From Longimicrobiales bacterium (GTDB lineage Bacteria; Gemmatimonadota; Gemmatimonadetes; Longimicrobiales; Gaopeijiaceae): a DNA stretch of 64,000 bases. The DNA is taken from NCBI GenBank assembly GCA_951813395.1, contig OX638356.1:186001-250000 (forward strand). The letters run 5' to 3'. A model generated the notes under the pieces. That model did no database searches, was not told where the DNA came from, and worked only from the letters and a program-made list of their open reading frames with translations. The position numbers were made by a program, and so were the translations under genes. This document shows, one piece after another, positions 1 through 64,000 of the stretch (positions are counted from its first letter, which is position 1; the number at the start of each line of letters is the position of its first letter).

Positions 1-620
1 GCCAGGAGCTGCGCCGTGCACTTGGCCGTCATGGGAGCTCCCCGGTCCGAGTGCAGCGTGAGCACCCGGGGCTGCACACCGTGCTTGAGGCACGTCTCGC
101 CAACCAGGTGTCCGGCCAGGCCGGCGGTCTCGCGCTCCGCCACCATCCATCCGGTGGCGTAGCGGCTGTAGATGTCCAGGATCACGTACAGATGGAAGTA
201 CTGCCACTTCTGCGGCCCCAGCAGCCGGGTGATGTCCCAGGACCACACCTCGTTGGGTGCCCTGGCCACCACCTCGGGCTTCGGGTGGTTGGGATGGCTG
301 CGCTGAGCCCGGCGCTCGCGGACCGCCTCCTTCTCGGCCAGGATCCGGTACATCGTCCGCTCCGAACACAGATAGACGCCCTCGTCCAGCAGCGTCGCGT
401 ACACTTCCGCCGGAGCACGATCCGCGAAGCGCGGCGAGCACAGCGCACGAAAGACCTCCGCCCGCTCCGTCGCGTCCAGGGCCCGGGCAGGAGCCGGCCG
501 GGGCTGCCGCTGCCCGGTCTTCGGCCTCCGGCGACGGTAGAACGTGGCGCGCGCAACCCCGAGGGCCTTGCATGCCGCGCGTACGCCCACGTGCCCGGCC
601 AAGCCTCCGGCCGCGCTCAA
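1..620 (-). CDS. IS3-family transposase OrfB (integrase core), cut by window edge
   Basis: The frame is open from about 620 to the left edge, so the C-terminal part lies outside the window. It reads an N-terminal region with ALGVARATFYRRRRP (helix-turn-helix-like), then LDEGVYLCSERTMYRILAE, then the start of the DDE domain with PNEVWSWDITRL, whose Asp is the first catalytic acid, followed by YVILDIYSR. This order is typical of IS3/IS150-type OrfB. The first codon of the frame could be the TTG at 620, which overlaps the OrfA stop as TTGA; in IS3 elements OrfB is usually made as an OrfAB fusion by -1 frameshifting. The remaining DDE acids cannot be checked here. Confidence 0.85.
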   Translation of the reverse strand, partial: MSAAGGLAGHVGVRAACKALGVARATFYRRRRPKTGQRQPRPAPARALDATERAEVFRALCSPRFADRAPAEVYATLLDEGVYLCSERTMYRILAEKEAVRERRAQRSHPNHPKPEVVARAPNEVWSWDITRLLGPQKWQYFHLYVILDIYSRYATGWMVAERETAGLAGHLVGETCLKHGVQPRVLTLHSDRGAPMTAKCTAQLL

Positions 621-1048
621 GAGCGCTTCCCGTCCCCGGGGCTCACACCCAGCAGCCCCGCAACTTTTCCCTGGACATCGATGATGATGCGCGCCTTGCG
701 GAGTTCCTCGCGCAACCGCGCGTTCTCCCGCTCCAGCTTCCGCACCTTCTTCGCCTCACGCTTCCCGCCCGACGGCCTCGGGCCGCGCTTCTTCGCCAGC
801 CTCCGCAGCGACCCCTCCCGCGCCGCCTTCCGCCACGACGACAGGTGCGAGCTGTACAATCCCTCGCGCCGAAGCAGCTCTCCGATCTCTCCCGGCGTAT
901 CGCAGGCGTCCGCCTTCTCCACGATCGAAAGCTTGTACGCCGCCGTGAACCGCCGCCGCGTCGCCTTTGCCGACACCTCCGGATCCGGCCGGGCTGCCGC
1001 GCTTCGCTTGCCCTCCCCCGAAGAGAGGGGCGTTCCGTTCACCTTCAT
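617..1048 (-). CDS. IS3-family transposase OrfA (HTH protein)
   Basis: A 143-residue protein if it starts at the ATG at 1048, which has GAGGAGAAGG just upstream; an in-frame ATG at 1066 would add six residues. It contains FTAAYKLSIVEKADAC and SSHLSSWRKA, the helix-turn-helix pattern of IS3 OrfA, followed by a leucine-zipper-like stretch of Lys, Arg, Leu and Glu (about residues 95-130). Its stop overlaps the OrfB frame by four bases. No terminal inverted repeat could be identified with confidence in the CT-rich sequence at 1,070-1,140, so the element's right boundary is unknown. Confidence 0.85.
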   Translation of the reverse strand: MKVNGTPLSSGEGKRSAAARPDPEVSAKATRRRFTAAYKLSIVEKADACDTPGEIGELLRREGLYSSHLSSWRKAAREGSLRRLAKKRGPRPSGGKREAKKVRKLERENARLREELRKARIIIDVQGKVAGLLGVSPGDGKRS

Positions 1049-1181
1049 TCCTTCTCCTCGTTCCATTCTGCATCTCTCTGCCTCGCCCTACTCTAATCTC
1101 TCTCTCCTCTCCTGTCTCGCGCGTGTTGGCAGAGAGGGAGGCTCGGTGTCAGGTGATTACCGCACTTGGGCACACCTACCG

Positions 1182-1889
1182 CTACGTCAGCGATTCGAGC
1201 ACCTTCGTCGTAATCCTCTTTTTGCCGCCCGTTTCTCGTACCCACCGGCGCAGTTTCTTCTGAGATTCCTGACGATCATCCAGCTGCTGCAACACATGGG
1301 CTGCTATTCCGGTAATCGAGAAATCTCCACATTGCGCGCAATTCACGAAAACCGCATCGCGAACTCCCGCATCGTCCTGATCCTGTCTCTTGAAGCTAGG
1401 TTCCTCGCAGAGATCACAGGGCACAGACCGACTATCCGTTGTACCTCTGCCGACGCTTGGATGACTCTTAGTCAATTTTTCGACTCCCTCCATTGACTCA
1501 ACCTTTCTGACGCGATCCCACTTGCCCTTGCTCGGCCTTACTTGGTCCGCGTCCTCCAACCGCTTCAACGTGGAAAACACCACTGCCCGGAAGTTGTCTG
1601 ATTCGGTTGTGATCCCACCCTTCAGGAGCCCGTCTGCGATGGTCCTCGAACTAGACGGGCCATAGTCGTCAAGGAAAGCGAGGATCGCCCCACCCACGCT
1701 CATCCTCGCATACGCTCCTACCTCGCCCTTGACCCGCTCCTCCTCTTTGAGCGTCGCGATGGTGACCTGCAGGCTCTGTCGCTTGCTTCGGAGCCGCTCT
1801 GCTTGACGTTCCAATCGGGCAATCTGTCCCGTCGTTGCCTCTAGCTTCCTCACCATCAGGTTAATGGTCGCCGCCAAGCTGTCCGTCAT
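1182..1889 (-). CDS. Hypothetical coiled-coil / winged-helix / zinc-finger-like protein
   Basis: A 235-residue protein of unknown function. The ATG at 1889 has a strong Shine-Dalgarno (AAGGGGAGG). Residues 1-55 form a predicted coiled coil (TGQIARLERQAERLRSKRQ). Residues about 65-125 look like a winged-helix domain (ILAFLDDYGPSSSRTIADGL, then FRAVVFSTLKRLEDADQV). A second half carries two cysteine pairs, CDLCEEP and CAQCGDF, about 30 residues apart, which could bind zinc. The same coiled-coil plus winged-helix order recurs in the gene at 38,698-39,168. It sits between an IS3 element and a tRNA-like gene, so it may be accessory. A DNA-binding role is inference. Confidence 0.7.
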   Translation of the reverse strand: MTDSLAATINLMVRKLEATTGQIARLERQAERLRSKRQSLQVTIATLKEEERVKGEVGAYARMSVGGAILAFLDDYGPSSSRTIADGLLKGGITTESDNFRAVVFSTLKRLEDADQVRPSKGKWDRVRKVESMEGVEKLTKSHPSVGRGTTDSRSVPCDLCEEPSFKRQDQDDAGVRDAVFVNCAQCGDFSITGIAAHVLQQLDDRQESQKKLRRWVRETGGKKRITTKVLESLT

Positions 1890-1947
1890 GATTGCCTCCC
1901 CTTCTTGTTGCGAGTATGAGTGCAGGCCGCTACGTTGCCCTAGGAAA

Positions 1948-2020
1948 TCCCCCCGGCGGGACTTGAACCCGCGACCTCGCGTTTGGAAAACGCGCGCTCT
2001 TTCCGCTGAGCTACGGAGGG
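1948..2020 (-). tRNA. tRNA-Gly(UCC)-like, unusual acceptor stem
   Basis: A full 73-nt cloverleaf can be drawn. Acceptor stem CCCTCCG/CGGGGGG has seven pairs with one G-U. D-stem GCTC/GAGC encloses GG. Anticodon stem CGCGT/ACGCG holds loop TTTCCAA, giving anticodon UCC. The variable loop has 5 nt, and the T arm is GCGGG-TTCAAGT-CCCGC. No CCA is encoded. The anticodon reads GGA, so it should be Gly, but bacterial tRNA-Gly normally starts G1-C72 with U73, whereas this has C1-G72 and A73. It may be a functional atypical tRNA, one with different charging, or a mobile-element tRNA. Confidence 0.75.
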
Positions 2021-2031
2021 AGTTCCAGACT

Positions 2032-2057
2032 GCTCCGGGGGCTGGCTCCCCCGGAGC
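2032..2057. repeat. Perfect 10-bp inverted repeat (hairpin)
   Basis: GCTCCGGGGG, then 6 nt, then CCCCCGGAGC. It lies 12 bp upstream of the tRNA-like gene. There is no T-run on either strand, so it is not a classical intrinsic terminator, though it could stop or insulate read-through into the tRNA. Confidence 0.6.
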
Positions 2058-2098
2058 GGTCGTCTCGCCACCTGCCGAACCAATAGTAACACGAGAGG

Positions 2099-2139
2099 AG
2101 GCGTAACGCCAGAAACAGGGGTGTTACGCCTTGTTAGGT
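2099..2139. repeat. Inverted repeat AGGCGTAAC / GTTACGCCT next to GTTAGGT
   Basis: AGGCGTAAC (2099-2107) and GTTACGCCT (2123-2131) are perfect arms around 15 nt, followed at 2133 by GTTAGGT. GTTAGGT fits the GTTRRRY core of integron attC sites, but the site is shorter than usual attC elements. It marks the boundary of the IS21 fragment. It could be an IS end, a hairpin or a degenerate recombination site. Confidence 0.4.
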
Positions 2140-2156
2140 CGTCCTTGGCACCCTAG

Positions 2157-2530
2157 CGGCTACGTCGCGGCTCATTGCCTGGGGCCGCAAAGCCGGGCCG
2201 CACACGGTCGCGTTCATCGAACGGCTCCTCGATAGCCGGCCCCACCCCGAACAGGGCTACCGCAGCTGCCTCGGGCTCATGCGTCTGCTGCGCGCCTACT
2301 CCGCCGAACGTCTGGAGGCCGCCTGCCACCACGCGCTGGAGATCGGCACGCTGAACCACAGGTCCGTCAAGTCCATCCTCGCCACCGGCCGCGACCAGAC
2401 CGCAGCCGCCGAGCAACACACGCTCTCCCTGCCCGCACAGCACGCTCACATCCGCGGGCCGGAGTACTACACCAACTCCCAGAACGGAAAGGAGTCTGAC
2501 GATCATGCTTCGCCAGCCCACCCTAGGAGG
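2157..2530 (+). pseudogene. IS21-family IstA C-terminal remnant plus first codons of IstB
   Basis: An open frame without a start reads WGRKAGPHTVAFIERLL, then RAYSAERLEAACHHALEIG and RSVKSILATG, the conserved C-terminal part of IS21 IstA transposases. It continues to IRGPEYYTN, near the usual IstA end. At 2505 an ATG begins MLRQPTL, the usual N-terminus of the IstB helper ATPase, but this breaks off after seven residues at a junction with an IS1182 fragment. The DDE catalytic region of IstA is missing, so the locus is dead. Confidence 0.8.
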
Positions 2531-2590
2531 CTGCGCCGCAGAAAACCGCGGCGGCTATCATTAGAGGTATCGAGGGCATAGCGAAAGGTT

Positions 2591-3130
2591 TGCGGCCAGC
2601 CGGAGAGCCGGATCATGAAGACTTCTTCGGAGGGGTTCCAGCAGAGCTACAACGCGCAGACGGCGGTGGAGGGGGAGAACCAGTTGGTGGTGGGCGCAGG
2701 GGTGACGAACAACGCGAGCGACCAGGGCCAGCTGATTCCGATGATCGATGGGGCGGAGGTGGTGTGCGGCGGGACACCCGGCCAGGTGCTGGCGGACGCG
2801 GGATACGGCAACGAGCAGGACCTCCGGGAACTGGAGAAGCGGGGCGTTGACGGGTACGTGGCGCTGGGCCGGGAGGGCAAGGCGCCCGCCAGGATCGATC
2901 CGGAGAAGCATCCCGCAAGGGCGCGCATGGCCGACAAGCTGGCGACGGATGAGGGCCGAAGACGCTACGGGCGTCGCAAGTGGCAGGCGGAGGCGCCCAT
3001 CGGATGGATCAAGGAGGCGATGGGCTTTCGGCGATTCAGCTTCCGGGGCCTCGAGAAGGTCCAGGCCGAGTGGACTCTCGTGTGTCTGGCGCTCAATGTG
3101 AAGCGGCTGCACACCCTTCAGGCAGCATGA
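2591..3130 (+). pseudogene. IS1182-family transposase C-terminal fragment
   Basis: The reading ESRIMKTSSEGFQQSYNAQTA and later VLADAGYGNEQDL, YVALGREGK, and WIKEAMGFRRFSFRGLEKV match the C-terminal half of IS1182-type (IS4/IS5-related) DDE transposases. The N-terminal half with the first catalytic acids is absent. The fragment begins where the IS21 remnant stops, so one element inserted into or recombined with the other. The ATG at 2615 is internal to the family alignment and is probably not a real start. Confidence 0.8.
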
Positions 3131-3382
3131 GACCGTGATCGTTCACCACCGACGCCGGCCCCGGCGCTCTCGAAGACCCTCGCCACCCCAATTCACGGCC
3201 TGCGGCCTCCCTCAGCCCCTCAGCGGCGCGGATCCCCACCCCCTCGCTCCTCGAAGCAGTCTGCCCGCCGCCGATCCTCACGCCTCTCTGTCACATCCAC
3301 TGCGCTTCTGCAGCGCACGCTCCTAGCGTAACGTCTGGGTCCCCGGTGCAGTGGCCCCACAACCACCCTACGCGGTCCCCCC
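3131..3382. other. Non-coding gap between transposase remnant and convergent gene
   Basis: About 250 bp with no convincing gene on either strand. At 3,328-3,338 there is GTAACGTCTGGGT, which resembles half of the 21-bp palindrome seen at 20,791 and 55,819 and also lies at a convergent gene end. The match is too weak to call. Confidence 0.3.
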
Positions 3383-6300
3383 TCACGACACCACCCTCAT
3401 CCCCGCTTCATCCGGCACGATTTCCTCCAGCTCCAAGCGCCTCAACTCGGCATTCACCTCCTCCAACTCCCCCTCCCACACGCTTTCCAACCGCCCCATC
3501 AACCCCCCCAACCTCTCCACCATGATCTCGAACACCGCGTACATCCCACTCCCCGGCCGCCCATCCCCCCGCTCCGACATCGACAGCAGGTTGGCCAACC
3601 GATTATTCACCTTGATCGGGAAATTCAGCGGGTCCTGGTTCGACCGGTTCCGCACCTGGTAGATCTCCCCCTCCACCGCCGACGCCGCCTCCCGCAACCG
3701 CTCCGCCGCAGCCATCAGCGTTTCATCATCGTCCACCCCCTCCAACCGCTCCTCCAGCTCCGCCTTCACCCCCCGGATCGCGATCACCGCCCGGTTGGCC
3801 TCGTCCACCTTGTCCCGGATCCGCACCCCGAACTCGTACTGCGCGACCAGGTCCTCGACCGTCACGTCGGTGATCCACGGGTGCGGCGCCACCTCCACAT
3901 GGGCGCTCTCCACCACGCCGCCCACCGTCAGGCGCGCCGTGTACGTCCCCGGCGGCACCGCCGGCGCCATCGTGCGCACGCCCCACAGAATCATGCCGGG
4001 GAAGCTCGCCGCCGGGTCCGTGCGCAGATCCCACCGCAACCGCTGCAGCCCCGATCCCGTGGGGAGCGCCGGCCCACTCCACCGGTCCCGCTCCTCGCCC
4101 TCTACCGCAGGCTCGAAGGTGCGCACCACGTCGCCGCCCGCGTCCATGATTTCCAGCTTCGCATCGGCCGCGCTCCCGCCCTCATCCCCCACCCACCACG
4201 ACAGCACCACGCCATTCGCGGAGCGGTACGCCGTGGCCGGGGTGAACAGGACCAGGTCGCGGTCGGTCGTGCCCGCCTGGAGCTGGCGCAGCGGGGCGAT
4301 GTTGTCGAGCGACCAGAAGCCGCGGCCGTGGCTGGCCATGGCCAGTTCGTCTTGCTCGGGGATCACGTCGGTGATGGGGATGTCGGGAAGGCCGGGGTTG
4401 AGCTCTTGCCAAAAATTGCCATCGTCGAACGAGATGTAGACGCCGTGGTTGGTGCCGGCGTAGAGCAGCCCCTCGCGGGCGGGGTCCTCGCGGATCGAGT
4501 TGACGTAGGCGTCGTCGCGGATGCCGTTCGTGATCCGGGTCCACGTCCGGCCGAAGTCGTCGGTCTTCCAGATGTGCGGGCGGAAGTCGTCGAGCAGGGC
4601 GAGGCGGGCGGACACGTAGGCCCTGGCGTCGTCGAAGGACGAGGCGTCGATCAGGCTGACGCGGCCGAAGTCGGGCATGTCGGGGGGCGTCACGTCGGTC
4701 CAGTTGGCGCCGCCGTCGGTGGTGACGTGCACGAGCCCGTCGTCCGATCCGGTCCAGATGATGTCGGTGTCGCGCTTGCCCGGCCCGACCGAGAAGATGG
4801 TCGCGTAGACCTCGGGGCCGTTCATGTCGCCGGTGATGGGGCCGCCGGAGTGGCCGAGCGTCATGGGGTCGGCGCGGGTCAGGTCGGGGCTCAGCGCGTC
4901 CCAGTTGGTGCCGCCGTCGGTGGTGCGCCAGAGCCGGTTGGACGAGGCGTAAAGGATATTCGGATCGACGGGCGAGAAGATGATCGGAAAGGTCCACTGC
5001 CAGCGCTCGACCATGTCGATTGCGGGCTCGCCGGAGTAGAACCAGGGATACGGATTGACCTCGCGCGAGGTGCCCAGGCGGCGGTTGAACCTGTCGATGT
5101 AGCGGCCGTTGTTGGTGCCCGAGAAGAAGACGTCGAGGTCCTTGGGATCGGGCGCGATGTAGCCCGGCTCGCCGCCGCCGGCCCGGTAGTGGACGTCCAT
5201 CGAGCCGCGCGTGATTGCGGGGGCGCGGGCGCCGTCGGCTGCGTCGGCGGCGGTGTCGGCCAGGGCCTGCTCGAAGCGCCCCGCGTTCCAGTCCGACGGC
5301 AGGCAGAGCGTGCTGTTGTCCTGCTGCGAGCCGCAGATGTGCCACGGGATGTGCGCGGTCGTGACGCCGTGGTAGAACTGCGCGGTCGAAAACTCCTGGT
5401 CGGTCCACTCGCTGCCGGTGGTGAAGCTGACCGCGCCGCCGCCGTCGTTGGCGACCACGACGTGCGCGGGGTCGTCGGGATCGATCCAGAAGTCGTGGAA
5501 GTCGCCGTGGGTGCCGTTGTTGATGACTTCGTACGTCGCGCCGCCGTCAGTCGAGCGGAAGAACGACGTGTTCTGCACGTAGACGACGTCTTCGTCGTGA
5601 TGGTCGGCGAACACGTGCGTGTAGTAGAACGCGCGCTGCCGGATCCGCCGCTCGTCGTTGATGAGCTCCCAGGTCTCGCCCGCGTCGTCGCTCCGGAAGA
5701 GCCCGCCGTTGTCGTTCTCGAAGAGGGAGTAGACGCGGTTGGAGTTCGCGCTCGACACGGCCAGCCCAATCCGCCCGACGACGCCCTCCTGCGGCATGCC
5801 CGGGTTGCGGGTGATCTCGGTCCACGTGTCCCCGCCGTCGACGCTTTTGAACATGCCGCTGCCCGGCCCGCCGGAGGACATCGTGTACTCCTTGCGGAAC
5901 GCCTCCCACAGCGACGCGTACAGCACGTCCGGGTTGTTGCGGTCGATCACGATGTCGATCGCGCCCGTGCGCGCGTCGCGGAAGAGCACGCGCTCCCAGC
6001 TGTCCCCGCCGTCGGTGGACCGGAAGACCCCGCGTTCTTCACTGGGGACCCCGTATTTCCCGAACGACGCAACGTAGACAATGGCTGGATCGGTCGGATG
6101 AATCCGGATCTTGGAGATGCCATGCGACTCGCTGAAGCCGATGTGCTCCCAGGTTGCGCCTGCGTCGCGGCTGCGGTAGACCCCGTCGCCCGGCAGGATG
6201 TTGCCGCGGATACAGGTTTCGCCGGTGCCGATGAAGACGAGGTCGGGGTCCGTTTCGGCCACCGCCACCGCGCCGATCGAGGCGGACGAGATCTGGAAGT

Positions 6301-6667
6301 CGGTAACCGGGAACCAGTCGTCGCCGCCGTTGGTGGTTTTCCACAGCCCGCCGCCCGTAGCCCCGAAGTAGGCCTCCTGCGGGCGCCCCACGACGCCGGA
6401 GGTGGCGATCGAGCGGCCGCCCCGGTCGGGCCCGAGGTTGCGCCAGGAGTAGGCGGCGAGGAACTCGGGGTCGAGGGTGACTTGCTGGGCGGCGAGGGGG
6501 GGTGGGCCGGCGAGGGCCAAAAGGGCGGCGACGGCGCTGGCTGGCGAGGCGTGGGCGGTGGGCGCCGACGACGCGTGGCGCGTGATCAGCGTTTGATCAT
6601 CGCCGGGCGGCGCAATGGCCAGAAGGGTCGCGGCGAGGGTGATCGGCCTGACGGAAGAACGGTTCAC
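3383..6667 (-). CDS. Secreted sortilin-like Asp-box (BNR) beta-propeller protein
   Basis: A 1,094-residue exported protein of the WD40/YVTN/BNR-like, VPS10-sortilin-like class common in Gemmatimonadota. Ten Asp-box loops (S/T-x-D-G-G-x-x-W) are visible, for example TTNGGDDW, SRDAGATW, STDGGDSW, SVDGGDTW, SDDAGETW, TTDGGTNW and TDDFGRTW, spread over residues ~105-780, enough for two propellers. The last ~300 residues hold a beta-rich domain and an Arg/Glu-rich helical tail. The N-terminus has two hydrophobic stretches (ITLAATLLAIA and AVAALLALAGPPPLAAQ), so the true start may lie between them. Family members are often annotated as glycosyl hydrolases without proof. A shared promoter module lies ~40 bp upstream. 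Confidence 0.85.
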   Translation of the reverse strand: MNRSSVRPITLAATLLAIAPPGDDQTLITRHASSAPTAHASPASAVAALLALAGPPPLAAQQVTLDPEFLAAYSWRNLGPDRGGRSIATSGVVGRPQEAYFGATGGGLWKTTNGGDDWFPVTDFQISSASIGAVAVAETDPDLVFIGTGETCIRGNILPGDGVYRSRDAGATWEHIGFSESHGISKIRIHPTDPAIVYVASFGKYGVPSEERGVFRSTDGGDSWERVLFRDARTGAIDIVIDRNNPDVLYASLWEAFRKEYTMSSGGPGSGMFKSVDGGDTWTEITRNPGMPQEGVVGRIGLAVSSANSNRVYSLFENDNGGLFRSDDAGETWELINDERRIRQRAFYYTHVFADHHDEDVVYVQNTSFFRSTDGGATYEVINNGTHGDFHDFWIDPDDPAHVVVANDGGGAVSFTTGSEWTDQEFSTAQFYHGVTTAHIPWHICGSQQDNSTLCLPSDWNAGRFEQALADTAADAADGARAPAITRGSMDVHYRAGGGEPGYIAPDPKDLDVFFSGTNNGRYIDRFNRRLGTSREVNPYPWFYSGEPAIDMVERWQWTFPIIFSPVDPNILYASSNRLWRTTDGGTNWDALSPDLTRADPMTLGHSGGPITGDMNGPEVYATIFSVGPGKRDTDIIWTGSDDGLVHVTTDGGANWTDVTPPDMPDFGRVSLIDASSFDDARAYVSARLALLDDFRPHIWKTDDFGRTWTRITNGIRDDAYVNSIREDPAREGLLYAGTNHGVYISFDDGNFWQELNPGLPDIPITDVIPEQDELAMASHGRGFWSLDNIAPLRQLQAGTTDRDLVLFTPATAYRSANGVVLSWWVGDEGGSAADAKLEIMDAGGDVVRTFEPAVEGEERDRWSGPALPTGSGLQRLRWDLRTDPAASFPGMILWGVRTMAPAVPPGTYTARLTVGGVVESAHVEVAPHPWITDVTVEDLVAQYEFGVRIRDKVDEANRAVIAIRGVKAELEERLEGVDDDETLMAAAERLREAASAVEGEIYQVRNRSNQDPLNFPIKVNNRLANLLSMSERGDGRPGSGMYAVFEIMVERLGGLMGRLESVWEGELEEVNAELRRLELEEIVPDEAGMRVVS

Positions 6668-6709
6668 TGTGGCGAATCCTATGCGTGGGAACGGCGAATC
6701 GGCGGGGTC

Positions 6710-6739
6710 AAGCTATCGGGAGGGCGGAGGGGGGGACAA
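6710..6739 (-). promoter_or_regulatory. Predicted promoter of the sortilin-like gene (shared module)
   Basis: On the minus strand TTGTCC, an 18-nt pyrimidine-rich spacer, and TAGCTT, ending 42 bp before the ATG. The block is nearly the same as the one at 10,348-10,377 upstream of a beta-propeller gene, with identical spacing. Two independent copies at the same distance from starts make a promoter or regulator site likely. Confidence 0.55.
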
Positions 6740-6905
6740 GCGGGAGGGGCTCGATGATCGGATGGTGGCGGGGTGATGATACGATGATGATGGCCGTGAC
6801 CTGCCGTGTGGGTCGTGACTTCCCCATGCCTGGAATGATCCCCAATGTTTCGAGGATGTCCTTGGTTACCGATCCCGTCACGAAAACAAACACCCCTTCG
6901 TTTTC

Positions 6906-6964
6906 ATTAGCAACCTGAACCGGTCGCCCGTTAGCAAGCTTGCCTCGCCAACCCGGCCGCTAAC
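6906..6964. promoter_or_regulatory. Candidate fic operator: TTAGCAA repeats and GTTAGC/GCTAAC inverted repeat
   Basis: The 380-bp gap 6,668-7,047 holds no convincing gene. Its AT-richer right part carries ATTAGCAA (6907-6914), GTTAGCAA (6930-6937) and, inverted, GCTAAC (6959-6964), the last two forming GTTAGC-N23-GCTAAC. The same arrangement (GTTAGC-N24-GCTAAC), followed by a similar CAAA..GCC.TGAA.CTTTC.TAC block, occurs at 12,114-12,180 next to a fic remnant. The site lies 84 bp before the fic ATG. Autoregulation by the winged-helix C-terminus of Fic is inference. Confidence 0.5.
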
Positions 6965-7047
6965 AAAAATAAACGCCTTGAACCTTTCTTACCATCGCGC
7001 CATCTTGGGATCCAACACCACCGCTTCTTTCCCACAGCGACCTCCCC

Positions 7048-8217
7048 ATGCGACGCGAATCCACGGGCACCTACGAATCGGCCGCCACCGGCGGTGAGAC
7101 CGTACGTGCGTTCATACCCCGGCCTCTTCCTCCGACCCCGCGAATCCGTTCCCGCGAGAGCCTCGGACTTCTACTCGAAGAGGCAGCAACCGCGGTCGGC
7201 CGCCTCGACGCAGTCACCGAACTCCTGCCCGACGCAGCCATCTTCGTCTACGGCTATGTGCGGAAGGAAGCGGTGCTATCCTCTCAGATCGAAGGCACCC
7301 GGTCCTCGCTGGCCGACCTCATGCTGCACGCAGCGGGAGGTATGCCGGGCATTCCCGCCACCGACGTCCTCGAAACGTCAAACGCCGTCGCAGCCCTGAA
7401 TCACGGCGTCGAGCGCTTGCGGGGCGGCTTCCCGATCTCGAATCGCCTCCTGCGGGAGATGCACGCCAGGTTGTTTGCGGACGGTCGCGGGAAGGCCATG
7501 ACGCCAGGTGAGTTTCGGCGGTCGCAGAACTGGATCGGCGGATCGCGTCCCGGCAACGCGGCCTTCGTGCCGCCACCCCCCAACCACGTCCAGCAGTGCA
7601 TGGGCGACCTGGAGCGCTTCATTCACGCCACGGACGACGAACTTCCCGTGCTGGTCAGGGCCGGGCTGGCGCACGTCCAGTTCGAAACCATCCATCCCTT
7701 CCTCGACGGCAACGGGCGGGTGGGACGGCTGCTGATCACCCTGATGCTGTGCGACGCCGGACTCCTCCGGGAGCCGCTTCTTTACCTCAGCCTGTACTTC
7801 AAACGCAATCGGAGCACCTACTACCGGCTTTTGGCCGACACTCGGCGCACCGGAGATTGGGAAGCCTGGTTGAGGTTCTTCCTGGAGGGCGTGCGCGAGG
7901 TGGCGGAAGAGGCGGTCGCCACGGCCCGGTTCGTCAGCGAAACGATCCGGGACGACCGGTCGCGACTCGGCCGCCTGGGCCGGCGCGCGGGTTCGGCGCT
8001 GCGAGTGCACCAGTCCCTGGTCGAACGTCCTGCCGGTGACATTGCCCACTTCGCGTCGCGCACCGGCCTGTCCGCGCCGACCGTGGCCGCGGTTCTTCGG
8101 ATTCTCGAGGATCTCGACATCGTTCGGGAAGTCACGGGTCGCCAGCGCGGCAGGATCTACACCTATGAGCGCTACCTGGCGGTGCTGCGGGAAGGGACGG
8201 AAGATCCGCCCGGGTAG
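7048..8217 (+). CDS. fic: Fic-family AMP transferase with C-terminal winged helix
   Basis: A 389-residue Fic/DOC enzyme that would transfer AMP (or another nucleotide moiety) to protein hydroxyls. The catalytic loop HPFLDGNGRVGR is at residues 216-227, with catalytic His216 and the phosphate-binding GNGR. An N-terminal helix carries SSQIEGT (78-84), the (S/T)xxxE(G/N) self-inhibition motif of class II Fic proteins, so activity is probably autoinhibited. A flap region (GGSRPGNAAFVPPPP) precedes the catalytic loop. Residues ~320-380 form a winged-helix domain (ASRTGLSAPTVAAVLRIL). It lies 22 bp from the convergent vapC gene. Degraded paralogues lie at 11,907-12,253. Confidence 0.92.
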   Translation: MRRESTGTYESAATGGETVRAFIPRPLPPTPRIRSRESLGLLLEEAATAVGRLDAVTELLPDAAIFVYGYVRKEAVLSSQIEGTRSSLADLMLHAAGGMPGIPATDVLETSNAVAALNHGVERLRGGFPISNRLLREMHARLFADGRGKAMTPGEFRRSQNWIGGSRPGNAAFVPPPPNHVQQCMGDLERFIHATDDELPVLVRAGLAHVQFETIHPFLDGNGRVGRLLITLMLCDAGLLREPLLYLSLYFKRNRSTYYRLLADTRRTGDWEAWLRFFLEGVREVAEEAVATARFVSETIRDDRSRLGRLGRRAGSALRVHQSLVERPAGDIAHFASRTGLSAPTVAAVLRILEDLDIVREVTGRQRGRIYTYERYLAVLREGTEDPPG

Positions 8218-8239
8218 AGCAAGCAGCTATTCCGAGTGT

Positions 8240-8644
8240 TCAAAAGGGGTTGACGACTCGAATCCCACCGTAGTCCTGCTCCGAGCTCATGTCCTCGGAG
8301 TAGACGGCGTCGCAGCCGAGCGCCCGGGCGGCGGCGAGAATGGCCGCATCCCAATAGGAAAGGCCGAAACGCAGGCGGATCGAAACCGCATTCCTGAACA
8401 CACCGAGCGTCACGGCTTGAACGCGCATCTCCAGGATCGGCTCGAGGAAGCGCAGGGCGTCGTCGTCGGAAAGCCGACCGGGTCGGGTAGCCCGAGTCGC
8501 CTGGTAGTAGAACTCCTGGAGGACCTGCACCGAGACGGCAAGATTCGGTTCCCCCAGGAGCTCACGCGCGCGAGCACGCTTGGCCTCTTCTTCAGGGAGG
8601 ATGCTCGTCGCGTAGAGCAGCACGTTCGTGTCGACGAAGCGCAC
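8240..8644 (-). CDS. vapC: VapC-like PIN-domain toxin
   Basis: A 134-residue PIN ribonuclease. Acidic active-site residues are in place: Asp5 (FVDTNVLLY), Glu44 (LQEFYYQ), Asp99 (SYWDAAIL) and Asp118 (VYSEDM). It starts 9 bp after the stop of the ribbon-helix-helix gene at 8,654-8,983, the usual antitoxin-first order. Predicted role: RNA cleavage when freed from antitoxin. The target RNA cannot be told from sequence. Confidence 0.9.
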   Translation of the reverse strand: MRFVDTNVLLYATSILPEEEAKRARARELLGEPNLAVSVQVLQEFYYQATRATRPGRLSDDDALRFLEPILEMRVQAVTLGVFRNAVSIRLRFGLSYWDAAILAAARALGCDAVYSEDMSSEQDYGGIRVVNPF

Positions 8645-8653
8645 CCTGGTCTA

Positions 8654-8983
8654 TCATCCGTCGCTTCTGGGGCGACCGGACGGATCTGCTTCGGAACGGA
8701 TCGCCGAACGGTCGTAGATGGCCTCGCGCGGAAGGTTGTCGGCCATGCGCAGCCCGACGCCGCGCGCGTCGAAGTCGGCGAAGACCTCGTCGAACAGCCT
8801 GCGCCTGCGCTCAAGCGCGGACTCGAGGGGTTGAGACTCCAGTCGCTCGCGCCGCCGGTCGCCGGGCGCGAGACGCCGCAGAAACTCCCGCACCAGCGCC
8901 GAAACCGACGTATCCAGTTCTGCAGCCCGGACACGGGCGCGGCGATGGGTTTCCTCGTCAACGGATACGGTAATGTTTCGCAT
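8654..8983 (-). CDS. vapB: Ribbon-helix-helix antitoxin (VapB-like)
   Basis: A 109-residue protein starting at the ATG at 8983; a longer frame to 9103 is open but would place the promoter inside the gene. Residues 1-45 (MRNITVSVDEETHRRARVRA then SVSALVREFLRRL) are a classic ribbon-helix-helix DNA-binding domain. The C-terminal half, with ADNLPREAIYDR, probably binds the PIN toxin. It likely represses its own promoter through the AATACAGT repeats just upstream. Pairing with vapC is supported by 9-bp spacing and same strand. Confidence 0.88.
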   Translation of the reverse strand: MRNITVSVDEETHRRARVRAAELDTSVSALVREFLRRLAPGDRRRERLESQPLESALERRRRLFDEVFADFDARGVGLRMADNLPREAIYDRSAIRSEADPSGRPRSDG

Positions 8984-8984
8984 G

Positions 8985-9019
8985 AATACAGTCTCACAGT
9001 TTCTGTGTAATACAGTATA
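8985..9019 (-). promoter_or_regulatory. vapBC promoter/operator with AATACAGT direct repeats
   Basis: Two exact copies of AATACAGT (8985-8992 and 9009-9016, plus strand) lie 24 bp apart, with an extra ACAGT between them. The distal copy overlaps a possible -10, TATACT, on the minus strand (9014-9019). Placement directly before the vapB ATG fits autoregulation by the RHH antitoxin. Confidence 0.5.
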
Positions 9020-9130
9020 ACCTCGCTTGAGGATCCGCCCAAATCCGGCCCTCCGGGGATGCCCAGTGTAGACGCATGTGTCCGCAAAGCGGGAGAGGCC
9101 CAAGCTTAGCGGAACACCGTCATCTTTCGG

Positions 9131-10306
9131 TCAGCGGGCAACCAACTCATAGACCGCCACAACCGGCACATCCAGTTCACCCCGCTCGCCGAGCAGCACC
9201 CAGTCCGCACCCGCGTCCAGGACGGTCGAACCGGCGGGCATGGTGAGGCGGCGAATCCACACGCCGTCCGCGTCGAGGAGGTGCAGCTCCTGCTCCGGTG
9301 ACCGCCAGCCGTAGGTCGTTACCCACATGCTCCCGTCCGGCAGCGTCAGGAGAGCTTCGTACGCGGGGAACCGGTCCGGCAGGCCGTCCCTGATGCCCGG
9401 CCACCTGTCCCTCTCGAAGCGCCGGCGGTCTGCGGGCTCCTCGTATCGGGCCAGCCTGGCGCCCAGGTATCTGTCCAGGCGCTCGCGCGTGACGGTCAGG
9501 TCCGGGCCGGCCCAGCGGGCGATGCGGGTCGCGCGGCCTGTCCAGTCCACATGTTCAACTTCGTAGGCGTCGGCCGACCCGTACCAGACTCCCGTCGGCG
9601 CAACCGCGAACACCATGGTTCGTCCCCACGTTCTGGGACCGTCGCTGTTGGCATAACGGGTGCGCTCCGTCCCCGGGATCCGGGAACGCAGGGTGACCTG
9701 GTCGCCGCCACGCGCCCGCCTCAGCTCCATTTCCCAACGGTGGTGCTCGCCCGCGGCCACGGTCCGGTCAGTATCCGGCCACGGGGTGAAAACCAGGTCG
9801 CCCTCGGGCGTGCAGGCGGGTTCGTTATAGGAATTCACTCCGTCCACGTTGAGCGCCCGCGTGTTCGTCACTTCCCCGTCCCGGTCCAGCTCGGTGATCC
9901 GGTCCAGATGCCAGTCGAACACCGTGATCGCCGATCCCGGGCAGCCCCGCAGCAACCGGAGTCCACCGTATTCGCCGGGCCCTTCGCCGTGCCGTCCGCT
10001 CGTCCACATATGCTGACCGCTCGCGTCGAAGCTGCGGACGTTGTAGCTCTGCTCGTCCGCAATGACCACGCTCCCGTCCTCCAGGCGAACTGCGCCGGTC
10101 ACGTTGCCGAAGATGTAGTCCATCTCGCCATCGATCTGGCCGATCCGCACCAGCGGCTCATCTGCCAGGACGAGGTCCGGATGGCGGGGGCCCTCGCTCT
10201 CGACGAGGGTCTGAAACGGCCACGGAGTCGCCGAAAGGGCGCGGGCGTGGCTGACGCCGAGCAGCATCGCCGTGCATGCGATGGCCGGGACTGAGCTGAG
10301 ACGCAT
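9131..10306 (-). CDS. Secreted 6-bladed beta-propeller protein
   Basis: A 391-residue exported protein. It begins with a signal peptide (MRLSSVPAIACTAMLLG) and has repeated blade motifs: GAVRLEDGSVVIADEQSYNV, GRHGEGPGEYGGLRLLRGC, ITVFDWHLDRITELDRDGE and LTLPDGSMWVTTYGW. The G-x-GEGPGEF/Y signature marks the Gemmatimonadota-rich 6-bladed propeller family seen also at 10,557, 12,293 and 50,827. No catalytic residues are evident; such propellers usually bind ligands or partners. It is divergent from the gene at 10,557 and has the shared promoter module 42 bp upstream. Confidence 0.85.
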   Translation of the reverse strand: MRLSSVPAIACTAMLLGVSHARALSATPWPFQTLVESEGPRHPDLVLADEPLVRIGQIDGEMDYIFGNVTGAVRLEDGSVVIADEQSYNVRSFDASGQHMWTSGRHGEGPGEYGGLRLLRGCPGSAITVFDWHLDRITELDRDGEVTNTRALNVDGVNSYNEPACTPEGDLVFTPWPDTDRTVAAGEHHRWEMELRRARGGDQVTLRSRIPGTERTRYANSDGPRTWGRTMVFAVAPTGVWYGSADAYEVEHVDWTGRATRIARWAGPDLTVTRERLDRYLGARLARYEEPADRRRFERDRWPGIRDGLPDRFPAYEALLTLPDGSMWVTTYGWRSPEQELHLLDADGVWIRRLTMPAGSTVLDAGADWVLLGERGELDVPVVAVYELVAR

Positions 10307-10347
10307 GTGTCTTTTCGGGTGGCCGTGAAGGATGAACCGGAGGGATC

Positions 10348-10377
10348 AAGCTATTGGATGGGCGGAGGTGGGGACAG
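10348..10377 (-). promoter_or_regulatory. Predicted promoter, second copy of the shared module
   Basis: On the minus strand CTGTCC, an 18-nt spacer, TAGCTT, ending 41 bp before the ATG at 10306. Spacer and flanks match the 6,710-6,739 module with about six differences over 38 bp. Confidence 0.55.
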
Positions 10378-10556
10378 GCGACTCCCCGTCCACCTCCCCT
10401 CGCTCCGTGGCGCCAGGCACCATAGCTTCGGGCCTTGGCCAAGGGAAATGACCGTGAAAAGGGGTGAACGAATGTTGATCCGCTCAGCCGCGTTTGCATG
10501 CACACGGGCGTGACGGCAATAGCCTCGAAGATCCATTTCAGAACGCGTCCACGGCC

Positions 10557-11672
10557 GTGATCAAGGAACGTCGCGGCGCTGGGCCGTCCGACGCGGTCAC
10601 CGAAGTCTGCCCCATTATCGCCACCCTCCTCGTCGTCGCAATCGGTGGTTGTGCAGCCGGTGACGATGACGGGGAGGGCCCCGATGTCCGTCTCGCCCCG
10701 TTCGCTTCGACCGCGGCCCCGCTGAGTGTTCACGACGAGGTGGCTCTGGCGGACGAAAACACGGCGTGCGTAATCAACTCGTACGAGTCCCGGCTCCAAT
10801 GCAGCGACCAGACGGGATCGACGGTGGGAGTGTTCGGGCGTCAAGGAGACGGTCCTGGCGAGTTCCGCAGCCTCGCGTTCATACGGCGTGGTCCGAACGG
10901 CACCGTTGGGGTGTTCGACCTGGAGCTATCCCGACTAACGGTGTTCACGCCGGTCGGCGTGCGCGTCGCGGAGACGAGGCTGCCTCCCGGCTTCGTTCCC
11001 GGCGGTCCTTTCGGGACTCGCCTATTGGGCCAGCTCTTCACGTTGCCCGCTGGCGACATGGTCCCGGTGGAGCTCGATGCCACAACGGGGGAGATTCTCT
11101 GGCAGCGGGACGATCTTGACGGCCTGGCCGAGACGGAATGCGGCGAACTCATTGCCGAACTGCCAAGCCACGGGGGCGGCTGGGTCTTTCGCGCATGCCA
11201 GAGCGAGATCGTGTTCCTGACCGACCGCGATGCCGGCCACGCGACAATAGTCCGCGCTCCCGCCTACGTCGAAGAGCTGCCGAACGAGCGCGACGTGGAA
11301 TGGTATCGGGAAGCAATGGCGGGCATGTCCGGTGGTGCCGGCAACTCTCTGCCTTCGTCGGCCTGGGAGCCCTACCTCGCGGAATTCAGGGCGACGCCAA
11401 AGCGCTGGTTCCTGCGTTCGCGCCCAATGGCCTACGACAGCCAGGACCGGCTTTGGGTGGGGACGACCCGCGACCGTGACACCTTCTCCTACCTGGACAT
11501 CTACCTCGGCACCGACTACCTGGGCACCGTGCGGATCCGGGATCGCCTCATGGGCTACGACCTCCTGGGCTCCACCATGGTCGCATTGGTCGAACGCCAG
11601 CCCGACCGCGATGGAATCGCAAGACGCGCCATCGATTGGTACCGGATCGACGGGCTGGACTTCGCCCGCTAG
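10557..11672 (+). CDS. 6-bladed beta-propeller lipoprotein
   Basis: Starting at the GTG at 10557 gives 371 residues; an ATG at 10494 would add a hydrophilic stretch before the signal sequence and is less likely. The signal region LLVVAIGGCAAGD ends in a lipobox-like IGGC, so it is probably lipid-anchored. Propeller blades include VFGRQGDGPGEFRSLAFI, VGVFDLELSRLTVF and MAYDSQDRLWVGTT. It is divergent from the related gene at 9,131-10,306, which suggests an old duplication. Ligand unknown. Confidence 0.8.
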   Translation: MIKERRGAGPSDAVTEVCPIIATLLVVAIGGCAAGDDDGEGPDVRLAPFASTAAPLSVHDEVALADENTACVINSYESRLQCSDQTGSTVGVFGRQGDGPGEFRSLAFIRRGPNGTVGVFDLELSRLTVFTPVGVRVAETRLPPGFVPGGPFGTRLLGQLFTLPAGDMVPVELDATTGEILWQRDDLDGLAETECGELIAELPSHGGGWVFRACQSEIVFLTDRDAGHATIVRAPAYVEELPNERDVEWYREAMAGMSGGAGNSLPSSAWEPYLAEFRATPKRWFLRSRPMAYDSQDRLWVGTTRDRDTFSYLDIYLGTDYLGTVRIRDRLMGYDLLGSTMVALVERQPDRDGIARRAIDWYRIDGLDFAR

Positions 11673-11712
11673 TTTCTCCGCACCTTCGGGACCTTGAGGA
11701 GGGGCACGGCCA

Positions 11713-11889
11713 ATGGCGAACATCACGATCCGCAATCTCGACGACTACCTCGGCGACGCCGTGACTGGCCGTCGCGCCGGTCCCCGGAATCTCGCGACGT
11801 TCACCCGCCAGTGTTTCGAGTCCCTTGGCGGGGTCGAACTCGATCTTCCGCCGCGCGGCCCGATGCGCGAGCCTCCGGACTTTTCCTGA
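11713..11889 (+). CDS. Orphan FitA/StbC-like antitoxin, probably degenerate
   Basis: A 58-residue frame. Its start, MANITIRNLDDYLGDAV, is the ribbon-helix-helix N-terminus of FitA/VapB antitoxins, and its end, GGVELDLPPRGPMREPPDFS, is the toxin-binding tail usual in that family. The middle (GRRAGPRNLATFTRQCFESL) does not read like the expected second helix, which suggests compensating frameshifts or recombination. No PIN toxin follows; instead a fic remnant begins 17 bp downstream. It may be a solo DNA-binding protein or a relic. Confidence 0.6.
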   Translation: MANITIRNLDDYLGDAVTGRRAGPRNLATFTRQCFESLGGVELDLPPRGPMREPPDFS

Positions 11890-11906
11890 GCGGCCCGAGT
11901 GTTCGT

Positions 11907-12047
11907 TTGGAAGGTGTCCGACAAGTGGCGGAAGCAGCTGTCGCAACGGCCCGGTCCGTCTACGATACGATCCGGGACGACCGGTCGCGCATCGGTCGCT
12001 TGGGACGGCGCGCAGGTTCGGCGTTGCGCGTGCACCAGTCCCTGACC
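11907..12047 (+). pseudogene. fic remnant A (C-terminal helical region)
   Basis: Forty-seven codons read LEGVRQVAEAAVATARSVYD and go on to SALRVHQSL. They match residues ~290-336 of the intact Fic protein at 7,048-8,217 with roughly four of five residues the same. The catalytic loop and winged helix are missing. This is a leftover of a second fic gene. Confidence 0.85.
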
Positions 12048-12113
12048 CCACGCTCGATCAAACTAAGCAAAACGACGGGCGTGCCGCTTTCGTTGGCCAC
12101 TGGCCCGATGATC

Positions 12114-12253
12114 GTTAGCAAAACTTTCTTTCGCAACTCGCATGCTAACAAAAGCAAAGGCCCTGAATCTTTCCTACGGTTCCGTCGTTTTGGGCCTTCC
12201 GGCCCGAGGCAACCATCTTCGTCTACGGCAGCGTCCACAAAGAGATGGTGCTG
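12114..12253 (+). pseudogene. fic remnant B: promoter region plus an N-terminal fragment
   Basis: GTTAGC (12114) and GCTAAC (12144) with the following 30 bp copy the fic upstream region at 6,930-6,997. After it, at 12,203-12,253, the frame PEATIFVYGSVHKEMVL matches intact Fic residues 61-77 (PDAAIFVYGYVRKEAVL). The part between promoter and fragment has been lost. Together with remnant A this suggests two ancestral tandem fic copies or one scrambled copy. Confidence 0.75.
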
Positions 12254-12292
12254 CACTTCCATTTGGCGCTAATGCGGAAGAGGGAATCACAC

Positions 12293-13531
12293 ATGGCATC
12301 CCAGCGCTCCGTCGTCCGAATTTTCACAAACACACTCACCGCAATCCTCACGCTGTCCACCCCCCACCCCCTGTCACCCCAGCAACCCGTCTCCATTACC
12401 GACAGCGCCGGAGTCCGCATCGTCGAGAGCAGCAGCCCGGCCTGGTCCGCCGGCGACGAATGGCAACTCGGCCCCGACCCCATTCTGACCATCGACGATG
12501 TCTCCGGTGACCCCAATTACATGTTCGAAGGGGTCTCGCAGGCGTTTCGCATGGACGACGGGACGATCGTCGTGGTCGACCGCCTCGCCAGCGAAGTTGG
12601 CCTGTTCGACCCTGCCGGCGTCTTCATCCGCAGTCTCGGAGGCAGGGGCGAGGGTCCCGGCGAGTTCCACTTCCTGCAGTACGTGTGGGCGAACGGTGAC
12701 ACGATTCGGGCTTCCGACAGCATGTTGAGCCGGATTTCCGTGTTCGACCGCGATGGAAACGTGCTGGAGACCATCCCGGTGGAGGTGGCGCCGGACACTG
12801 GGATTCCGACCGCCCGGACGGACTTCGCCGACGGCACGGTCCTGGTGCTGAATGCACCGTCCGGCGGTGTGCGCCTGGGCACGGGCGACGTGATCGAAGG
12901 GGGTGTCTGGACCCTCAGCCAGTATACCCGGAGCGGTCGGTTCATGAACCGGATTTCGGGCTTGCGGGGGTCTTCCAGGTGGGAGCACGGCATTCAGGGG
13001 CTGTCTCCCATGTATCTGCCGTTTTCCGTGGGCATCCCCGGGTATACGGCCGGCGAGGACCACATCTACGCCGGAAGGGGCATCGAGCCGAGCATCGGAC
13101 GATGGAACCACGACGGCACGCTGTCCCGCCTGATCCGTTGGGCGACTCCGGAGCGCCCCGTGTCCAACCTGGACAGGAGGCGGTTCCGCGAGGCGTATTC
13201 CGACGCACCCCAGTACGCCGCCGATCCCGCCGCCTGGGCCCGCTACCTGCGGGAGGTCCCGTTTCCCGAGCGAATACCCGTGTACAGGCGACTCCTTCTC
13301 GACACGGAGCAGCACCTCTGGGCCGAGCGCTACATGGCGCCCTGGGAGGAGGCGCCTTCCTGGTACGTGTTCGACGAACAGGGAGCATGGCTGGGCGAGG
13401 TCGACATTCCGCCCGGGCTCCACGTCTTCGAGATCGGCACGGACTACGTGCTCGGGCGGTACCGGGACGAATTCGACGTGCAATCCGTCGTCCTGATCCC
13501 TCTGGATCGGGGAGACGATCCAGGCCGGTAG
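12293..13531 (+). CDS. Secreted 6-bladed beta-propeller protein
   Basis: A 412-residue protein. The ATG at 12293 is preferred because an upstream in-frame ATG at 12245 lies inside the fic remnant; GGAAGAGGGA sits just before 12293. A signal peptide (VVRIFTNTLTAILTLSTPHP) is followed by VSITDSAGVRIVES, a common opening of this family. Blades include FRMDDGTIVVVDRLASEVGL, LGGRGEGPGEFHFL and ISVFDRDGNVLETI. No enzyme motif is seen. Its own promoter may derive from the upstream fic debris. Confidence 0.85.
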   Translation: MASQRSVVRIFTNTLTAILTLSTPHPLSPQQPVSITDSAGVRIVESSSPAWSAGDEWQLGPDPILTIDDVSGDPNYMFEGVSQAFRMDDGTIVVVDRLASEVGLFDPAGVFIRSLGGRGEGPGEFHFLQYVWANGDTIRASDSMLSRISVFDRDGNVLETIPVEVAPDTGIPTARTDFADGTVLVLNAPSGGVRLGTGDVIEGGVWTLSQYTRSGRFMNRISGLRGSSRWEHGIQGLSPMYLPFSVGIPGYTAGEDHIYAGRGIEPSIGRWNHDGTLSRLIRWATPERPVSNLDRRRFREAYSDAPQYAADPAAWARYLREVPFPERIPVYRRLLLDTEQHLWAERYMAPWEEAPSWYVFDEQGAWLGEVDIPPGLHVFEIGTDYVLGRYRDEFDVQSVVLIPLDRGDDPGR

Positions 13532-13651
13532 GGGCGATCGGAACCGGGTGATCGCCACGCTCGCTCGCGGGCTCGCATCCCTTCTCGAAGATTCACCGCC
13601 TTGTCGCCCTTGCATTGCTTTCACGGCCTTGGTGCAACAGGTTGATCGCCC

Positions 13652-16600
13652 ATGGGCAAGGGGCGCGTCATGACGGGTGGCGGTCGGATCGCAATCGCGA
13701 TCCTCGCGCTTCTCGCGTGGGCAGCCGGCTGCGGCGACGGTGCCACGGAGCCGCCGCCCCAACCCCCGCCCGATCCCCCCCGGCCCACGACCGTGACCGT
13801 GAGCCCGGCTACGTCCCGGTTGACCGCATTGGGCGCGACGGTACAGCTCACGGCCACCGTCCTAGACCAGAACGGCCAGACGATGGCGGGGGCCGCGGTG
13901 ACCTGGGAGTCGAGCCAGGCGGCGGTGGCGACGGTGGACGCCGCGGGCCTGGTCACCGCCGCAGGCAACGGGACGGCGACCATCACGGCGCGCGCGGGCA
14001 CCGCCTCGGTAACGGCCGCAGTGACGGTCACGCAGGCGGCCAGCTCCGTGGTCGTTTCGCCGGCTGAAGCGACCCTTACAGTCCTGGGAGACACACTCAG
14101 GCTGGCAGCCGAAGCGTTCGACGCGAACGGGGTCGCGGTGGCCGACGCGCAGTTCTCATGGGAATCGAGCAACGTTGCGGTGGCGACGGTGGACACATCC
14201 GGCCTGGTCACCGCCGCGGGCAACGGCACCGCGACCATCACGGCTTCGGCGGGCGCCGCCTCGGGTACATCCGAAATTACCGTCGCCGCAGCCTCGGATT
14301 CGCCGGACCGGCCCGCTCTGGAAACGTTCTACGAGACGACCCTGGGACCAGACTGGACAAACGCCACCAACTGGCTCACCAGCGCCCCGGTCGGCGAATG
14401 GCACGGCGTCGAGGTCGATACGGAGGGCCGTGTGATCGGGTTGGCGCTCGCCAACAACAACCTCACGGGCTGGATTCCACCCGATGTCGGCGACCTCGAT
14501 CGACTGCGGTACCTGCACTTCGACCACAACCAACTGAACGGCCCGCTTCCCCCTGAACTCGCGGGCGCCACCGACCTGAGGTCGCTCAGGGTCCGCGGCA
14601 ACCTGCTCTCCGGCGCGCTTCCCCGGTCGCTGCTGGAATTGCCGCTTGAAGAGTTCCACTACGCCGACACCGGGTTGTGCGTCCCGCCCTACGACACGTT
14701 CCGTGACTGGCTCGGCCGAATCGCGTCCCACGCGGGTACCGGCGTGGAATGCGCTCCGCTCACGGATCGCGACATTCTCGTACGGCTGTACGCGGCCACG
14801 GACGGGCCGAACTGGGAGAACAACGCCAACTGGCTCAGCGAGGCGCCCCTGAACCAGTGGTACGGCGTAACGACCAATTCCGGTGGACGGGTACGCCGTC
14901 TGGACCTGGGGTTCAACGGCCTGCACGGTGTTGTGCCGCCGGAGCTCGGTGGTTTGTCGAACCTTCAGGTCCTTGATTTGCCGACTTCGGACAGAGGGTT
15001 GACAGGTTCCATTCCGCCCGAGCTGGGCCAGCTGCGTCAACTGGAGCGCCTGGCCCTCGGCCACAATGGGTTGACAGGTTCCATTCCGCCGGAACTCGGG
15101 AACGCATCGAGCCTGCGATTCCTGTCGCTCGAAAACAATCACCTGACGGGCGCGATCCCGCCGGAACTCGGACGGCTCACACGGCTGGAGGGACTTGCTC
15201 TCCAACTCAATACGCTGAGCGGCGAGCTTCCGCCCGCGCTGGGTGACCTGGCCCGCCTGCGGTATGTCAGCCTCCACCGCAATCATCTGTCTGGCCCGGT
15301 CCCCGCCAGTCTGCTGCGGGTCGATTTGAGACGGTTCACCTTTGAGCGCAACCTGGGGCTTTGCGCGCCGGGCACGACGCGTTTCCTGGCGTGGCTGGGC
15401 CGTATGGACGAAACGAACGGAGGCTACTGCAATACAGGCGATGCAGCGGCGCTCGAGCGACTCCACGAGACCGCCGGCGGCGCCGGCTGGACGAGGTCCG
15501 ACGGCTGGCTGGCCGGCCAGCCGCTCAGTGACTGGCACGGAGTCGTCACGGACTCTCTCGGCTACGTCCGGGAACTCGACCTGAGTCGAAACGGTTTGGT
15601 CGGCTCCCTGCCATTGACGCTTGGCGATCTCTCCGGCCTGACCTCTCTTCGGGTCGGCGGAAACGCCCTCTCCGGTCCTCTGCCGCTCTCACTCACCGAA
15701 ATCCCCCTGCGGGAGCTCCATTACTCCGATACCGGCCTGTGTGCGCCCCTCGACGGGGGGTTTCCGGAATGGCTGAATGCCGTTTCGTCTCATGAGGGCA
15801 CCGGGCTGGAGTGTGCGGCGAGCAACGATCGCGCGGTCCTGGAAACGCTGTACCGGGCCCTTGACGGACCGAACTGGACGCGCAGCAGTGGTTGGTTGAC
15901 CGACGCGCCCCTCGCCAACTGGTGGGGCGTCGACGTAGACGGCGACGGGAGGGTCGTTAGGCTGTCGCTGAATGGCAACAACCTGGCGGGGCGCATCCCG
16001 GCGGAAATCGGAAACCTGTCCCGGCTGCGCACACTGTTTCTGGCCAGCAACTCGATCGCCGGGCCGATTCCCGCCGCCATCGGTCGATTGTCCCGCCTCG
16101 AGGATCTGAGCCTCGAGTTCAACCCTCTTGGTGGGGACATCCCGGTCGAAATCGGGAACCTCTCCAACCTCCGGTACCTCCGCCTCGAGGCAAACTCGCT
16201 CCGGGGATCGATCCCGCCGGAACTCGGCCGGCTCGACAAGCTGGAAGAGCTGATTCTCATCAACAACCAGTTGACGGGCGGTATCCCCCCCGAATTGGGC
16301 AATCTCGCCAGCGTCAGGCTGCTGGGCCTGAACAAGAACGCGTTGACCGGCGAGGTGCCTGCCTCGCTCGGCGAGCTTCCGCAGTTGGAAAACCTCATCC
16401 TCCACACCAACCGCCTCAGCGGCGAGATCCCGCCGACGCTCGGCAACCTGGCCAACGTCACGAACCTGGAGCTCAGCGTGAACCTGTTGGGCGGGAAGAT
16501 CCCGCGCGAACTCGGCCGTCTTGCCAACCTCAAGTATCTGCGCCTTGGAGAAAACCTGCTCACTGGCAGGATTCCCCGTGAACTGGGCGATCTCTCCCGC

Positions 16601-18397
16601 GTCGAGAGACTGCATCTCGGCCAGAACGACCTTGCCGGCGTCATTCCTCCGGAAATCGGGAGCCTGTCACGCCTGCGGAACCTGCAGCTCGCGGAGAACC
16701 GGCTGACCGGAACGATCCCGGCTGAGCTGGGGAATCTCGCGGCCCTGCAGTCCCTCGACCTTTCGCTCAATCGCGAGATGCGCGGGGTCCTGCCGCCCAC
16801 CCTGACGGCGCTGAGACAGCTCGACGCGCTCCTGCTCGCGGGCACGAACCTGTGCTCGCCGCGCGACCCGGATTTCCTCGACTGGCTCAGTGGCGTGGGA
16901 AATCAGCATGTGCCCCGGTGCGGCGCCGTCGAGGGATCGGTCGCGTACATCACGCAGGCTGTGCAGTCCGTCGACTTCCCGGTCCCGCTGGTCGCCGGCA
17001 AGGACGGCTTGCTGCGGGTGTTCGTGAGAGCCGACCAGAGCACAAGCCAGAGTCTCCCGGACGTGCGGGCCCGTTTCTTCCTGGACGGCGCCGAGACGCA
17101 TGTGGTCGACATCCCCGCGCAGTCCGCGCCGATTCCCACCGAGATCGAGGAGGAGGACCTCGCCCGCTCGGCGAACGCGTTGATTCCGGGCGCGGTGCTG
17201 CAGCCCGGTCTGGAGATGGTGGTGGAGATAGACCCCGGGGGTACGCTGGACCCGGCGCTGGGCGTCACCGAACGCATCCCCGCGACAGGGCGGACCGCGG
17301 TGAGCGTGCGCGCGGTGCCGTCATTCGATCTCACGGTGATTCCGTTTCTGGCGGAATCGGACCCGGATTCCTCGGTCCTGGAGTCGACTCGAGACCTGAA
17401 CGCCGAGTCGGATCTGTTCCGGGACGTGCGGACCCTCCTGCCGGTCGAGGGGTTTGCCGTGACGGTGCACGAACCCGTGCTGACGGCGACAGTCGACCTG
17501 TTTAGCGTGCTCCGGGAGACGGAAGCCATCCGGGTCATGGAGGGCCGCGCCGGCTACCACGTCGGGCTTGCGCGCCCAACGGCGTCGCTTCGCGGGGTGG
17601 CCGACCTGGGCGGGTACTCGAGCTCCAGCATCCCCGTGCCCGACGTCATTGCACACGAACTCGGGCACAACCTGAGGCTCGTTCACGCACCCTGCGGAGG
17701 GGCGGAGGGGGCGGATCCGGCCTTCCCTCAGCGCGACGGCTCCATCGGCAACTGGGGATTCGACTTCCTCAACAACGTCCTGGTGCCACCCGGCAACCCG
17801 GACCTCATGAGCTACTGCGATCCGCGGTGGATCAGCGGTTACAACTTCACCAGGATGGTCAACTTCCGTCTCAACCGGGCCGGCGGAACGGCGGCGTTCA
17901 TGGGGCCTCGCGCCAGGTCCCTGCTCCTGTGGGGCGGCGTTGACGGTGAGGGAAATCTGTTCCTGGACCCGGCGATGGTCGTCGATGCCCCCGCCGTGCT
18001 CCCGAGTCCCGGCGGCGCCTACCGGCTGGTCGGCCTGGGGGCGGACGAGCGAGAGCTGTTCTCGCTGGATTTCGACATGCCGCCCGTGGCCGACGGCGAT
18101 GGACGCGCCTCGTTCGTGTTCACGCTTCCCGCGGAGCCGGAGTGGTCCGGCGCCTTGGAGAGCATCACGCTGTCCGGACCGGACGGATCCGCGACGATGG
18201 GACGCGACAGCGATCGCCAGGTCACCATTCTGCTCGATCCCGTCGCGGGGCGGGTGCGCGGGATCCTGCGATACCCCGCCGGCACCGCAATGCCTGACGC
18301 CGAGGCGGCCCGAGCGGCCCGAGCGGCCTGGGTTGCGGAGGGATTACAGGTGCTACACAGCCGCGGGATTCCCGACGCCACGGCCTGGCGACGCTAG
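13652..18397 (+). CDS. Lipoprotein with BIG2 domains, plant-type LRR modules and metzincin-like protease
   Basis: A 1,581-residue surface lipoprotein (lipobox WAAGC, Cys27; or Cys21 if Met7 is the start). A Pro-rich linker leads to two BIG2 Ig-like domains (~48-215). Four modules follow, at about 219, 372, 597 and 726. Each opens with a cap like the plant LRRNT_2 motif (L..LY...DGPNW....NWL...P...W.GV) and contains LRRs of the plant form LTGSIPPELGNL; the first three close with a Cys pair. The last module has about 12 LRRs. From ~1090 a protease region carries HELGHNLRLVH (1335-1345) and a Met-turn DLMSYC (Met1386), as in metzincins, but the usual Gly of HExxHxxGxxH is Arg1342. A beta-rich tail ends the protein. 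Likely binds and cleaves an extracellular substrate, which is unknown. Confidence 0.85.
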   Translation: MGKGRVMTGGGRIAIAILALLAWAAGCGDGATEPPPQPPPDPPRPTTVTVSPATSRLTALGATVQLTATVLDQNGQTMAGAAVTWESSQAAVATVDAAGLVTAAGNGTATITARAGTASVTAAVTVTQAASSVVVSPAEATLTVLGDTLRLAAEAFDANGVAVADAQFSWESSNVAVATVDTSGLVTAAGNGTATITASAGAASGTSEITVAAASDSPDRPALETFYETTLGPDWTNATNWLTSAPVGEWHGVEVDTEGRVIGLALANNNLTGWIPPDVGDLDRLRYLHFDHNQLNGPLPPELAGATDLRSLRVRGNLLSGALPRSLLELPLEEFHYADTGLCVPPYDTFRDWLGRIASHAGTGVECAPLTDRDILVRLYAATDGPNWENNANWLSEAPLNQWYGVTTNSGGRVRRLDLGFNGLHGVVPPELGGLSNLQVLDLPTSDRGLTGSIPPELGQLRQLERLALGHNGLTGSIPPELGNASSLRFLSLENNHLTGAIPPELGRLTRLEGLALQLNTLSGELPPALGDLARLRYVSLHRNHLSGPVPASLLRVDLRRFTFERNLGLCAPGTTRFLAWLGRMDETNGGYCNTGDAAALERLHETAGGAGWTRSDGWLAGQPLSDWHGVVTDSLGYVRELDLSRNGLVGSLPLTLGDLSGLTSLRVGGNALSGPLPLSLTEIPLRELHYSDTGLCAPLDGGFPEWLNAVSSHEGTGLECAASNDRAVLETLYRALDGPNWTRSSGWLTDAPLANWWGVDVDGDGRVVRLSLNGNNLAGRIPAEIGNLSRLRTLFLASNSIAGPIPAAIGRLSRLEDLSLEFNPLGGDIPVEIGNLSNLRYLRLEANSLRGSIPPELGRLDKLEELILINNQLTGGIPPELGNLASVRLLGLNKNALTGEVPASLGELPQLENLILHTNRLSGEIPPTLGNLANVTNLELSVNLLGGKIPRELGRLANLKYLRLGENLLTGRIPRELGDLSRVERLHLGQNDLAGVIPPEIGSLSRLRNLQLAENRLTGTIPAELGNLAALQSLDLSLNREMRGVLPPTLTALRQLDALLLAGTNLCSPRDPDFLDWLSGVGNQHVPRCGAVEGSVAYITQAVQSVDFPVPLVAGKDGLLRVFVRADQSTSQSLPDVRARFFLDGAETHVVDIPAQSAPIPTEIEEEDLARSANALIPGAVLQPGLEMVVEIDPGGTLDPALGVTERIPATGRTAVSVRAVPSFDLTVIPFLAESDPDSSVLESTRDLNAESDLFRDVRTLLPVEGFAVTVHEPVLTATVDLFSVLRETEAIRVMEGRAGYHVGLARPTASLRGVADLGGYSSSSIPVPDVIAHELGHNLRLVHAPCGGAEGADPAFPQRDGSIGNWGFDFLNNVLVPPGNPDLMSYCDPRWISGYNFTRMVNFRLNRAGGTAAFMGPRARSLLLWGGVDGEGNLFLDPAMVVDAPAVLPSPGGAYRLVGLGADERELFSLDFDMPPVADGDGRASFVFTLPAEPEWSGALESITLSGPDGSATMGRDSDRQVTILLDPVAGRVRGILRYPAGTAMPDAEAARAARAAWVAEGLQVLHSRGIPDATAWRR

Positions 18398-18433
18398 CGG
18401 CGCTCCAGCAGCGGCGCTCGCGGCCCCGGCCCC

Positions 18434-18874
18434 TCACCGCTCCAGCCGCAGCCTCAGCCTGCCCTCGAGGCTCATCTCCAGGACCCGCCGGTCCGGCCTT
18501 TCCAGCTTGCCGGTCAGGTCGCGCTCGTACTCGGCCGACGCCACCAGTCCGCGCTCGGGATCCCAGAGGACGATCCCGCTCACGGGACCCTTGAGCACGC
18601 GGAAGGTCGCGGCGCCCGGGACTCCGGTGACGGTCACCGTGTCCAGGGTGCCGTCCGTCGCGATGCGCAGCAACGTGCGCCCGTTCACGATCGTGTCCCC
18701 CACGAGGGTGTGGGTGACTGTCGCGCGGTAGGTCACTTCCGCTTCCGGCGCGTCGATGTGCCACCTCACGGTATCCGGCCAGGTCGCGCCCGGATCCACC
18801 ACGCTGTCGGGCAGGCGCGGGAAGAGGTCGTGCGCGTGGCGGTCGCCCATGGCAACTAACGATGTAGTTGGCAA
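18434..18874 (-). pseudogene. Truncated paralogue of the lipoprotein at 19,908
   Basis: An open frame of up to 146 codons (TTG start at 18874; ATG at 18850). HDLFPRLPDSVVDPGATWPD, HTLVGDTIVNGRTLLRIAT and IVLWDPERGLVASAEYER align with the C-terminal half of the lipoprotein at 19,908-20,765 (HELFPPLPDAVVETGGMWVD, YTLVGDTLVDGRTLLNFAV, FILWDAERGLPAYQESER). The signal peptide and N-terminal half are missing. It is most simply a 5'-truncated duplicate lying beyond the quinone oxidoreductase gene, though a short cytoplasmic protein cannot be excluded. Confidence 0.65.
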
Positions 18875-18913
18875 TCTCCGCAGTCAACCAGGCTCCTGGG
18901 AGCCCCGCCCCCC

Positions 18914-19903
18914 TCAGGGCACCAGCACCGTGCAGCCCTGCGTCTGCCGCGATTCCAGCGCGCGATGCGCCTCGGCGGCCTGGTCCAGCGGAAAGCGCTG
19001 GCCGATGGTGATCCGGATGCGGCCGGCGTCGATGTGCCCCAGCAGCTCCCCGGCCGCCTCCTCCAGGTCCTCTCGCCGGTCGATGTAGGGCTTGAGCGAC
19101 GGCCGCGCCACGGTGATCCCCTTGGCGCTCAGGCGCAGGAGGTTGAGCGGCGGCACCGCGCCCGAGGCGTTGCCGAAGGTGATCATCATGCCGAAGCGGC
19201 CGAGGCACTCCATCGAGCCGTCGAAGGTGGCCTTCCCCACGCCGTCGAACACCACGGGGACGCCCTGGCCGCCGGTGATCTCGGCCACCCGCTCCACGAA
19301 GTCCTCTTCCTTGTACAGGATGACGTGATCGCACCCGTGCTCCCGCGCCACGCGCGCCTTCCCGGCGCTTCCCACCGTGCCGATCACGGTGGCGCCCAGC
19401 GCCTTGCACCACTGGCCCAGAATCGTGCCCACCCCGCCCGCGGCCGCGTGCACGAGCACGGTCTCGCCCGCGCTCAGCCGATAGGTGCGGCGGCAGAGAT
19501 ACCACGACGTCATCCCCTTCAGCATTGCCGCCGCGGCGGTCTCGGAGTCGACCCCGCCGGGGATCGGGACCAGCTGGTCCGTGGGCATCACCCGCCACTC
19601 GCAGTACGCGCCCAGCCCGAAACCGTACGCGACCCGGTCGCCGGCCTGGAACGACGGCCCGTTCCCGGCGGGCGGCCCCACCGCCTCCACCACACCCGCG
19701 GCCTCCATCCCGATCGCGGTCGGCAGCGACGGCACGGGATACAGCCCGCTGCGGTGATACGTGTCGATGAAGTTCAGCCCGACGGCTTCGTGCCGGACAA
19801 GCACCTCGCCGGGCCCCGGATCGGCGAGTGGGACTTCCTCCCAGCGCAGAACCTCGGGACCGCCGAGCTCGTGGATGCGGACGGCCTTCGTGTTTCGGGA
19901 CAC
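18914..19903 (-). CDS. qor: NADPH:quinone oxidoreductase (zinc-independent MDR family)
   Basis: A 329-residue medium-chain dehydrogenase/reductase of the QOR class. The N-terminal GroES-like domain has GPGEVLVRHEAVGLNFIDTY and HRSGLYPVPSLPTAIGMEAAG. The nucleotide-binding domain has VLVHAAAGGVGTILGQWCKA, in which AAGGVG is the NADPH loop. No zinc-binding cysteines are seen, as expected for QOR. It starts 4 bp after the lipoprotein gene at 19,908, so the two are probably co-transcribed. Role: one- or two-electron reduction of quinones or enones in the cytoplasm. Confidence 0.92.
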   Translation of the reverse strand: MSRNTKAVRIHELGGPEVLRWEEVPLADPGPGEVLVRHEAVGLNFIDTYHRSGLYPVPSLPTAIGMEAAGVVEAVGPPAGNGPSFQAGDRVAYGFGLGAYCEWRVMPTDQLVPIPGGVDSETAAAAMLKGMTSWYLCRRTYRLSAGETVLVHAAAGGVGTILGQWCKALGATVIGTVGSAGKARVAREHGCDHVILYKEEDFVERVAEITGGQGVPVVFDGVGKATFDGSMECLGRFGMMITFGNASGAVPPLNLLRLSAKGITVARPSLKPYIDRREDLEEAAGELLGHIDAGRIRITIGQRFPLDQAAEAHRALESRQTQGCTVLVP

Positions 19904-19907
19904 GACG

Positions 19908-20765
19908 CTAATTCCGCAGGCTGACCTTGACGGTTCCGCTCACGCTCATCGGGAAGGGGGGCATCCCCGCCACCGAAGTGGAGCCCTCCATCTCGCGTTC
20001 GGACTCCTGGTAGGCCGGCAGCCCGCGTTCCGCGTCCCAGAGAATGAAGCCGGCCGTCGTGCCCGCCATACTCTGCGTAATCGCCATGCCACCCTGGTTC
20101 ACCTCCGCCTCGCCGGACACCTCGCCCGTCACCGCGAAGTTCAGGAGCGTCCGACCGTCCACGAGGGTGTCCCCGACCAGCGTATAGGAGAGAATCCCCG
20201 TGGAGACCGTCTCCATCGACTCCATCTCGGTGGTCCACGTCACCGTGTCCACCCACATCCCGCCCGTCTCCACCACGGCGTCCGGGAGCGGGGGGAACAG
20301 TTCGTGAGCGATGGAGGCGAACGGCGACATCTGCGCCAGGGCACCCGGAAGCTCGGGCAGCGAGGTGACCTCGACGTCCCCGCGGCGACCGATCGTGTAG
20401 TCGAGCGATCCGCTCAGGTCGTCGCCATCGACCGACTGGACTCCCGTCATCGGGTTCTCCGTGGAGGCCTCGAAAAGCTCCACGCTTCCCATCACGCGGA
20501 CCCCCTCCTGCGCGCGCTCGAAGGTCATCGCCAGGGTCAGGTTGGTGCCGGAGTTGACCACCATGCCGCCCATGGGCGTGCTCACGGACACGACCGTGGT
20601 GTCCGTCATCTGGAAGGTCGCCATCGGCGGCGTCGGCACATCGTACGCCAGCGGGCGGGCGGGAGCGGGGCCGCCGTACCCGGAACAGGCGGCAACAGCC
20701 GCAGTCGCGACGGCGGTCGCGGTGACCATGAGTGCTTTTCTTCTGTCCACGATTCCTCTGTCCAC
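19908..20765 (-). CDS. Predicted lipoprotein of unknown function
   Basis: Up to 285 residues. The signal sequence ALMVTATAVATAAVAAC ends in a lipobox (VAAC). The mature part is rich in Thr, Val and Gly and looks all-beta. YTLVGDTLVDGRTLL and FILWDAERGLPAYQESE recur in the truncated paralogue at 18,434. Two GTG starts, at 20765 and 20750, each carry their own GAGGAA because a 15-bp unit is duplicated. I do not recognise a characterised family. The gene leads a short operon with qor. Confidence 0.7.
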   Translation of the reverse strand: MDRGIVDRRKALMVTATAVATAAVAACSGYGGPAPARPLAYDVPTPPMATFQMTDTTVVSVSTPMGGMVVNSGTNLTLAMTFERAQEGVRVMGSVELFEASTENPMTGVQSVDGDDLSGSLDYTIGRRGDVEVTSLPELPGALAQMSPFASIAHELFPPLPDAVVETGGMWVDTVTWTTEMESMETVSTGILSYTLVGDTLVDGRTLLNFAVTGEVSGEAEVNQGGMAITQSMAGTTAGFILWDAERGLPAYQESEREMEGSTSVAGMPPFPMSVSGTVKVSLRN

Positions 20766-20773
20766 GATTCCTC
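20744..20773 (-). repeat. Tandem 15-bp duplication of ribosome-binding site and start codon
   Basis: TGTCCACGATTCCTC (plus strand) occurs twice in tandem at 20744-20758 and 20759-20773. Read on the minus strand each unit is GAGGAATC-GTG-GAC, so the lipoprotein gene has two consecutive Shine-Dalgarno/GTG sets in frame. Confidence 0.8.
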
Positions 20774-20790
20774 TCAGTGTGATGGATGCA

Positions 20791-20811
20791 ACCCTGACGT
20801 TACGTCAGGGT
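20791..20811. promoter_or_regulatory. 21-bp perfect palindrome ACCCTGACGT / ACGTCAGGGT
   Basis: Ten-base arms flank a single T. It lies 2 bp beyond the CDGSH stop and 25 bp before the lipoprotein start. On the minus strand TTGACG precedes it directly, giving a long-spacer layout reminiscent of MerR-type promoters. As RNA it could fold with an 8-bp stem and GUUAC-type loop. A near-copy is at 55,819-55,839. Confidence 0.55.
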
Positions 20812-20813
20812 CG

Positions 20814-21230
20814 TCAATCGGCTTCAAAGTCCGACTCCTTGTGCGAGCCGTCGCAGAAGGGCTTCGTGGACGACAGGCCGCAGCGGCAGAGCGCCCCCTT
20901 CGTCCCCTCCGACACCACCCCGTCCGACCCCACGACGGCGAGAGGCCCGCGCACCAGCAGCGGCCCGTTCACCGCGCACACGATACGCACCGGCGCCCCG
21001 TCGGCGACCTCCTCCCGCCCCGGCACCAGGCGCCCTCCCTGGATCACCCCCGGATCGTCGAACCCGACCCGGTTGTGCGAGCCGTCGCAGAACGGCTTGT
21101 TGGCCGAGTGACCGCACCGGCACAGCGCGACATCGTCCGTGTCGGCGACGATCTCGCCGCCCACTTCGACCTCAATCCGCCCGGTCAGGCACAGCGGCCC
21201 GGCGGACGGCACTTCGGCCACATTGCTCAT
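20814..21230 (-). CDS. Double CDGSH iron-sulfur domain protein
   Basis: A 138-residue protein with two CDGSH-type [2Fe-2S] sites: Cys37, Cys39, Cys48, His52 (CRCGHSANKPFCDGSH) and Cys115, Cys117, Cys126, His130 (CRCGLSSTKPFCDGSH). Each has the C-x-C-x8-C-x3-H pattern of the mitoNEET family. There is no membrane anchor, so it is cytosolic. The stop lies 10 bp before the ETF-QO gene's end region on the same strand, suggesting a shared transcript and an electron-transfer role. Confidence 0.93.
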   Translation of the reverse strand: MSNVAEVPSAGPLCLTGRIEVEVGGEIVADTDDVALCRCGHSANKPFCDGSHNRVGFDDPGVIQGGRLVPGREEVADGAPVRIVCAVNGPLLVRGPLAVVGSDGVVSEGTKGALCRCGLSSTKPFCDGSHKESDFEAD

Positions 21231-21240
21231 GGTCGTCTCC

Positions 21241-22941
21241 TCACATTCTCCGGTATCGTGGCCCGCTGCCGCCCTCGCGCGGCGCCCACCTGGGCCCGAG
21301 CACGTCGGTCGCCTTGCAGTCCACGCAGTTGGGCGCGTTGACGCGCAGCACGTCGCCGTCGCGCTCGTACACGCCCGCGGGGCACAGGTGAACGTACATC
21401 TCCGCGACCTCGGGGGGCACGTCCTCGCCCACCGTCAGGTGCGACGAAATGTCGTCGCGCGTCTGGTTTCCGCTCTTGAAGACGGCGTCCACCTTGGACA
21501 CGGCGAGGGGGCCCGGCGCGTCGCCCGCCGGGCTCCGGCCGCCCGCTCCCCGGCCGCCCGCGCCCCCCTCCAGCCACTTCGGCTCGGCCGCGTCGGTCGC
21601 AGTCTCGATCCTGCCGCCCGGCACGCGTCCCCCGGTCACCGTCGCCAGGCTCGCCTTCGCGCCGCCGAGGTAGAAGCCGCTCTTGAACGCCAGCCGCATG
21701 TTGCGGTTGCGCCTCAGGTCACGCGCGATGAACGACCCGTCCACCGCCGCCGTGTAGCCCGCCAGCCCGGCCTCGGAGGTGTCGCCGGCCTTGAGCGCCC
21801 GGTAAATCGTGCGCGCGGCCAGCATGCCCGAGTGCATCGCGTAGTGGATCCCCTTCAGCGACGCGACGTCCACGTACCCGGCCGCGTCGCCCACCATGCA
21901 GATGCCGCTCCCGTGCCGGCGCTCCGGCAGCGAGTGGTAGCCGCCCTCCGGAATCGTCTTCGCGCCCCATTCGACCATTTCGCCGCCCTCCAGAATGCCG
22001 CGGAAGAGGGGGTGGTGCTTCAGGCGCTGCAGCAGGCCGTGCACGTCCAGCCGCGCGTCTCGATAGTCCAGGCTGACCACCAGGCCGAGCGCGACCAGAT
22101 CGTCGGCGAGCGGGTAGGCGAAGGTGCCGCCGAAGCCGGAGCCGTCCGCGCCCCGCCCGATGAGCGGCCATCCCATGGTGTGAATGATCCGGTCGAGCGT
22201 CCTGGGGACTTCCCACAGCTCCTTGACGCCCAGCGAATAGATCTGCGGATTCGCCGAGCCCACCCCCTGCCAGTCGACGTACGCCTGCGTGAGCGCGCCC
22301 CGCGTCCCCTCCGAGAGCACGGTGACCCGGGCGGTCACGTCGACCGGGGGCATGTAGCCCGCGCCGGACGGCTGCCCGTCGCGGTTCAGGCCGCGCGCGG
22401 CCGTCCGCACCCCGATCACGTCGTCGCCGTCGACGAGCAGGGCGTCGGCGGGGAATCCGGGCACGATCATCACGCCCGCTTCCTCGGCGCGCTCGCCGAG
22501 CCAGCGCACGACCTCGCAGATGGAGGCGATGTGATTGCCGTGGTTACGCATTGTCGGCGGGGCCGGGATGCGCAGGCGGCTCTTCTCCGTGAGGAAATAG
22601 ACGGCCTCGCGCGAGACGGGGCGCCGGAAGGGGAAGTCGGTATCGCTCATGCCGGGAAAGAGTTCCCTGAACGACCCCGGGTTGATCACCGCGCCGGACA
22701 GATTATGGTCGCCCAGTCCCTCCGCCTTCTCCAAAACCCCGATTTCGAGGTCCCCGGGGCCGTCTCCGGCTTCGTTGCCTTCCCGCACCAGGCGCGCAAG
22801 TTCGATCGCTCCGGCCAGTCCGGCGGGCCCGCCGCCCACGAACACCACGTCCAGCGGCACGGCCTCGTCGTCCGGCGGCTCGTGCACGATGAAGCGCCCG
22901 CGGGACAGGGCCGGCTGATGGCGGTCCGGATGGATGATCAC
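21241..22941 (-). CDS. Electron transfer flavoprotein:ubiquinone oxidoreductase (ETF-QO)
   Basis: A 566-residue enzyme that passes electrons from ETF to quinone at the membrane. The GTG at 22941 is chosen for its AAGGAG six bases upstream; a longer frame to 23013 exists. FAD binding is shown by VVFVGGGPAGLAGAIELARL. GLGDHNLSGAVINP, WGAKTIPEGGYHSLP and MVGDAAGYVDVASLKGIHYA are family signatures. The C-terminal cluster domain has Cys520, Cys539 and Cys542, but the expected fourth ligand is Thr545 (NCVDCKATD where relatives have CxxCKTCD). The cluster may be altered or use another ligand. It runs divergently from the MoxR gene. Confidence 0.9.
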   Translation of the reverse strand: MIIHPDRHQPALSRGRFIVHEPPDDEAVPLDVVFVGGGPAGLAGAIELARLVREGNEAGDGPGDLEIGVLEKAEGLGDHNLSGAVINPGSFRELFPGMSDTDFPFRRPVSREAVYFLTEKSRLRIPAPPTMRNHGNHIASICEVVRWLGERAEEAGVMIVPGFPADALLVDGDDVIGVRTAARGLNRDGQPSGAGYMPPVDVTARVTVLSEGTRGALTQAYVDWQGVGSANPQIYSLGVKELWEVPRTLDRIIHTMGWPLIGRGADGSGFGGTFAYPLADDLVALGLVVSLDYRDARLDVHGLLQRLKHHPLFRGILEGGEMVEWGAKTIPEGGYHSLPERRHGSGICMVGDAAGYVDVASLKGIHYAMHSGMLAARTIYRALKAGDTSEAGLAGYTAAVDGSFIARDLRRNRNMRLAFKSGFYLGGAKASLATVTGGRVPGGRIETATDAAEPKWLEGGAGGRGAGGRSPAGDAPGPLAVSKVDAVFKSGNQTRDDISSHLTVGEDVPPEVAEMYVHLCPAGVYERDGDVLRVNAPNCVDCKATDVLGPRWAPREGGSGPRYRRM

Positions 22942-23000
22942 GCGTGCTCCTTGAGTAGCGGCAAATGGAAACCTAACGCAGGAGCGGATAAGTTTCCCCG

Positions 23001-24413
<1,413 letters not shown>

Positions 24414-25516
24414 GCAGCGCGCCGATCTTCTGCTGCGCGACCGGGAGCGCGAATTCGTCGAGGTGGTCGGGGTGGGTCCAGGCGGTGGGGGGTGCGGCGG
24501 GCGTTGTGGACGGGCGCTTGGCCGCGGCGGGCGGGCGCTTGGCCGCGGCGGGCGCGACATGCACAATGACAGGCCGGTAGGTCGCGCGGAGGTGGGTGAA
24601 GGCGTGGACGACGGGGTCGAGGCGCGGACCCGGGATGCCCGTGATGCCCAGGTCGGCGAGCGCGGTGAGCGCGGGGAACTCCCACATGCCGGCGAGCAGT
24701 CCGGTCGGCGGGCGCCTGACGAGCAGGGTGTGGGGGGCGCCGTCGCGGCCGTGCCCCGGGCCGTCCGGTGCGTCCGCCACCACGACCGCGACCGCGTACT
24801 CGACCCTCGGCACCCGCTTGCGCGCATTCCGCACCGGCCGCTCCGCCACGGTGCCGGCTGCGAGGGCGCCGCACTCGTCCCCCACCGGACAGGCGCCGCA
24901 GCGAGGGGACCGCGGCGTGCATACGGTGGCGCCGAGCTCCATGAGCGCCTCGTTGAAGTCCCCGGGGCGGTCCGGGTCGATGAGGCGCGCGGCTTCGTCC
25001 CGCAAACGGGTCGGCGTCGGGTCGCCCACATCCAGCAGCCGTGACAACACACGGCGCACGTTGCCGTCTACCGCCGGCACCGCGCTCCCGAACGCGATGC
25101 TCCCCACCGCTCCGGCCGTGTATTCGCCCACGCCCGGCAGGCTGCGGAGTTCGCGCGGGTCCTCGGGCAGGCGTCCTCCGAACCGCTCGCACACGATTTT
25201 CGCCGTCCGGTGCAGGTTGCGCGCGCGTCCGTAGTACCCGAGTCCCTTCCATCCGAGCAGCACTTCGTCGTCCGTCGCGCCCGCGAGCGACTCCCAGTCG
25301 GGGAAGCTGGCCAGCCAGCGGCGGTAGTACGGGATCACGGTCTCGACCCGGGTCTGCTGCAGCATGAATTCGGACACCACGACGCTGTACGGCGTCCGGC
25401 CGCGCCGCCACGGGAGGTCACGGCGACACCGGTCGAAGTGATCCAGCAGCCTGCGGCGGAACCCGGGCGGATCGATCCGGTTTGCAGGCTCGGCTGTCTG
25501 TGGTCTACTGTTCGTC

Positions 25517-26818
25517 ATGCGCTTCACGACCTACACGAAATACCGCAAGAGCTGGCTGGACGCGCTCAACCTGGAGGGCCTCATGGAGATGCTCTCCGAC
25601 TTCCTCCTGGACGGGGGCTTCGCCGGCGGCCCCCACTTCCACCCATACTGGGGCTGGTCCGGCCTGGAGGATACGGCGTCGCTCGACGCGCTGAAACAGG
25701 CGCTGCTGCGCGCGCTGGTCGAGAGCGGCCAGCTGACGCCCGAGATGATCGACGAACTCCGCGGTGACGGCCCCGGCAACCCGGAGGTGCAGCAGGAGAT
25801 CGCGGACCTGCTCGACGAGCTCGTCCGGAAGATGATTGAAGAGGGCTACATCACGCTGACGGACGAGCCGTCGGGATCGGCGGGTTCCACCGGAGACGCG
25901 ACCGGCGCGGGCCACGTCGACGACGCCCGCGAGGCCGCGCGCACCGTCAACTTCAACCTGACCAGCCGCGGACTCGACTTCCTCGGCTACCGGGCGCTCC
26001 GCAACCTGCTGGGCTCGATGGGCAAGTCGAGCATTGGGGCCCACGAGACCCGCGAATACGCAACAGGCGTCGAGTCGGACGCCGGGAGCAAGCCCTACGA
26101 GTTCGGCGACACGCTGAACCTGGACATTCCCGAGACGCTGAAGAAGACGATCGCCCGGGAAGGGCTGCCGCCGCCGGGGAGCGAGGTCGCGCTGGCCCTG
26201 GACTACAAGGACCTCATGGTCCATCAGACCGACTACCGGTCCTCGTGCGCCACGGTCATCATGCTGGATGTCTCGCACTCGATGATCCTCTACGGCGAGG
26301 ATCGCTTTTCGCCCGCGAAGAAGGTGGCGCTGGCCCTGTCGCACCTGATCCGTACCGAGTTCCCCGGCGATTCGCTGCGCGTGGTGACTTTCGGGGACCG
26401 TGCCCGGGAGATCCCGCTGGGCGAGCTGCCGAAGGCCCAGGTCGGCCCCTTTCACACGAACACGGCCGAGGGGCTCGAGGTGGCGCGCAGGATCCTGACC
26501 ACGCAGAAGAAGGATATGCGCCAGATCATCATGATCACCGACGGCAAGCCGACCGCGATCACCCTCAGGCGGGGCCGGGTCTACAAGAACTCGGGCGGGC
26601 TGGACCGCGACATTCTGCGCGCGACCTACCGCGAAGTCGCCGCCTGCCGGCGCTCGGGGATCCCGATCAACACCTTCATGCTGGCCGACGACCCCTACCT
26701 GGTCCGCTTCGTGCGGGAAGTCGCGAAGATCGCGCGCGGCAAGGCCTATTTCACCTCCACAATGACGCTCGGTCAGCACATCGTGATGGATTTCCTGCGG
26801 AAGCGGCGGGCGGCGTAG
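25517..26818 (+). CDS. VWA-domain protein (MoxR partner)
   Basis: A 433-residue protein. The MIDAS motif DVSHS is at 251-255, and the VWA fold continues with IIMITDGKPTAITL. The N-terminal 230 residues are helical and acidic (DELRGDGPGNPEVQQEIADL) and include GFAGGPHFHPYWGW. In MoxR/VWA systems the VWA protein binds metal and substrate while the AAA+ ring does mechanical work; the AAA+ gene lies just upstream on the same strand beyond mutY. Its ATG at 25517 shares bases with the mutY ATG. Confidence 0.88.
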   Translation: MRFTTYTKYRKSWLDALNLEGLMEMLSDFLLDGGFAGGPHFHPYWGWSGLEDTASLDALKQALLRALVESGQLTPEMIDELRGDGPGNPEVQQEIADLLDELVRKMIEEGYITLTDEPSGSAGSTGDATGAGHVDDAREAARTVNFNLTSRGLDFLGYRALRNLLGSMGKSSIGAHETREYATGVESDAGSKPYEFGDTLNLDIPETLKKTIAREGLPPPGSEVALALDYKDLMVHQTDYRSSCATVIMLDVSHSMILYGEDRFSPAKKVALALSHLIRTEFPGDSLRVVTFGDRAREIPLGELPKAQVGPFHTNTAEGLEVARRILTTQKKDMRQIIMITDGKPTAITLRRGRVYKNSGGLDRDILRATYREVAACRRSGIPINTFMLADDPYLVRFVREVAKIARGKAYFTSTMTLGQHIVMDFLRKRRAA

Positions 26819-26836
26819 CGGGGGACCTGATCCCGG

Positions 26837-28180
26837 TCACCCCTCCGTGACTGCTTCGAACGCCTCCGGGTTGATCGCGGCGGCACGCCTGGCGCGCAGC
26901 TCGGGCATGACGTCCCTTTGCGAGAAGCGCTCCAGGAACAGTCCTTCGAGCGTCAGCCCGAAGACCGCCAGCCCGACCCCCAGCACCGCCCCCGTCAACC
27001 CGGCTTCCCGAATGAAGAATGCGGCCGCGACGATGCTGGCGACGCGCAGAACGGCCCCGGCCCCCACGACCCCGGTCCGCCCGGAGCGTACGAAGAGACC
27101 CTGGTAGTACTGGCGCAGCCCGTAGAGGAACGGATACGCCGCGGCGATCGGCAACGCGGCACCAGCCAGCGCGACCAGGTCCGAATCCAGCGCGAAGACG
27201 TAGCCGAGCAACGGCTCGCGAATCGCGGGCAGCGCCAGGATCAGGAGGGTCGCCACCATCGCGAATGCAACGGCCGCGCCCCAGGCCCGCACGCGCCGGT
27301 GCGTCTCGGAGCACTCGACCAGCGCAATGCTGGCGTGCTGCAGCTGGCCGACCGGAGCCGCGATGAACCACGCCACGGCTTCGACCACCCCGAACGCGGC
27401 CAGCGCCAGGTCCGGGTTGGCCGTGCGCGCGAGCACCGCGTTGATGATCAGGGGCGTCGCCCACCAGAGGAGCACGTTCAGCATGAGCGGGGCCGAAAAG
27501 GCGGCTACGTTCTCCCGGTCGGTCTCGCAGTCCTGCCTCTCCAGCTGGATGTCCGGCGTGGGAGACCACAGAACGACCAGCGTTTCGACGACCAGGCCGC
27601 CGGTGAAGGCCGCGGCGCCGAGCCAGGCGCCACCGCCCGTCGCCAGGAGCGCGAAGGCGACCACCGCCAGGATTCCCGTGCGGCCTCCGGTGGCCAGGGC
27701 GATGGGCAGCGTTCGGTGGCCCGCAACGAGGCGTCCCTGGTGGGCCGCGCGCACGGCCGTGAGGAAGGGCACCGGCCACAGGAACTGCATCGCGCGGACC
27801 GCTTCGGCCAGCACTTCCGGGCCGACACCGACCGCCCCGGCGAACACCACGTCGCCGGCGGACGTGTAGGCGATGAGCGCTCCGACAAGCGACATCACCC
27901 CGCCGGTCAGGTAGGCGAAGCGCTTGACCGGCGAAAAGGACGCTTCGGCCAGCAGGCGCGCGGCGGCAACCTGCTGCACGACCAGCAGCGGAGCATACAG
28001 GACGCCGCAAACCGCAAACGCGACGCTGTATCCGGCGAGCGCGATGACCGGATCCGCCGATCGGGCCAATGCCGCCGCCAGAATCGGATTGGTCGCGGTG
28101 AGCAGGAGACTGGTCGCCGCCAGAGGGGTGTAGAAGCGGGCGAAGCCGCCCGCGGTGACGAGTGATTCGCCTTCCCTCAC
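26837..28180 (-). CDS. MATE/ANKH-like multidrug/oligosaccharidyl-lipid (MOP) family transporter
   Basis: A 447-residue integral membrane protein with about 12 hydrophobic segments in two halves, opening FYTPLAATSLLLTATNPILA. The two-fold layout and FFIREAGLTGAVLG..AVFGLTLEGL near the end fit the MOP flippase superfamily, closest by eye to MatE or progressive-ankylosis-like members. The substrate could be a drug, a lipid-linked sugar or an anion. It is convergent with the VWA gene (18-bp gap) and divergent from phzF. Confidence 0.7.
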   Translation of the reverse strand: MREGESLVTAGGFARFYTPLAATSLLLTATNPILAAALARSADPVIALAGYSVAFAVCGVLYAPLLVVQQVAAARLLAEASFSPVKRFAYLTGGVMSLVGALIAYTSAGDVVFAGAVGVGPEVLAEAVRAMQFLWPVPFLTAVRAAHQGRLVAGHRTLPIALATGGRTGILAVVAFALLATGGGAWLGAAAFTGGLVVETLVVLWSPTPDIQLERQDCETDRENVAAFSAPLMLNVLLWWATPLIINAVLARTANPDLALAAFGVVEAVAWFIAAPVGQLQHASIALVECSETHRRVRAWGAAVAFAMVATLLILALPAIREPLLGYVFALDSDLVALAGAALPIAAAYPFLYGLRQYYQGLFVRSGRTGVVGAGAVLRVASIVAAAFFIREAGLTGAVLGVGLAVFGLTLEGLFLERFSQRDVMPELRARRAAAINPEAFEAVTEG

Positions 28181-28370
28181 CCGAGTTCAGCCGGGCAGGA
28201 GCGTGCCGCGACCCGGACGGGGCCTACCGCAACGGCGCAAAATGTGGACTTTACCATGTGTCACCGGCCTGATGGCCCTATGGATCCGCGGTTTGTTTCT
28301 CCGCCCTCGGCACGGCACGGAGATGCGCCACGGACCACCCGTTTTCCAACCCCCGCAAGGCCCCTGAACA

Positions 28371-29219
28371 ATGACCGGTCGAGGGATTCCATACTATACC
28401 GTGGATGCATTCACCGACACCCCGTTTGGCGGCAACCCGGCCGCGGTGTGTCTCGACATCGATGGACTGTCCGATGCCGCAATGGCGCGGATCGCCGCCG
28501 AAATGAACCTCTCCGAGACGGCGTTCGTCTACGCCCCGGACGAAAGCGGCGAGCGGCGGCTGCGCTGGTTCACTCCGGTCGCCGAGGTGCCGCTCTGCGG
28601 CCACGCCACGCTGGCCAGTGCCCACGTGCTGCTGCGCGAACTTGCGCTGTCGGCGCCGGTGCGTTTCCGGTCCCTTTCGGGCCTCCTGGTGGTGAGCGAA
28701 AAGGACGGCCGGCTACGCATGGACTTTCCCGCGAACCCGCCCCGCGAGGCGCCCATGCCCGACGGGCTGGCCCCGGCGCTGGGGATCGCCGGCGGAGACG
28801 GAGACGGGGCCGGGTCCGCCCAGGCCACCTTCGCCACCTCGGGGAAGGTCGCGCTGGTCGTGGTCCGCACGGAGGCGGAGGTCCTGTCCATCCGCCCCGA
28901 TTTCGGCGCGCTCGGCCGGGTCCGCCTGCCCGGCGGCGTCATGGGCGTCGCGGTCACCGCGCCGGGCGCCGAGCCCCACGTGGACTTTGTGTCCCGGTTC
29001 TTCGCGCCCTGGCTCGGCGTCGACGAGGATCCCGTCACGGGCGTGGCCCACACCACCCTCACGCCCTACTGGTCGGCCGTGCTGGGCAAGGCGAAAATGG
29101 CGGCGCGGCAGCGGTCGGCGCGGGGCGGCAAGCTCACCGTGCGCGCCCGGGAAGATCGCGTCGAGCTCGTGGGGCAGGCCGTCACGGTGGCGTCGGGGAG
29201 CATGTTGCGCCCGGCCTGA
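28371..29219 (+). CDS. PhzF-family isomerase/epimerase
   Basis: A 282-residue protein of the diaminopimelate-epimerase fold. It has VDAFTDTPFGGNPAAVCLD at the N-terminus, the catalytic Glu49 in NLSETAFV, and LRWFTPVAEVPLCGHATLAS, all PhzF hallmarks. The second half has FFAPWLGVDEDPVTGVAHTT. PhzF itself isomerises a phenazine precursor, but most genomic homologues have no known substrate and no phenazine genes are nearby. Confidence 0.92.
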   Translation: MTGRGIPYYTVDAFTDTPFGGNPAAVCLDIDGLSDAAMARIAAEMNLSETAFVYAPDESGERRLRWFTPVAEVPLCGHATLASAHVLLRELALSAPVRFRSLSGLLVVSEKDGRLRMDFPANPPREAPMPDGLAPALGIAGGDGDGAGSAQATFATSGKVALVVVRTEAEVLSIRPDFGALGRVRLPGGVMGVAVTAPGAEPHVDFVSRFFAPWLGVDEDPVTGVAHTTLTPYWSAVLGKAKMAARQRSARGGKLTVRAREDRVELVGQAVTVASGSMLRPA

Positions 29220-29232
29220 CCGCCGCCGGCGC

Positions 29233-29490
29233 TCAAAGCTTCGACAGATCGATCGACTCGTCGATGAGCATGACGGGGATGCCGTCCTCGACCGGGTAGA
29301 GGATCCTGCCGTCCTCACGCACGAGACCCGCCGTGACGGGCTCGCTCAGCGCCTCTCCGCCCCCGTTCTTGACCGCACCGCCCGAGATCGCGGCGTTCAG
29401 GCGGTCGAGCAGCGCCGCGTCGGCCACGGCCACCGGCGTCCGGTTCGCGGGGCAGACAAGGATGTCGAGCAGCTCCTGATCGATGGGCAC
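29233..29490 (-). CDS. Trm112-like small protein
   Basis: An 85-residue protein with LLDILVCPANRTPV near the start and EDGRILYPVEDGIPVMLIDE at the end, the two ends of the Trm112/UPF0434 fold. Only one cysteine remains in the first knuckle, so it may not bind zinc; many bacterial members have lost it too. Relatives activate or stabilise methyltransferases. The middle holds a Gly-rich insert. Confidence 0.88.
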   Translation of the reverse strand: MPIDQELLDILVCPANRTPVAVADAALLDRLNAAISGGAVKNGGGEALSEPVTAGLVREDGRILYPVEDGIPVMLIDESIDLSKL

Positions 29491-29593
29491 GCGTTGGGTC
29501 CTCGGCCTTGGGTAGGTGGGAGCGGGCGCAGTAAGTTAGGCAGCGGGACGGGCTGACGGAATGCCGACGGGCAGAGACAGGAGGGCGAAGGAC

Positions 29594-30142
29594 ATGAACG
29601 GAAACAGAAGACGGGTCGCGGCGGGCCTCGCGACGATCGCGGCGCTGGCGGTCGCGGGTGCATCGGCATGCGGAGCGGGGAACGGGGGCGGACCCCAGGC
29701 CGGGGCGGCGTCCGCGGGCTCGACACCGCAGGAATCCGACTCGCGGCAACTCGTGCTGCCGGCCCCCGGAAGGGCCTGGGTCATCTTCGGCGCGGACACC
29801 GTGGTTGCCGAGGTCGCGAGCACCCCCGAACAGCGCGAAAAGGGCCTGATGGATCGCGATGCGGTGCCGGACGGGACCGGCATGCTCTTCGTCTTCAACC
29901 GGAGCGAGGAACGCTCGTTGTGGATGAAGGACACGCACGTAGCGCTCGACGTCGCCTTCTTCGACGACGCGAACACGATCGCCGGCATCAAGCAGATGGA
30001 AGCGCTGGACGAATCCCTGACCGACTCCGACATCGCCACGGCGCTGGTGCTTGAGGTGCGGAAGGGGTGGTTCGCCGAGCACGGAATCGGCGTGGGCGCG
30101 ACGGCCGAGGTCGTGTTCGGCCCCGGGCTCACCGTGCGCTGA
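29594..30142 (+). CDS. DUF192 lipoprotein
   Basis: A 182-residue protein if it starts at the ATG at 29594, preceded by GGAGGGCGAAGG; a frame open to 29561 is less likely. The signal sequence ends in ALAVAGASACG, a lipobox. The DUF192 domain shows EVASTPEQREKGLMDRDAVP, GMLFVFNRSEERSLWMKDTH and ALDVAFFDDANTI. The function of DUF192 is unknown. Its 3' end overlaps the aminotransferase gene tail by 14 bp, convergently. Confidence 0.9.
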   Translation: MNGNRRRVAAGLATIAALAVAGASACGAGNGGGPQAGAASAGSTPQESDSRQLVLPAPGRAWVIFGADTVVAEVASTPEQREKGLMDRDAVPDGTGMLFVFNRSEERSLWMKDTHVALDVAFFDDANTIAGIKQMEALDESLTDSDIATALVLEVRKGWFAEHGIGVGATAEVVFGPGLTVR

Positions 30143-31295
30143 GCGCCGTCTCGAAGGCCCGCACCAGCGCCTCCGCGTCCTCTTCCGTGTTGTAGACGTT
30201 GGGTGACACGCGCACGCTCGTCCCCCGAAACGAGACGCCAACGCGGTGGCGCTCCAGGCTCGCCTTCAGGCGGTCCAGTCCCGTGCCGGGCGGGAGTCCC
30301 AGTCCGAACAGGTGGGGCGAGCGCCACGCATCGTCCTCCACCCACACGCCCAGGTTCCGCAGACGCGGAAACGCACCCCGCATGAGCGCGGCCGTGTAGG
30401 CGGCGACCCGCTCCGGACGCCACTCCAGCACGAGGTTCAGCGACGCGGACAGCGCCGGGATCAGCGCGAAGTTGCTGCGCTGCCCCACGTCGAAGCGCAG
30501 CGCCCCGGGCTGGTACTCGTCCTCGTATTCGACCAGGCCGGCGAAGTTCTCGGAGTCGCGACGGCCGATCCAGGTCTCCTCGAGCGGGATTCCGTCCAGA
30601 TACCGTTCCCCGAACCAGGCGAGCGACAGCGAATACGGGCCCAGCAGCCACTTGTACCCGGCGACGACCAGCGCGTCGGGGTCGAGCGCAGCCACATCGA
30701 TCGGCGCGGCCCCGACGGTCTGTGTCCCGTCCAGCACGAACGCGGCCCCGACTTCGCGGGTGCGGGCGCGGACGGCGTCCACATCGAATCGGGTGCCGTC
30801 GGTCCAGTGCACGGTCCCCATGGACACCGCCACGGTGCCGCGGTCGATCCGGTCGAGGATCCGGTCGGTCCATCCCTCGCCGCGTCTCCCGCCTCCTGGC
30901 GGCCCCACGACGCGCAGCTCGCCGCCCTTTTCCTCCACCAGGCGCCGCCACGGGTAGACGTTGCCCGGGAACTGCTCGTGCGCGATCACGACGTTGGCGC
31001 CACGCCCGGTCTCGGTGTTGCGGGTGATCGTCGACACCGCGTACGACACCGACGGCACCGTCGCGACCTGATTCGGCGCGGGCGCCCCGATCAGCCGGGC
31101 AAAGCGCTCGCGGACCTTGTCGGCGGGATCGAAGAAGTCCTCGGGGGCGATCGCCTGGGGGAAGCGCTTGGCCCTGAGGCCCTCGATTCCGGCGCGCTCC
31201 GCCACCCGCGGGAGCGGTCCCATGTAGGCACAGTTCAGATAGTGGAAGTCGTCCGGCAGCGAGAAGTGCGCACGCTGGCAGGCGAGCTGACTCAT
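30129..31295 (-). CDS. Class V (PLP) aminotransferase / desulfurase-like enzyme
   Basis: A 388-residue PLP enzyme of fold type I. The PLP-binding Lys is in VVAGYKWLLGPYSLS, and FVLDGTQTVGAAPIDV holds the PLP-ring Asp. ACQRAHFSLPDDFHYLNCA opens the protein. The family covers cysteine desulfurases, serine/alanine-glyoxylate aminotransferases and isopenicillin-N epimerase-like enzymes, and nothing here picks one. The ATG overlaps the TAXI-SBP stop as ATGA, so both are translated from one mRNA; the enzyme may act on an amino compound imported by that transporter. Confidence 0.88.
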   Translation of the reverse strand: MSQLACQRAHFSLPDDFHYLNCAYMGPLPRVAERAGIEGLRAKRFPQAIAPEDFFDPADKVRERFARLIGAPAPNQVATVPSVSYAVSTITRNTETGRGANVVIAHEQFPGNVYPWRRLVEEKGGELRVVGPPGGGRRGEGWTDRILDRIDRGTVAVSMGTVHWTDGTRFDVDAVRARTREVGAAFVLDGTQTVGAAPIDVAALDPDALVVAGYKWLLGPYSLSLAWFGERYLDGIPLEETWIGRRDSENFAGLVEYEDEYQPGALRFDVGQRSNFALIPALSASLNLVLEWRPERVAAYTAALMRGAFPRLRNLGVWVEDDAWRSPHLFGLGLPPGTGLDRLKASLERHRVGVSFRGTSVRVSPNVYNTEEDAEALVRAFETALSAR

Positions 31296-32260
31296 GGCCC
31301 TTCTCCGCTCCCAAGGTTGCCGTCCACCCACGCTTGCGTGACGTCGTGCAGCGCGATCGGCGCGTCGAGCAGCGCAGGCATGGCGATCTGCTCGACCATC
31401 TCGTGGACCTGCGCCAGGTTGGCCCGCTCATCCGAGAGCAGCCGAACCACGTTCTGGACCACGTCGCCGGGGATGTCCGCCATGCCGATCACCCAGTTCA
31501 TGATCCCCGCCGTCGGTACGGCGGCGTCCGTGCCGGGATAGCTCCCCGCCGGGATTTCGCCGTGGATGTAGTACGGGTAGTGCTCGCGCAGGTAGTCGAC
31601 CTGCTCCGCACCCATCGGGAGCAGCCGCGCGCCCCCGGTCGTGGTCGCCTCCAGCACGGCCGCGGCCGGGTACCCCACCGAGATGATCGCGGCGTCCAGC
31701 GCGCCGTCCTTGAGCGCGGTGGCCGACTCGTTGAAGCTCAGGTAGCGCACCGTCACGTCGTCGTAGGTCAGTCCGTACGCCTCAAGGATCTGGCGCGACA
31801 TCTGCTCGGTGCCGCTTCCCGCCGCGCCCACCGACACCGTGCCGCCCGCGAGATCGGCGAGCGAGGTCGCCGTGGTGCCCCTCGACACGACGATGTGCGT
31901 CATGTTCGGGTAGAGCGGCGCGAGGATCCTGAGGTCCGCCACGGCCTCTTCGTAGTCCAGGCCGCCGGTCGCCGCCTCGTAGACGGTGTTGCCGGTGGCG
32001 AAGGCGAGGTCGGTCTGCCGTTCCCGCAGGCGGTTGACGTTCTCGACCGATCCGCCGCTGACCTCCGCGGTGTACTGCCGCAGGGTGTCCATGACCGAGA
32101 GGCGCGCGGCGATCGCGCCGCCCAGGGGATAGTAGATGCCGCCGGTGCCGGCGGTGCCGAGGCTCAGGAATTCCTGGGAACCGGAACCCGAACAGGCGGC
32201 GAGTCCCGAGACGGCCAGCAGGGCCGCCGTGTGCAGTCTGATCATCCGTGCTGACTTCAT
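31292..32260 (-). CDS. TAXI-family TRAP transporter solute-binding lipoprotein
   Basis: A 322-residue protein. The ATG at 32260 gives a signal peptide (MKSARMIRLHTAALLAVSGL) and a lipobox LAAC with Cys23; the longer frame is spurious. The TAXI domain shows LSLGTAGTGGIYYPLGGAIA, FATGNTVYEAATGG, SVGAAGSGTEQMSRQIL and DAAIISVGYP. It captures a substrate outside the membrane for the fused permease encoded 70 bp upstream. TAXI systems are known for glutamate/2-oxoglutarate-like acids, but the ligand here is unknown. Confidence 0.92.
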   Translation of the reverse strand: MKSARMIRLHTAALLAVSGLAACSGSGSQEFLSLGTAGTGGIYYPLGGAIAARLSVMDTLRQYTAEVSGGSVENVNRLRERQTDLAFATGNTVYEAATGGLDYEEAVADLRILAPLYPNMTHIVVSRGTTATSLADLAGGTVSVGAAGSGTEQMSRQILEAYGLTYDDVTVRYLSFNESATALKDGALDAAIISVGYPAAAVLEATTTGGARLLPMGAEQVDYLREHYPYYIHGEIPAGSYPGTDAAVPTAGIMNWVIGMADIPGDVVQNVVRLLSDERANLAQVHEMVEQIAMPALLDAPIALHDVTQAWVDGNLGSGEGP

Positions 32261-32330
32261 TTGCTGCCGACTCCGCGAGGGTGATTGGGGACCCAGCGAA
32301 AATAACGGGTCGGCGCACCCTCGGGCCGGG

Positions 32331-34217
32331 TCAGCGCCCGCTCGGGTCGCCGCGAGACACGTCGTCGCTTCCGGGCGGAACCCCCGCGAGGCCGGCGCCC
32401 AGGAAGAGGACCAGACCAATTCCGTCCCAGAGGAAACCGGGTGCGATCAGCGCGATGGCCGCCACCATCATCACCAACCTTCGTACTCTCCCCAAAGACC
32501 CCCGCACATGTCCGATCACCGCCCCGGCAAGCGCGACGACCCCGATCAGCGCCGTCACCGTTGTGGTGATGATCTCGGTCGCGGTCCCGTCCAGGATCAG
32601 CGCGGGCGCGTAGACGAACATGAACGGCACGAGGAATCCGGCCGACGCGAGTCCCATTGCGGTCCACGCCGTCTTCAGCGGGGGCGACCCGGAGATGCCC
32701 GCGGCGGCGTAGGCGGCGAGCGAGACGGGGGGCGTCACGTTCGAGATGCACCCGAAGTAGAAGATGAAGAGGTGCGCGGCCAGGAGGGGCACGCCGAGTT
32801 CGACCAGCGCGGGCGCACCGAGGGCGGCGAGGACGACGTAGGCGGCGGTGGTCGGCAGCCCCATGCCCAGCACGATCGAGCCGAGGGCGGTGAGGATCAG
32901 GGCGACCAGAAGATTGCCCTGCGAGATGACCACGATCAGCTCGGACATCCGCAGCCCGATACCGGTCAGGGACGCCACTCCGACGACGATGCCCGCGGCC
33001 GCGCACGCCGCCGCCACCTGGACCGCTCCCGAGGCCGCGGTGCGCAGCGAGCGGGCGATCTTCGCGAGCCCCGGACGGGTGTGCGGGAAGGCGTACGCGG
33101 CCAGCACCGACGTGACGACGCCCCAGAAGGCGGCGCGCATGGGTGAACGTCCGAGCGCGAGCATGAGCACGATGATCAGCACGGGGACGAGCAGGTGGAT
33201 GCGTCTCGCGATCTCCTCGGAGCGGCCCTTCGCGCTGCCCTCGAGCCCGACCTTGGTGGCACGGAAGTGGATGGCCCACAGGAGGGCGGCGTAGTACAGG
33301 AGGGCGGGGATCGCGGCCGAGAGGGCCACCGTCGCGTAGGGGATGTTGGTCCAGGTCGCCAGGATGAAGGCGCCGGCTCCCATGACGGGCGGCATGAGCT
33401 GGCCGCCGGTGCTCGCCGCGGCCTCGATCGCGCCGGCGAAGAAGCGGTGGAATCCGGACCGGCGCATGAGGGGGATGGTGAAGGTCCCGGTCGTGACGAC
33501 GTTGGCCACGGCGCTGCCCGACAGCGAACCCATGAACGCGCTCGCCACCGCCGCCGTCTTCGCGGGGCCGCCCCGTGTGCGGCCGGCGACGCGGTCCGCG
33601 AGTGCGATCAGCAGGCCTCCGCCGCCCGCGACGTCGAGGAACGCGCCGAAGAGCACGAAGAGGTAGACGAAGTCGGCGGATACGCCCAGGGGGACGCCCC
33701 AGATCCCTTCCGTCGACAGGTAGAGCTGCTCGATCAGGCGCCCGGGCCCGTATCCCCGGTGGGCGAGGAACCCCGGCAGCCATGGCCCCGCGAGCGCATA
33801 CGAGAGCGCGCCGGTCGCGACCACCACCAGGCCCCACCCCGTTGCGCGCCGCGCCAGGAGCAGCACCCCGGCGACGAGCACCGCGCCGGTCGCCAGGTCG
33901 AGCGTCGTCGGGCTGCCCGAACGGGCAACCAGCGCTTCGTTCTGCGACACGAGGTAGAGGGCGCAAGCGACCAGCACCGCACCGAAGACGGCGTTGAAGG
34001 CCCATCCCCACTTCGACCGGGGAAGCGCCCGAACCCCCACGCCCAGGAACGCCAGCGACGCCATGAGGGCGAGGTGGACCGGGCGCTGCACGAGCGCGGT
34101 GAATGGCGAGAAGCCCGCGCCGAAGAGATGGAAGACGGCCGCCAGGGCAGCGACAGCCAAAATCGCGCGCGCCCGCATTGAACCGCGCGGGCGCTCCACT
34201 GCGTCGGAGGTTGCGGC
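32331..34217 (-). CDS. TRAP transporter fused permease (TAXI type)
   Basis: About 628 residues with roughly 17-19 hydrophobic segments. A DctQ-like N-terminal block is followed by the DctM core: AFMGSLSGSAVANVVTTGTF, AAASTGGQLMPPVMGAGAFI and SIVLGMGLPTTAAYVVLAAL, which are signatures of TRAP large subunits. The start is uncertain: TTG at 34217 (11 bp after the Yip1-like stop), GTG at 34199 or ATG at 34178; none has a good Shine-Dalgarno. It should use a sodium gradient with the TAXI-SBP downstream. Confidence 0.9.
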   Translation of the reverse strand, partial: AATSDAVERPRGSMRARAILAVAALAAVFHLFGAGFSPFTALVQRPVHLALMASLAFLGVGVRALPRSKWGWAFNAVFGAVLVACALYLVSQNEALVARSGSPTTLDLATGAVLVAGVLLLARRATGWGLVVVATGALSYALAGPWLPGFLAHRGYGPGRLIEQLYLSTEGIWGVPLGVSADFVYLFVLFGAFLDVAGGGGLLIALADRVAGRTRGGPAKTAAVASAFMGSLSGSAVANVVTTGTFTIPLMRRSGFHRFFAGAIEAAASTGGQLMPPVMGAGAFILATWTNIPYATVALSAAIPALLYYAALLWAIHFRATKVGLEGSAKGRSEEIARRIHLLVPVLIIVLMLALGRSPMRAAFWGVVTSVLAAYAFPHTRPGLAKIARSLRTAASGAVQVAAACAAAGIVVGVASLTGIGLRMSELIVVISQGNLLVALILTALGSIVLGMGLPTTAAYVVLAALGAPALVELGVPLLAAHLFIFYFGCISNVTPPVSLAAYAAAGISGSPPLKTAWTAMGLASAGFLVPFMFVYAPALILDGTATEIITTTVTALIGVVALAGAVIGHVRGSLGRVRRLVMMVAAIALIAPGFLWDGIGLVLFLGAGLAGVPPGSDDVSRGDPSGR

Positions 34218-34228
34218 CAATGTGATCG

Positions 34229-34930
34229 CTAGAAAAGCGCCCCGATCGCCGCGAACACGACCAGTAAGCCGACAAGGATCGTCGCGGTGGATTTCGCGCT
34301 CCGCCTCTCGTCGATCGCGGCCAGCCCGATGCCGGCAACGATGCAGGCCCACAGGGCGAACAGGTCGATCCCGCCGAGCAGGCCGGCCAGATAGCCCTCC
34401 GGCAGGAAGCCGAAGAAGGACCCGACCGACAGCGTCTGGTCGAAGTCCAGGTTGCGCGCCCGGAGCGGAATCATGAAGAGCGCGCCGAGCGCCGAAATCA
34501 CACCGGTGTGCGCGTTGACGCAGAGATGCTGCCTGAAGGTCGCGCGGTCTCCGCGGATGAAGACGAAGATCACGTAGGTCACGACGCTGATGAGCACCGG
34601 AAAGAGGAGCGTGACCGCCAGAGCACCCGCAGAAGTCATCGCGCGGAAGAACTCCGGCGGCAGGTCCGGCATCTGATCCCGCTGCTCAGGCGGAATGTTG
34701 CCCCCGAACGCCTCGAATGCCTCGACCGGGATCAGGAACATCGACACGCCCGTTACGAGGGCGACCAAAACAGCCACGGGGAACCAGGCGGGGTTCAGCA
34801 CGAGCGCCCGAAACAGGTCTCGCGGCTGCGCGAACACCATCCACAGGCGGTGTACGAACGCCGGACGGGGGGGCAGTTCGGCGGCGGCGGGATCCGCGTG
34901 GGCTCCGGGGGCCATGGGGGCTTCGGTCAT
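34229..34930 (-). CDS. YIP1-family membrane protein
   Basis: A 233-residue membrane protein starting at the ATG at 34930. It has a cytoplasmic N-terminal HRLWMVFAQPRDLFRALVLN, followed by about five hydrophobic segments (VAVLVALVTGVSMFLI, LAVTLLFPVLISVVTYVIFV, VISALGALFMIPL, FALWACIVAGIGLAAI and TILVGLLVVFAAIGALF). This matches bacterial YIP1-domain proteins, whose role is not established. It leads the transporter operon. Confidence 0.85.
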   Translation of the reverse strand: MTEAPMAPGAHADPAAAELPPRPAFVHRLWMVFAQPRDLFRALVLNPAWFPVAVLVALVTGVSMFLIPVEAFEAFGGNIPPEQRDQMPDLPPEFFRAMTSAGALAVTLLFPVLISVVTYVIFVFIRGDRATFRQHLCVNAHTGVISALGALFMIPLRARNLDFDQTLSVGSFFGFLPEGYLAGLLGGIDLFALWACIVAGIGLAAIDERRSAKSTATILVGLLVVFAAIGALF

Positions 34931-35107
34931 GTCGGTTCTCCATTGTCGTCTGCAGTGATCCGACCGGCTACGGGCCGCGCAGGCCACCTTCGGCCTCGCG
35001 CCGCGACGGGACCCAACCTATGCAGCCGATTCTGGCCGGGCAATTGGTTAGTGGTTATCGTTCTTGGCTGCAAAACGCGTATGGTACGACAAATTCGGCG
35101 AGGCGTA

Positions 35108-35677
35108 ATGAGCTACAGAACAAACCCGGATCGCATCCTTGAGAGCATAGATCGGGCGCGCAGCAGAGACATGGAGCGGGCCCTGTCATTGAACGACCGC
35201 CAGGCCCGGGGCCGGGACATGGACACGGACATTCCCGACGGGGATTCGACCACGCCGGAGCGCATGCGGCGCCTTTTCTCCCTGGTCGAATCCGGGTACA
35301 GGAAGGCCGCGCACAGTTCGGAAATGAGGCCCCTTGCCGACCGCTTCCGGGCCATCGGCGACATCTCCCACCACATGGCCCGAGGCGATGTCAGCGTTGC
35401 GATTCACTACATCGACTCGGACCGCCACGACGATGTCGGCGTGGTCCCGTTCGAGATCAGCCCGAAACACCTCGAAGACGCGAAGAAGGAGACGCGCACG
35501 TCGAGACCCGACGTCAACGCGATCAAGATTCTGCGGCTGCGGCTCCGCGATGGCGTGCTGGCCGCCTATCGCAAGATCGACCCGCGTCTTCGCGATGCCC
35601 TGAAGGACCGCGCCGACATCGGTCACGTCGAGGCGGAGGTCACCATGGATCTGCGGCCGAGCGTCCCGGTTTCGTAG
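35108..35677 (+). CDS. Hypothetical protein
   Basis: A 189-residue soluble protein that I do not recognise. The ATG at 35108 is the first after a change to typical coding sequence; an upstream open frame to 34508 overlaps the Yip1-like gene and is rejected. The N-terminal third is rich in Arg and Asp (ILESIDRARSRDMERALSLN). A central core reads FRAIGDISHHMARGDVSVAI, then VGVVPFEISPKHLEDAKKE, and the end is highly charged (LRLRLRDGVLAAYRKIDPRL). It is neither exported nor membrane-bound, and it precedes the PilB-like ATPase gene by 59 bp on the same strand. Confidence 0.7.
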   Translation: MSYRTNPDRILESIDRARSRDMERALSLNDRQARGRDMDTDIPDGDSTTPERMRRLFSLVESGYRKAAHSSEMRPLADRFRAIGDISHHMARGDVSVAIHYIDSDRHDDVGVVPFEISPKHLEDAKKETRTSRPDVNAIKILRLRLRDGVLAAYRKIDPRLRDALKDRADIGHVEAEVTMDLRPSVPVS

Positions 35678-35736
35678 CCACCGCGGCCCATCCAGCCATG
35701 TAGCCGCCCCGGGGGTCGTGTCACCTTCCGGGCACG

Positions 35737-37509
35737 ATGCCCGCACGCGACACGATACTTGGCCGAATCCTCCTGGAAAGCGGTGCGCTGAGCCCCAACG
35801 CGCTGCGCGAAGCGGAAGAGGACCGCGACCGTTCCGGCAGACGCCTGGATGAGGTCCTGCTGCGCCGGGGTCTGGTGGACGAGGCGCAGGTGGCCCGGGC
35901 GTTGGCCGAAATGCTCAACCTCGACTTCGTGGCGCCGCCCCTCGGACCCGATCCGGACGCGCTGGCCCGGGTACAGCCGGCCCTGGCGCGCCGAAAGGGC
36001 ATCCTGCCTCTCGCCGTCCGGGGCCGCAGGCTCACCGTTGCGATGGCCAATCCCCTCGACACGGACGCCGTCGACGACCTTCGCTTCCAGTCCGGGTGTC
36101 ATGTAGAAGCGGTGGCCGCGCCCCGTTCGGCGGTCGTCCAGGGCGTGCTCGACGCGTACGGCGGAGAGCTCCCGGAGCTTCTCGACAGCCTCGAGCGGTC
36201 GGGACGGCGCGATGAGGGGCGCACTCTGCAGGATCTGGAGAACGAGGCGGGCGCGGCCCCGATCGTGAAGATCGTGGACCACCTCCTGTCGAGCGCCATC
36301 GACAAGCGCGCGAGCGACATTCACATCGAAACGCACGGCGCGGGTTCCAGGGTCCGCTTTCGGATCGACGGACTGCTTCAAACCGTGACGGAGTTGCCGC
36401 CTGGCAGCCATCGGGCCGCAATCTCTCGCGTCAAGGTCATGGCCGGACTGGACATCTCGGTCCGCCGGCGCCCGCAGGACGGCGGGTTCACGGTCAGGAA
36501 GCGGAACACCCAGCTCACGGTGCGGGTGTCCACCATCCCGACACTGGGCGGCGAGAAGGCCGTGCTGCGCGTTCTCGATCCGGGCGACGCCCCACGCGAT
36601 CTGTCGTTCCTGGGGATGTCCTCGCACGATCTGGACCGACTGCGCCACCTCCTGCAGCGCCGCCAGGGGGTCCTGCTCGCGTCGGGGCCGACCGGAAGCG
36701 GCAAGACCACCACGCTCTCCGCCGCAGTTGCCGAACTCGCCGCCGGGCAGATCAACATCGTGACGCTGGAGGACCCGGTCGAATACAGGTTCCCGGGCGT
36801 CGCCCAGATGGAAATCGACCAGAAGGCGGGCGTCGACTTCCCGTCCGGACTGCGCGCCATACTGCGCCAGGACCCCGACGTGATTCTCGTGGGAGAGGTG
36901 CGTGACAGGGACACGGCCGAAATCGCGATGTCGGCGGCCGTCACGGGCCACCTGGTGCTTACCACGATCCACACGGTGGACGCGCCGAGCGCCATCACGC
37001 GGCTGCTCGAGATGGGCGTGCCACCCTTCCTCGTGGCGGGCGGCCTTGCCGGGGTGGTTGCGCAGCGCCTGATCCGCAGGGTGTGCTCGCGGTGCGAGGG
37101 GCGCGGGGGCGAATGCACCGTGTGCAACGGCGGCTACCGGGGCCGGAGCGGCGTCTTCGAGGTGCTGGCCGTGGACGACGAGATCCGCACCGCGATCAAC
37201 ACCGGCGCCGCGATCACCTCGCTGCGCCATCTCGCCCGGCGAAACGGCATGGTTACGATGGCCCGCGACGCCCTGCGGCAGGTCGCGGAGGGCGTAACCA
37301 CGCCGCACGAAGCGGGTCAGATCATCGCCCTCACACAGGGGGCTGCGGTCCATTGTGCAAACTGCGACGCGGCACTTCCGCCGGCCGCGGCCGGATGCAC
37401 CATGTGTGGGCGTCCGCGCAGCAACGTCTGCACCTGCGGGGAACCGATCGATGCGCGCTGGAGGTACTGTCCCGCCTGCCAGCGCCCGGTTTCGGCCCTA
37501 TTCGGGTAG
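35737..37509 (+). CDS. PilB/GspE-type secretion ATPase with C-terminal zinc ribbons
   Basis: A 590-residue AAA+ motor for type IV pili or type II secretion. An N-terminal MshEN-like domain (ILLESGALSPNALREAEEDR) is followed by the core: ASDIHIETHG, Walker A GPTGSGKT (317-324), VTLEDPVEYR, Asp box, Walker B LVGEVRDRDTAEIA and TTIHTVDAPSAITRL. The usual zinc site has Cys450, 453, 460 and 463. Unusually, the last ~50 residues add eight cysteines in CxxC/CxC pairs (540/543, 554/557, 565/567, 578/581), probably two more zinc ribbons. No pilin, platform or secretin gene is nearby. Confidence 0.93.
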   Translation: MPARDTILGRILLESGALSPNALREAEEDRDRSGRRLDEVLLRRGLVDEAQVARALAEMLNLDFVAPPLGPDPDALARVQPALARRKGILPLAVRGRRLTVAMANPLDTDAVDDLRFQSGCHVEAVAAPRSAVVQGVLDAYGGELPELLDSLERSGRRDEGRTLQDLENEAGAAPIVKIVDHLLSSAIDKRASDIHIETHGAGSRVRFRIDGLLQTVTELPPGSHRAAISRVKVMAGLDISVRRRPQDGGFTVRKRNTQLTVRVSTIPTLGGEKAVLRVLDPGDAPRDLSFLGMSSHDLDRLRHLLQRRQGVLLASGPTGSGKTTTLSAAVAELAAGQINIVTLEDPVEYRFPGVAQMEIDQKAGVDFPSGLRAILRQDPDVILVGEVRDRDTAEIAMSAAVTGHLVLTTIHTVDAPSAITRLLEMGVPPFLVAGGLAGVVAQRLIRRVCSRCEGRGGECTVCNGGYRGRSGVFEVLAVDDEIRTAINTGAAITSLRHLARRNGMVTMARDALRQVAEGVTTPHEAGQIIALTQGAAVHCANCDAALPPAAAGCTMCGRPRSNVCTCGEPIDARWRYCPACQRPVSALFG

Positions 37510-37531
37510 GAGCCGCGCGCAAAGGTACGAA

Positions 37532-38638
37532 CTACACCTCGAACACCTGCTTGCGCGTCGTCAGAGATTCGATACGAGACATGCGCGGGCGCACACCGAT
37601 CCCCGGGCCGTCGGGCACGGGCATCATGCCGTCGACCATCTCGAACTCCGGGGTCACGATGTCCTCGGCCCAATACCGCCTCGAGTTGGAGATGTCCCCG
37701 GGCAGCGTGAAACCGGCCAGCGTCGCGAGTGCGACATTGTGGGCGCGCCCGATCCCCGATTCGAGCATTCCGCCGCACCAGACGGGCCATCCGGCCGCCT
37801 GGCACAGGTCGTGAATCGCCAGTGAAGACCTGAGTCCGCCCACGCGACCGGGCTTGATGTTGATGTTGCGTCCGGATCCGAGGTGAAGCGCGAGGCGTGC
37901 ATCACCTGCGGAGCGAATCGATTCGTCCAGACAAACCGGCGTGGAAATGATGTTTTGCAAAGCCGCGTGTTCGAGCAGGTCCTCGTGCGAGAGAGGTTGT
38001 TCGATCATCATCAGATCATAGTCGTCCATCGCGGCCAGGCGCTCCAGATCGGCTTCAAGCGAGTAGGCGGAGTTGGCATCGGCCATGATCGGCACGTCCG
38101 GATAGTGCTCACGGACCACACCCAGCATCTCGACATCGCGTCCGGGCTTGATCTTTATCTTGATCTTTCGATAGCCCTCGCGCTTGTACCCCTCAATTTT
38201 GTCCAAGAGCGCCCGATCGCTTTTCTGTAAGCCGATCGACACACCGACCGGCACCGCGTCGACCGCTCCACCCAGCAGTTCCCTCAGCGACACGTTCCGG
38301 CGTTTCGCCTCCAGATCCCACCCTGCCATCTCCACGGCGGCCCTGGCCATTGGATGCCCGCGGAGCCACGGCACAACCTCCAGATGCCGGGCGTCGTCGA
38401 ATTCGGCGCCCACAAGCGCCGGCAGCAGCCACCGCGTCAGGACATGCCACGCCGTGTCCGTCGTCTCATACGTATAGCCGGGCGTTTCTCCCGCCACACA
38501 CTCCGACCAGGCCGTGATTCCGCCGGATTCGAGCGTAAGCAGAAGGACGCGGCGCGCTTGCGTGCCTCCGCTGCTGATTTCAAAGAACTCGCGCAGTTCC
38601 AGAGGCACTTCGCGCAAGACTGCCCGGTCGATTCTCAT
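37532..38638 (-). CDS. menC: o-Succinylbenzoate synthase / N-acylamino acid racemase (enolase superfamily)
   Basis: A 368-residue enolase-superfamily enzyme. Catalytic Lys pairs are in REGYRKIKIKIKPGRDVEML and in NIKPGRVGGL; metal ligands are in IMADANSAY, MMIEQPLSHEDL and CLDESIRSAG. This is the OSBS/NSAR subgroup, where activity may be dehydration in menaquinone synthesis, racemisation of N-acylamino acids, or both. No other men gene is in the window and peptidase genes are near, so NSAR is possible. Tail-to-tail with the PilB gene. Confidence 0.85.
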   Translation of the reverse strand: MRIDRAVLREVPLELREFFEISSGGTQARRVLLLTLESGGITAWSECVAGETPGYTYETTDTAWHVLTRWLLPALVGAEFDDARHLEVVPWLRGHPMARAAVEMAGWDLEAKRRNVSLRELLGGAVDAVPVGVSIGLQKSDRALLDKIEGYKREGYRKIKIKIKPGRDVEMLGVVREHYPDVPIMADANSAYSLEADLERLAAMDDYDLMMIEQPLSHEDLLEHAALQNIISTPVCLDESIRSAGDARLALHLGSGRNINIKPGRVGGLRSSLAIHDLCQAAGWPVWCGGMLESGIGRAHNVALATLAGFTLPGDISNSRRYWAEDIVTPEFEMVDGMMPVPDGPGIGVRPRMSRIESLTTRKQVFEV

Positions 38639-38697
38639 GCGCGTGCCAAAGTTGCTTCGCCGACCGCCTTGTCACGGTCGGCCGGCGGCCGTGGGGC

Positions 38698-39168
38698 CTA
38701 CTCGTCCCCGCCGTCCGTTGCCGCCTTGGCTTCGGCAGCTTCCCGGGCGGCCGCCTCTGCCTTGAGGCGATCGCGCCGGCGTACGGAATGAAGGCCGGTC
38801 AGCAGCGACGTTCTCGACTTGGACCGCACGCCGCCCTGGACCAGCGCATCCCGGATCTGCGGGACCGTGTACCCGTCCCCATAGATCTTGACGAACTTGC
38901 GATAGGCGTACGTTGGGCCCATGCCCCTGAAGGTACCGGCCGGCACGTCCGGGTGACCCGCCCCGGCACTCTTGCGCCGCTTTCTCCGCTTGCGGACCGG
39001 GGCGCGCTTCGGCGCTGCCCTGGGCGCCGCCTTCCGGTCGACTCCGAGCAGGGTCTTCAGTCCAGCGATCGTGTTGCGCAGCGCCTCGCCGCGCTTCTCA
39101 TGGTTCGCCAACTCCGCCTCGGCCTGTTTGAGCGCGGTGCGGTAGTCGTTCCGTGTCCTTGCATCCAT
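38698..39168 (-). CDS. Small basic coiled-coil / winged-helix-like protein
   Basis: A 156-residue protein. Residues 1-45 form a coiled coil (YRTALKQAEAELANHEKRGE). A Lys/Arg/Ala/Pro-rich linker (APKRAPVRKRRKRRK) could bind nucleic acid. Residues ~80-130 (YAYRKFVKIYGDGYTVPQIR then DALVQGGVRSKSRTSLLTGL) resemble a winged helix. The order coiled coil, then winged helix recalls the gene at 1,182-1,889. It has a good promoter upstream. DNA binding is inference. Confidence 0.7.
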   Translation of the reverse strand: MDARTRNDYRTALKQAEAELANHEKRGEALRNTIAGLKTLLGVDRKAAPRAAPKRAPVRKRRKRRKSAGAGHPDVPAGTFRGMGPTYAYRKFVKIYGDGYTVPQIRDALVQGGVRSKSRTSLLTGLHSVRRRDRLKAEAAAREAAEAKAATDGGDE

Positions 39169-39214
39169 TAACCGGCATACTCCTCACGTTGAGTGTGGCC
39201 TGTAGCGCAAACGC

Positions 39215-39243
39215 ATTATAGGAGGTTGTTCTTTGGCGCACAA
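39215..39243 (-). promoter_or_regulatory. Predicted sigma70-type promoter of the small basic protein
   Basis: On the minus strand TTGTGC, 17 bp, TATAAT (perfect -10). It is 47 bp before the ATG at 39168 and is one of the few consensus-like promoters in the window. Confidence 0.65.
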
Positions 39244-39261
39244 GTCATGGTTTTGTTTCGG

Positions 39262-40401
39262 CTATATGGATTCAAAAAGCGCGGCCATCAGACCGATTCT
39301 GCGCGGCACGTCATCGAGCAGGATGTGTTCCCGAAGCGTGTGGGCGCCGCCTCCGTCCGGCCCCAGGCCATCCAGCGTCGGACAGCCGGCCGCGGCGGTG
39401 ATGTTGCCGTCACTGCCACCGCCGGTCGCCTTTTCCTCGATCACGAAGCCCAGCTGAGCCGCCAGCCGGCGAGCTGTTGCAAACATCCTCCCCGATGCCT
39501 CCGTTCGTTCCAGCGGCCCCCTGTTCACACCGCCCTGCAGGCCCAACGCGCATCCCGGGTCGACGGGCTCGAGCGCTTGCAGGGCTTCGTTGACGCGTTC
39601 GGCTTCGACGCCGGTCCAGAAACGAACATCGACCGTGCAACGGGCAGACGACGCGACCACGTTCTCGGCGGTGCCGCCTTCGACAACCCCGACATTGATC
39701 GTGGTCCCTGCGTCCGGATCCGCAAGCTCATGGATCCGGCAAATCTGTCGCGCGATCTCGTGGATCGCACTGGCTCCGGCCTCCGGCTCGATCCCGGCGT
39801 GGGCCAGCCTGCCCTTTACGGCGAGTTCGTAGGCGCTCACGCCCTTGCGCCGGCTCTTAACCGCCCCTCCCGGCGCCGACGGCTCCAGGACGAGCGCCGC
39901 ACGCGACGCCCTGGCTTCGGCTTCGATCGTTTCCCACGAGTGCGGCGACCCCCGCTCTTCGTCGCACGTGATGAGCGCCGAGATGTCCGAAGCCGGCCTG
40001 CGCCCGTTCGCAGCCAGCAGTCGGAGCGCGACGATCGCGACCGCGAGCCCTCCCTTCATGTCGTAGATGCCCGGACCGGTCACTTTCCCCGCGTTGACCG
40101 CAAAGGGGTTCCGTTCCAGCGTGCCCACTGGATGCACGGTGTCCATGTGTCCGAGCACCAGCAGAGGAGGGGCCTTTCGATCCACTCCGGGAATGCGCGC
40201 AAGCAGGTGCTCGCCGAGGCCCGGAGCAGGGATGCGCTCCACGCGACCCGTCACCCCGGCGAGCGCTTCGGCAAGCAGGTCGGCAACGGCAACATTCGCC
40301 GCGACGAGACCGGTCGGCGACTCCGTCTCCACCAGGCTGCGCAGGAACTCGAGGCACTCCGCGGTTCGTGCGCCGGCGTCCGCGATGGACAGGAGCTTCA
40401 T
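39262..40401 (-). CDS. M20 family metallopeptidase (carboxypeptidase G2-like)
   Basis: A 379-residue di-zinc peptidase. Metal ligands are in LGHMDTVHPVGTL (His and catalytic Asp), GPGIYDMKGGLAVA (bridging Asp), CDEERGSPHSW (general base Glu-Glu) and the distal His in GGGAHTLREHILL. The inserted dimerisation domain is present. It is close to glutamate carboxypeptidases. Its ATG overlaps the glcF stop as ATGA, so it is the last gene of the glc operon. Confidence 0.92.
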   Translation of the reverse strand: MKLLSIADAGARTAECLEFLRSLVETESPTGLVAANVAVADLLAEALAGVTGRVERIPAPGLGEHLLARIPGVDRKAPPLLVLGHMDTVHPVGTLERNPFAVNAGKVTGPGIYDMKGGLAVAIVALRLLAANGRRPASDISALITCDEERGSPHSWETIEAEARASRAALVLEPSAPGGAVKSRRKGVSAYELAVKGRLAHAGIEPEAGASAIHEIARQICRIHELADPDAGTTINVGVVEGGTAENVVASSARCTVDVRFWTGVEAERVNEALQALEPVDPGCALGLQGGVNRGPLERTEASGRMFATARRLAAQLGFVIEEKATGGGSDGNITAAAGCPTLDGLGPDGGGAHTLREHILLDDVPRRIGLMAALFESI

Positions 40402-41729
40402 CGGCCCGCTTTCCCGTACAGTCCGCCCCGGCGATAGCTCTCATCGAGCAGTTCGACGAGGTGCAGTACCGGGATTCCGGCTCCGGTCAGCGCGAGGCCG
40501 GCTCCGATCTGCATCATGCATCCCGGATTGCCGGTGACGAGCGCCGCGGCACCCGTTCCCAGCACCGCCCGCACCTTGTCGGACCCGATCCAGCCCCCGA
40601 GACGCGGGTTCGTGAGTCCGTAGATCCCCGCGCCGCCGCAACACTCGGCCGCGCCCGGCAGCGGAACGACGTCGAGGCCCGGGATCGAATCGAGCACGCG
40701 CGCGGGCGGGTCCGCGACCCCCTGCGCGTGCAGAAGGTGACACGGCGCGTCGTAGGTCACCTTCAGGGGCACGCTGCCGCCCGGGATCGGACCCCGCTCG
40801 GCCAGCAGCTGCGAGATGTCCCGCACCCTGGACGCGAGAGCACGTGCGCGGGGAGCCATCTCCTCGTCGTCGGCCAGCAGCGAACCGTACTCGGCCATCG
40901 TCGCCCCGCACCCGGACGCGTTCAGGGCGACGATGTCCACACCGGCCGCTTCGAAGGCCTCCAGGTTGCGCCGCGCCAGGGAGCGGGCGGCGTCCAGATC
41001 GCCGCCGTGGGCGTGCAGAGCCCCGCAGCATCCCTGATTCGGCACGCTCACCACGCGGTAGCCATTGGCTCGCAGAACCCGCACCGTGGCCTGGTTCACG
41101 CGCGAGAACAATCCGGCCTGGACGCACCCGTCGAGCACCCCGACCGTCGGCTTGTCTTCCAGGCGCCGCTGCGTAACCGTCTCCGGCCGAGCCTCCGCAC
41201 GACCCGGCAACGGTGGCGGCGGGGCCGAGGCCGCGAGCATCGCCACGGCCAGCCGCGCCCCTTTCGGGGGACGGCGCCCCGCCAGAATCCGGGTGAGCAG
41301 CGCGGGGAGCCCCGTCGCACGCAAAACGCGCCCCGCAAACATCGCCGGCCGTGCCATCCACGCCGTGCCGAACACGCGAAGGAGGGCGCGGGCGGGTATC
41401 GGGGGCCGGCGGGCGTCGCCACCCACCTGCCGCGCGAGTTCGAGGAGGTGCCCGTACTCTACCCCCGAAGGACATACGGGCTCGCAGGCGCGGCAACCCA
41501 GGCAGCGCCCGATGTGGGTCTGAAAGGCCTCCGCGCCCGGGTCCAGGCGGCCCTCGACCACCGCTTGCATCAGGTACAGCCGGCCGCGCGGCGAATCGGC
41601 CTCGTCGCCCAGGCGCCGATAGGTCGGGCAGGCCGGCAGACAGAATCCGCAGTGGACGCAGTTGAGCAGCCCCTGCTCCTGCTTCCTGACCGCGCCGGCC
41701 AGAGAGTGGACGGCCGTGCTCACGGGCAT
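40398..41729 (-). CDS. glcF: Glycolate oxidase iron-sulfur subunit GlcF
   Basis: A 443-residue protein from the ATG at 41729; the longer frame upstream is spurious. It holds two ferredoxin-like sites, CVHCGFCLPACPTY (Cys24, 27, 30, 34) and CLGCRACEPVCPSG, followed by two CCG domains with NQGCCGALHAHGGD and AAECCGGAGIYGL. It passes electrons from GlcD to the quinone pool. It overlaps glcE by 10 bp and the M20 gene by 4 bp. Confidence 0.94.
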   Translation of the reverse strand: MPVSTAVHSLAGAVRKQEQGLLNCVHCGFCLPACPTYRRLGDEADSPRGRLYLMQAVVEGRLDPGAEAFQTHIGRCLGCRACEPVCPSGVEYGHLLELARQVGGDARRPPIPARALLRVFGTAWMARPAMFAGRVLRATGLPALLTRILAGRRPPKGARLAVAMLAASAPPPPLPGRAEARPETVTQRRLEDKPTVGVLDGCVQAGLFSRVNQATVRVLRANGYRVVSVPNQGCCGALHAHGGDLDAARSLARRNLEAFEAAGVDIVALNASGCGATMAEYGSLLADDEEMAPRARALASRVRDISQLLAERGPIPGGSVPLKVTYDAPCHLLHAQGVADPPARVLDSIPGLDVVPLPGAAECCGGAGIYGLTNPRLGGWIGSDKVRAVLGTGAAALVTGNPGCMMQIGAGLALTGAGIPVLHLVELLDESYRRGGLYGKAGR

Positions 41730-43015
41730 CGCGACGCGAGGACCGATGCCGGATCGAAGAGCTCCTTGATCCGTGCGCCGAGAGCGGGGGCACTCCCCCG
41801 CCCCCCCGCCCACCCCACCCGCGCGGCGACCTTCCCACGCGCCTGGCTCAGCGTCATCGATCCCCCCGCCTCCTCCATCTCCCCACGCGCCCGCGACAAC
41901 GCGCGCACGATGTCTTCGTCCCGGCCCGCGTCCGGCGACGCCTTCACGCGCACGGCGCCGCGCAGCGCATCGGCGGCGACCCCGCCGCCCAGCGCCCCCG
42001 CCAGCACCCTTGCGCGTTCGAACGTGTCGGCCAACCGATCCGGGAGCGCGGCCAGACGCACGACCAGGGCACTCCCCTCCTCCCAGGCGGCACGCTCCCT
42101 GTGCAGCAGGGCGCTCTCGTCGTCACGCACGATTCGCCGAGGCTCCTGCCCGGCGTTGTCGATCAGGCGGGACCGGGCCTCTTCCACCTCGCCCGCGCTT
42201 CCCAGCAACCGCGCCGTACAGATCGTGTCCCCGTTTCCGGCTTCCAGCCCAACAGCCGCAACCGGCAACGAGCTGGTGCACATGGCGTGCGCCAGCGCCG
42301 CCATCTCGGCCGCCCGACCCGCATAACACAGGGTCACGTCGGTCTCGGGACGCGGAAACAGGCGCACCGAAACGCTCGTGATGATCCCCAGGCTGCCCCG
42401 GCTGCCCGTGAAGAGGCGGACCAGGTCGTACCCGGCCACGTTCTTGACCACCCTTCCGCCGATTCGCAGCATGCGGCCGGCACCCGTCACCACGTCGATT
42501 CCCAGGACATTGTCGCGAACCGCGCCGTAACGGCCCTGCATCGCCCCCGAGACACCGCACGCCACCAGCCCCCCCACCGTCCCCGCGTCGGCGCCGGGCG
42601 CGTCCATCGGCAGCCACTGCCCGTTGGGCCGCAGGACGCCATCCAGCTCGGTCATGCCGAGTCCGGCGCCGGCCGTCAGGGTAAGGTCGGCGGGTTCGTA
42701 GTGCTCTACGGCGTTGAGGCGCACACACGACACGATCACGTCACGGGCATGAGTCCACCCGCCGCCCCCCAGCCAGCTCCCCAGTCCCGCGGGGAGCAGG
42801 CGCATGCCCTTTTCGTTCGCCACGCGGACGAGCGCCGACACCTCCTCCACGCTGGCCGGGAAGACAATCACGGGCACTTCCGGGTCGCCCGGCATCCAAC
42901 CCGGCCCGTTCGACCGCCCGCGGGCCCAGTCACGTGCGCTCTCGCCCACGAGGACCCGATCCTCCGGCAGCACCGACAGCACCGGGACGACCCGATCCAC
43001 ACCGGAGTCAATCAC
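41720..43015 (-). CDS. glcE: Glycolate oxidase FAD-binding subunit GlcE
   Basis: A 431-residue FAD-binding PCMH protein, with LLPAGLGSWLGGGGW for the FAD pyrophosphate loop, GADAGTVGGLVACGVSGAMQ and VKNVAGYDLVRLFTGSRGSL. It lacks the C-terminal catalytic part of GlcD, as expected for GlcE. It overlaps glcD by 8 bp. The start is a GTG at 43015. Confidence 0.93.
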   Translation of the reverse strand: MIDSGVDRVVPVLSVLPEDRVLVGESARDWARGRSNGPGWMPGDPEVPVIVFPASVEEVSALVRVANEKGMRLLPAGLGSWLGGGGWTHARDVIVSCVRLNAVEHYEPADLTLTAGAGLGMTELDGVLRPNGQWLPMDAPGADAGTVGGLVACGVSGAMQGRYGAVRDNVLGIDVVTGAGRMLRIGGRVVKNVAGYDLVRLFTGSRGSLGIITSVSVRLFPRPETDVTLCYAGRAAEMAALAHAMCTSSLPVAAVGLEAGNGDTICTARLLGSAGEVEEARSRLIDNAGQEPRRIVRDDESALLHRERAAWEEGSALVVRLAALPDRLADTFERARVLAGALGGGVAADALRGAVRVKASPDAGRDEDIVRALSRARGEMEEAGGSMTLSQARGKVAARVGWAGGRGSAPALGARIKELFDPASVLASRCP

Positions 43016-44405
43016 CGCCGGCGCCCTCCGGAAGGACCTTGCCGGGATTCATCACGCCGCCGGGATCGAACGCCCTGCGCACCCCCCACATCGCGGCGAG
43101 CTCGTCCGGGCCGTAGATGAGTTCCATGTGGTGCTTCTTGTCGAGACCCACGCCGTGTTCGCCCGTGATCGTGCCCCCGGAATCGACGCAGAGCTGCATG
43201 ATCTCCTTCGAGGCGCGCTCGACGCGCTCCAGCTCGTGCTCGTCGCGGCGGTCGAAGAGGATATTCGGATGAAGGTTGCCGTCGCCGGCGTGGAAGACGT
43301 TGGCGACGACAAGATCGTACCGTTCTCCGATCTCCGAAATGCCGCGCAGGATCGCAGGCAGGGTGGTCCGTGGCACGGTGGCGTCCTGCACAAGCAGATC
43401 GGGCGCGATCCGCCCCATGGCGCCGAACGCCTTCTTCCGCCCCTTCCAGAGCGCAATGCGTTCTTCCTCGTCGCGGGCGCTCCGCACTTCACGGGCACCC
43501 GCGCGCTCGCATAGCACCGCCGCCCGCTCGACGTCCTCGTCCAGCCCGGCCTTCAGTCCGTCGAACTCGATCACCAGAGCAGCCTCGGCGTCGGTCGGAT
43601 ACCCCGCGGCGAAGACGCTGTCCTCGACTGCGCGGATCGTGGGACCGTCGATGATCTCCAGAGCGGCGGGCAGCAATCCGGCGCTCACGATGTCGGACAC
43701 GGCCTGCCCCGCGTCATCGATGCGGTCGAAGATGCCGAGCAGCGTTCGCACGCCCTCCGGCACGGGGAGAAGGCCGACCTCGATTTCGGTCGCGATCCCG
43801 AAACACCCCTCCGAGCCCACGAAAAGGCCCACCAGGTCGTACCCCGCCGCTTCGCGTCCCTGGCCGCCCAGCCTGACGACCGATCCATCGGCCAGCACGA
43901 CGGCAAGGCCCGTCACGTAGCGCGAGGTCACCCCGTACTTGAGGCAGTGGGGTCCGCCCGAGTTCTCCGCCACGTTCCCGCCGATCGTGCACGTCGTCTG
44001 GGAGGAGGGATCCGGCGCGTAGTACAGCCCATGCACCCGCGCCGCGGCCGAGAGTTCCGCGTTGATCACGCCCGGCTGGAGCACGGCCCGCCGGTTCGGC
44101 GCATCGATGTCCAGGATCCGGTTCATCCGCGCCGTGCCGATCACGACCGCCCCGTCGAGCGCCACCGCGCCCCCCGACAGTCCGGTCCCCGCGCCCCGCG
44201 GCACGATCGGCAGCCCGTGCTCCGCGACCGCGCGCACGGCTCCCTGCACCTGCTCGGTGGAGCGCGGCAGCACGACCGCGCCGGGGCGGTGCCGGTAGGC
44301 GGTCAGGGCGTCCGATTCGTAGACGAGAAGCCGATCCTCGTCCAGGATCACGCCGTCGCGACCGCAGATCTCAACAAGCGACTTCGCGAGGGTGGCTGGA
44401 ACCAT
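43008..44405 (-). CDS. glcD: Glycolate oxidase catalytic subunit GlcD
   Basis: A 465-residue FAD-linked oxidase. RGAGTGLSGGAVALDG and CTIGGNVAENSGGPHCLKYG bind FAD; the C-terminal half has NVFHAGDGNLHPNILFD and TGEHGVGLDKK, with the metal/substrate His residues of the D-2-hydroxyacid oxidase family. With GlcE and GlcF it oxidises glycolate (or D-lactate) to glyoxylate (pyruvate) at the membrane. It starts 9 bp after the MBL gene. Confidence 0.94.
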   Translation of the reverse strand: MVPATLAKSLVEICGRDGVILDEDRLLVYESDALTAYRHRPGAVVLPRSTEQVQGAVRAVAEHGLPIVPRGAGTGLSGGAVALDGAVVIGTARMNRILDIDAPNRRAVLQPGVINAELSAAARVHGLYYAPDPSSQTTCTIGGNVAENSGGPHCLKYGVTSRYVTGLAVVLADGSVVRLGGQGREAAGYDLVGLFVGSEGCFGIATEIEVGLLPVPEGVRTLLGIFDRIDDAGQAVSDIVSAGLLPAALEIIDGPTIRAVEDSVFAAGYPTDAEAALVIEFDGLKAGLDEDVERAAVLCERAGAREVRSARDEEERIALWKGRKKAFGAMGRIAPDLLVQDATVPRTTLPAILRGISEIGERYDLVVANVFHAGDGNLHPNILFDRRDEHELERVERASKEIMQLCVDSGGTITGEHGVGLDKKHHMELIYGPDELAAMWGVRRAFDPGGVMNPGKVLPEGAGGD

Positions 44406-44414
44406 TCGGGCAAG

Positions 44415-45143
44415 CTATCCGGCGGCGGCAAGGTAGTCCAGAATCGCCTCCACGCCCGATGCCGCCATGTCGTGCACTTCTCGTGGAAGGGGGCCGTAGA
44501 CACGCTCCGTGAGAAGATCGAGGTCGGCGCTGCCCGTCTCCGCGAGCGCGCGGCGGACCTGGTCGATCCGGGAGAGACGGTGGTTGCGGAAGCGGGCGAT
44601 GGCATCCGCGGGATCGAAGAGCGGGTCGCCGTGCCCCGGGTAGAGCACGCGGGCGTCCAGCGCGTCGAGGCGGTCCAGCGAGGTCAGGTAGTCGGCCACG
44701 CCTCCGGGGTATTCGCCGACCCAGGTCGTGTCGCCCTCTCCCAGCACGAGGTCCCCGGTGAAGACCACGCCCTCGGACGGGAGGTGGAAGCAGAAGTGCC
44801 GGCGCGCGTGACCGGGGGTCCGGATGGCGATGAGATCCCCGCCATCGGTGCTGATGGCTTCGCCGTCGCCGAGGTCGTGTCCGCTCCCCGGGCCCCGCAC
44901 CGCGGCTCCGGTCAGGCGCGCGAGGTCCTTCGCGCCCGCTGCATGATCCGCGTGGGCGTGGGTGACGAGGACAACGACTTCACGGGCGCCGCCGACGGCT
45001 TCCGCCAGGACCCGAAGATGACTGTCCAGAGCCGGGCCGGGATCGATCACGGCCACGCTCCGCTCGCCGACTACATAGCTTCTCGTGCCGTCGAGGGTAA
45101 ACCGTCCGGAGTTGTCGGCCCGGAAGGACCGAAGCGCCGGCAC
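44415..45143 (-). CDS. MBL-fold hydrolase (LACTB2-like)
   Basis: About 242 residues from the GTG at 45143, 5 bp after the GAF gene stop; a frame open to 45395 overlaps that gene and is rejected. The zinc site THAHADHAAG is followed by RTPGHARRHFCFHL, VVFTGDLVLG and LYPGHGDPLFDP. The C-terminal FRNHRLSRIDQVRRAL is a small helical domain seen in LACTB2/glyoxalase II-like relatives, which act on RNA or thioesters. The substrate here is unknown. Confidence 0.9.
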   Translation of the reverse strand: MPALRSFRADNSGRFTLDGTRSYVVGERSVAVIDPGPALDSHLRVLAEAVGGAREVVVLVTHAHADHAAGAKDLARLTGAAVRGPGSGHDLGDGEAISTDGGDLIAIRTPGHARRHFCFHLPSEGVVFTGDLVLGEGDTTWVGEYPGGVADYLTSLDRLDALDARVLYPGHGDPLFDPADAIARFRNHRLSRIDQVRRALAETGSADLDLLTERVYGPLPREVHDMAASGVEAILDYLAAAG

Positions 45144-45148
45144 GACAG

Positions 45149-45652
45149 CTAGCGGCGTTCGTGGGCGATCTGCTCCGCCAGCTTGTCGGCGATCATCTGC
45201 ACCGCCACCTCGTCCTGCGCGGTAAAGGCGGCGGGCTGGTGCGAGTCGATGTCGAACTGTCCGTAGATCTCCGTTCCCGCGCGGATCAGGACGACCAACT
45301 CGGATTGCACGTCCGGGCTGCAGGCAAGGTAGCCGTCGAACTTCGACACGTCCGGGACGTTCTGGTTGGCCCCGTGCGCCACGGCGGTGCCGCACACACC
45401 CTCACCCACGGAGATCCGGGCGTGCTCGGTGGGTTTGCCGACGTAGTTGTGGAGCCACAGTTCAAGGCCTTCGTCGTTGAGCAGATAGACTCCGACCCAG
45501 TCGGCACGATCGTCCTGCTGAAGGGCCTTTACGGCGTGCCGGAGAAGGGCGTCCGACAGGTACCCCTCCTCCCTCATCTCCTGGATTTCCCTGATTGCGA
45601 TACGGGCGTCGACCATCTCCTCGGCTTTTTGATCAGGATTTGCTGGATTCAT
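45149..45652 (-). CDS. GAF-domain protein, free methionine-R-sulfoxide reductase-like
   Basis: A 167-residue single GAF domain. The core reads WVGVYLLNDEGLELWL, VGEGVCGTAVAHGANQNVPD and FDGYLACSPDVQSELVVLI, which is the fRMsr arrangement. Two of the three redox cysteines are present (GVCG and LAC); the one usually found ~10 residues before GVCG is missing. It may still reduce free Met-R-sulfoxide through the remaining pair, or it may be a sensor. Located between the M42 and MBL genes. Confidence 0.85.
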   Translation of the reverse strand: MNPANPDQKAEEMVDARIAIREIQEMREEGYLSDALLRHAVKALQQDDRADWVGVYLLNDEGLELWLHNYVGKPTEHARISVGEGVCGTAVAHGANQNVPDVSKFDGYLACSPDVQSELVVLIRAGTEIYGQFDIDSHQPAAFTAQDEVAVQMIADKLAEQIAHERR

Positions 45653-45674
45653 GGGCTCTCAATATAGCCCCGCG

Positions 45675-46739
45675 TCAACCGCGCCCGAAATCAATGCCCT
45701 CATCCAGCCGGCCCACAAACGCCGCCAGAAGGCGCGCCGTCAGAAACAGGTCGGAAACCGACACCATCTCGCTGGGCGAATGCATATACCGGTTCGGCAC
45801 GGAAACGAGCCCGGTCGGAATGCCGCCCCGCGCCAGGTGAATCGCGTCGGCGTCGGTGCTCGTGCGCAGCGGCGCTGCCTGGATCGAGTAGGGGATGTCG
45901 TTGGCCTCCGCGGTCTCGGCCAGCAATTCGAACACCTCGGGATGCGTGGCCGACCCGCGCGTCAGAACCGGACCGCCGCCCAGCGAATGTTCCCCCACCT
46001 CGGACTTCTCCACCTCCGGCACATCGGTGGCGTGCGTCACGTCCACCACCAGTGCCACGTCGGGCGCGAGACCGAACGCACTGGCGCGCGCACCTCCACC
46101 CGAGTAGCCGATCTCTTCCTGCGCGGTCGCGACCGCCACCGTCCCCGCCCGCCCCCCCTGCCCGGCGATCAGGCGAAGCGCCTCGAGCACGATGAACGCG
46201 CCGACGCGGTTGTCGATCGCCCTGCTGGCCACGCGATCCCCTGCGAGGCGCACCATCCCGGCGTCGAGCACGGCGGGATCGCCCACCCGCACCCCGAGTT
46301 CCCCGAGCTGCTCCCGCGATTCGGCCCCCACGTCGATCCAGAGCTTCTTCACCTTCACGGCCTTGTCCCGCTCCTTCGGGTCGATCAGGTGGATGGCCTT
46401 GCGTCCAACCACACCCGGGACATCGCCCTTCGACCCCAGCACGCGCACACGCTGCCCCACCAGCACCTGCGGATCCCAGCCGCCGATGCCACCGAAATAG
46501 AGCAGTCCCGACTTGTCCGCGTGCGTGACCTGGAGGCCGATCTCGTCGATGTGGCCGGCCAGCAGCGCCAGGGGCCGCGCGTCGCGACGAACCGCCGCGT
46601 AGCTGTTGCCGACCACGTCGGACCAGACCTCGGCGAACGCGTCCGCCTCTTCGCGCCACACGCGCGCGGGGCGCGCCTCGAACCCCGAAGGGCCGGGGGC
46701 GTCCAGCAGGCGCTCCAGAAACGCGATGTCCCCGTTCAT
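45675..46739 (-). CDS. M42 family metallopeptidase (glutamyl aminopeptidase-like)
   Basis: A 354-residue TET-type aminopeptidase from the ATG at 46739. Metal ligands and catalytic residues lie in LLAGHIDEIGLQV, ASRAIDNRVGAFI, ATAQEEIGYSGGG, VVDVTHATDV and the final RYMHSPSEMVS. M42 enzymes form tetrahedral 12-mers that clear short peptides. The ATG overlaps the fxsA stop as ATGA. Confidence 0.92.
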   Translation of the reverse strand: MNGDIAFLERLLDAPGPSGFEARPARVWREEADAFAEVWSDVVGNSYAAVRRDARPLALLAGHIDEIGLQVTHADKSGLLYFGGIGGWDPQVLVGQRVRVLGSKGDVPGVVGRKAIHLIDPKERDKAVKVKKLWIDVGAESREQLGELGVRVGDPAVLDAGMVRLAGDRVASRAIDNRVGAFIVLEALRLIAGQGGRAGTVAVATAQEEIGYSGGGARASAFGLAPDVALVVDVTHATDVPEVEKSEVGEHSLGGGPVLTRGSATHPEVFELLAETAEANDIPYSIQAAPLRTSTDADAIHLARGGIPTGLVSVPNRYMHSPSEMVSVSDLFLTARLLAAFVGRLDEGIDFGRG

Positions 46740-47140
46740 CGGGGGCCTCCCAGGATCCGAACCTCGATCGTGCCCTCGCTCATGCGCCGCTCGAGCCCAC
46801 GGCGGACCAGCCGCTGCAGCCATCTCCGGGACGTCGGAATGAGCAGGCTGAAACCCGCAACGTCGGTGAGGATCCCGGGCGTCAGCAGGAACGCCCCGCC
46901 CACCAGGATCGCCAGTCCGTCGAGCAGTGACCGCCCCGGCAGACGCCCCTCCGCGAGTTCCTGCTGTACGGCCATGAACGCCCGCAGACCCTGCCGCCGA
47001 GCCAGCGCCGCGCCCGCCACGCCGGTCACCACGACCAGCGCGAACGTGGGGCCGATACCGATCCACTGCCCCACCTGCAGCAGGATCGCCAGCTCCACCA
47101 GCGGGACGGCGACAAAGAGGAAAATCAGTCTGCTCAGCAC
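46736..47140 (-). CDS. fxsA: FxsA-family membrane protein
   Basis: A 134-residue protein with three or four hydrophobic segments (LIFLFVAVPLVELAILLQV, IGPTFALVVVTGVAGAALA, LAILVGGAFLLTPGILTDV) and the tail IPTSRRWLQRLVRR, the FxsA layout. In E. coli FxsA reduces phage exclusion by F; its general function is unknown. First gene of the long minus-strand operon. Confidence 0.9.
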   Translation of the reverse strand: MLSRLIFLFVAVPLVELAILLQVGQWIGIGPTFALVVVTGVAGAALARRQGLRAFMAVQQELAEGRLPGRSLLDGLAILVGGAFLLTPGILTDVAGFSLLIPTSRRWLQRLVRRGLERRMSEGTIEVRILGGPR

Positions 47141-47206
47141 ATCTCGGCTCCTTTTCGGTAGCCCGGTCGATTACCCCCGGACCGCCATGCAATGTATATT
47201 CGGACC

Positions 47207-48418
47207 ATGCAACAGACCTACTTCCGGAAGGGTTTCGGACTCAAGGCCGAGGTCAGGCCCCTCATCGATTCCGAGTACCACTCCGCCATCGTCGAGCGCA
47301 TCCGTTCGCGCGCCTACACCGATGAATTCGGTGACATCAGGGTACGCCTGGCCAAGGACTTCGGTTTCTGCTACGGGGTCGACCGCGCGATCGACTATGC
47401 CTATGAAGCGCGCCACAAGTTCCCGGACAGGCGGATCTACCTGGTCGGCGAGATCATCCACAACCCGCACGTGAACCGGCGGCTCGCCGAGATGGGCATC
47501 GAAATGCTCGTTCCGCGAGAGGACGGCGGGTTCGACTACGGCCACATCGTCGCCGAGGACGTCGTGATCATCCCCGCCTTCGGCGTCACGATCGGCGACA
47601 TGAGGAAGCTGCAGGACATCGGCTGCATCCTGGTCGACACCACCTGCGGCTCCGTTCTGCTCGTCTGGAAGCGTGTCAACGGCTACGCGCGCGATGGCTT
47701 CACCGCCGTCATCCACGGCAAGTACAAGCACGAGGAGTCGCGGGCGACGGCCAGCCAGGTGCACAAGCACGCGGGCGGCAAGTACATCATCGTCCGGGAC
47801 ATGGCCGAAGCGGAGTGCGTGGGCGCCTACATGACCGGCCGGTCCGATGCGATCAGCCGCGACGAGTTTCTGCGCCGCTTCGCCGCCCGTACTTCCAAGG
47901 GCTTTGACCCCGACGCCGACCTCGCCAAGATCGGCGTGGCCAACCAGACGACGATGCTGGCCACCGAATCGCTCGCCATCGGAGCCCGCCTGCGCGAGAT
48001 GATGGTCGAGGCCAGGGGTGAGGATCACGCGAACGATCACTTCCGGTCGTTCGGGACAATCTGTTCGGCGACCCAGGAGCGCCAGGATGCCGTGCTCGAG
48101 ATGATGCGCGAGCCTCCCGACGTGATGATCGTGGTGGGTGGCTACAACTCGTCGAACACGAACCATCTTGCCCACCTGTGCCGCGAGTACACCGAGACCT
48201 ATCACATCAAGGACGCGTCGTGCATCGACATCGACACCGGCGCGATTCGCCACAAGCCCGGGCTGGATCCGCAGTCCCCCGAAATCGCCGAGTTCGACTG
48301 GCTGCCGCAGGGCCCCTTCGACCTGGGGATTACAGCGGGTGCTTCGACGCCGAACAACAAGATCGGCGAGGCGGTCGTCCGCGTGCTGACAATCAAGGGA
48401 ATCGCCCCCGAAGTGTAG
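47207..48418 (+). CDS. ispH: 4-hydroxy-3-methylbut-2-enyl diphosphate reductase IspH (LytB)
   Basis: A 403-residue enzyme, longer than the ~310-residue E. coli type and resembling the cyanobacterial/plant form. Cluster cysteines are in DFGFCYGVDRAIDYAY, DTTCGSVLLVWKRV and FGTICSATQERQDA. Substrate-binding motifs include EIIHNPHVNRRL and VVGGYNSSNTNHLAHLC. It makes IPP and DMAPP at the end of the MEP pathway. The ATG at 47207 fits the family better than the one at 47192. Divergent from fxsA. Confidence 0.95.
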   Translation: MQQTYFRKGFGLKAEVRPLIDSEYHSAIVERIRSRAYTDEFGDIRVRLAKDFGFCYGVDRAIDYAYEARHKFPDRRIYLVGEIIHNPHVNRRLAEMGIEMLVPREDGGFDYGHIVAEDVVIIPAFGVTIGDMRKLQDIGCILVDTTCGSVLLVWKRVNGYARDGFTAVIHGKYKHEESRATASQVHKHAGGKYIIVRDMAEAECVGAYMTGRSDAISRDEFLRRFAARTSKGFDPDADLAKIGVANQTTMLATESLAIGARLREMMVEARGEDHANDHFRSFGTICSATQERQDAVLEMMREPPDVMIVVGGYNSSNTNHLAHLCREYTETYHIKDASCIDIDTGAIRHKPGLDPQSPEIAEFDWLPQGPFDLGITAGASTPNNKIGEAVVRVLTIKGIAPEV

Positions 48419-48439
48419 CCTGCGGGGCTGACTCCGTCC

Positions 48440-49231
48440 TCACATCCCCGGTGGCGAGAACCTCCCGTCGATCGCCGTCCAGCCGCCGTCGGCGAAGAGC
48501 ACCGCTCCGGTCACGTAGCTGGCCGCGTCCGAGGCAAGGAAGACCGTCGGACCCGCCATCTCGCGCGCACTCCCCCAGCGCTCGAGAATGTTGCCCGCCG
48601 CGTAGGCGCCATACCACTCGGGCTGCTCCTTGATGGGGGCCGTCAGGGGCGTGTCGATCACACCGGGCGCGACGGCGTTTACGCGCACCCCGTACGGCCC
48701 CAGCTCCGCGGCGGCGGCACGGACCATCTGCACGATGCCCGCCTTCGTGGCCGCATACATGCTCTGGCCCGGCTCGACAACGACCGACCGGACCGAACTG
48801 AAGAGGATGATCGAACCGCTCCCCTGCTCCTGCATGACCCGTCCGGCGGACTGGATGACGTGCGCGCCACCCTTCAGATTGAGGCCGAGCACCCGGTCGA
48901 TCTCGTCGTCGGTGTAGTCGAGCAGGGGCTTGCGCACGTTCACGCCGGGGGTGCAGACGACCACATCCAGCGACCCGTGATCGGCCGCGATGCCCGCGAA
49001 CGCGGCGGTCACCGCGCGCCCGTCGAGGATGTCGAGTCGCGCGCTGGTCGCGGCCGCCTCCCCGGCGGCCTCACGGATCGCCGCTGCCGTCGCTGCGGCG
49101 CCCTGGGCGTCGATGTCCAGACAGTGCACGCGCGCACCCGCCTCCGCACACCCGACCGCGACCGCCTCTCCGATGCCGGAGCCCGCGCCCACTACGGCGG
49201 CGTTGCGCCCCGCCAGGCTGAACAGGTTCAT
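48440..49231 (-). CDS. SDR-family oxidoreductase
   Basis: A 263-residue classical short-chain dehydrogenase. AVVGAGSGIGEAVAVGCAEA is the dinucleotide-binding loop, CLDID points to NAD, and the catalytic set is Ser (FSSVRSVV), Tyr-x-x-x-Lys (MYAATKAGI) and Asn (LGLNLKGG). AVAPGVIDTPLT and FLASDAASYVTGAVLFADGG complete the fold. The ATG at 49231 has GGGAGG before it. It sits behind an operator of three GTAAACT sites, shared with the divergent M20 gene. Confidence 0.93.
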   Translation of the reverse strand: MNLFSLAGRNAAVVGAGSGIGEAVAVGCAEAGARVHCLDIDAQGAAATAAAIREAAGEAAATSARLDILDGRAVTAAFAGIAADHGSLDVVVCTPGVNVRKPLLDYTDDEIDRVLGLNLKGGAHVIQSAGRVMQEQGSGSIILFSSVRSVVVEPGQSMYAATKAGIVQMVRAAAAELGPYGVRVNAVAPGVIDTPLTAPIKEQPEWYGAYAAGNILERWGSAREMAGPTVFLASDAASYVTGAVLFADGGWTAIDGRFSPPGM

Positions 49232-49251
49232 GGGCCTCCCTTCGCCCTCTT

Positions 49252-49291
49252 CTTGTAAACTCAAGGTGACATAATGTAAACTGGAGTTTAC
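49252..49291. promoter_or_regulatory. Promoter with three GTAAACT operator half-sites
   Basis: GTAAACT occurs at 49255-49261 and 49276-49282, 21 bp apart, and inverted as AGTTTAC at 49285-49291; the last two form the perfect palindrome GTAAACTGGAGTTTAC. On the minus strand TTTACA, 17 bp, TACAAG gives a promoter for the SDR gene that the sites cover completely. No regulator gene is adjacent. Confidence 0.65.
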
Positions 49292-49338
49292 CATGTGGAA
49301 CCTGTCCTCCCAACCGGCAAACCCGGAAGGGCGCGAGG

Positions 49339-50640
49339 GTGCGTCCGGCGCCTGAGCGACAATCCGGCGGGGCCGCCCTGATCGACCGCGTCGTCGCCGA
49401 GGCGGAAGCAGCCCGCGACGAAATCGTCGAGTTCACCGCCGACCTGATCCGCATTCCCACGGTCAATCCCCCGGGGGATCTCTACCGGGAGTGCGCGGAA
49501 CTGATCCGCGGGCGGCTGGAGGAGGCCGGAATGGCCGTGCAATTCGTGGCGGCCGAGGGCAGGCCGGAGCACACCCCCGGTCATCCGCGAATCAACGTGT
49601 TGGGTCGAAGCGGCGATCCCGGCGCTCGCCCGCGGCTGCACCTGAACGGTCACTTCGACGTGGTCCCGCCAGGGGACGACTGGACGGTCGATCCGTTCGG
49701 CGGACTCGTGCGCGACGGGCGCATCTACGGGCGCGGCGCTTCCGACATGAAGTCGGGGATCGCGGCGGCGGTCTTTGCGGTCGAAGCCATGCGCCGGGCG
49801 GGCGTCCGGCTGCGCGGCGGGGTCGACGTCAGCGGGACGGTGGACGAGGAGAGTGGAGGCTTCGCCGGCGTGGCGTACCTTTGCGAAACCGGGGTGATTT
49901 CGCCGCGCAACACGGACTTCGCGATCATCCCCGAGCCCTTTGGGCCGACGCGGGTGTGCGTAGGACACCGCGGCGTCTACTGGTTCGACATCGTGGCGCA
50001 CGGCCACACCGCCCACGGGAGCATGAGCCACCTCGGCCACAGCGCAATCGACGACATGGGCGCCCTGCTTGAAGCATTCCGCAAGGAACTCGGTCCCGAT
50101 CTCGCCGTCCGCCGCTCCGGTCTGCCGGTCGTGCCGGATCCGTCGCGGCGGCCTTCGCTCAACGTGAACGCGATCGTCGGCGGCCAGGCGGGCGAGTCCT
50201 TCCAGTCGCCCTGCGTCGCAGACCGTTGCACGGCCACCTTCGACCGGCGCTTCATTCCCGAAGAGCCGTTCGAGCAGGTACGGGACGAGATCGTACGCGT
50301 GGCGAAGGCGGTCGAGGCGGAGCAGCCCGGACGCCGGTTCACCATTGAGGATCGGATGACCGTGCATCCGACCTGGGCGCCGCGCGGATCCCCGGTGGTG
50401 GCGGCGCTGTCGCGGGCGGTCCGGACCGTGACGGGCGTGGATGCCGAGCAGGTGGCCAGCCCCGGCACCTACGACCAGAAGCACTTCGCCCGGATCGCGG
50501 GCGTAGAGCATTGCGTAGCCTATGGCCCCGGGCCGCTCGAAGAGGCGCACCAGCCGGACGAGTCGAGCGCGGTCGACGATATCGTGACGAGCACGCAGGT
50601 GATCGCGCTTGCAGCAATGGAGCTGGTGGGGTCGCCTTAG
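49339..50640 (+). CDS. M20 family metallopeptidase (ArgE/DapE-like)
   Basis: A 433-residue deacylase or peptidase. NGHFDVVPPGDDW, GRGASDMKSGIAAAV and GTVDEESGGFAG carry the di-zinc ligands and general base, and a final His is in TYDQKHFARIAG. The dimerisation domain has HGHTAHGSMSHLGHSAID. It begins with a GTG at 49339. Closest by eye to acetylornithine deacetylase/succinyl-DAP desuccinylase-type enzymes. It is divergent from the SDR gene across a shared operator. Confidence 0.92.
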   Translation: MRPAPERQSGGAALIDRVVAEAEAARDEIVEFTADLIRIPTVNPPGDLYRECAELIRGRLEEAGMAVQFVAAEGRPEHTPGHPRINVLGRSGDPGARPRLHLNGHFDVVPPGDDWTVDPFGGLVRDGRIYGRGASDMKSGIAAAVFAVEAMRRAGVRLRGGVDVSGTVDEESGGFAGVAYLCETGVISPRNTDFAIIPEPFGPTRVCVGHRGVYWFDIVAHGHTAHGSMSHLGHSAIDDMGALLEAFRKELGPDLAVRRSGLPVVPDPSRRPSLNVNAIVGGQAGESFQSPCVADRCTATFDRRFIPEEPFEQVRDEIVRVAKAVEAEQPGRRFTIEDRMTVHPTWAPRGSPVVAALSRAVRTVTGVDAEQVASPGTYDQKHFARIAGVEHCVAYGPGPLEEAHQPDESSAVDDIVTSTQVIALAAMELVGSP

Positions 50641-50826
50641 AGTCACGGGATGCGCGGGCGGGGGCGGGCGGCGAGCGGCCCTAAACCCCCTCCGATCCCT
50701 CTAATGAAAGGTCTGGATCAGTCGTCCGAAAGAGCAGCACTGCCGCCACAACCACACCCGCGCTTCCCGGCCAGCAGGATACAATCGTTTTCGCCCAATG
50801 GCACCGCTGGATCTCGATAACATGTC

Positions 50827-52077
50827 TTATGGCGCGCACGTCCGATGAACCAAGTGCCGGTGAATGTACGGGACGCCGAGATCGTCATACGTGGCGCCCC
50901 AGACTTCGTCACGGCTCGCAAGGGCAACGGCGAGACGAGGATCCCAAGGAACTAGGGAACTGCGACCGTGTCCAATCTCTACTGTGCCTGCCAGCGTTCC
51001 ATTCGAATCGTAGACTTCCCACACATCAACGCGGTCTTCACGCATCTCTCGAAGCAACCAGATGGTTCCGTCCGTTCCAGCCACAACCTGCCTGACGGGG
51101 GGATGATATTCCGGAACCCAGAAAACTCTGCGAGCCGCACGACGCCTACGCTCACGTGTCGTCTCAGTTAGCTCCCGGCCCCGGGACGAGGGTGAGTAGT
51201 CCCCGGCCCTCCATCCCGCATACTCGTCCGCCAGGCGGCGTTCCATCACACGAGTGACTTCGCGCGGTTCGTACTCGACGGACCGATGCAGAAGCGTGTC
51301 TCCACGGATCGATATCACAAGAAGGTCGAAGGTCGGTGGCGTTGCGTCTTCATGCACTTGCCCGATCCGTACGACTGCAGAGCCGTCGGGCTTGAGCGCG
51401 GTGAGGTATTCGCGGAGTCCGATAGGAGGGAGGTCTCTGAGGGGGTGTTGGCCGGGAGACAACCCGCCGTCCCTTTCATGCTCAACGGCGTTGCCCGGCC
51501 ATTCTATCATGGCGATTGTGTCCAGGACTTCGCCGGACCGTGAGAGGCGGCGCAACGCGAGTCCAGGGGTCGCGCCTCGGGATGACCAAGCCCTCCCATT
51601 GGTGGTGCGACGTCTGCCAATGAGAGTACCATCGGCGAGCATGCGGCCCGGGCCCAGGCGCGAGCCTTCCTCGGGCACGCCCAGAGAGAACTGAATGACT
51701 TGGTCTGGTACGCGCTCGTCAGTGGTGAACAACTGGATCCGGTCGAGGTCGGCTACCCAGAGGGTGTCTCCGATCCAGCCCACGCTCCTGGCCAGGAGCT
51801 CGAAGTCACCCGGCCCGCTGCCCGCGCGACCGATCCGACGAAGCACCCGGCCATCAAGAGAGAAGACCGTGACCGCAGGCACCATGGCCTGAGCGACATA
51901 GAGGGCGCTGTCGGGCCCGATCGCAAGATCCATGACGCTGGAAACGAGATCCGTGCTTTCCAGGGATCCGATCCGCAGGACCTCTTCCAACTGCCAAGGC
52001 GTCGGACACGCGGTCTGCCCGCGCAATGCACCTGGCGCGCAAAGGAATAAAACAAACAGAGAGGTCAGTATGCGCAC
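50827..52077 (-). CDS. Secreted 6-bladed beta-propeller protein
   Basis: A 416-residue exported protein starting at a GTG at 52077, with AGGAGG six bases upstream. The signal peptide MRILTSLFVLFLCAPGALRG is clear. Blades include LAIGPDSALYVAQAMVPAVT, RRIGRAGSGPGDFELLARSV and VAGTDGTIWLLREM. It is more divergent from the three propellers at 9-13 kb than they are from each other. The Shine-Dalgarno overlaps an IS110 remnant frame, so the upstream region has been rearranged. Confidence 0.82.
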   Translation of the reverse strand: MRILTSLFVLFLCAPGALRGQTACPTPWQLEEVLRIGSLESTDLVSSVMDLAIGPDSALYVAQAMVPAVTVFSLDGRVLRRIGRAGSGPGDFELLARSVGWIGDTLWVADLDRIQLFTTDERVPDQVIQFSLGVPEEGSRLGPGRMLADGTLIGRRRTTNGRAWSSRGATPGLALRRLSRSGEVLDTIAMIEWPGNAVEHERDGGLSPGQHPLRDLPPIGLREYLTALKPDGSAVVRIGQVHEDATPPTFDLLVISIRGDTLLHRSVEYEPREVTRVMERRLADEYAGWRAGDYSPSSRGRELTETTRERRRRAARRVFWVPEYHPPVRQVVAGTDGTIWLLREMREDRVDVWEVYDSNGTLAGTVEIGHGRSSLVPWDPRLAVALASRDEVWGATYDDLGVPYIHRHLVHRTCAP

Positions 52078-52232
52078 ACACGCCTCCTATCGTGTCTCTC
52101 AAACTCAGCAACGATTCCAGACTGTTCGCGACTCAGCTTCGTGCGGTACGCCACCGACCCGTCCGCCCTGGCCCCGTGCAGCTGAAAGCTCCGCTTTGCC
52201 AGATCGATCCCGATGACGGTAACCTCTTCCAT
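52065..52232 (-). pseudogene. IS110-family transposase N-terminal remnant
   Basis: A 55-codon frame starts MEEVTVIGIDLAKRSFQLHG and continues ARADGSVAYRTKLSR, the N-terminus of IS110 DEDD transposases including the first catalytic Asp in GIDLAK. After about 40 residues the similarity ends and a stop follows. Its tail contains the AGGAGG and GTG of the propeller gene in another frame. Confidence 0.85.
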
Positions 52233-52273
52233 GCCGAGGTGCCCAGCTCATGCGGCATCCCGGGGCTGTGCGA

Positions 52274-52310
52274 TTGTCTGAGCCGTCATGATAATGTATT
52301 GTCGTTTGTA
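52274..52310 (+). promoter_or_regulatory. Promoter with Fur/Zur-like operator (site 2)
   Basis: TTGTCT, 17 bp, TATTGT forms a promoter. TGATAATGTAT at 52289-52299 begins a 22-bp stretch that matches the 55,112-55,133 site (read on its minus strand) at 16 of 22 positions, including 11 in a row. The -10 lies inside it, so binding would block transcription of the PD40 lipoprotein gene 115 bp downstream. Confidence 0.55.
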
Positions 52311-52424
52311 ATGCGACCTGACCGCGGGCGATCGAGCCTCTCGATTCCCGGGATCAGGGAGGAGATGGCGGAGAGGGCGAGAACGGACCACTGACGTGCT
52401 CTCGCATAGCCGGAAGGAGATCAG

Positions 52425-53642
52425 ATGAGCTTCACCCTCGGTGGGCCGCGCTTGCGGCCAATCTGTGCTTGCCGCGGCCTCGTAGCAGTGCCGCTCCTGA
52501 TGGCGGCGGCGTGCGGAAGCAACGTCGAAGAGGTCTCGGACGTCGTGCTCGCACGACACGTCCACACAGACTTCTATGACGCCTACCCGGGCATCCCGTC
52601 GCCTGCCGGCGATCAAGTCGTATTCGCCGATTATGCCGCGGACAGCAGATCGCTCGCGGTCTACGACGTAGCGACCGGGGTCGGCCGCGTGGTGACGAGG
52701 ACGCCAGCGGGACGGTCGCGGGTGACCTGGTCGCCCGACGGTTCGCGCGTCGTGTACGTCGACCGCTGGCCCGAAAGTCACGGGGTCTGGACCTTGGACC
52801 CGACCACCGGCCAGGAGTCGCGCATCGTGGATCCCGGCGACGCACGCATCGACTATCCGCGATTGCTGCCCGACGGGACCGTGACCGCGCTTCGACACGC
52901 GGGCGCCGATACCGCGTGGGTCGCGTATGCACCGGGGCTCGACGAGGCGACCGTGCTGGTCGACGACGCCGGGGGATGGACGGCACCTGTGCGATCGCCC
53001 GACGGGCGCGCGGTCGCGTACCTTCGCGCCGCGGGCGGACGCGCGGCCCTGGCCATGACGGAGATCGCGACCGGCGAGCCGGATTGGAGTCCGGACGGGC
53101 GGTCGCTCGCCTTCAGCAGTCACGGCCCGCCGCTCGAGGGGAACCCGGGGTCCGTCTACTCGATCGCCGTCGATCCCGCTACAGGCCGCGCGGCCTCCGA
53201 CCCTGTCCGGGTCCCGCTCGACGGGTTCCAGGGCTCTGCCATGGGAGCTCGCTTCTCGCCGGACGGCGCGCGGCTGGCATTCTACGGACGCTCGCGCGAG
53301 GACGGACGCGTCACCGTTTACACAGTGCCGACGGCGGGTGGAACCCCCACCGCTGTTGTCTCTCTTGCCAATGGCGAACCCTACAGCGCGCCCGAGTGGA
53401 GCGCCGACGGGGCGTCGCTCTTCTACTCGCGCAACGACGGCTTCGGGCCCTTCCAGGTGTGGCGGGTGGACATCCTCACCGGCGCGACGGAACAGGTTAC
53501 GACCGGCGTGTTCGGCGCACTCCAGCCGAGCTTGAGCCCCGACGGACGCACGCTCGCGGTTACGATACGCGAGGCTGCCATCGAGGTCGTCGCGCTCGCC
53601 GCCGGGAGCACAGGCGCCGAAGATGGGTCCAGCGGTTGGTGA
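52425..53642 (+). CDS. PD40/TolB-like beta-propeller lipoprotein
   Basis: A 405-residue lipoprotein (lipobox MAAAC, Cys30) with GGAAGGAG seven bases before the ATG. Five or six PD40 repeats are seen: VTWSPDGSRVVYV, PVRSPDGRAVAYL, PDWSPDGRSLAFSS, ARFSPDGARLAFYG, PEWSADGASLFYS and PSLSPDGRTLAVT. A short HVH (45-47) follows the anchor in ARHVHTDFYDAYPG. The Fur/Zur-like promoter suggests a metal-related role; a comparison with the propeller zinc chaperone AztD is speculative. Convergent with the Fur-family gene. Confidence 0.85.
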   Translation: MSFTLGGPRLRPICACRGLVAVPLLMAAACGSNVEEVSDVVLARHVHTDFYDAYPGIPSPAGDQVVFADYAADSRSLAVYDVATGVGRVVTRTPAGRSRVTWSPDGSRVVYVDRWPESHGVWTLDPTTGQESRIVDPGDARIDYPRLLPDGTVTALRHAGADTAWVAYAPGLDEATVLVDDAGGWTAPVRSPDGRAVAYLRAAGGRAALAMTEIATGEPDWSPDGRSLAFSSHGPPLEGNPGSVYSIAVDPATGRAASDPVRVPLDGFQGSAMGARFSPDGARLAFYGRSREDGRVTVYTVPTAGGTPTAVVSLANGEPYSAPEWSADGASLFYSRNDGFGPFQVWRVDILTGATEQVTTGVFGALQPSLSPDGRTLAVTIREAAIEVVALAAGSTGAEDGSSGW

Positions 53643-53695
53643 TGCACGCCGCCGCCCCCCCCCCCTTTTTCGCCCCCTCTCGGAGCGTCCTGCGA

Positions 53696-54070
53696 TCAGG
53701 TGCAGGCCGGGCAACGCCCGAAGAGGATCACTTCGTGGTCATCGACCTCGAAGCCATCCGGAGCCAGATCCTCCACTGCTTCGGGGCAACGGTGGATATC
53801 GAACGCCTTTTCGCAGGCGCGGCACACGAAATGGTGATGGTGAGGCCGAGCCGCCAGTTCGTAACGCATGCCACTCCCAGGGAGTTCCACTTCAGTGAGC
53901 CAACCCTTCTCAGCCAGCATCTTGACGTTTCGGTACACCGTGGCCAGCCCGAGCGTGGGCGCGAGCGCCTGAGCGCGTTCGAGAACGTCGTCTGGTGTCA
54001 GCGGGCCCGCAACGTCGAGGAAGACGGCACGGATGGCCCGTCGCTGCCGGGTGTCTCGTTGGGAGTGCAT
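53696..54070 (-). CDS. Fur-family metalloregulator (Zur-like by context)
   Basis: A 124-residue Fur-family repressor. The winged helix has LTPDDVLERAQALAPTLGLA and TVYRNVKML. The metal-sensing region has HHHHF (His77-80), and the structural zinc site is Cys83-x2-Cys86 and Cys120-x2-Cys123. Fur, Zur and PerR cannot be told apart by sequence alone; neighbours with DUF2796, DUF3299 and MerC point to zinc. It lies 81 bp after merC on the same strand. Confidence 0.92.
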   Translation of the reverse strand: MHSQRDTRQRRAIRAVFLDVAGPLTPDDVLERAQALAPTLGLATVYRNVKMLAEKGWLTEVELPGSGMRYELAARPHHHHFVCRACEKAFDIHRCPEAVEDLAPDGFEVDDHEVILFGRCPACT

Positions 54071-54151
54071 GGTGTCCTTCGTCGGGGGCGAAGCGCCTCG
54101 CGATCATCTAGGACGATAACCCCCGTGGTCTGCATGTCGATACCCCGATCG

Positions 54152-54556
54152 TCAACAGGCCTTGGCACGACAGAGCCGGGCGCTCCACAGCAAGCCTCCG
54201 GCAATCAGAAGGCTCCCCACGGGAGACGTGACGGTTTCCGGAGCAGGCTCGAACCAACCGGCCAGAGAGGCAGCCCAGATGGCGGCCCCTGCGAGAACAA
54301 GCCCGGCAATCGCCCGTCGACGCCGACCCGGCCCGATCGCCAGCATCACGACAGCCAGGAACACCGTCCCACCCCACATCCACCATTCCGCGCCTTCGGC
54401 CAGAACCATGAACGGGGCGACCGTGGCCAGGAGGGGAGTAATGAGACAATGCACGGAACAGGCCGCTGCGACACCGGCCACCCATCCAGAGGCCACTCCA
54501 TCACCCCCGCGCGCGATGGGTACGCCCGGGATGGCCGCAGGGCCTCGGCTCGTCAC
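54152..54556 (-). CDS. MerC-family membrane protein
   Basis: A 134-residue protein with four hydrophobic segments. CSVHCLITPLLATVAPFMVL carries the Cys pair typical of MerC, and the second half reads FLAVVMLAIGPGRRRRAIAG. It starts at a GTG that overlaps the DUF3299 stop as GTGA. MerC was described as a mercuric-ion importer, but many MerC-domain proteins sit in other metal loci; here zinc is more likely. Confidence 0.85.
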   Translation of the reverse strand: MTSRGPAAIPGVPIARGGDGVASGWVAGVAAACSVHCLITPLLATVAPFMVLAEGAEWWMWGGTVFLAVVMLAIGPGRRRRAIAGLVLAGAAIWAASLAGWFEPAPETVTSPVGSLLIAGGLLWSARLCRAKAC

Positions 54557-55077
54557 CACTCGTAGGGCGTGATCGAGTTGCCAGCCATCTTGAAGGACAC
54601 CGATCCGTACTGGTTCGTCGTCTCGTCCACGGTCTGGGTGCCGTGAATCCATACGGGTTCCCAGAAGGAGACCGGCACGCGTTGACCCTTCTCCATCTGG
54701 ACGTAGACCAATTGGTTGGGTGGCGGCGGCGGGGTGTGCACGCAGGCCCCGACGTACGGCACCAGGAGGAACTCCGAGACCTCGCCGGCCCAGTCCTCCA
54801 GGGGGACCATGTATCCGGGCACCTTCACCTCTCGTCCCACGAGCGACTCGAGTTCCTCGGACATCTCGCCGGTGCGGTAATCCAGGGAGGCCAGCAGCTG
54901 CCAACCCACCTCGGCGGAGTCCCGCGGGACACTGGCGGCGCGGATCCTCGCTCCGTCGCTCGGATCCGCCAGGACGGAGCGGGGCCCCGATGTGAGCGCA
55001 AGCCAGCCGCCGATGATGACCAGGGCGAACTGGAGGGGTGTCCAGCGAATCGGGAATCGGCGGGGCGGCTTCGGCAT
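54553..55077 (-). CDS. DUF3299 exported protein
   Basis: A 174-residue protein from the ATG at 55077. A signal anchor (FALVIIGGWLALTSG) is followed by the DUF3299 core: LVGREVKVPGYMVPLED, FLLVPYVGACVHTPPPPPNQ and PVWIHGTQTV. The family is often next to DUF2796 and metal-ABC transporter genes. It is first in a DUF3299-merC-fur operon divergent from the DUF2796 gene, with the operator at 55,112 between them. Confidence 0.88.
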   Translation of the reverse strand: MPKPPRRFPIRWTPLQFALVIIGGWLALTSGPRSVLADPSDGARIRAASVPRDSAEVGWQLLASLDYRTGEMSEELESLVGREVKVPGYMVPLEDWAGEVSEFLLVPYVGACVHTPPPPPNQLVYVQMEKGQRVPVSFWEPVWIHGTQTVDETTNQYGSVSFKMAGNSITPYEW

Positions 55078-55111
55078 GAACGGGACCCTCGTCCTTCGGG
55101 AAACCAACAGA

Positions 55112-55133
55112 TGATAACGCACATACATTATCA
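55112..55133. promoter_or_regulatory. Fur/Zur-like operator (site 1) TGATAA-N10-TTATCA
   Basis: Inverted arms TGATAA and TTATCA with 10 bp between, in the 98-bp gap between DUF3299 and DUF2796. A TATAAT (minus strand, 55133-55138) overlaps its edge. The AT-rich site stands out in GC-rich DNA and matches the pattern of Fur-family boxes. Confidence 0.6.
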
Positions 55134-55175
55134 TTATACACCTGTACGCACGCAACTCCCACCGGTTCCCTTACG

Positions 55176-55793
55176 ATGACCTACCCCACACTCGACCGAC
55201 CCCAGGTCCGCTCCCGTTTCGTCGGGTGCACGATCCCGTGTCTCCTGCTGTTCCTCGCATGCGGCGATTCGCCCTCCCCGCGTCCTCCCCTTGTCGAGGG
55301 CGAACGCCTGGGGACGGCCGGGGCCCACGAACACGGCATCGCTCGACTGGGCCTGGCCGTGGACGGCGCCCGTGTCACGGTCGACCTGCAACTCCCCGCA
55401 GAATCCGTGTTCGGCTTCGAGCACGCCCCCCGCTCGGCGCAGGAGCGGGCCACCGCAGCAGAGGCTCTCGACAGACTCCGAAGCGGTGGCGCGCGTCTCC
55501 TCGCGTTTCCGGAGGGCACGAGCTGTGCGCTGGATTCGGCGGAGGTGCAGGCGCCCGAAGATGTAGAAGACGACCATGCCGGCGAGGACCAGCACACACA
55601 CGAGGACGAGGGCATCCAACACGAAGAAGTACACCTCCTCGCCTCCCTCACCTGTACCCGTGAGCCCATCGGACCGGCGAGCCTTCGGTTCGCGGACCTC
55701 CTGCCCGCCGTGGTGCAGGTGGACCTGACGGTGTTCACCGCGACAGGTGAGGCGGCCGGCCGCGTCGCGCCCGATGCCTCGTTCCGGTTCTGA
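55176..55793 (+). CDS. DUF2796 (ZrgA-like) periplasmic zinc-binding lipoprotein
   Basis: A 205-residue protein. The lipobox is LLLFLAC (Cys29). The DUF2796 pattern shows AHEHGIARLGLAVDG (His51, His53), LQLPAESVFGFEHAPRSAQE (His83) and a C-terminal LRFADLLPAVVQVDLTVFT. A central loop rich in Asp, Glu and His (His134, 140, 142, 149, 153) should bind zinc. ZrgA homologues are Zur-regulated zinc-uptake proteins in Vibrio, usually with an ABC transporter; none is present here. Confidence 0.88.
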   Translation: MTYPTLDRPQVRSRFVGCTIPCLLLFLACGDSPSPRPPLVEGERLGTAGAHEHGIARLGLAVDGARVTVDLQLPAESVFGFEHAPRSAQERATAAEALDRLRSGGARLLAFPEGTSCALDSAEVQAPEDVEDDHAGEDQHTHEDEGIQHEEVHLLASLTCTREPIGPASLRFADLLPAVVQVDLTVFTATGEAAGRVAPDASFRF

Positions 55794-55818
55794 GCTGGCG
55801 AGAAGCTCCCTGAGGCCA

Positions 55819-55839
55819 ACCCTGACGTTACGTGAGGGT
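55819..55839. repeat. Near-copy of the 21-bp palindrome
   Basis: ACCCTGACGT, T, ACGTGAGGGT differs from the 20,791 copy by one base. It lies in the 89-bp gap between the convergent ends of the DUF2796 and lpdA genes, which fits a transcript-end hairpin or dispersed repeat better than a promoter. Confidence 0.6.
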
Positions 55840-55882
55840 CGGGTCGTTGGCTGGCGTCCGCAGTCTGTCGAACGGGCCCTGG

Positions 55883-57301
55883 CTATATGTGCAGTGCTCG
55901 CCCCAGCGCGCCGAGTGCTCCTTCCGCCACCGCCTCCGACAGCGTCGGGTGCGGGTGCATCGCCAGATCGATCTCCTCGACGGTCGACTCGAGGTGTCTC
56001 GCCATCACGAACTCGGCGATGAGCTCGGTGGCGTGCGGCCCGACGATGTGCGCACCGACCACCTCGGAGTAGCGCTTGTCGCGGATCACCTTGACGAAGC
56101 CGGTGGAGTCTCCGCCCGCCAGGGCCCGTCCGTTGCCGGCCCAGGGGAACTTCCCGACCTCGATGTCGAGGCCTTTTTCGCGCGCCTGTTCCTCGGTAAG
56201 CCCTACGGACGCCACCTCAGGGTGGCAGTAGGTGCAGTTGGGGACATTTCCGTAGTCGACCGTGTGGTGTCCGACGCCCGCAATGTGCTCGGCCGCAACG
56301 ACGCCCTCGTGCATTCCCTTGTGGGCCAGCAACTGCTCGCCCGCGCAGTCGCCAACGGCCCACACGCCCGCAACGTTCGTGCGCATGGCCCCGTCCACCG
56401 CGACGAATCCGCCGCGGTCGGTCAGCTTCACGCCGGCCGCCTCGGCGCCGATGTCTTCCGTGTTCGGGATCCGCCCGACCGCGGAAAGGACGTAGTCCAC
56501 GTCGAGCGTGTGCGTCTTGCCGCGCTTGTCGGTGAAGGAGATCGTGACTCCGTCCTCACGAGCGACGGTGCTCTCCACGCGCGCACTCGTGAAGATGTCC
56601 ATCTTCCGCCTCCTGAACGCCTGCGCCACCGTGCGCGACGAGTCCTTGTCCTCCAGCGGCAGGATGCGGTCCAGGGCCTCGACAAGGGTCACCTTTGTCC
56701 CGTAGGCGTTGTAGATGTCCGCGAACTCCACTCCGACCGCTCCCGCGCCGACAACGACCAGCGAACCGGGCGCCGTGTCCTGGAAGAGGGCCCCTGTCGA
56801 AGACCAGATCCGTTCTTCGTCGATCTGGAGGAACGGAAGACTTCGCGGCCGCGAACCGGTCGCAATGATGATGTCCTTCGCGGTGATCTTGCGCTTGTCG
56901 CCGTCCCGCTCGACCTCGACCGCGCCACCCTCGAGCAGTCGCCCGTATCCCTCGATGTGCTCGACCTTGTTCTTCTTCAGCAGAAAGCCCACGCCGTTGG
57001 ACAGGCGCTTCGCCACCTCGCGGCTGCGGACCTGGGCGGGCCCGAGGTCGACCTTCAGCCCATCGAACGAGATACCGTGCCCGTCCGCCTTCCCGAGTTC
57101 ATTGACAAGGAGCGCGCTGCTCAGGAGCGCTTTGGTCGGGATGCAGCCCACGTTGAGACACACGCCGCCCAGCTTGTCGGCTTCCACACACGCAGTCTTC
57201 AGTCCCAACTGGCCCGCGCGGATCGCCGCGACGTAGCCGCCAGGGCCCCCGCCGATGACGACAACGTCGAAGTCGGTCTTGTTCTGTGAATTGCCTGCCA
57301 A
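55883..57301 (-). CDS. lpdA: Dihydrolipoyl dehydrogenase (E3)
   Basis: A 472-residue flavoenzyme. FAD binding: VVVIGGGPGGYVAAIRAGQL. Redox disulfide: GGVCLNVGCIPTKALL (Cys48, Cys53). NAD domain: VVVGAGAVGVEFADIY. Active-site His in HPHPTLSEAVAEGALGAL at the end. It reoxidises lipoamide on E2 of the pyruvate dehydrogenase complex encoded upstream; one amidohydrolase gene lies between it and pdhC. Confidence 0.96.
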   Translation of the reverse strand: MAGNSQNKTDFDVVVIGGGPGGYVAAIRAGQLGLKTACVEADKLGGVCLNVGCIPTKALLSSALLVNELGKADGHGISFDGLKVDLGPAQVRSREVAKRLSNGVGFLLKKNKVEHIEGYGRLLEGGAVEVERDGDKRKITAKDIIIATGSRPRSLPFLQIDEERIWSSTGALFQDTAPGSLVVVGAGAVGVEFADIYNAYGTKVTLVEALDRILPLEDKDSSRTVAQAFRRRKMDIFTSARVESTVAREDGVTISFTDKRGKTHTLDVDYVLSAVGRIPNTEDIGAEAAGVKLTDRGGFVAVDGAMRTNVAGVWAVGDCAGEQLLAHKGMHEGVVAAEHIAGVGHHTVDYGNVPNCTYCHPEVASVGLTEEQAREKGLDIEVGKFPWAGNGRALAGGDSTGFVKVIRDKRYSEVVGAHIVGPHATELIAEFVMARHLESTVEEIDLAMHPHPTLSEAVAEGALGALGRALHI

Positions 57302-57433
57302 GGGAGAACCTCTCTTCAGGGTGTGATTTCGAGACCGCAGTCGGCAGCCCGTGAAAAGCTAACAGCCCGCCGGAAGCACCCGTGCATCACGCCGACCGAA
57401 CGCGGCCCGGGCCTGCTCCGACGGCTCCACGCG

Positions 57434-58720
57434 CTAGCGCCGCTCCGGCACCTCGGACCGGTAGACCTCCCCACCCTTCATCACCCACATCACCCGCTCG
57501 AGCGCGGTAATGTCGTCGAGCGGGTTGCCGGGCACCGCGATGATGTCCGCGTACTTCCCGGCTTCCAGCGAACCCACATCCGCCTCCCAGCCCATGATCA
57601 TCGCCGCGACGCTTGTCGCCGATGTGATCGCGTCCATTTCGCTCTGGCCGATCTCGACCCGGATCTGGAATTCGCGGGCGTTGTGGCCGTGCTCGAAGAC
57701 CCCGGCGTCGGTGGCGAACCCGATCGTCAGTCCGGCCTCCAGGGCGCGGCGGAAGGTGGCGGTGCGATAGCGCATCATCTCGACGGAGCGCTGGATGAGT
57801 GGCTCCGGGATGCCCAGCGCCGCCCCGTCGCGCGGGACGATCACGCCAACGTAGAGCGTGGGGACGAAGAAGGTATGATCGCTTTGCTGAAGCATCGCGA
57901 CCGCCTCGTCGTCCAGCATGGAGCCATGGTCGATTGTCCGGACCCCGGCGCGGATCGCCGCCTTGATCCCCTCGGTCCCGTGCGCGTGAGCGGCGGTGAA
58001 GCGTCCCCAACGGTTCGTTTCCTCGACCGCGACTGCCAGTTCCTCGTCCGAGTACTGCTGCGCCCCGGGCGGCAGCCCCTGCGACAGCACGGCGCCGGTG
58101 GCCAGGATCTTGGTGAAGTCGGCGCCGTTCTTGTGGTTGGTGCGCACGGCCGCCCTCACGGCGTCCACCCCGTCGGCGAGGTTCCGCACGGTGGGCACGT
58201 CCACGTAGATGGAGAACTGGCGCGCGTCGCCGGCACCGCCCGTGGCCGATACGTAGTTGCCGGCCACCTGCATGCGCGGTCCGGGTATCACGCCCGCATC
58301 GATGGCGTCGCGCAGGTCAACGTCGGTGTACGACCAGGTGGGGCCCATGTCGCGCACGGTGGTGAAGCCGGCGCGCAGGGTGGTGAGCGCGTTCGCCGCG
58401 CCGTAGAGTGCCGCCTGGGCCGGGGTGGTCGTGATCAGCACCTCCTCCCAGTGCGTGCCGACCTTGTCGGTAAGGTGCGTGTGCAGGTCGATCAGGCCGG
58501 GGAGGAGGGTGACGTCGCCGAGGTCGACGACGATATCGCCCCCCAGCCTGCTGCCCACCGCAACGATCCGGTCGCCTCCCACGACGACCGCGCCGGGTTC
58601 GATGAGGTTGCCCCTGCCGTCGATCAGGCGCGCGGCGCGGATCAGGATGTGATCCTGGTCCTGGGCCGACGCGGCGACCGGCAGCGCCACGGTTGGCGTA
58701 GGCAGCAGAAGGAAGGCCAC
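57434..58720 (-). CDS. Exported amidohydrolase (imidazolonepropionase-like)
   Basis: A 428-residue metal-dependent hydrolase. A hydrophobic N-terminus (AFLLLPTPTVALPVAASAQ) suggests export, though the GTG start at 58720 leaves no positive n-region. Metal ligands: GLIDLHTHL, a Lys in FTKILATGAVL, HAHGTEG, TIDHGSML and GFATDAGVF. GWEADVGSLEAGKYADIIAV ends the fold. It resembles prolidase/imidazolonepropionase-like secreted amidohydrolases; substrate unknown. It sits inside the pdh operon between pdhC and lpdA. Confidence 0.87.
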   Translation of the reverse strand: MAFLLLPTPTVALPVAASAQDQDHILIRAARLIDGRGNLIEPGAVVVGGDRIVAVGSRLGGDIVVDLGDVTLLPGLIDLHTHLTDKVGTHWEEVLITTTPAQAALYGAANALTTLRAGFTTVRDMGPTWSYTDVDLRDAIDAGVIPGPRMQVAGNYVSATGGAGDARQFSIYVDVPTVRNLADGVDAVRAAVRTNHKNGADFTKILATGAVLSQGLPPGAQQYSDEELAVAVEETNRWGRFTAAHAHGTEGIKAAIRAGVRTIDHGSMLDDEAVAMLQQSDHTFFVPTLYVGVIVPRDGAALGIPEPLIQRSVEMMRYRTATFRRALEAGLTIGFATDAGVFEHGHNAREFQIRVEIGQSEMDAITSATSVAAMIMGWEADVGSLEAGKYADIIAVPGNPLDDITALERVMWVMKGGEVYRSEVPERR

Positions 58721-58781
58721 GGCGAAGTCGCGCAGCGCCCGGGCGAACGAATGGTTGATGTTCAGGGTGCCGTCCTTCCGG

Positions 58782-60050
58782 TCAGATCAGGATCGCCGCG
58801 GGCTCCTCGAGGAAGGACTTCAGCGTGGCCAGGAAACGCGCGCCCTGGGCCCCGTCGATCACCCGGTGGTCGCAGCTCATCGTTACCCTCATCCTGGGCC
58901 GCACAACCAGCTCGCCGTCCCGCGCGACCGGCCGTTCCTCCACCGCGCCCACCGCGATGATGCCGGCTTCCGGCGGGTTGATCACGGCGGTGAATTCCTC
59001 GATCCCGAACATGCCCAGGTTGGAAATGGAAAAGGTCGACCCGGTGTATTCGTGAGGCTGCAGCTTCTTTTCGCGCGCGCGGCCCGCGAGTTCCCTCACC
59101 TCCGTGCTGATCCGGCCGAGTCCCTTGGCGTGGGCGTCCCTGACCACGGGTGTGATCAGCCCGTCAGGCACCGCCACCGCGACCCCGATGTGTACGCGGT
59201 TGAAGCGGCGAATCGAATCGCCCTGCCACCACGCGTTGCACTCCGGGTGATGGGTGAGGGCCACGGCCACCGCCTTGATGACCATGTCGTTGAGTGACGC
59301 CTTCGCGCCCTGGGCGGCCAGCAGTTCGTTCACCCTGCCACGCGCCTGCAGCGCGCGCGCCATGTCGACATCGACCGTGAGGAAGAAGTGCGGAACCGGC
59401 CCGAGCGACTCGGCGAGGCGGCGGGCGACGGTCTTCCTCATCTGCGACAGCGGAAGGTCCACGAACTCCGTGTCCGGGAGTTCCGGCGTGATCACCGCCG
59501 CCGGCACCGCCGCGACCGCGGCCGCCTCCACGTCCCGTTTGATCACGCGGCCGTTGGGACCCGACCCCTGGACCACGGCCAGATCCACGCCCAACTCGCC
59601 GGCGAGCCGGCGGGCGACCGGCGAGGCCTTGATCCGGCCGGCGGTGGCGGCCGCGATCGGGCCGGCCTCCGGACTCACAGGCGGCGCGGCAACCGGCGGC
59701 TGCCCCCCGGCCTGGCTCGCCGCGGTCTCGGGCCGACCCGTCGCGGTCTCGGGCGCCGTCGGCGCTGCAGGTCCTCCCCCCACCGACGCCACCAGCGCGG
59801 CGATGTCCTCGTCCGCCGCACCGATGACCGCGATCACGTCGCCCACCGGAGCGGCCACGCCCTCGGCCACGAGTATCTTCCTCAAAACGCCCTCGCCACG
59901 CGCCACCAGCTCCATCGTCGCCTTGTCGGTCTCGATCTCGGCGAGGATCTCGCCTTGCGCGACCGCGTCGCCTTCAGCCTTCAGCCACGTGACGACCTGA
60001 CCCTCCTCCATCGTGGGCGAGAGCGCTTCCATGTGGACCTTGGTTGCCAT
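58782..60050 (-). CDS. pdhC: Pyruvate dehydrogenase E2, dihydrolipoamide acetyltransferase
   Basis: A 422-residue E2. One lipoyl domain (EIETDKATMEL, lipoyl-Lys43), an Ala/Pro/Gln linker, an E3-binding domain (ASPVARRLAGELGVDLAVVQ and GSGPNGRVIKRDV), and a catalytic domain ending in MSCDHRVIDGAQGARFLATL with the active-site His. It forms the core of the PDH complex. It starts 13 bp after pdhB. Confidence 0.95.
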   Translation of the reverse strand: MATKVHMEALSPTMEEGQVVTWLKAEGDAVAQGEILAEIETDKATMELVARGEGVLRKILVAEGVAAPVGDVIAVIGAADEDIAALVASVGGGPAAPTAPETATGRPETAASQAGGQPPVAAPPVSPEAGPIAAATAGRIKASPVARRLAGELGVDLAVVQGSGPNGRVIKRDVEAAAVAAVPAAVITPELPDTEFVDLPLSQMRKTVARRLAESLGPVPHFFLTVDVDMARALQARGRVNELLAAQGAKASLNDMVIKAVAVALTHHPECNAWWQGDSIRRFNRVHIGVAVAVPDGLITPVVRDAHAKGLGRISTEVRELAGRAREKKLQPHEYTGSTFSISNLGMFGIEEFTAVINPPEAGIIAVGAVEERPVARDGELVVRPRMRVTMSCDHRVIDGAQGARFLATLKSFLEEPAAILI

Positions 60051-60063
60051 TGCTTCGCTTCTC

Positions 60064-61041
60064 TCAGAGGTAGAGCACGCGTTTGCACGCGTCCACGACG
60101 GCCTTGACGCTCGGCTTGGCGAGCTGTTCCAGGTTTTTCGCGTACGGCATCGGCACGTCCGCCTGGGTCACGCGAACCACGGGGGCGTCGAGCTCGTCGA
60201 AGGCCTCGTCCTGGATCAGGGCCACGATCTGCGCGCCCACGCCGGCGAAGGGCCACCCCTCCTCCAGGTACACCACCCGGTTCGTGCGCGCCACCGACTC
60301 CAGGATCGCGTCCACGTCGAGCGGCCGAATCGAGCGCAGATCCAGGACATCGGCCTCGATCTCTTCCCGGGCCAGCGTGGCGGCCGCCTGCAGCGCCACA
60401 TGGACCATCTTGCCGTGCGTCACGATACTCACGTCGTTGCCCGCGCGCTTCCGGTCGGCCACGCCCAGCGGGATCACGTGCTCTCCGTCGGGCACCTCGC
60501 CGCGCACGTTGTAGAGCAGTTCGCCCTCCATCACGGCGACCGGGTCGTCGTCGCGGATCGCGGCCGCAAGGAGCCCCTTGGCGTCGGCGGGGGTGGCCGG
60601 GGTCACCAGCTTCACGCCTGGCGAGTGCACGTAATAGGTCTCGCACGCCTGCGAGTGCTGGGCCGAGAGCTGCAAGGCCGCCCCCGTCGGACCCCGAAAC
60701 ACGATCGGCACGGGCACCTGGCCGTTCGTCATGTACAGCATCTTTGCGGCGCTGTTGATCACCTGGTCCAACGCCAGGATCGAGAAGTTGAAGGTCATGA
60801 ATTCGCAGATCGGGCGCAGGCCCGCCATCGCCGCGCCCACGCACAGCCCGGTGAAGCCCAGTTCGCTGATCGGCGAGTCCACGACGCGCCGGTCGCCGTA
60901 GCGTTCCAGCATGCCCCGCGAGACCTTGTAGGCCCCGTCGTATTCCGCGACTTCCTCGCCCATGAGGAAGACCGAATCGTCCCGGTCCATCTCCTGGCAC
61001 ATGGCCGCGTTGAGCGCCTCGCGGTAGGTAAGTTCAGCCAT
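60064..61041 (-). CDS. pdhB: Pyruvate dehydrogenase E1 beta subunit
   Basis: A 325-residue transketolase-like subunit from the ATG at 61041. MAELTYREALNAAMCQEM, FLMGEEVAEYDGAYKVSRGM, VVDSPISELGFTGLCVGAAM and VLDLRSIRPLDVDAILESV are family signatures. It overlaps pdhA by 8 bp. It works with PdhA to decarboxylate pyruvate and acetylate E2. Confidence 0.96.
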   Translation of the reverse strand: MAELTYREALNAAMCQEMDRDDSVFLMGEEVAEYDGAYKVSRGMLERYGDRRVVDSPISELGFTGLCVGAAMAGLRPICEFMTFNFSILALDQVINSAAKMLYMTNGQVPVPIVFRGPTGAALQLSAQHSQACETYYVHSPGVKLVTPATPADAKGLLAAAIRDDDPVAVMEGELLYNVRGEVPDGEHVIPLGVADRKRAGNDVSIVTHGKMVHVALQAAATLAREEIEADVLDLRSIRPLDVDAILESVARTNRVVYLEEGWPFAGVGAQIVALIQDEAFDELDAPVVRVTQADVPMPYAKNLEQLAKPSVKAVVDACKRVLYL

Positions 61042-62101
61042 GGGAGCCACCCTGCGACCCCCGTCCGTCCAGGAACAGGCGCCCGTGTTCGTTGATCTCG
61101 GCGTACACATGATCATAGAGGGTCGAGGGATCCGGCAGCGGCGAAGCATCGGCAAATTCCGCAGCCCCTTCGATTGCCGCCCGTGCCTCGGCGTCCAGCG
61201 TCTCCAGCTCCTCCTGCGTCAGGAGCCCCGTATCCATCAACCGGTCCCTCAGGATCTTGATCGGATCCTGCGCCTCGACCGCCGAGTCCACCTCCTCCTT
61301 CGACCGGTACGTGCCGGAAACCGGGTCGGACATGGAGTGGCCCCGGAAGCGGTACGTCACGGCGTTCACGAACTGCGGACCGGCCCCTGCGCGCACGCGC
61401 TCCGCCAGCTCGGCGAAGAAACGATGGGTCGCCACAACATCCTGACCGTTCACGGTGTGCGCCGGAATGCCGCAGGCGCCCGAGCGGGCTTCCATTTCTG
61501 TGGCCGAGACGCGCGAGAAGGCCGTCCCCATCCCGTAACCGTTGTTCTCGACGACGTATATGACCGGCAGGTGCCAGATCGCAGACATGTTCAGCGCTTC
61601 GAGAAACGCGCCCTGATTCACCGCGGCGTCACCCATGAAGCACACGCAGATCTGGTCGCCGCCACGGTACTTGATCGCCCACGCCAGCCCCGCGCCCAGC
61701 GGGATCTGTCCCCCGACGATGCCATGGCCGCCCCAAAAACCGACCGTGGTGTCGAAGAGATGCATCGAACCGCCGCGGCCGCCCGAACAGCCGTCCGCCC
61801 GCCCGTACAGCTCGGCCATCACCGCACCGGGGCTGATGCCCTTGGCGATGGCCTGCGTGTGTTCGCGGTACGCGGTGATGACCAGGTCGTCTTCCCGGAG
61901 CGGCTTGATCGACCCCGCCGCCAGCGCCTCCTGTCCGATGTGCAGGTGACAGAAGCCGCCGATCTTGCCGATTGCGTACGCCTCTTCCGCCTTCTCTTCG
62001 AAGCGTCGGTACAGGATCATGTCGAAGAGGAGCGCGTGCAGCTCGTCTCGCGTGAAGCCATCGACCATCCTTGTCGTGGCTGTCCCCGTCCCTTGCGCCA
62101 T
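61034..62101 (-). CDS. pdhA: Pyruvate dehydrogenase E1 alpha subunit
   Basis: A 355-residue TPP-dependent subunit. GGFCHLHIGQEALAAG, REHTQAIAKG, GGRGGSMHLFD, the TPP/Mg motif GDAAVNQGAFLEALNMSAIW, VVENNGYGMGT and YRFRGHSMSDP are all in place. It starts 5 bp after lipA. Confidence 0.96.
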   Translation of the reverse strand: MAQGTGTATTRMVDGFTRDELHALLFDMILYRRFEEKAEEAYAIGKIGGFCHLHIGQEALAAGSIKPLREDDLVITAYREHTQAIAKGISPGAVMAELYGRADGCSGGRGGSMHLFDTTVGFWGGHGIVGGQIPLGAGLAWAIKYRGGDQICVCFMGDAAVNQGAFLEALNMSAIWHLPVIYVVENNGYGMGTAFSRVSATEMEARSGACGIPAHTVNGQDVVATHRFFAELAERVRAGAGPQFVNAVTYRFRGHSMSDPVSGTYRSKEEVDSAVEAQDPIKILRDRLMDTGLLTQEELETLDAEARAAIEGAAEFADASPLPDPSTLYDHVYAEINEHGRLFLDGRGSQGGSHG

Positions 62102-62106
62102 TCGCC

Positions 62107-63192
62107 TCAGCCCCCCGTACCCACGGCCCGGCTCGTACGGAGCTGGATCAATGTCTCGGCGGGCGCCGGAATATCGGCTTCCATGACGTCGCGGATGCTG
62201 CCCGGGCCCCCTGCTTCGACCTCGCGCGCCTGTTCCTTGGCGTGATAGCTCGAGCGCACGAGCGGCCCGGACTCGACGTGGCGGAAACCGTATTCGCCCT
62301 CGCCGATCCGCTTCCAGTCGCGGAATTCCTCGGGCGTGACCCAGCGGGCCACCGGGATGTGCTGGCGAGATGGTCTCAGATACTGTCCGAGCGTCAGGAT
62401 ATCGACCGCGGCCTCGCGCAGGTCCGTCATGGCCTGGCGGATTTCGGCCTCCTGTTCGCCCATGCCCAGGATGATGCCCGTCTTGGTCAGCATCGAGGCG
62501 TCGATCCGCTTCGCGAGCCCGAGGTAGGAGATCGAGCGCCAGTAGCGGCCGCCGGGGCGCACCTCCGGATGCAGGCGCTCGACCGTTTCGAGATTGTGCC
62601 CCAGAATCGCGGGGCGCGCATCCATCACGGCCCGGAGCGCCGCCTCGTCACCCTTGAAGTCGGGGATCAGCACCTCGACCGAGCAGTCCGGCAGCCTGGT
62701 CCGCACCTCGCGGATCGTCGCTGCGTAGATGCTCGCCCCGCCATCCGCGAGCTCGTCCCGGTTGACCGATGTGATGACGACATGGTCCAGGTCCATCGCG
62801 GCAACCGTGTCGGCGACGCGGCGGGGTTCGTCCAGGTCCAGTTCGGTGGGCATCCCGTGCGCGACCGCGCAGTATTTGCACGCCCGCGTGCAGACATCGC
62901 CCAGGATCATGAACGTCGCCGTCCCCGCCTCCCAGCACTCTCCGATGTTCGGGCAGCCCGCTTCCTCGCAGACCGTGTGCAGAGACTGGCTGCGCATGAG
63001 CTGCTTGAGGCGCAGGTAGTTCGGCCCGCCGGGCGAGCGCACCTTCAGCCACGACGGCTTGCGCGACGTGATCGGGATCGTGTCGATCCCGCAGTGGGCC
63101 GGGATCCGGGACGTGCCTTTCGGCTTGACCGTCCCGGAGTCCTTCCCCGTAGGCGCGTACCCGCCCCGTGCGTCTGCCTCCAACCAGGACAC
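62107..63192 (-). CDS. lipA: Lipoyl synthase LipA
   Basis: A 361-residue radical-SAM enzyme that inserts two sulfurs into octanoyl-E2. Auxiliary cluster: CEEAGCPNIGEC (C-x4-C-x5-C). SAM cluster: CTRACKYC (C-x3-C-x2-C). The C-terminal Ser ligand is in VRSSYHAKEQ. A non-conserved N-terminal extension of about 40 residues is present. First gene of the pdh operon, so cofactor assembly is coupled to its main target. Confidence 0.96.
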   Translation of the reverse strand: MSWLEADARGGYAPTGKDSGTVKPKGTSRIPAHCGIDTIPITSRKPSWLKVRSPGGPNYLRLKQLMRSQSLHTVCEEAGCPNIGECWEAGTATFMILGDVCTRACKYCAVAHGMPTELDLDEPRRVADTVAAMDLDHVVITSVNRDELADGGASIYAATIREVRTRLPDCSVEVLIPDFKGDEAALRAVMDARPAILGHNLETVERLHPEVRPGGRYWRSISYLGLAKRIDASMLTKTGIILGMGEQEAEIRQAMTDLREAAVDILTLGQYLRPSRQHIPVARWVTPEEFRDWKRIGEGEYGFRHVESGPLVRSSYHAKEQAREVEAGGPGSIRDVMEADIPAPAETLIQLRTSRAVGTGG

Positions 63193-63256
63193 CTGTCAGT
63201 CTATCTCCAATGGTCGATTTCGGGCCGGTCGCCGTTCTGCGAGCCCGCCGGCGCAA

Positions 63257-63272
63257 CCCGCGCCTTCGCGGG
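63257..63272. repeat. Hairpin CCCGCG / CGCGGG
   Basis: Six-base arms around CCTT, between the DUF819 stop and the lipA start. A possible -10 TATGAT (minus strand, 63286-63291) lies just upstream, which would place the hairpin at the very 5' end of the lipA transcript. It may also end the DUF819 transcript. Confidence 0.4.
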
Positions 63273-63358
63273 CGCAGGGCCGTGAATCATAAGAAAGTCG
63301 CACTTTTCGCACCATGTACGGGGCTCGGCGACGCACACCGGCCGCCCCGCGCGCCCGC

Positions 63359-64000
63359 CTACCGAAGCAGATATGCCACGCCCAGCCCCAGATAGGTGCC
63401 GACGGCATAGCCGAACAGGCCCACCACCACCCCGGGGAGCACGAGGTGCCTCCACTCCCGGGATATGGCGACCGCCAGCGCGCTGGACGGACCGCCGACG
63501 GCGGCCTGGGACGCGACCGAAATGGTCCCGACGTCGAGGCGCAGGAGCTTCCCGCCACCGAAGACGACGACACCGTGGACGGCAACGACGATCAGCGTGA
63601 AGAAGAACACCTCGGAACCCACCGCGACAATCTCCGAGACCCGGGACAGAATGCCGATCAGCACAAAGAAGAAATGGAGACCGACAGACCCGAGCTGCAT
63701 CGCGCCGCGGGCATCCCGGCAGAGCGGAGAATGCCCAAGCGCCAGGGCCATGGTGGTCAGCCAGAGGATCCCCGGGATCCCCGGAACCGCCTGACCGAGC
63801 CACTCCGCGACGAAAACGAGGATGATGCCGGCGGCGACGAGGTTCGCGAGGCTCAGGGCGGACGTTCCCTCGCGGACGAAATAGGGGTGGTGCCGGCGGT
63901 CGTCCGAGGCCGCACCCGCGGCGTCCCCTTCCTCGGCTTCGTGATCGTCCTCCGCGACCGGAGCGTAGAAGCGGCCGATCCACACCGGCAGCATGAGCGT
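63359..64000 (-). CDS. DUF819-family membrane protein, 5' end beyond the window
   Basis: The frame is open to the right edge; 211 residues are counted from an internal Met at 63994. An acidic cytoplasmic segment (VAEDDHEAEEGDAAG) is followed by about six hydrophobic segments, including LVAAGIILVFVAEWLG, FFFVLIGILSRVSEIVAVGS and GTISVASQAAVGGPSSALAV, then LPGVVVGLFGYAVGTYLGLG. The last match DUF819 (YjcL-like) proteins, which resemble membrane symporters of unknown substrate. Confidence 0.82.
   Translation of the reverse strand, partial: TLMLPVWIGRFYAPVAEDDHEAEEGDAAGAASDDRRHHPYFVREGTSALSLANLVAAGIILVFVAEWLGQAVPGIPGILWLTTMALALGHSPLCRDARGAMQLGSVGLHFFFVLIGILSRVSEIVAVGSEVFFFTLIVVAVHGVVVFGGGKLLRLDVGTISVASQAAVGGPSSALAVAISREWRHLVLPGVVVGLFGYAVGTYLGLGVAYLLR

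Follow-up and report, generated by a model that had tools for sequence, protein, structure and literature searches.

Clusters in which Zur controls a DUF2796 protein, ZrgA, together with a DUF3299 protein have been described in Vibrio and Pseudomonas. The Vibrio ZrgABCDE system comprises VP_RS01455-01475 in V. parahaemolyticus and zrgABCDE in V. cholerae, and its operon is repressed by Zur and raised in zinc limitation (PMC9817125). The P. aeruginosa cluster PA4063-PA4066 is likewise Zur regulated, and its association of ZrgA, ABC, and DUF3299 proteins has been called invariable (PMC11481552). PA4063 is a zinc-binding protein (PMC8561739) that also binds cobalt, twofold more weakly. The ABC pair, PA4064/65, has been argued to be a MacB-type exporter, of pyochelin, and not an importer (PMC11481552). 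Zur-controlled TonB receptors are known from Caulobacter, Pseudomonas, Acinetobacter, and others (reviewed in PMC6103462). A literature search found no Zur operator or regulon described in Gemmatimonadota and no description of a TonB receptor with a PD40 propeller lipoprotein partner, and gave nothing useful on MerC in Zur regulons.

The locus described here lies in a 64,000-nucleotide window, positions 186001 to 250000 of the single 4.09 Mb contig of a Gemmatimonadota genome, and was compared with its nearest relatives among Gemmatimonadetes records (e.g., JAPOOQ010000135 and APA_bin_39) and BD2-11 clade records. It is a genuine, conserved, and reduced locus, probably of zinc starvation, and is a variant of the ZrgA/Zur kind and not a new kind. 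With Vibrio it has zrgA and the DUF3299 gene (zrgE) in common, but the ABC pair (zrgBC) is absent, the operon includes merC and zur, and the box differs from the reported Vibrio box, TGAGTGTTATATTATAACACCCG. Its ZrgA is PA4063-like and its DUF3299 protein PA4066-like; however, Pseudomonas keeps zrgA, the two ABC genes, and the DUF3299 gene together, whereas here zrgA and the DUF3299 gene are divergent and no ABC pair accompanies them. As in the systems with Zur-controlled TonB receptors, relatives have a TonB receptor and a lipoprotein gene under the box; the differences are that the lipoprotein, a PD40 propeller, is a partner of the receptor in some relatives and that no ortholog of the receptor was found in the window genome.

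Gene content of the locus and of its counterparts

Read from left to right, positions 52287 to 55793 hold a GATAA-type box, the PD40 gene (+), zur (-), merC (-), the DUF3299 gene (-), a second box, and zrgA (+), with zrgA divergent from DUF3299-merC-zur and the PD40 gene convergent to zur. The grouping of a Fur-family protein with ZrgA/DUF2796, DUF3299, and MerC had been proposed in a preliminary description, and all five gene calls, PD40 included, pass their Pfam cut-offs in place. ZrgA (55176-55793, +; PF10986, 115 bits) is a putative lipoprotein with an LFLAC lipobox and a His-rich loop, and its profile matches the solved PA4063 (E 2.4e-19). The DUF3299 protein (54553-55077, -; PF11736, 116 bits), of the zrgE/PA4066 type, matches the solved structure 4hsp (E 1.8e-26). 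Its likely start is the ATG at 55077, so box 1, TGATAACGCACATACATTATCATT (55112-55135), would lie some 35 to 40 nt from each of two divergent start codons, as a candidate operator common to zrgA and DUF3299-merC-zur. The GTG start of the MerC-like membrane protein gene (54152-54559, -) overlaps the DUF3299 stop. A mercury resistance locus might be read from that gene, given its family match (PF03203, 36 bits against a cut-off of 27.6), but merA, merT, merP, and merR are all absent from the cluster genes and MerC accompanies zur and zrgA across the phylum; from this gene context we have set mercury resistance aside as highly improbable. The regulator gene (53696-54070, -) encodes a Fur-family protein, probably Zur (PF01475 FUR, 79 bits), and the PD40 propeller lipoprotein of 405 amino acids is encoded at 52425-53642 (+; PF07676, 73 bits) behind box 2, which is TACAAACGACAATACATTATCATG on the minus strand (52287-52310). 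The far side of box 2 carries an IS110-type transposase N-terminal fragment (52080-52235, -) that reads MEEVTVIGIDLAKRSFQLHGARADGSVAYRTKLS and resembles the transposase open reading frame of a longer copy at L115:8263-8886. Adjoining zrgA on the other side is a pyruvate-dehydrogenase-type operon, with an amidohydrolase-like gene (57434-58720) between its E2 and E3 genes.

Loci of Longimicrobiales and Gemmatimonadales have zrgA divergent from a longer series, namely DUF3299, ABC ATPase, FtsX/MacB permease, DsbA-like protein, merC, and zur. Some outgroup loci also hold a COG0523 GTPase, with the complete set in L149, and two genomes from other genera of the same family (G026 and G027) retain the ABC pair, DsbA, merC, and COG0523. 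Within the window's genus, in which 14 of 22 genomes have zrgA, the ABC pair, DsbA, and COG0523 were not seen at the zrgA locus. No ABC gene occurs within the window cluster, and the genome as a whole lacks ZnuA (PF01297). The earlier suggestion of a reduced zinc system without its ABC transporter is therefore borne out, since outgroup loci hold the ABC pair in place, with zinc itself taken from the gene context. These comparisons support reading the locus as a reduced ZrgABCE/PA4063-4066 cluster, of the kind controlled by Zur. The claim that the usual transporter is missing stands for the locus but not for the genome, in which a related DUF3299-ABC ATPase-FtsX permease trio, its DUF3299 protein a paralog, lies at 3.5565 to 3.559 Mb (L114:9509-11992). 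That trio sits, together with an M28-type peptidase, inside a branched-chain-amino-acid-type ABC operon and is found across the genus; the machine has thus been split and is not simply missing. A search for the transporter elsewhere under the same site had been proposed as a check; the pair at 3.556 Mb has no box. In light of the exporter proposal for PA4064/65, loss of the ABC pair from the locus need not mean loss of an importer.

Two boxes in the genome and their conservation

The two boxes agree at 16 of 22 positions as 22-mers, exactly as first described. Across the two upstream regions, the most similar pair of 22-mers shares 17 positions, and shuffled sequences reach at least 16 in 6 of 100 trials and 17 in 1 of 100, so the 16/22 match, weak alone, is by itself suggestive and no more. 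Independent evidence comes from the relatives' profile and from genome scans. A weight matrix built from zrgA-promoter sites only, with PD40 sites excluded, ranked the PD40 site second in the window at 26.0, and no unrelated place in the 64 kb came above 8.1. A matrix built from relatives only, leaving out sites of the window and of its sister species, scored the window's own pair at 26.0 and 28.9, with 2,000 shuffles of each region peaking at 16.0 and 19.9. The genome-wide scan that had been proposed as a check found exactly two places, at zrgA and PD40: a 19-mer search allowing up to three mismatches across the 4.09 Mb matched boxes 1 and 2 only (reversed control, 0), and profile R2, whose training included the window sites, likewise returned only these two from the whole genome (E 0.019 and 0.098). 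Profile R1, trained without the window sites, gave no match in the genome at E of 1 or below; in the 64-kb window alone its top hit was the PD40 site (12.3 bits, E 0.023), which is positive but not strong by itself. A plain 24-mer search of the genome recovered the zrgA site alone. The sequence TGATAATGTAT occurs at window positions 52289 (+) and 55123 (-) and at one further place, genome position 3488900, which lies within an RND-pump reading frame with the remaining box unmatched and was rejected as chance. Taken together, these sequence comparisons argue strongly that both boxes are genuine. The first description had also placed the second site over the PD40 promoter; the box is indeed upstream of the PD40 gene, but a sigma-70 promoter scan found no match at box 1 or box 2.

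Upstream of zrgA in relatives, the surrounding sequence drifts and TGATAAYGAGAATACACTATCATT is kept. With up to three mismatches it was found in 11 of 59 genomes, one match each, always at zrgA, and the reversed control gave none. In 123 kb of outgroup cluster loci, which were not in the training set, 12 boxes scored 18 bits or more, and the majority of these precede merC/zur, zrgA/DUF3299, or TonB-receptor genes; other Gemmatimonadota DNA (167 kb) and Pseudomonas zrgA loci (624 kb) had none. Absence of the site from orthologous loci had been named as the observation that would speak against a shared operator; the box is conserved there, in relatives and outgroups alike. It stands at zrgA in most relatives, before merC-zur in G018, G012, and G006, and, in roughly twelve genomes of the same genus, before a TonB receptor. 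Other positions were seen in single genomes or pairs: before an FAD oxidoreductase with a Gate-domain (FeoB-like) protein in G008, adjoining a DUF169 protein gene in G009 and G019 (L227:5512-6057 and L224:366-911), and before genes for a siderophore-type TonB receptor, a periplasmic-binding protein, and FecCD in G001 (L225:575-4925). None of the relatives' extra boxes, at merC-zur, TonB receptor, FAD oxidoreductase, or DUF169, appeared in the whole-genome profile search of the window's own genome. In relatives the TonB receptor is also accompanied by an FAD oxidoreductase whose tail is Cys-rich and by a FeoB-like membrane protein with a Gate domain (L036:12162-14395). Three records titled Gammaproteobacteria (L129, L134, and L145) have zrgA loci 71 to 77% identical to those of the window's genus and are probably mislabelled Gemmatimonadota bins.

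The regulator and its predicted signal

The regulator has a Fur-family fold with structural CxxC pairs, and the Cys pairs are kept in all of its orthologs, which are 61 to 74% identical and occur inside zinc-type clusters of outgroups across the phylum. Its matches to solved structures were Nur (3eyy, E 5.6e-15), PerR (5e-14), Fur (6e-14), and Zur (2e-12), an order in which sequence alone does not choose. The regulatory site of Bacillus subtilis PerR uses a His of the N-terminal domain, H37. The aligned place is Pro in the regulator and its orthologs and His in both paralogs of the same genome, and the regulator thus lacks this mark of PerR. Those paralogs, the only other Fur-family proteins of the genome, best match Fur (clearly so, gene at 1.440 Mb) and PerR, which leaves the protein at 53696-54070 as the probable Zur by elimination. 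Zur is also indicated by linkage to zinc genes, with the box recurring throughout Gemmatimonadota at the promoters of zrgA, merC/zur, and TonB receptors. That Nur came just ahead of the others could point to a regulator sensing some metal other than zinc, for example nickel (Nur-like) or manganese (Mur-like); we consider this quite unlikely in view of the zinc-type genes across the phylum and the relation of ZrgA to the zinc-binding PA4063 (PMC8561739).

Iron is only slightly easier to entertain as the signal. The GATAAT hexamers of the box resemble the classic Fur box, and the siderophore-type TonB receptor/FecCD operon behind the box of G001 keeps alive the reading that these are iron boxes, bound by the genome's true Fur or by the 53696-54070 protein acting as an iron regulator. 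Against it, the box tracks zrgA, merC, and zur as well as the COG0523 clusters of outgroups, and a separate clear Fur is encoded at 1.440 Mb. A comparable siderophore-type operon is, moreover, Zur controlled in P. aeruginosa (PMC11481552). We regard the iron reading as improbable, and from gene context we infer that zinc, over iron or nickel, is the signal.

We are dealing quite probably with a reduced zinc-starvation locus controlled by Zur, with both boxes under the Fur-family regulator. When zinc is plentiful, Zur would occupy the boxes at 55112-55135 and 52287-52310 and shut off zrgA, the PD40 lipoprotein gene, and the operon that encodes Zur itself (DUF3299-merC-zur). Under zinc shortage, Zur would be released, and ZrgA, the DUF3299 protein, the MerC-like protein, and the propeller lipoprotein would be made. 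ZrgA would serve as a periplasmic zinc carrier, probably lipid anchored, with the DUF3299 protein as its partner, and the MerC-like protein as an inner-membrane metal carrier. Homologous operons are Zur repressed and zinc responsive in V. parahaemolyticus and P. aeruginosa (PMC9817125, PMC11481552). The ancestral locus would also have held the ZrgBC-type ABC pair, the DsbA-like protein, and, as in some outgroups, the COG0523 chaperone, all since lost from it in the genus.

The PD40 lipoprotein and the TonB receptor

The 405-residue PD40 protein differs from the 611-residue protein of the sister species G004 by a 618-nt in-frame deletion (206 residues) whose ends carry a short near-repeat (AC-GG-GAG), with 97% nucleotide identity to G004 elsewhere. 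The frame of the short form is intact and its lipobox is present. G004 has an identical gene order, an intact PD40 gene, and a box 2 that differs by one base. L144 has a box, a small open reading frame, the TonB receptor gene, and PD40, in that order and convergent with zur-merC-DUF3299, followed by a box and zrgA. In G012 and G006 a single box lies between the divergent PD40 and TonB-receptor genes. Nine other PD40 orthologs lie elsewhere and have no box. The proposal that PD40 belongs to the regulon is therefore supported by these arrangements for the window, G004, L144, G012, and G006, but PD40 is not a fixed member.

The receptor, whose orthologs in relatives are 82 to 93% identical, was not found in the window's own genome, in which the TonB receptors are paralogs at 57 to 64%. 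Those at 2.131, 2.619, and 3.482 Mb were considered as regulon members and rejected as paralogs with no convincing box. A 60-residue remnant of the receptor adjoins zur in G020 (L037:7677-7856) and is a sign of repeated receptor loss. The simplest history would be that PD40 is a partner of the receptor, sharing its operon or promoter under the same box in some relatives, and that the window's lineage lost the receptor and PD40 retained the box.

The same events could have left box 2 as a relic, PD40 having taken over the promoter of the lost receptor and remaining regulated, with the deleted protein functionless and the locus decaying. The 206-residue deletion, the missing receptor ortholog, the IS110 fragment adjoining box 2, and the lack of a box at most PD40 orthologs would all fit. 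The intact frame and lipobox, however, and the persistence of an intact PD40 with the same box in G004 speak against the relic reading, which we hold to be possible but the less probable one. An equally tentative proposal gives PD40 propeller lipoproteins a role, as a new class of partners for TonB-dependent uptake, under Zur control, of zinc or of a zinc carrier, and has ZrgA and DUF3299 able to work without the MacB-type ABC pair from which they are held to be inseparable; both proteins would then carry zinc and not help an exporter.

For the phylum, the locus offers a testable Zur operator and regulon in Gemmatimonadota. It ties little-known proteins to metal starvation, among them the PD40 lipoprotein, MerC, DUF169, and the FAD oxidoreductase with its FeoB-like Gate protein, and, with ZrgA and DUF3299 occurring naturally apart from the ABC pair, it bears on the role of those two proteins.

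Follow-up and report, generated by a model that had tools for sequence, protein, structure and literature searches.

Extracytoplasmic propellers and zinc-uptake loci have been described in several settings that resemble the locus studied here. AztD, as presented in the accessible passages of PMC6689063, is an eight-bladed extracytoplasmic propeller with His/Asp zinc sites in its pore and at an extension, carries a conserved disulfide Cys pair, and is encoded alongside AztC, the cluster A-I protein that receives its zinc. TolB (TIGR02800; 1crz, 2hqs) ends in a PD40 propeller, a ZrgA/Zur zinc uptake locus is treated in the accessible part of PMC9820375, and the available passages of PMC9531527 name PD40 as one of the domain classes that are enriched in the microbiomes of Ircinia sponges. 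In the window, by which we mean the whole 64,000-nt stretch of DNA analysed here, taken from a genome that is a single 4.09-Mb contig (97.9% complete), a gene for a PD40 lipoprotein stands beside a zinc-uptake locus. Our best reading, to which we give a probability of about 0.5, is that this gene encodes a horizontally spreading, lipid-anchored double-propeller scaffold which is zinc-regulated in a few lineages and whose window copy is four blades short. Among the literature searched, in which subscription papers mostly lie outside coverage, no title or abstract start describes a PD40 double-propeller lipoprotein.

The PD40 gene and its product

The sequence-only reading had taken the gene for a PD40 lipoprotein with an HVH motif just past the lipid anchor and a Fur/Zur-like site in front, and all three features were recovered (Table 1). 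According to the list of open reading frames and Pfam, the product has 405 aa, an ATG start, a signal peptide and PD40 repeats, the match to PF07676 reaching E 1.2e-20 and 73.4 bits and passing the gathering cut-off of 20.9; a GGAG 5 nt upstream of the ATG makes a good, intact ribosome site, and the Fur/Zur-like site lies 112 nt upstream of the same codon. Lipidation is predicted at Cys30, which all 35 sequences of alignment A1 share and which follows LMAAA, a plausible though loose lipobox as judged by eye. The open reading frame at 50830-52077 on the minus strand, divergent from the PD40 gene, gave a weak match, below cut-off, to the six-bladed propeller family DUF5128.

Table 1. Features of the PD40 gene and of the adjoining zinc locus (positions within the window)
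Feature	Position	Strand	Basis
Putative Fur/Zur-family operator-like site, same type as the zrgA operator	52284..52312	-	zrgA-site profile
PD40 tandem-propeller lipoprotein, internally deleted	52425..53642	+	Pfam PD40, orthologues, deletion map, models
Predicted lipobox Cys30	52512..52514	+	sequence
H45-V46-H47 motif	52557..52565	+	conservation in orthologues
Junction of the 618-nt deletion	53070..53078	+	inside 9-nt repeat, alignment with L039 and L041
Fur-family regulator, convergent with the PD40 gene	53696..54070	-	Pfam FUR 3.8e-22
MerC-like membrane protein, start provisional	54152..54565	-	Pfam MerC 1e-8
DUF3299 protein, start provisional	54553..55155	-	Pfam 1.4e-33
Putative zrgA/DUF3299 operator	55110..55138	+	profile score 27.0, best in window
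ZrgA-family zinc uptake protein (DUF2796)	55176..55793	+	Pfam ZrgA 3.2e-33

An in-frame deletion and the number of blades

The closest relative (L039) has 611 aa and is 97% identical to the window protein over the shared residues. Alignment of the window gene with L039 and L041 reveals an exact in-frame deletion of 618 nt (206 codons), through which residues 216-421 of L039 are gone; the repeat ACSGGMGAG stands at the deletion ends, with 7 of its 9 nt identical between both ends in L039. Apart from the deletion, the reading frame contains no further stop or frameshift. Intact full-length relatives (33 in set A2) measure about 584-616 aa, lengths that depend on our choice of starts. L039 has twelve repeat starts, at 53, 97, 142, 185, 231, 277, 321, 375, 422, 478, 526 and 571, where the blade number is that of repeat starts counted in the sequence rather than in coordinates, four extra matches to a loose pattern being excluded. 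The starts at 231, 277, 321 and 375 are lost with the deleted segment, and eight blade starts remain in the window copy.

The model of L039 has a mean pLDDT of 80.7. Its C-terminal half superposes on TolB with Z 30.0 and rmsd 2.1 over 252 residues at 20% identity, whereas the whole model compared with two-propeller LRP6 chains gives Z up to 22.8 yet an rmsd of about 18, for which reason the two propellers would stand at another mutual angle than in LRP6. TolB is also the best NCBIfam match of both proteins, with 94.7 bits for the window protein and 124.3 for L039, below the cut-off of 343.15. This top match and the fold of the C-terminal half would suit a TolB paralogue acting with Pal and the Tol system, but the bits fall far under the cut-off, the place of the TolB N-terminal domain is taken by a second propeller with a lipid anchor, and the gene is patchy, with 28 carriers among 295 genomes of the class, where a core envelope system would be expected throughout; we consider such a paralogue highly improbable.

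For the window protein the model is poor (mean pLDDT 67.8, with values below 50 at residues 45-53, which hold the HVH motif, at 185-192, at 194-217 around the junction, and elsewhere), so that the shortened copy may not fold. Over residues 39-393 it is best matched by propellers, among them ODA16 (Z 27.1, rmsd 3.2 over 311), which we take to be eight-bladed; the designed eight-bladed Tako8 follows with Z 21.4 and seven-bladed G-protein beta chains with Z of about 20. These comparisons make an eight-bladed ring possible for the window copy, and we suggest with low confidence that the shortened protein, if folded, could be one such ring.

Other PD40 genes have suffered losses of their own. L040 (4977-6509) shows a second, separate in-frame internal loss of 306 nt, and such blade-length losses, of four blades in the window and of about two in L040, amount to experiments of nature on how a propeller changes its blade number. 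Broken copies were met in L049 (a one-base insertion), L065 (a 298-nt gap), L075 (a two-base gap) and L060, of which the N-terminal part is missing; from these four, loss of the gene appears to be frequent.

The window copy might itself be a decaying remnant whose protein was destroyed by the deletion, in which case only the intact orthologues elsewhere would matter. The 206 missing residues, the low confidence of the model and the broken state of L049, L060, L065 and L075 point that way. Set against this, the deletion keeps the frame exactly and takes out complete blades, and the reading frame is otherwise open and its ribosome site intact. In the shared codons, the changes on the window branch after it parted from L039 number 9 synonymous and 4 non-synonymous, too few to decide. 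We hold decay to be a tentative and rather unlikely account.

The zinc locus and its operators

The PD40 gene lies tail-to-tail with the gene of the Fur-family regulator, which is followed by the MerC-like and DUF3299 genes on the minus strand and by the divergent ZrgA gene. A zinc-locus setting of the gene, in line with the sequence-only reading, is thereby supported, and a site of the zrgA type stands before the PD40 gene. The PDB relatives of the Fur-family protein include Fur, PerR and Zur, so no one subtype is singled out. The segment 53685-55832, with the Fur, MerC, DUF3299 and ZrgA genes, shares 92-95% identity with L136 and L131; in a genome whose RpoB is 97% identical (G314, the same as G291 by coordinates), ZrgA and Fur are only about 68% identical. 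L136 represents an empty zinc site in which the Fur gene is directly followed by QueE, with no PD40 gene between, and 19 of the 20 other zrgA regions, some of them ended by contig ends, contain no PD40 match.

The operator profile was made from 18 zrgA sites of other genomes; neither the window nor L131, which belongs to the genome of a near relative, contributed to it. Among the 21 zrgA upstream regions compared (the window and 20 further), an anchored site was obtained in 20 and most were well matched, though the sites were chosen by a short anchor and some training loci (e.g., L118, L122, L128 and L129) match in the right half only. With this profile, the site upstream of the PD40 gene scores 16.7, the second-best value in the 64 kb after the zrgA site itself, and the next unrelated match scores 6.2. 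When the whole window was shuffled 100 times with its dinucleotides preserved, 16.7 was never reached (shuffle maximum 15.2, 95% level 13.4); these shuffles replaced an earlier null from sampled loci, the upper tail of which was distorted by true sites. Because the upstream site is the second-best match to the zrgA profile, zinc-responsive control is likely in the window lineage, and the putative operator suggests that a shortage of zinc probably turns on the PD40 gene. Two consensus patterns were set aside: a spaced TGATAAT inverted repeat matched only the zrgA site, at 55112, and was also present in 9 of 100 shuffles, and classical Fur/Zur boxes searched by consensus gave no clear site, the zrgA profile performing better.

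A site of the same type precedes the PD40 gene of L039 with a score of 14.9, above the 95% level of the shuffles but below their maximum, and no profile site was found directly upstream of the PD40 gene in L041 and L066. In L066 the PD40 gene lies 23 nt behind a TonB receptor gene, the product of which matches ZnuD best among the NCBIfam families (186.6 bits, under the cut-off of 950), and an operator match of 25.4 is located 349 nt upstream of the receptor start that we chose. In L044 the PD40 gene is divergent from that of a related TonB-dependent receptor with a moderate site of 11.4 between them, and ZrgA is encoded on the same contig about 9 kb from PD40 (L123). This favours zinc-responsive control in the lineages of the window, L039, L044 and L066 only. 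Besides the window, four of the 39 named loci are zinc-linked (L039, L041, L044 and L066), L041 without an operator, and zinc control is consequently not the general function of the gene.

TbpB presents a host protein to TbpA and, by analogy, the lipoprotein might be a surface co-receptor that presents a zinc-holding host protein to a ZnuD-like TonB-dependent receptor. The close spacing of the receptor and lipoprotein genes in L066, behind an operator match, and the divergent pair of L044 with a site between would agree with such a role; the L044 site, however, is under the 95% level of the whole-window shuffle maxima, no match to a ZnuD-like receptor occurs near PD40 in the window, L039 or L041, and the other copies examined stand beside unrelated genes. 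A co-receptor seems to us improbable.

Distribution and horizontal transfer

Relatives at E <= 1e-30 occur in 28 of the 295 genomes of the class, and a wide scan of one genome per species (84,980 species) yielded the 39 named loci. Identity to the window PD40 protein is 79-85% for 15 Acidobacteriota copies and 80-85% for most copies from Gemmatimonadota, and dS is 0.28 and 0.34 in two cross-phylum pairs. RpoB, matched in 38 of the 39 genomes (G310, with L054, gave none), is 53-56% identical between the Acidobacteriota genomes and the window in the best segment and less in others. In a tree of 35 of the 40 sequences (39 named plus the window; L048, L049, L060, L065 and L075 were excluded as frameshifted, partial or unmatched by the start rule), all 15 rows from Acidobacteriota group together in one starred clade, and the single Rhodothermota row (L041) falls inside the clade of the window and L039. 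The L041 gene, carried on a 3.2-Mb chromosome labelled Rhodothermales, encodes a PD40 protein 93% identical to that of the window in a genome whose RpoB is 52% identical. Its segment 4871-7903, about 92% identical to the window in DNA, spans PD40, Fur and MerC together with a piece of DUF3299, the L041 genome giving no ZrgA match; on these identities, the segment is a fragment of the zinc island that moved across phyla. L058 presents the converse case, with RpoB 97% identical to that of the window and PD40 only 81%. As the RpoB of the L049 genome is 76% identical to that of the window, its Gammaproteobacteria label is probably wrong.

Taken at the level of sequence, these comparisons demonstrate that the PD40 gene has passed between Gemmatimonadota, Acidobacteriota and Rhodothermota and has landed in many unrelated places, and the median dN/dS of 0.34 over 561 PD40 pairs establishes that it is kept by purifying selection. 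The Fur-MerC-DUF3299-ZrgA block of the window looks foreign as well. Elsewhere the neighbours of the gene are a TRAP transporter, a helicase, a member of the isocitrate dehydrogenase family, amidohydrolases, cytochrome c, a universal stress protein, a transposase-like protein, NUDIX, a DNA methylase and a met-zincin, and DNA similarity between unrelated settings ends close to the gene ends. In five Acidobacteriota loci (L042, L043, L045, L048 and L052; about 4760-6950) the gene sits between tRNA-Ala and tRNA-SeC, tRNA genes being typical hot spots of insertion. L066 and the window clade both have PD40 beside Fur; their PD40 lineages differ, yet the 3' junctions look alike. As to the vehicle of transfer, viral contigs held no PD40 relative, and plasmids gave distant matches only, in 15 records, at less than 60% identity among the 8 of 15 matches listed. 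The carriers of the gene include sponge-living bacteria, and nine PD40 loci bear labels of the jk18x type that appears in the accessible text of PMC9531527.

The question of metal handling

The sequence-only reading had proposed a new metal-handling propeller, analogous to AztD, and had suggested the conservation of His45 and His47 as a check. H45 is present in 22 of 22 and H47 in 21 of 22 orthologues found without motif bias, all from the class of the window (27 loci, L009-L035, less the frameshifted or short ones); the 39 named loci are biased on HVH, one of the six search peptides having contained it, and among them H47 is replaced by Pro in L077 and by Tyr in L048. The two residues are conserved, but they are so also where the zinc locus is absent. 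The HVH block is tied for best conserved of 549 sixteen-residue stretches; in the unbiased set, however, no variation at all is seen in 296 of the 565 columns of the mature protein, and HVH conservation was dropped as weak evidence for metal. Four further His residues are invariant in the family (H119, H326, H390 and H392), of which the last three fall in the segment deleted from the window copy. In the L039 model, HVH lies at or just beyond the end of the predicted N-terminal strand 40-46, which we infer to be the outer ring-closing strand and not part of the pore. The mature protein has no Cys besides that of the lipobox, and thus no Cys pair of the AztD type.

Cluster A-I zinc-binding proteins of the ZnuA/AztC type (PF01297) gave 0 matches in the whole genome, with the control positive in 11 of 14, so a hand-over of zinc of the AztD type would have no partner there. 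ZrgA was matched in 10 of the 39 named PD40 genomes and not in the other 29; in the class sample of 295 genomes, PD40 occurs in 28, ZrgA above cut-off in 37 and both in 11. Within the genus of the window, ZrgA is found in 9 of 14 PD40-bearing and 5 of 9 PD40-free genomes, and these ratios indicate no clear association of the two. Among the eleven genomes with both genes (ten named plus the window), PD40 is in or beside the zinc locus in the window, L039, L044 and L066, and the 5-kb flanks of PD40 in the other seven contain no Fur or ZrgA match. A PDB profile search to E 10 returned no chain named AztD among 46 sequences, the inclusion of AztD there being unconfirmed, and the VIA-align lists have no row of that name, which carries no evidential weight.

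With the partner protein absent and the distribution independent of zinc, an AztD-like chaperone was abandoned as the leading view. It would be a membrane-anchored protein that binds zinc through HVH and other His residues and passes it on, perhaps to the neighbouring ZrgA as acceptor; the zinc locus with its operator, the conserved HVH block and the four further invariant His would be in keeping with it. Most orthologues, however, have no zinc locus, three quarters of the named genomes (29 of 39) give no ZrgA match, the motif would lie on an outer strand, as predicted and inferred above, with H47 not universal, and both three of the four additional His and the Cys pair described for AztD (accessible part of PMC6689063) are missing here, as is any ZnuA/AztC-type protein in the genome. 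We regard zinc handling as improbable, though metal handling, were it the original role, could have been hidden by transfer into other settings.

Discussion

The reading that we prefer, a mobile double-propeller scaffold, would run as follows. The product of the intact gene would be a lipoprotein of the envelope in which two PD40 propellers, each of about six blades and the second TolB-like, follow one another; to judge by its fold, this lipid-anchored double propeller would most likely act as a protein-binding scaffold rather than a metal carrier. The gene has spread horizontally across Gemmatimonadota, Acidobacteriota and Rhodothermota; in a few Gemmatimonadota it lies in or beside a ZrgA/ZnuD-like zinc-uptake locus and would have been drawn into the zinc-starvation regulon. 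In the window, the putative operator of the zrgA type upstream would bring about induction by zinc shortage, and the copy has lost four whole blades through the exact in-frame deletion, perhaps leaving the eight-bladed ring that the model resembles.

If this is true, the interest of the locus resides not in a metal chaperone but in one gene that crossed phyla recently (dS about 0.3, against RpoB sequences that are nearly half different) and that was repeatedly re-wired, between tRNA genes, in operons and behind zinc operators; the PD40 lipoprotein would then be a concrete candidate envelope protein for life in sponges and corals. It is tempting to go further and to see in the surface-anchored tandem propeller a holobiont trait that symbionts of sponges and corals, from at least three phyla, share and exchange horizontally. 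On this view zinc starvation would induce it as a partner of ZnuD-like receptors in the taking of zinc from host proteins, a recruitment that would have happened repeatedly, and the window would record a natural collapse from 12 to 8 blades into a single ring; as a whole, this extension of the scaffold reading has little probability in our opinion.

Compared with known systems, the protein resembles AztD, as far as the accessible passages of PMC6689063 describe it, in being an extracytoplasmic propeller in a zinc setting, and the model of the window copy resembles eight-bladed rings; it differs from AztD in its genome, which encodes no counterpart of AztC, and in the missing Cys pair. With TolB it shares the fold of the C-terminal PD40 propeller, and it departs from TolB in being lipid-anchored and in having two propellers, and nothing in it was seen to match the N-terminal part of TolB. 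The “eukaryotic-like” PD40 repeat proteins of sponge microbiomes have the domain in common with it, though the protein itself does not figure in the available passages of PMC9531527. The ZrgA and DUF3299 genes of the window and their operator, finally, correspond to the ZrgA/Zur zinc uptake locus in the accessible part of PMC9820375, and the PD40 gene differs from them in being a guest in the zinc locus of the window.
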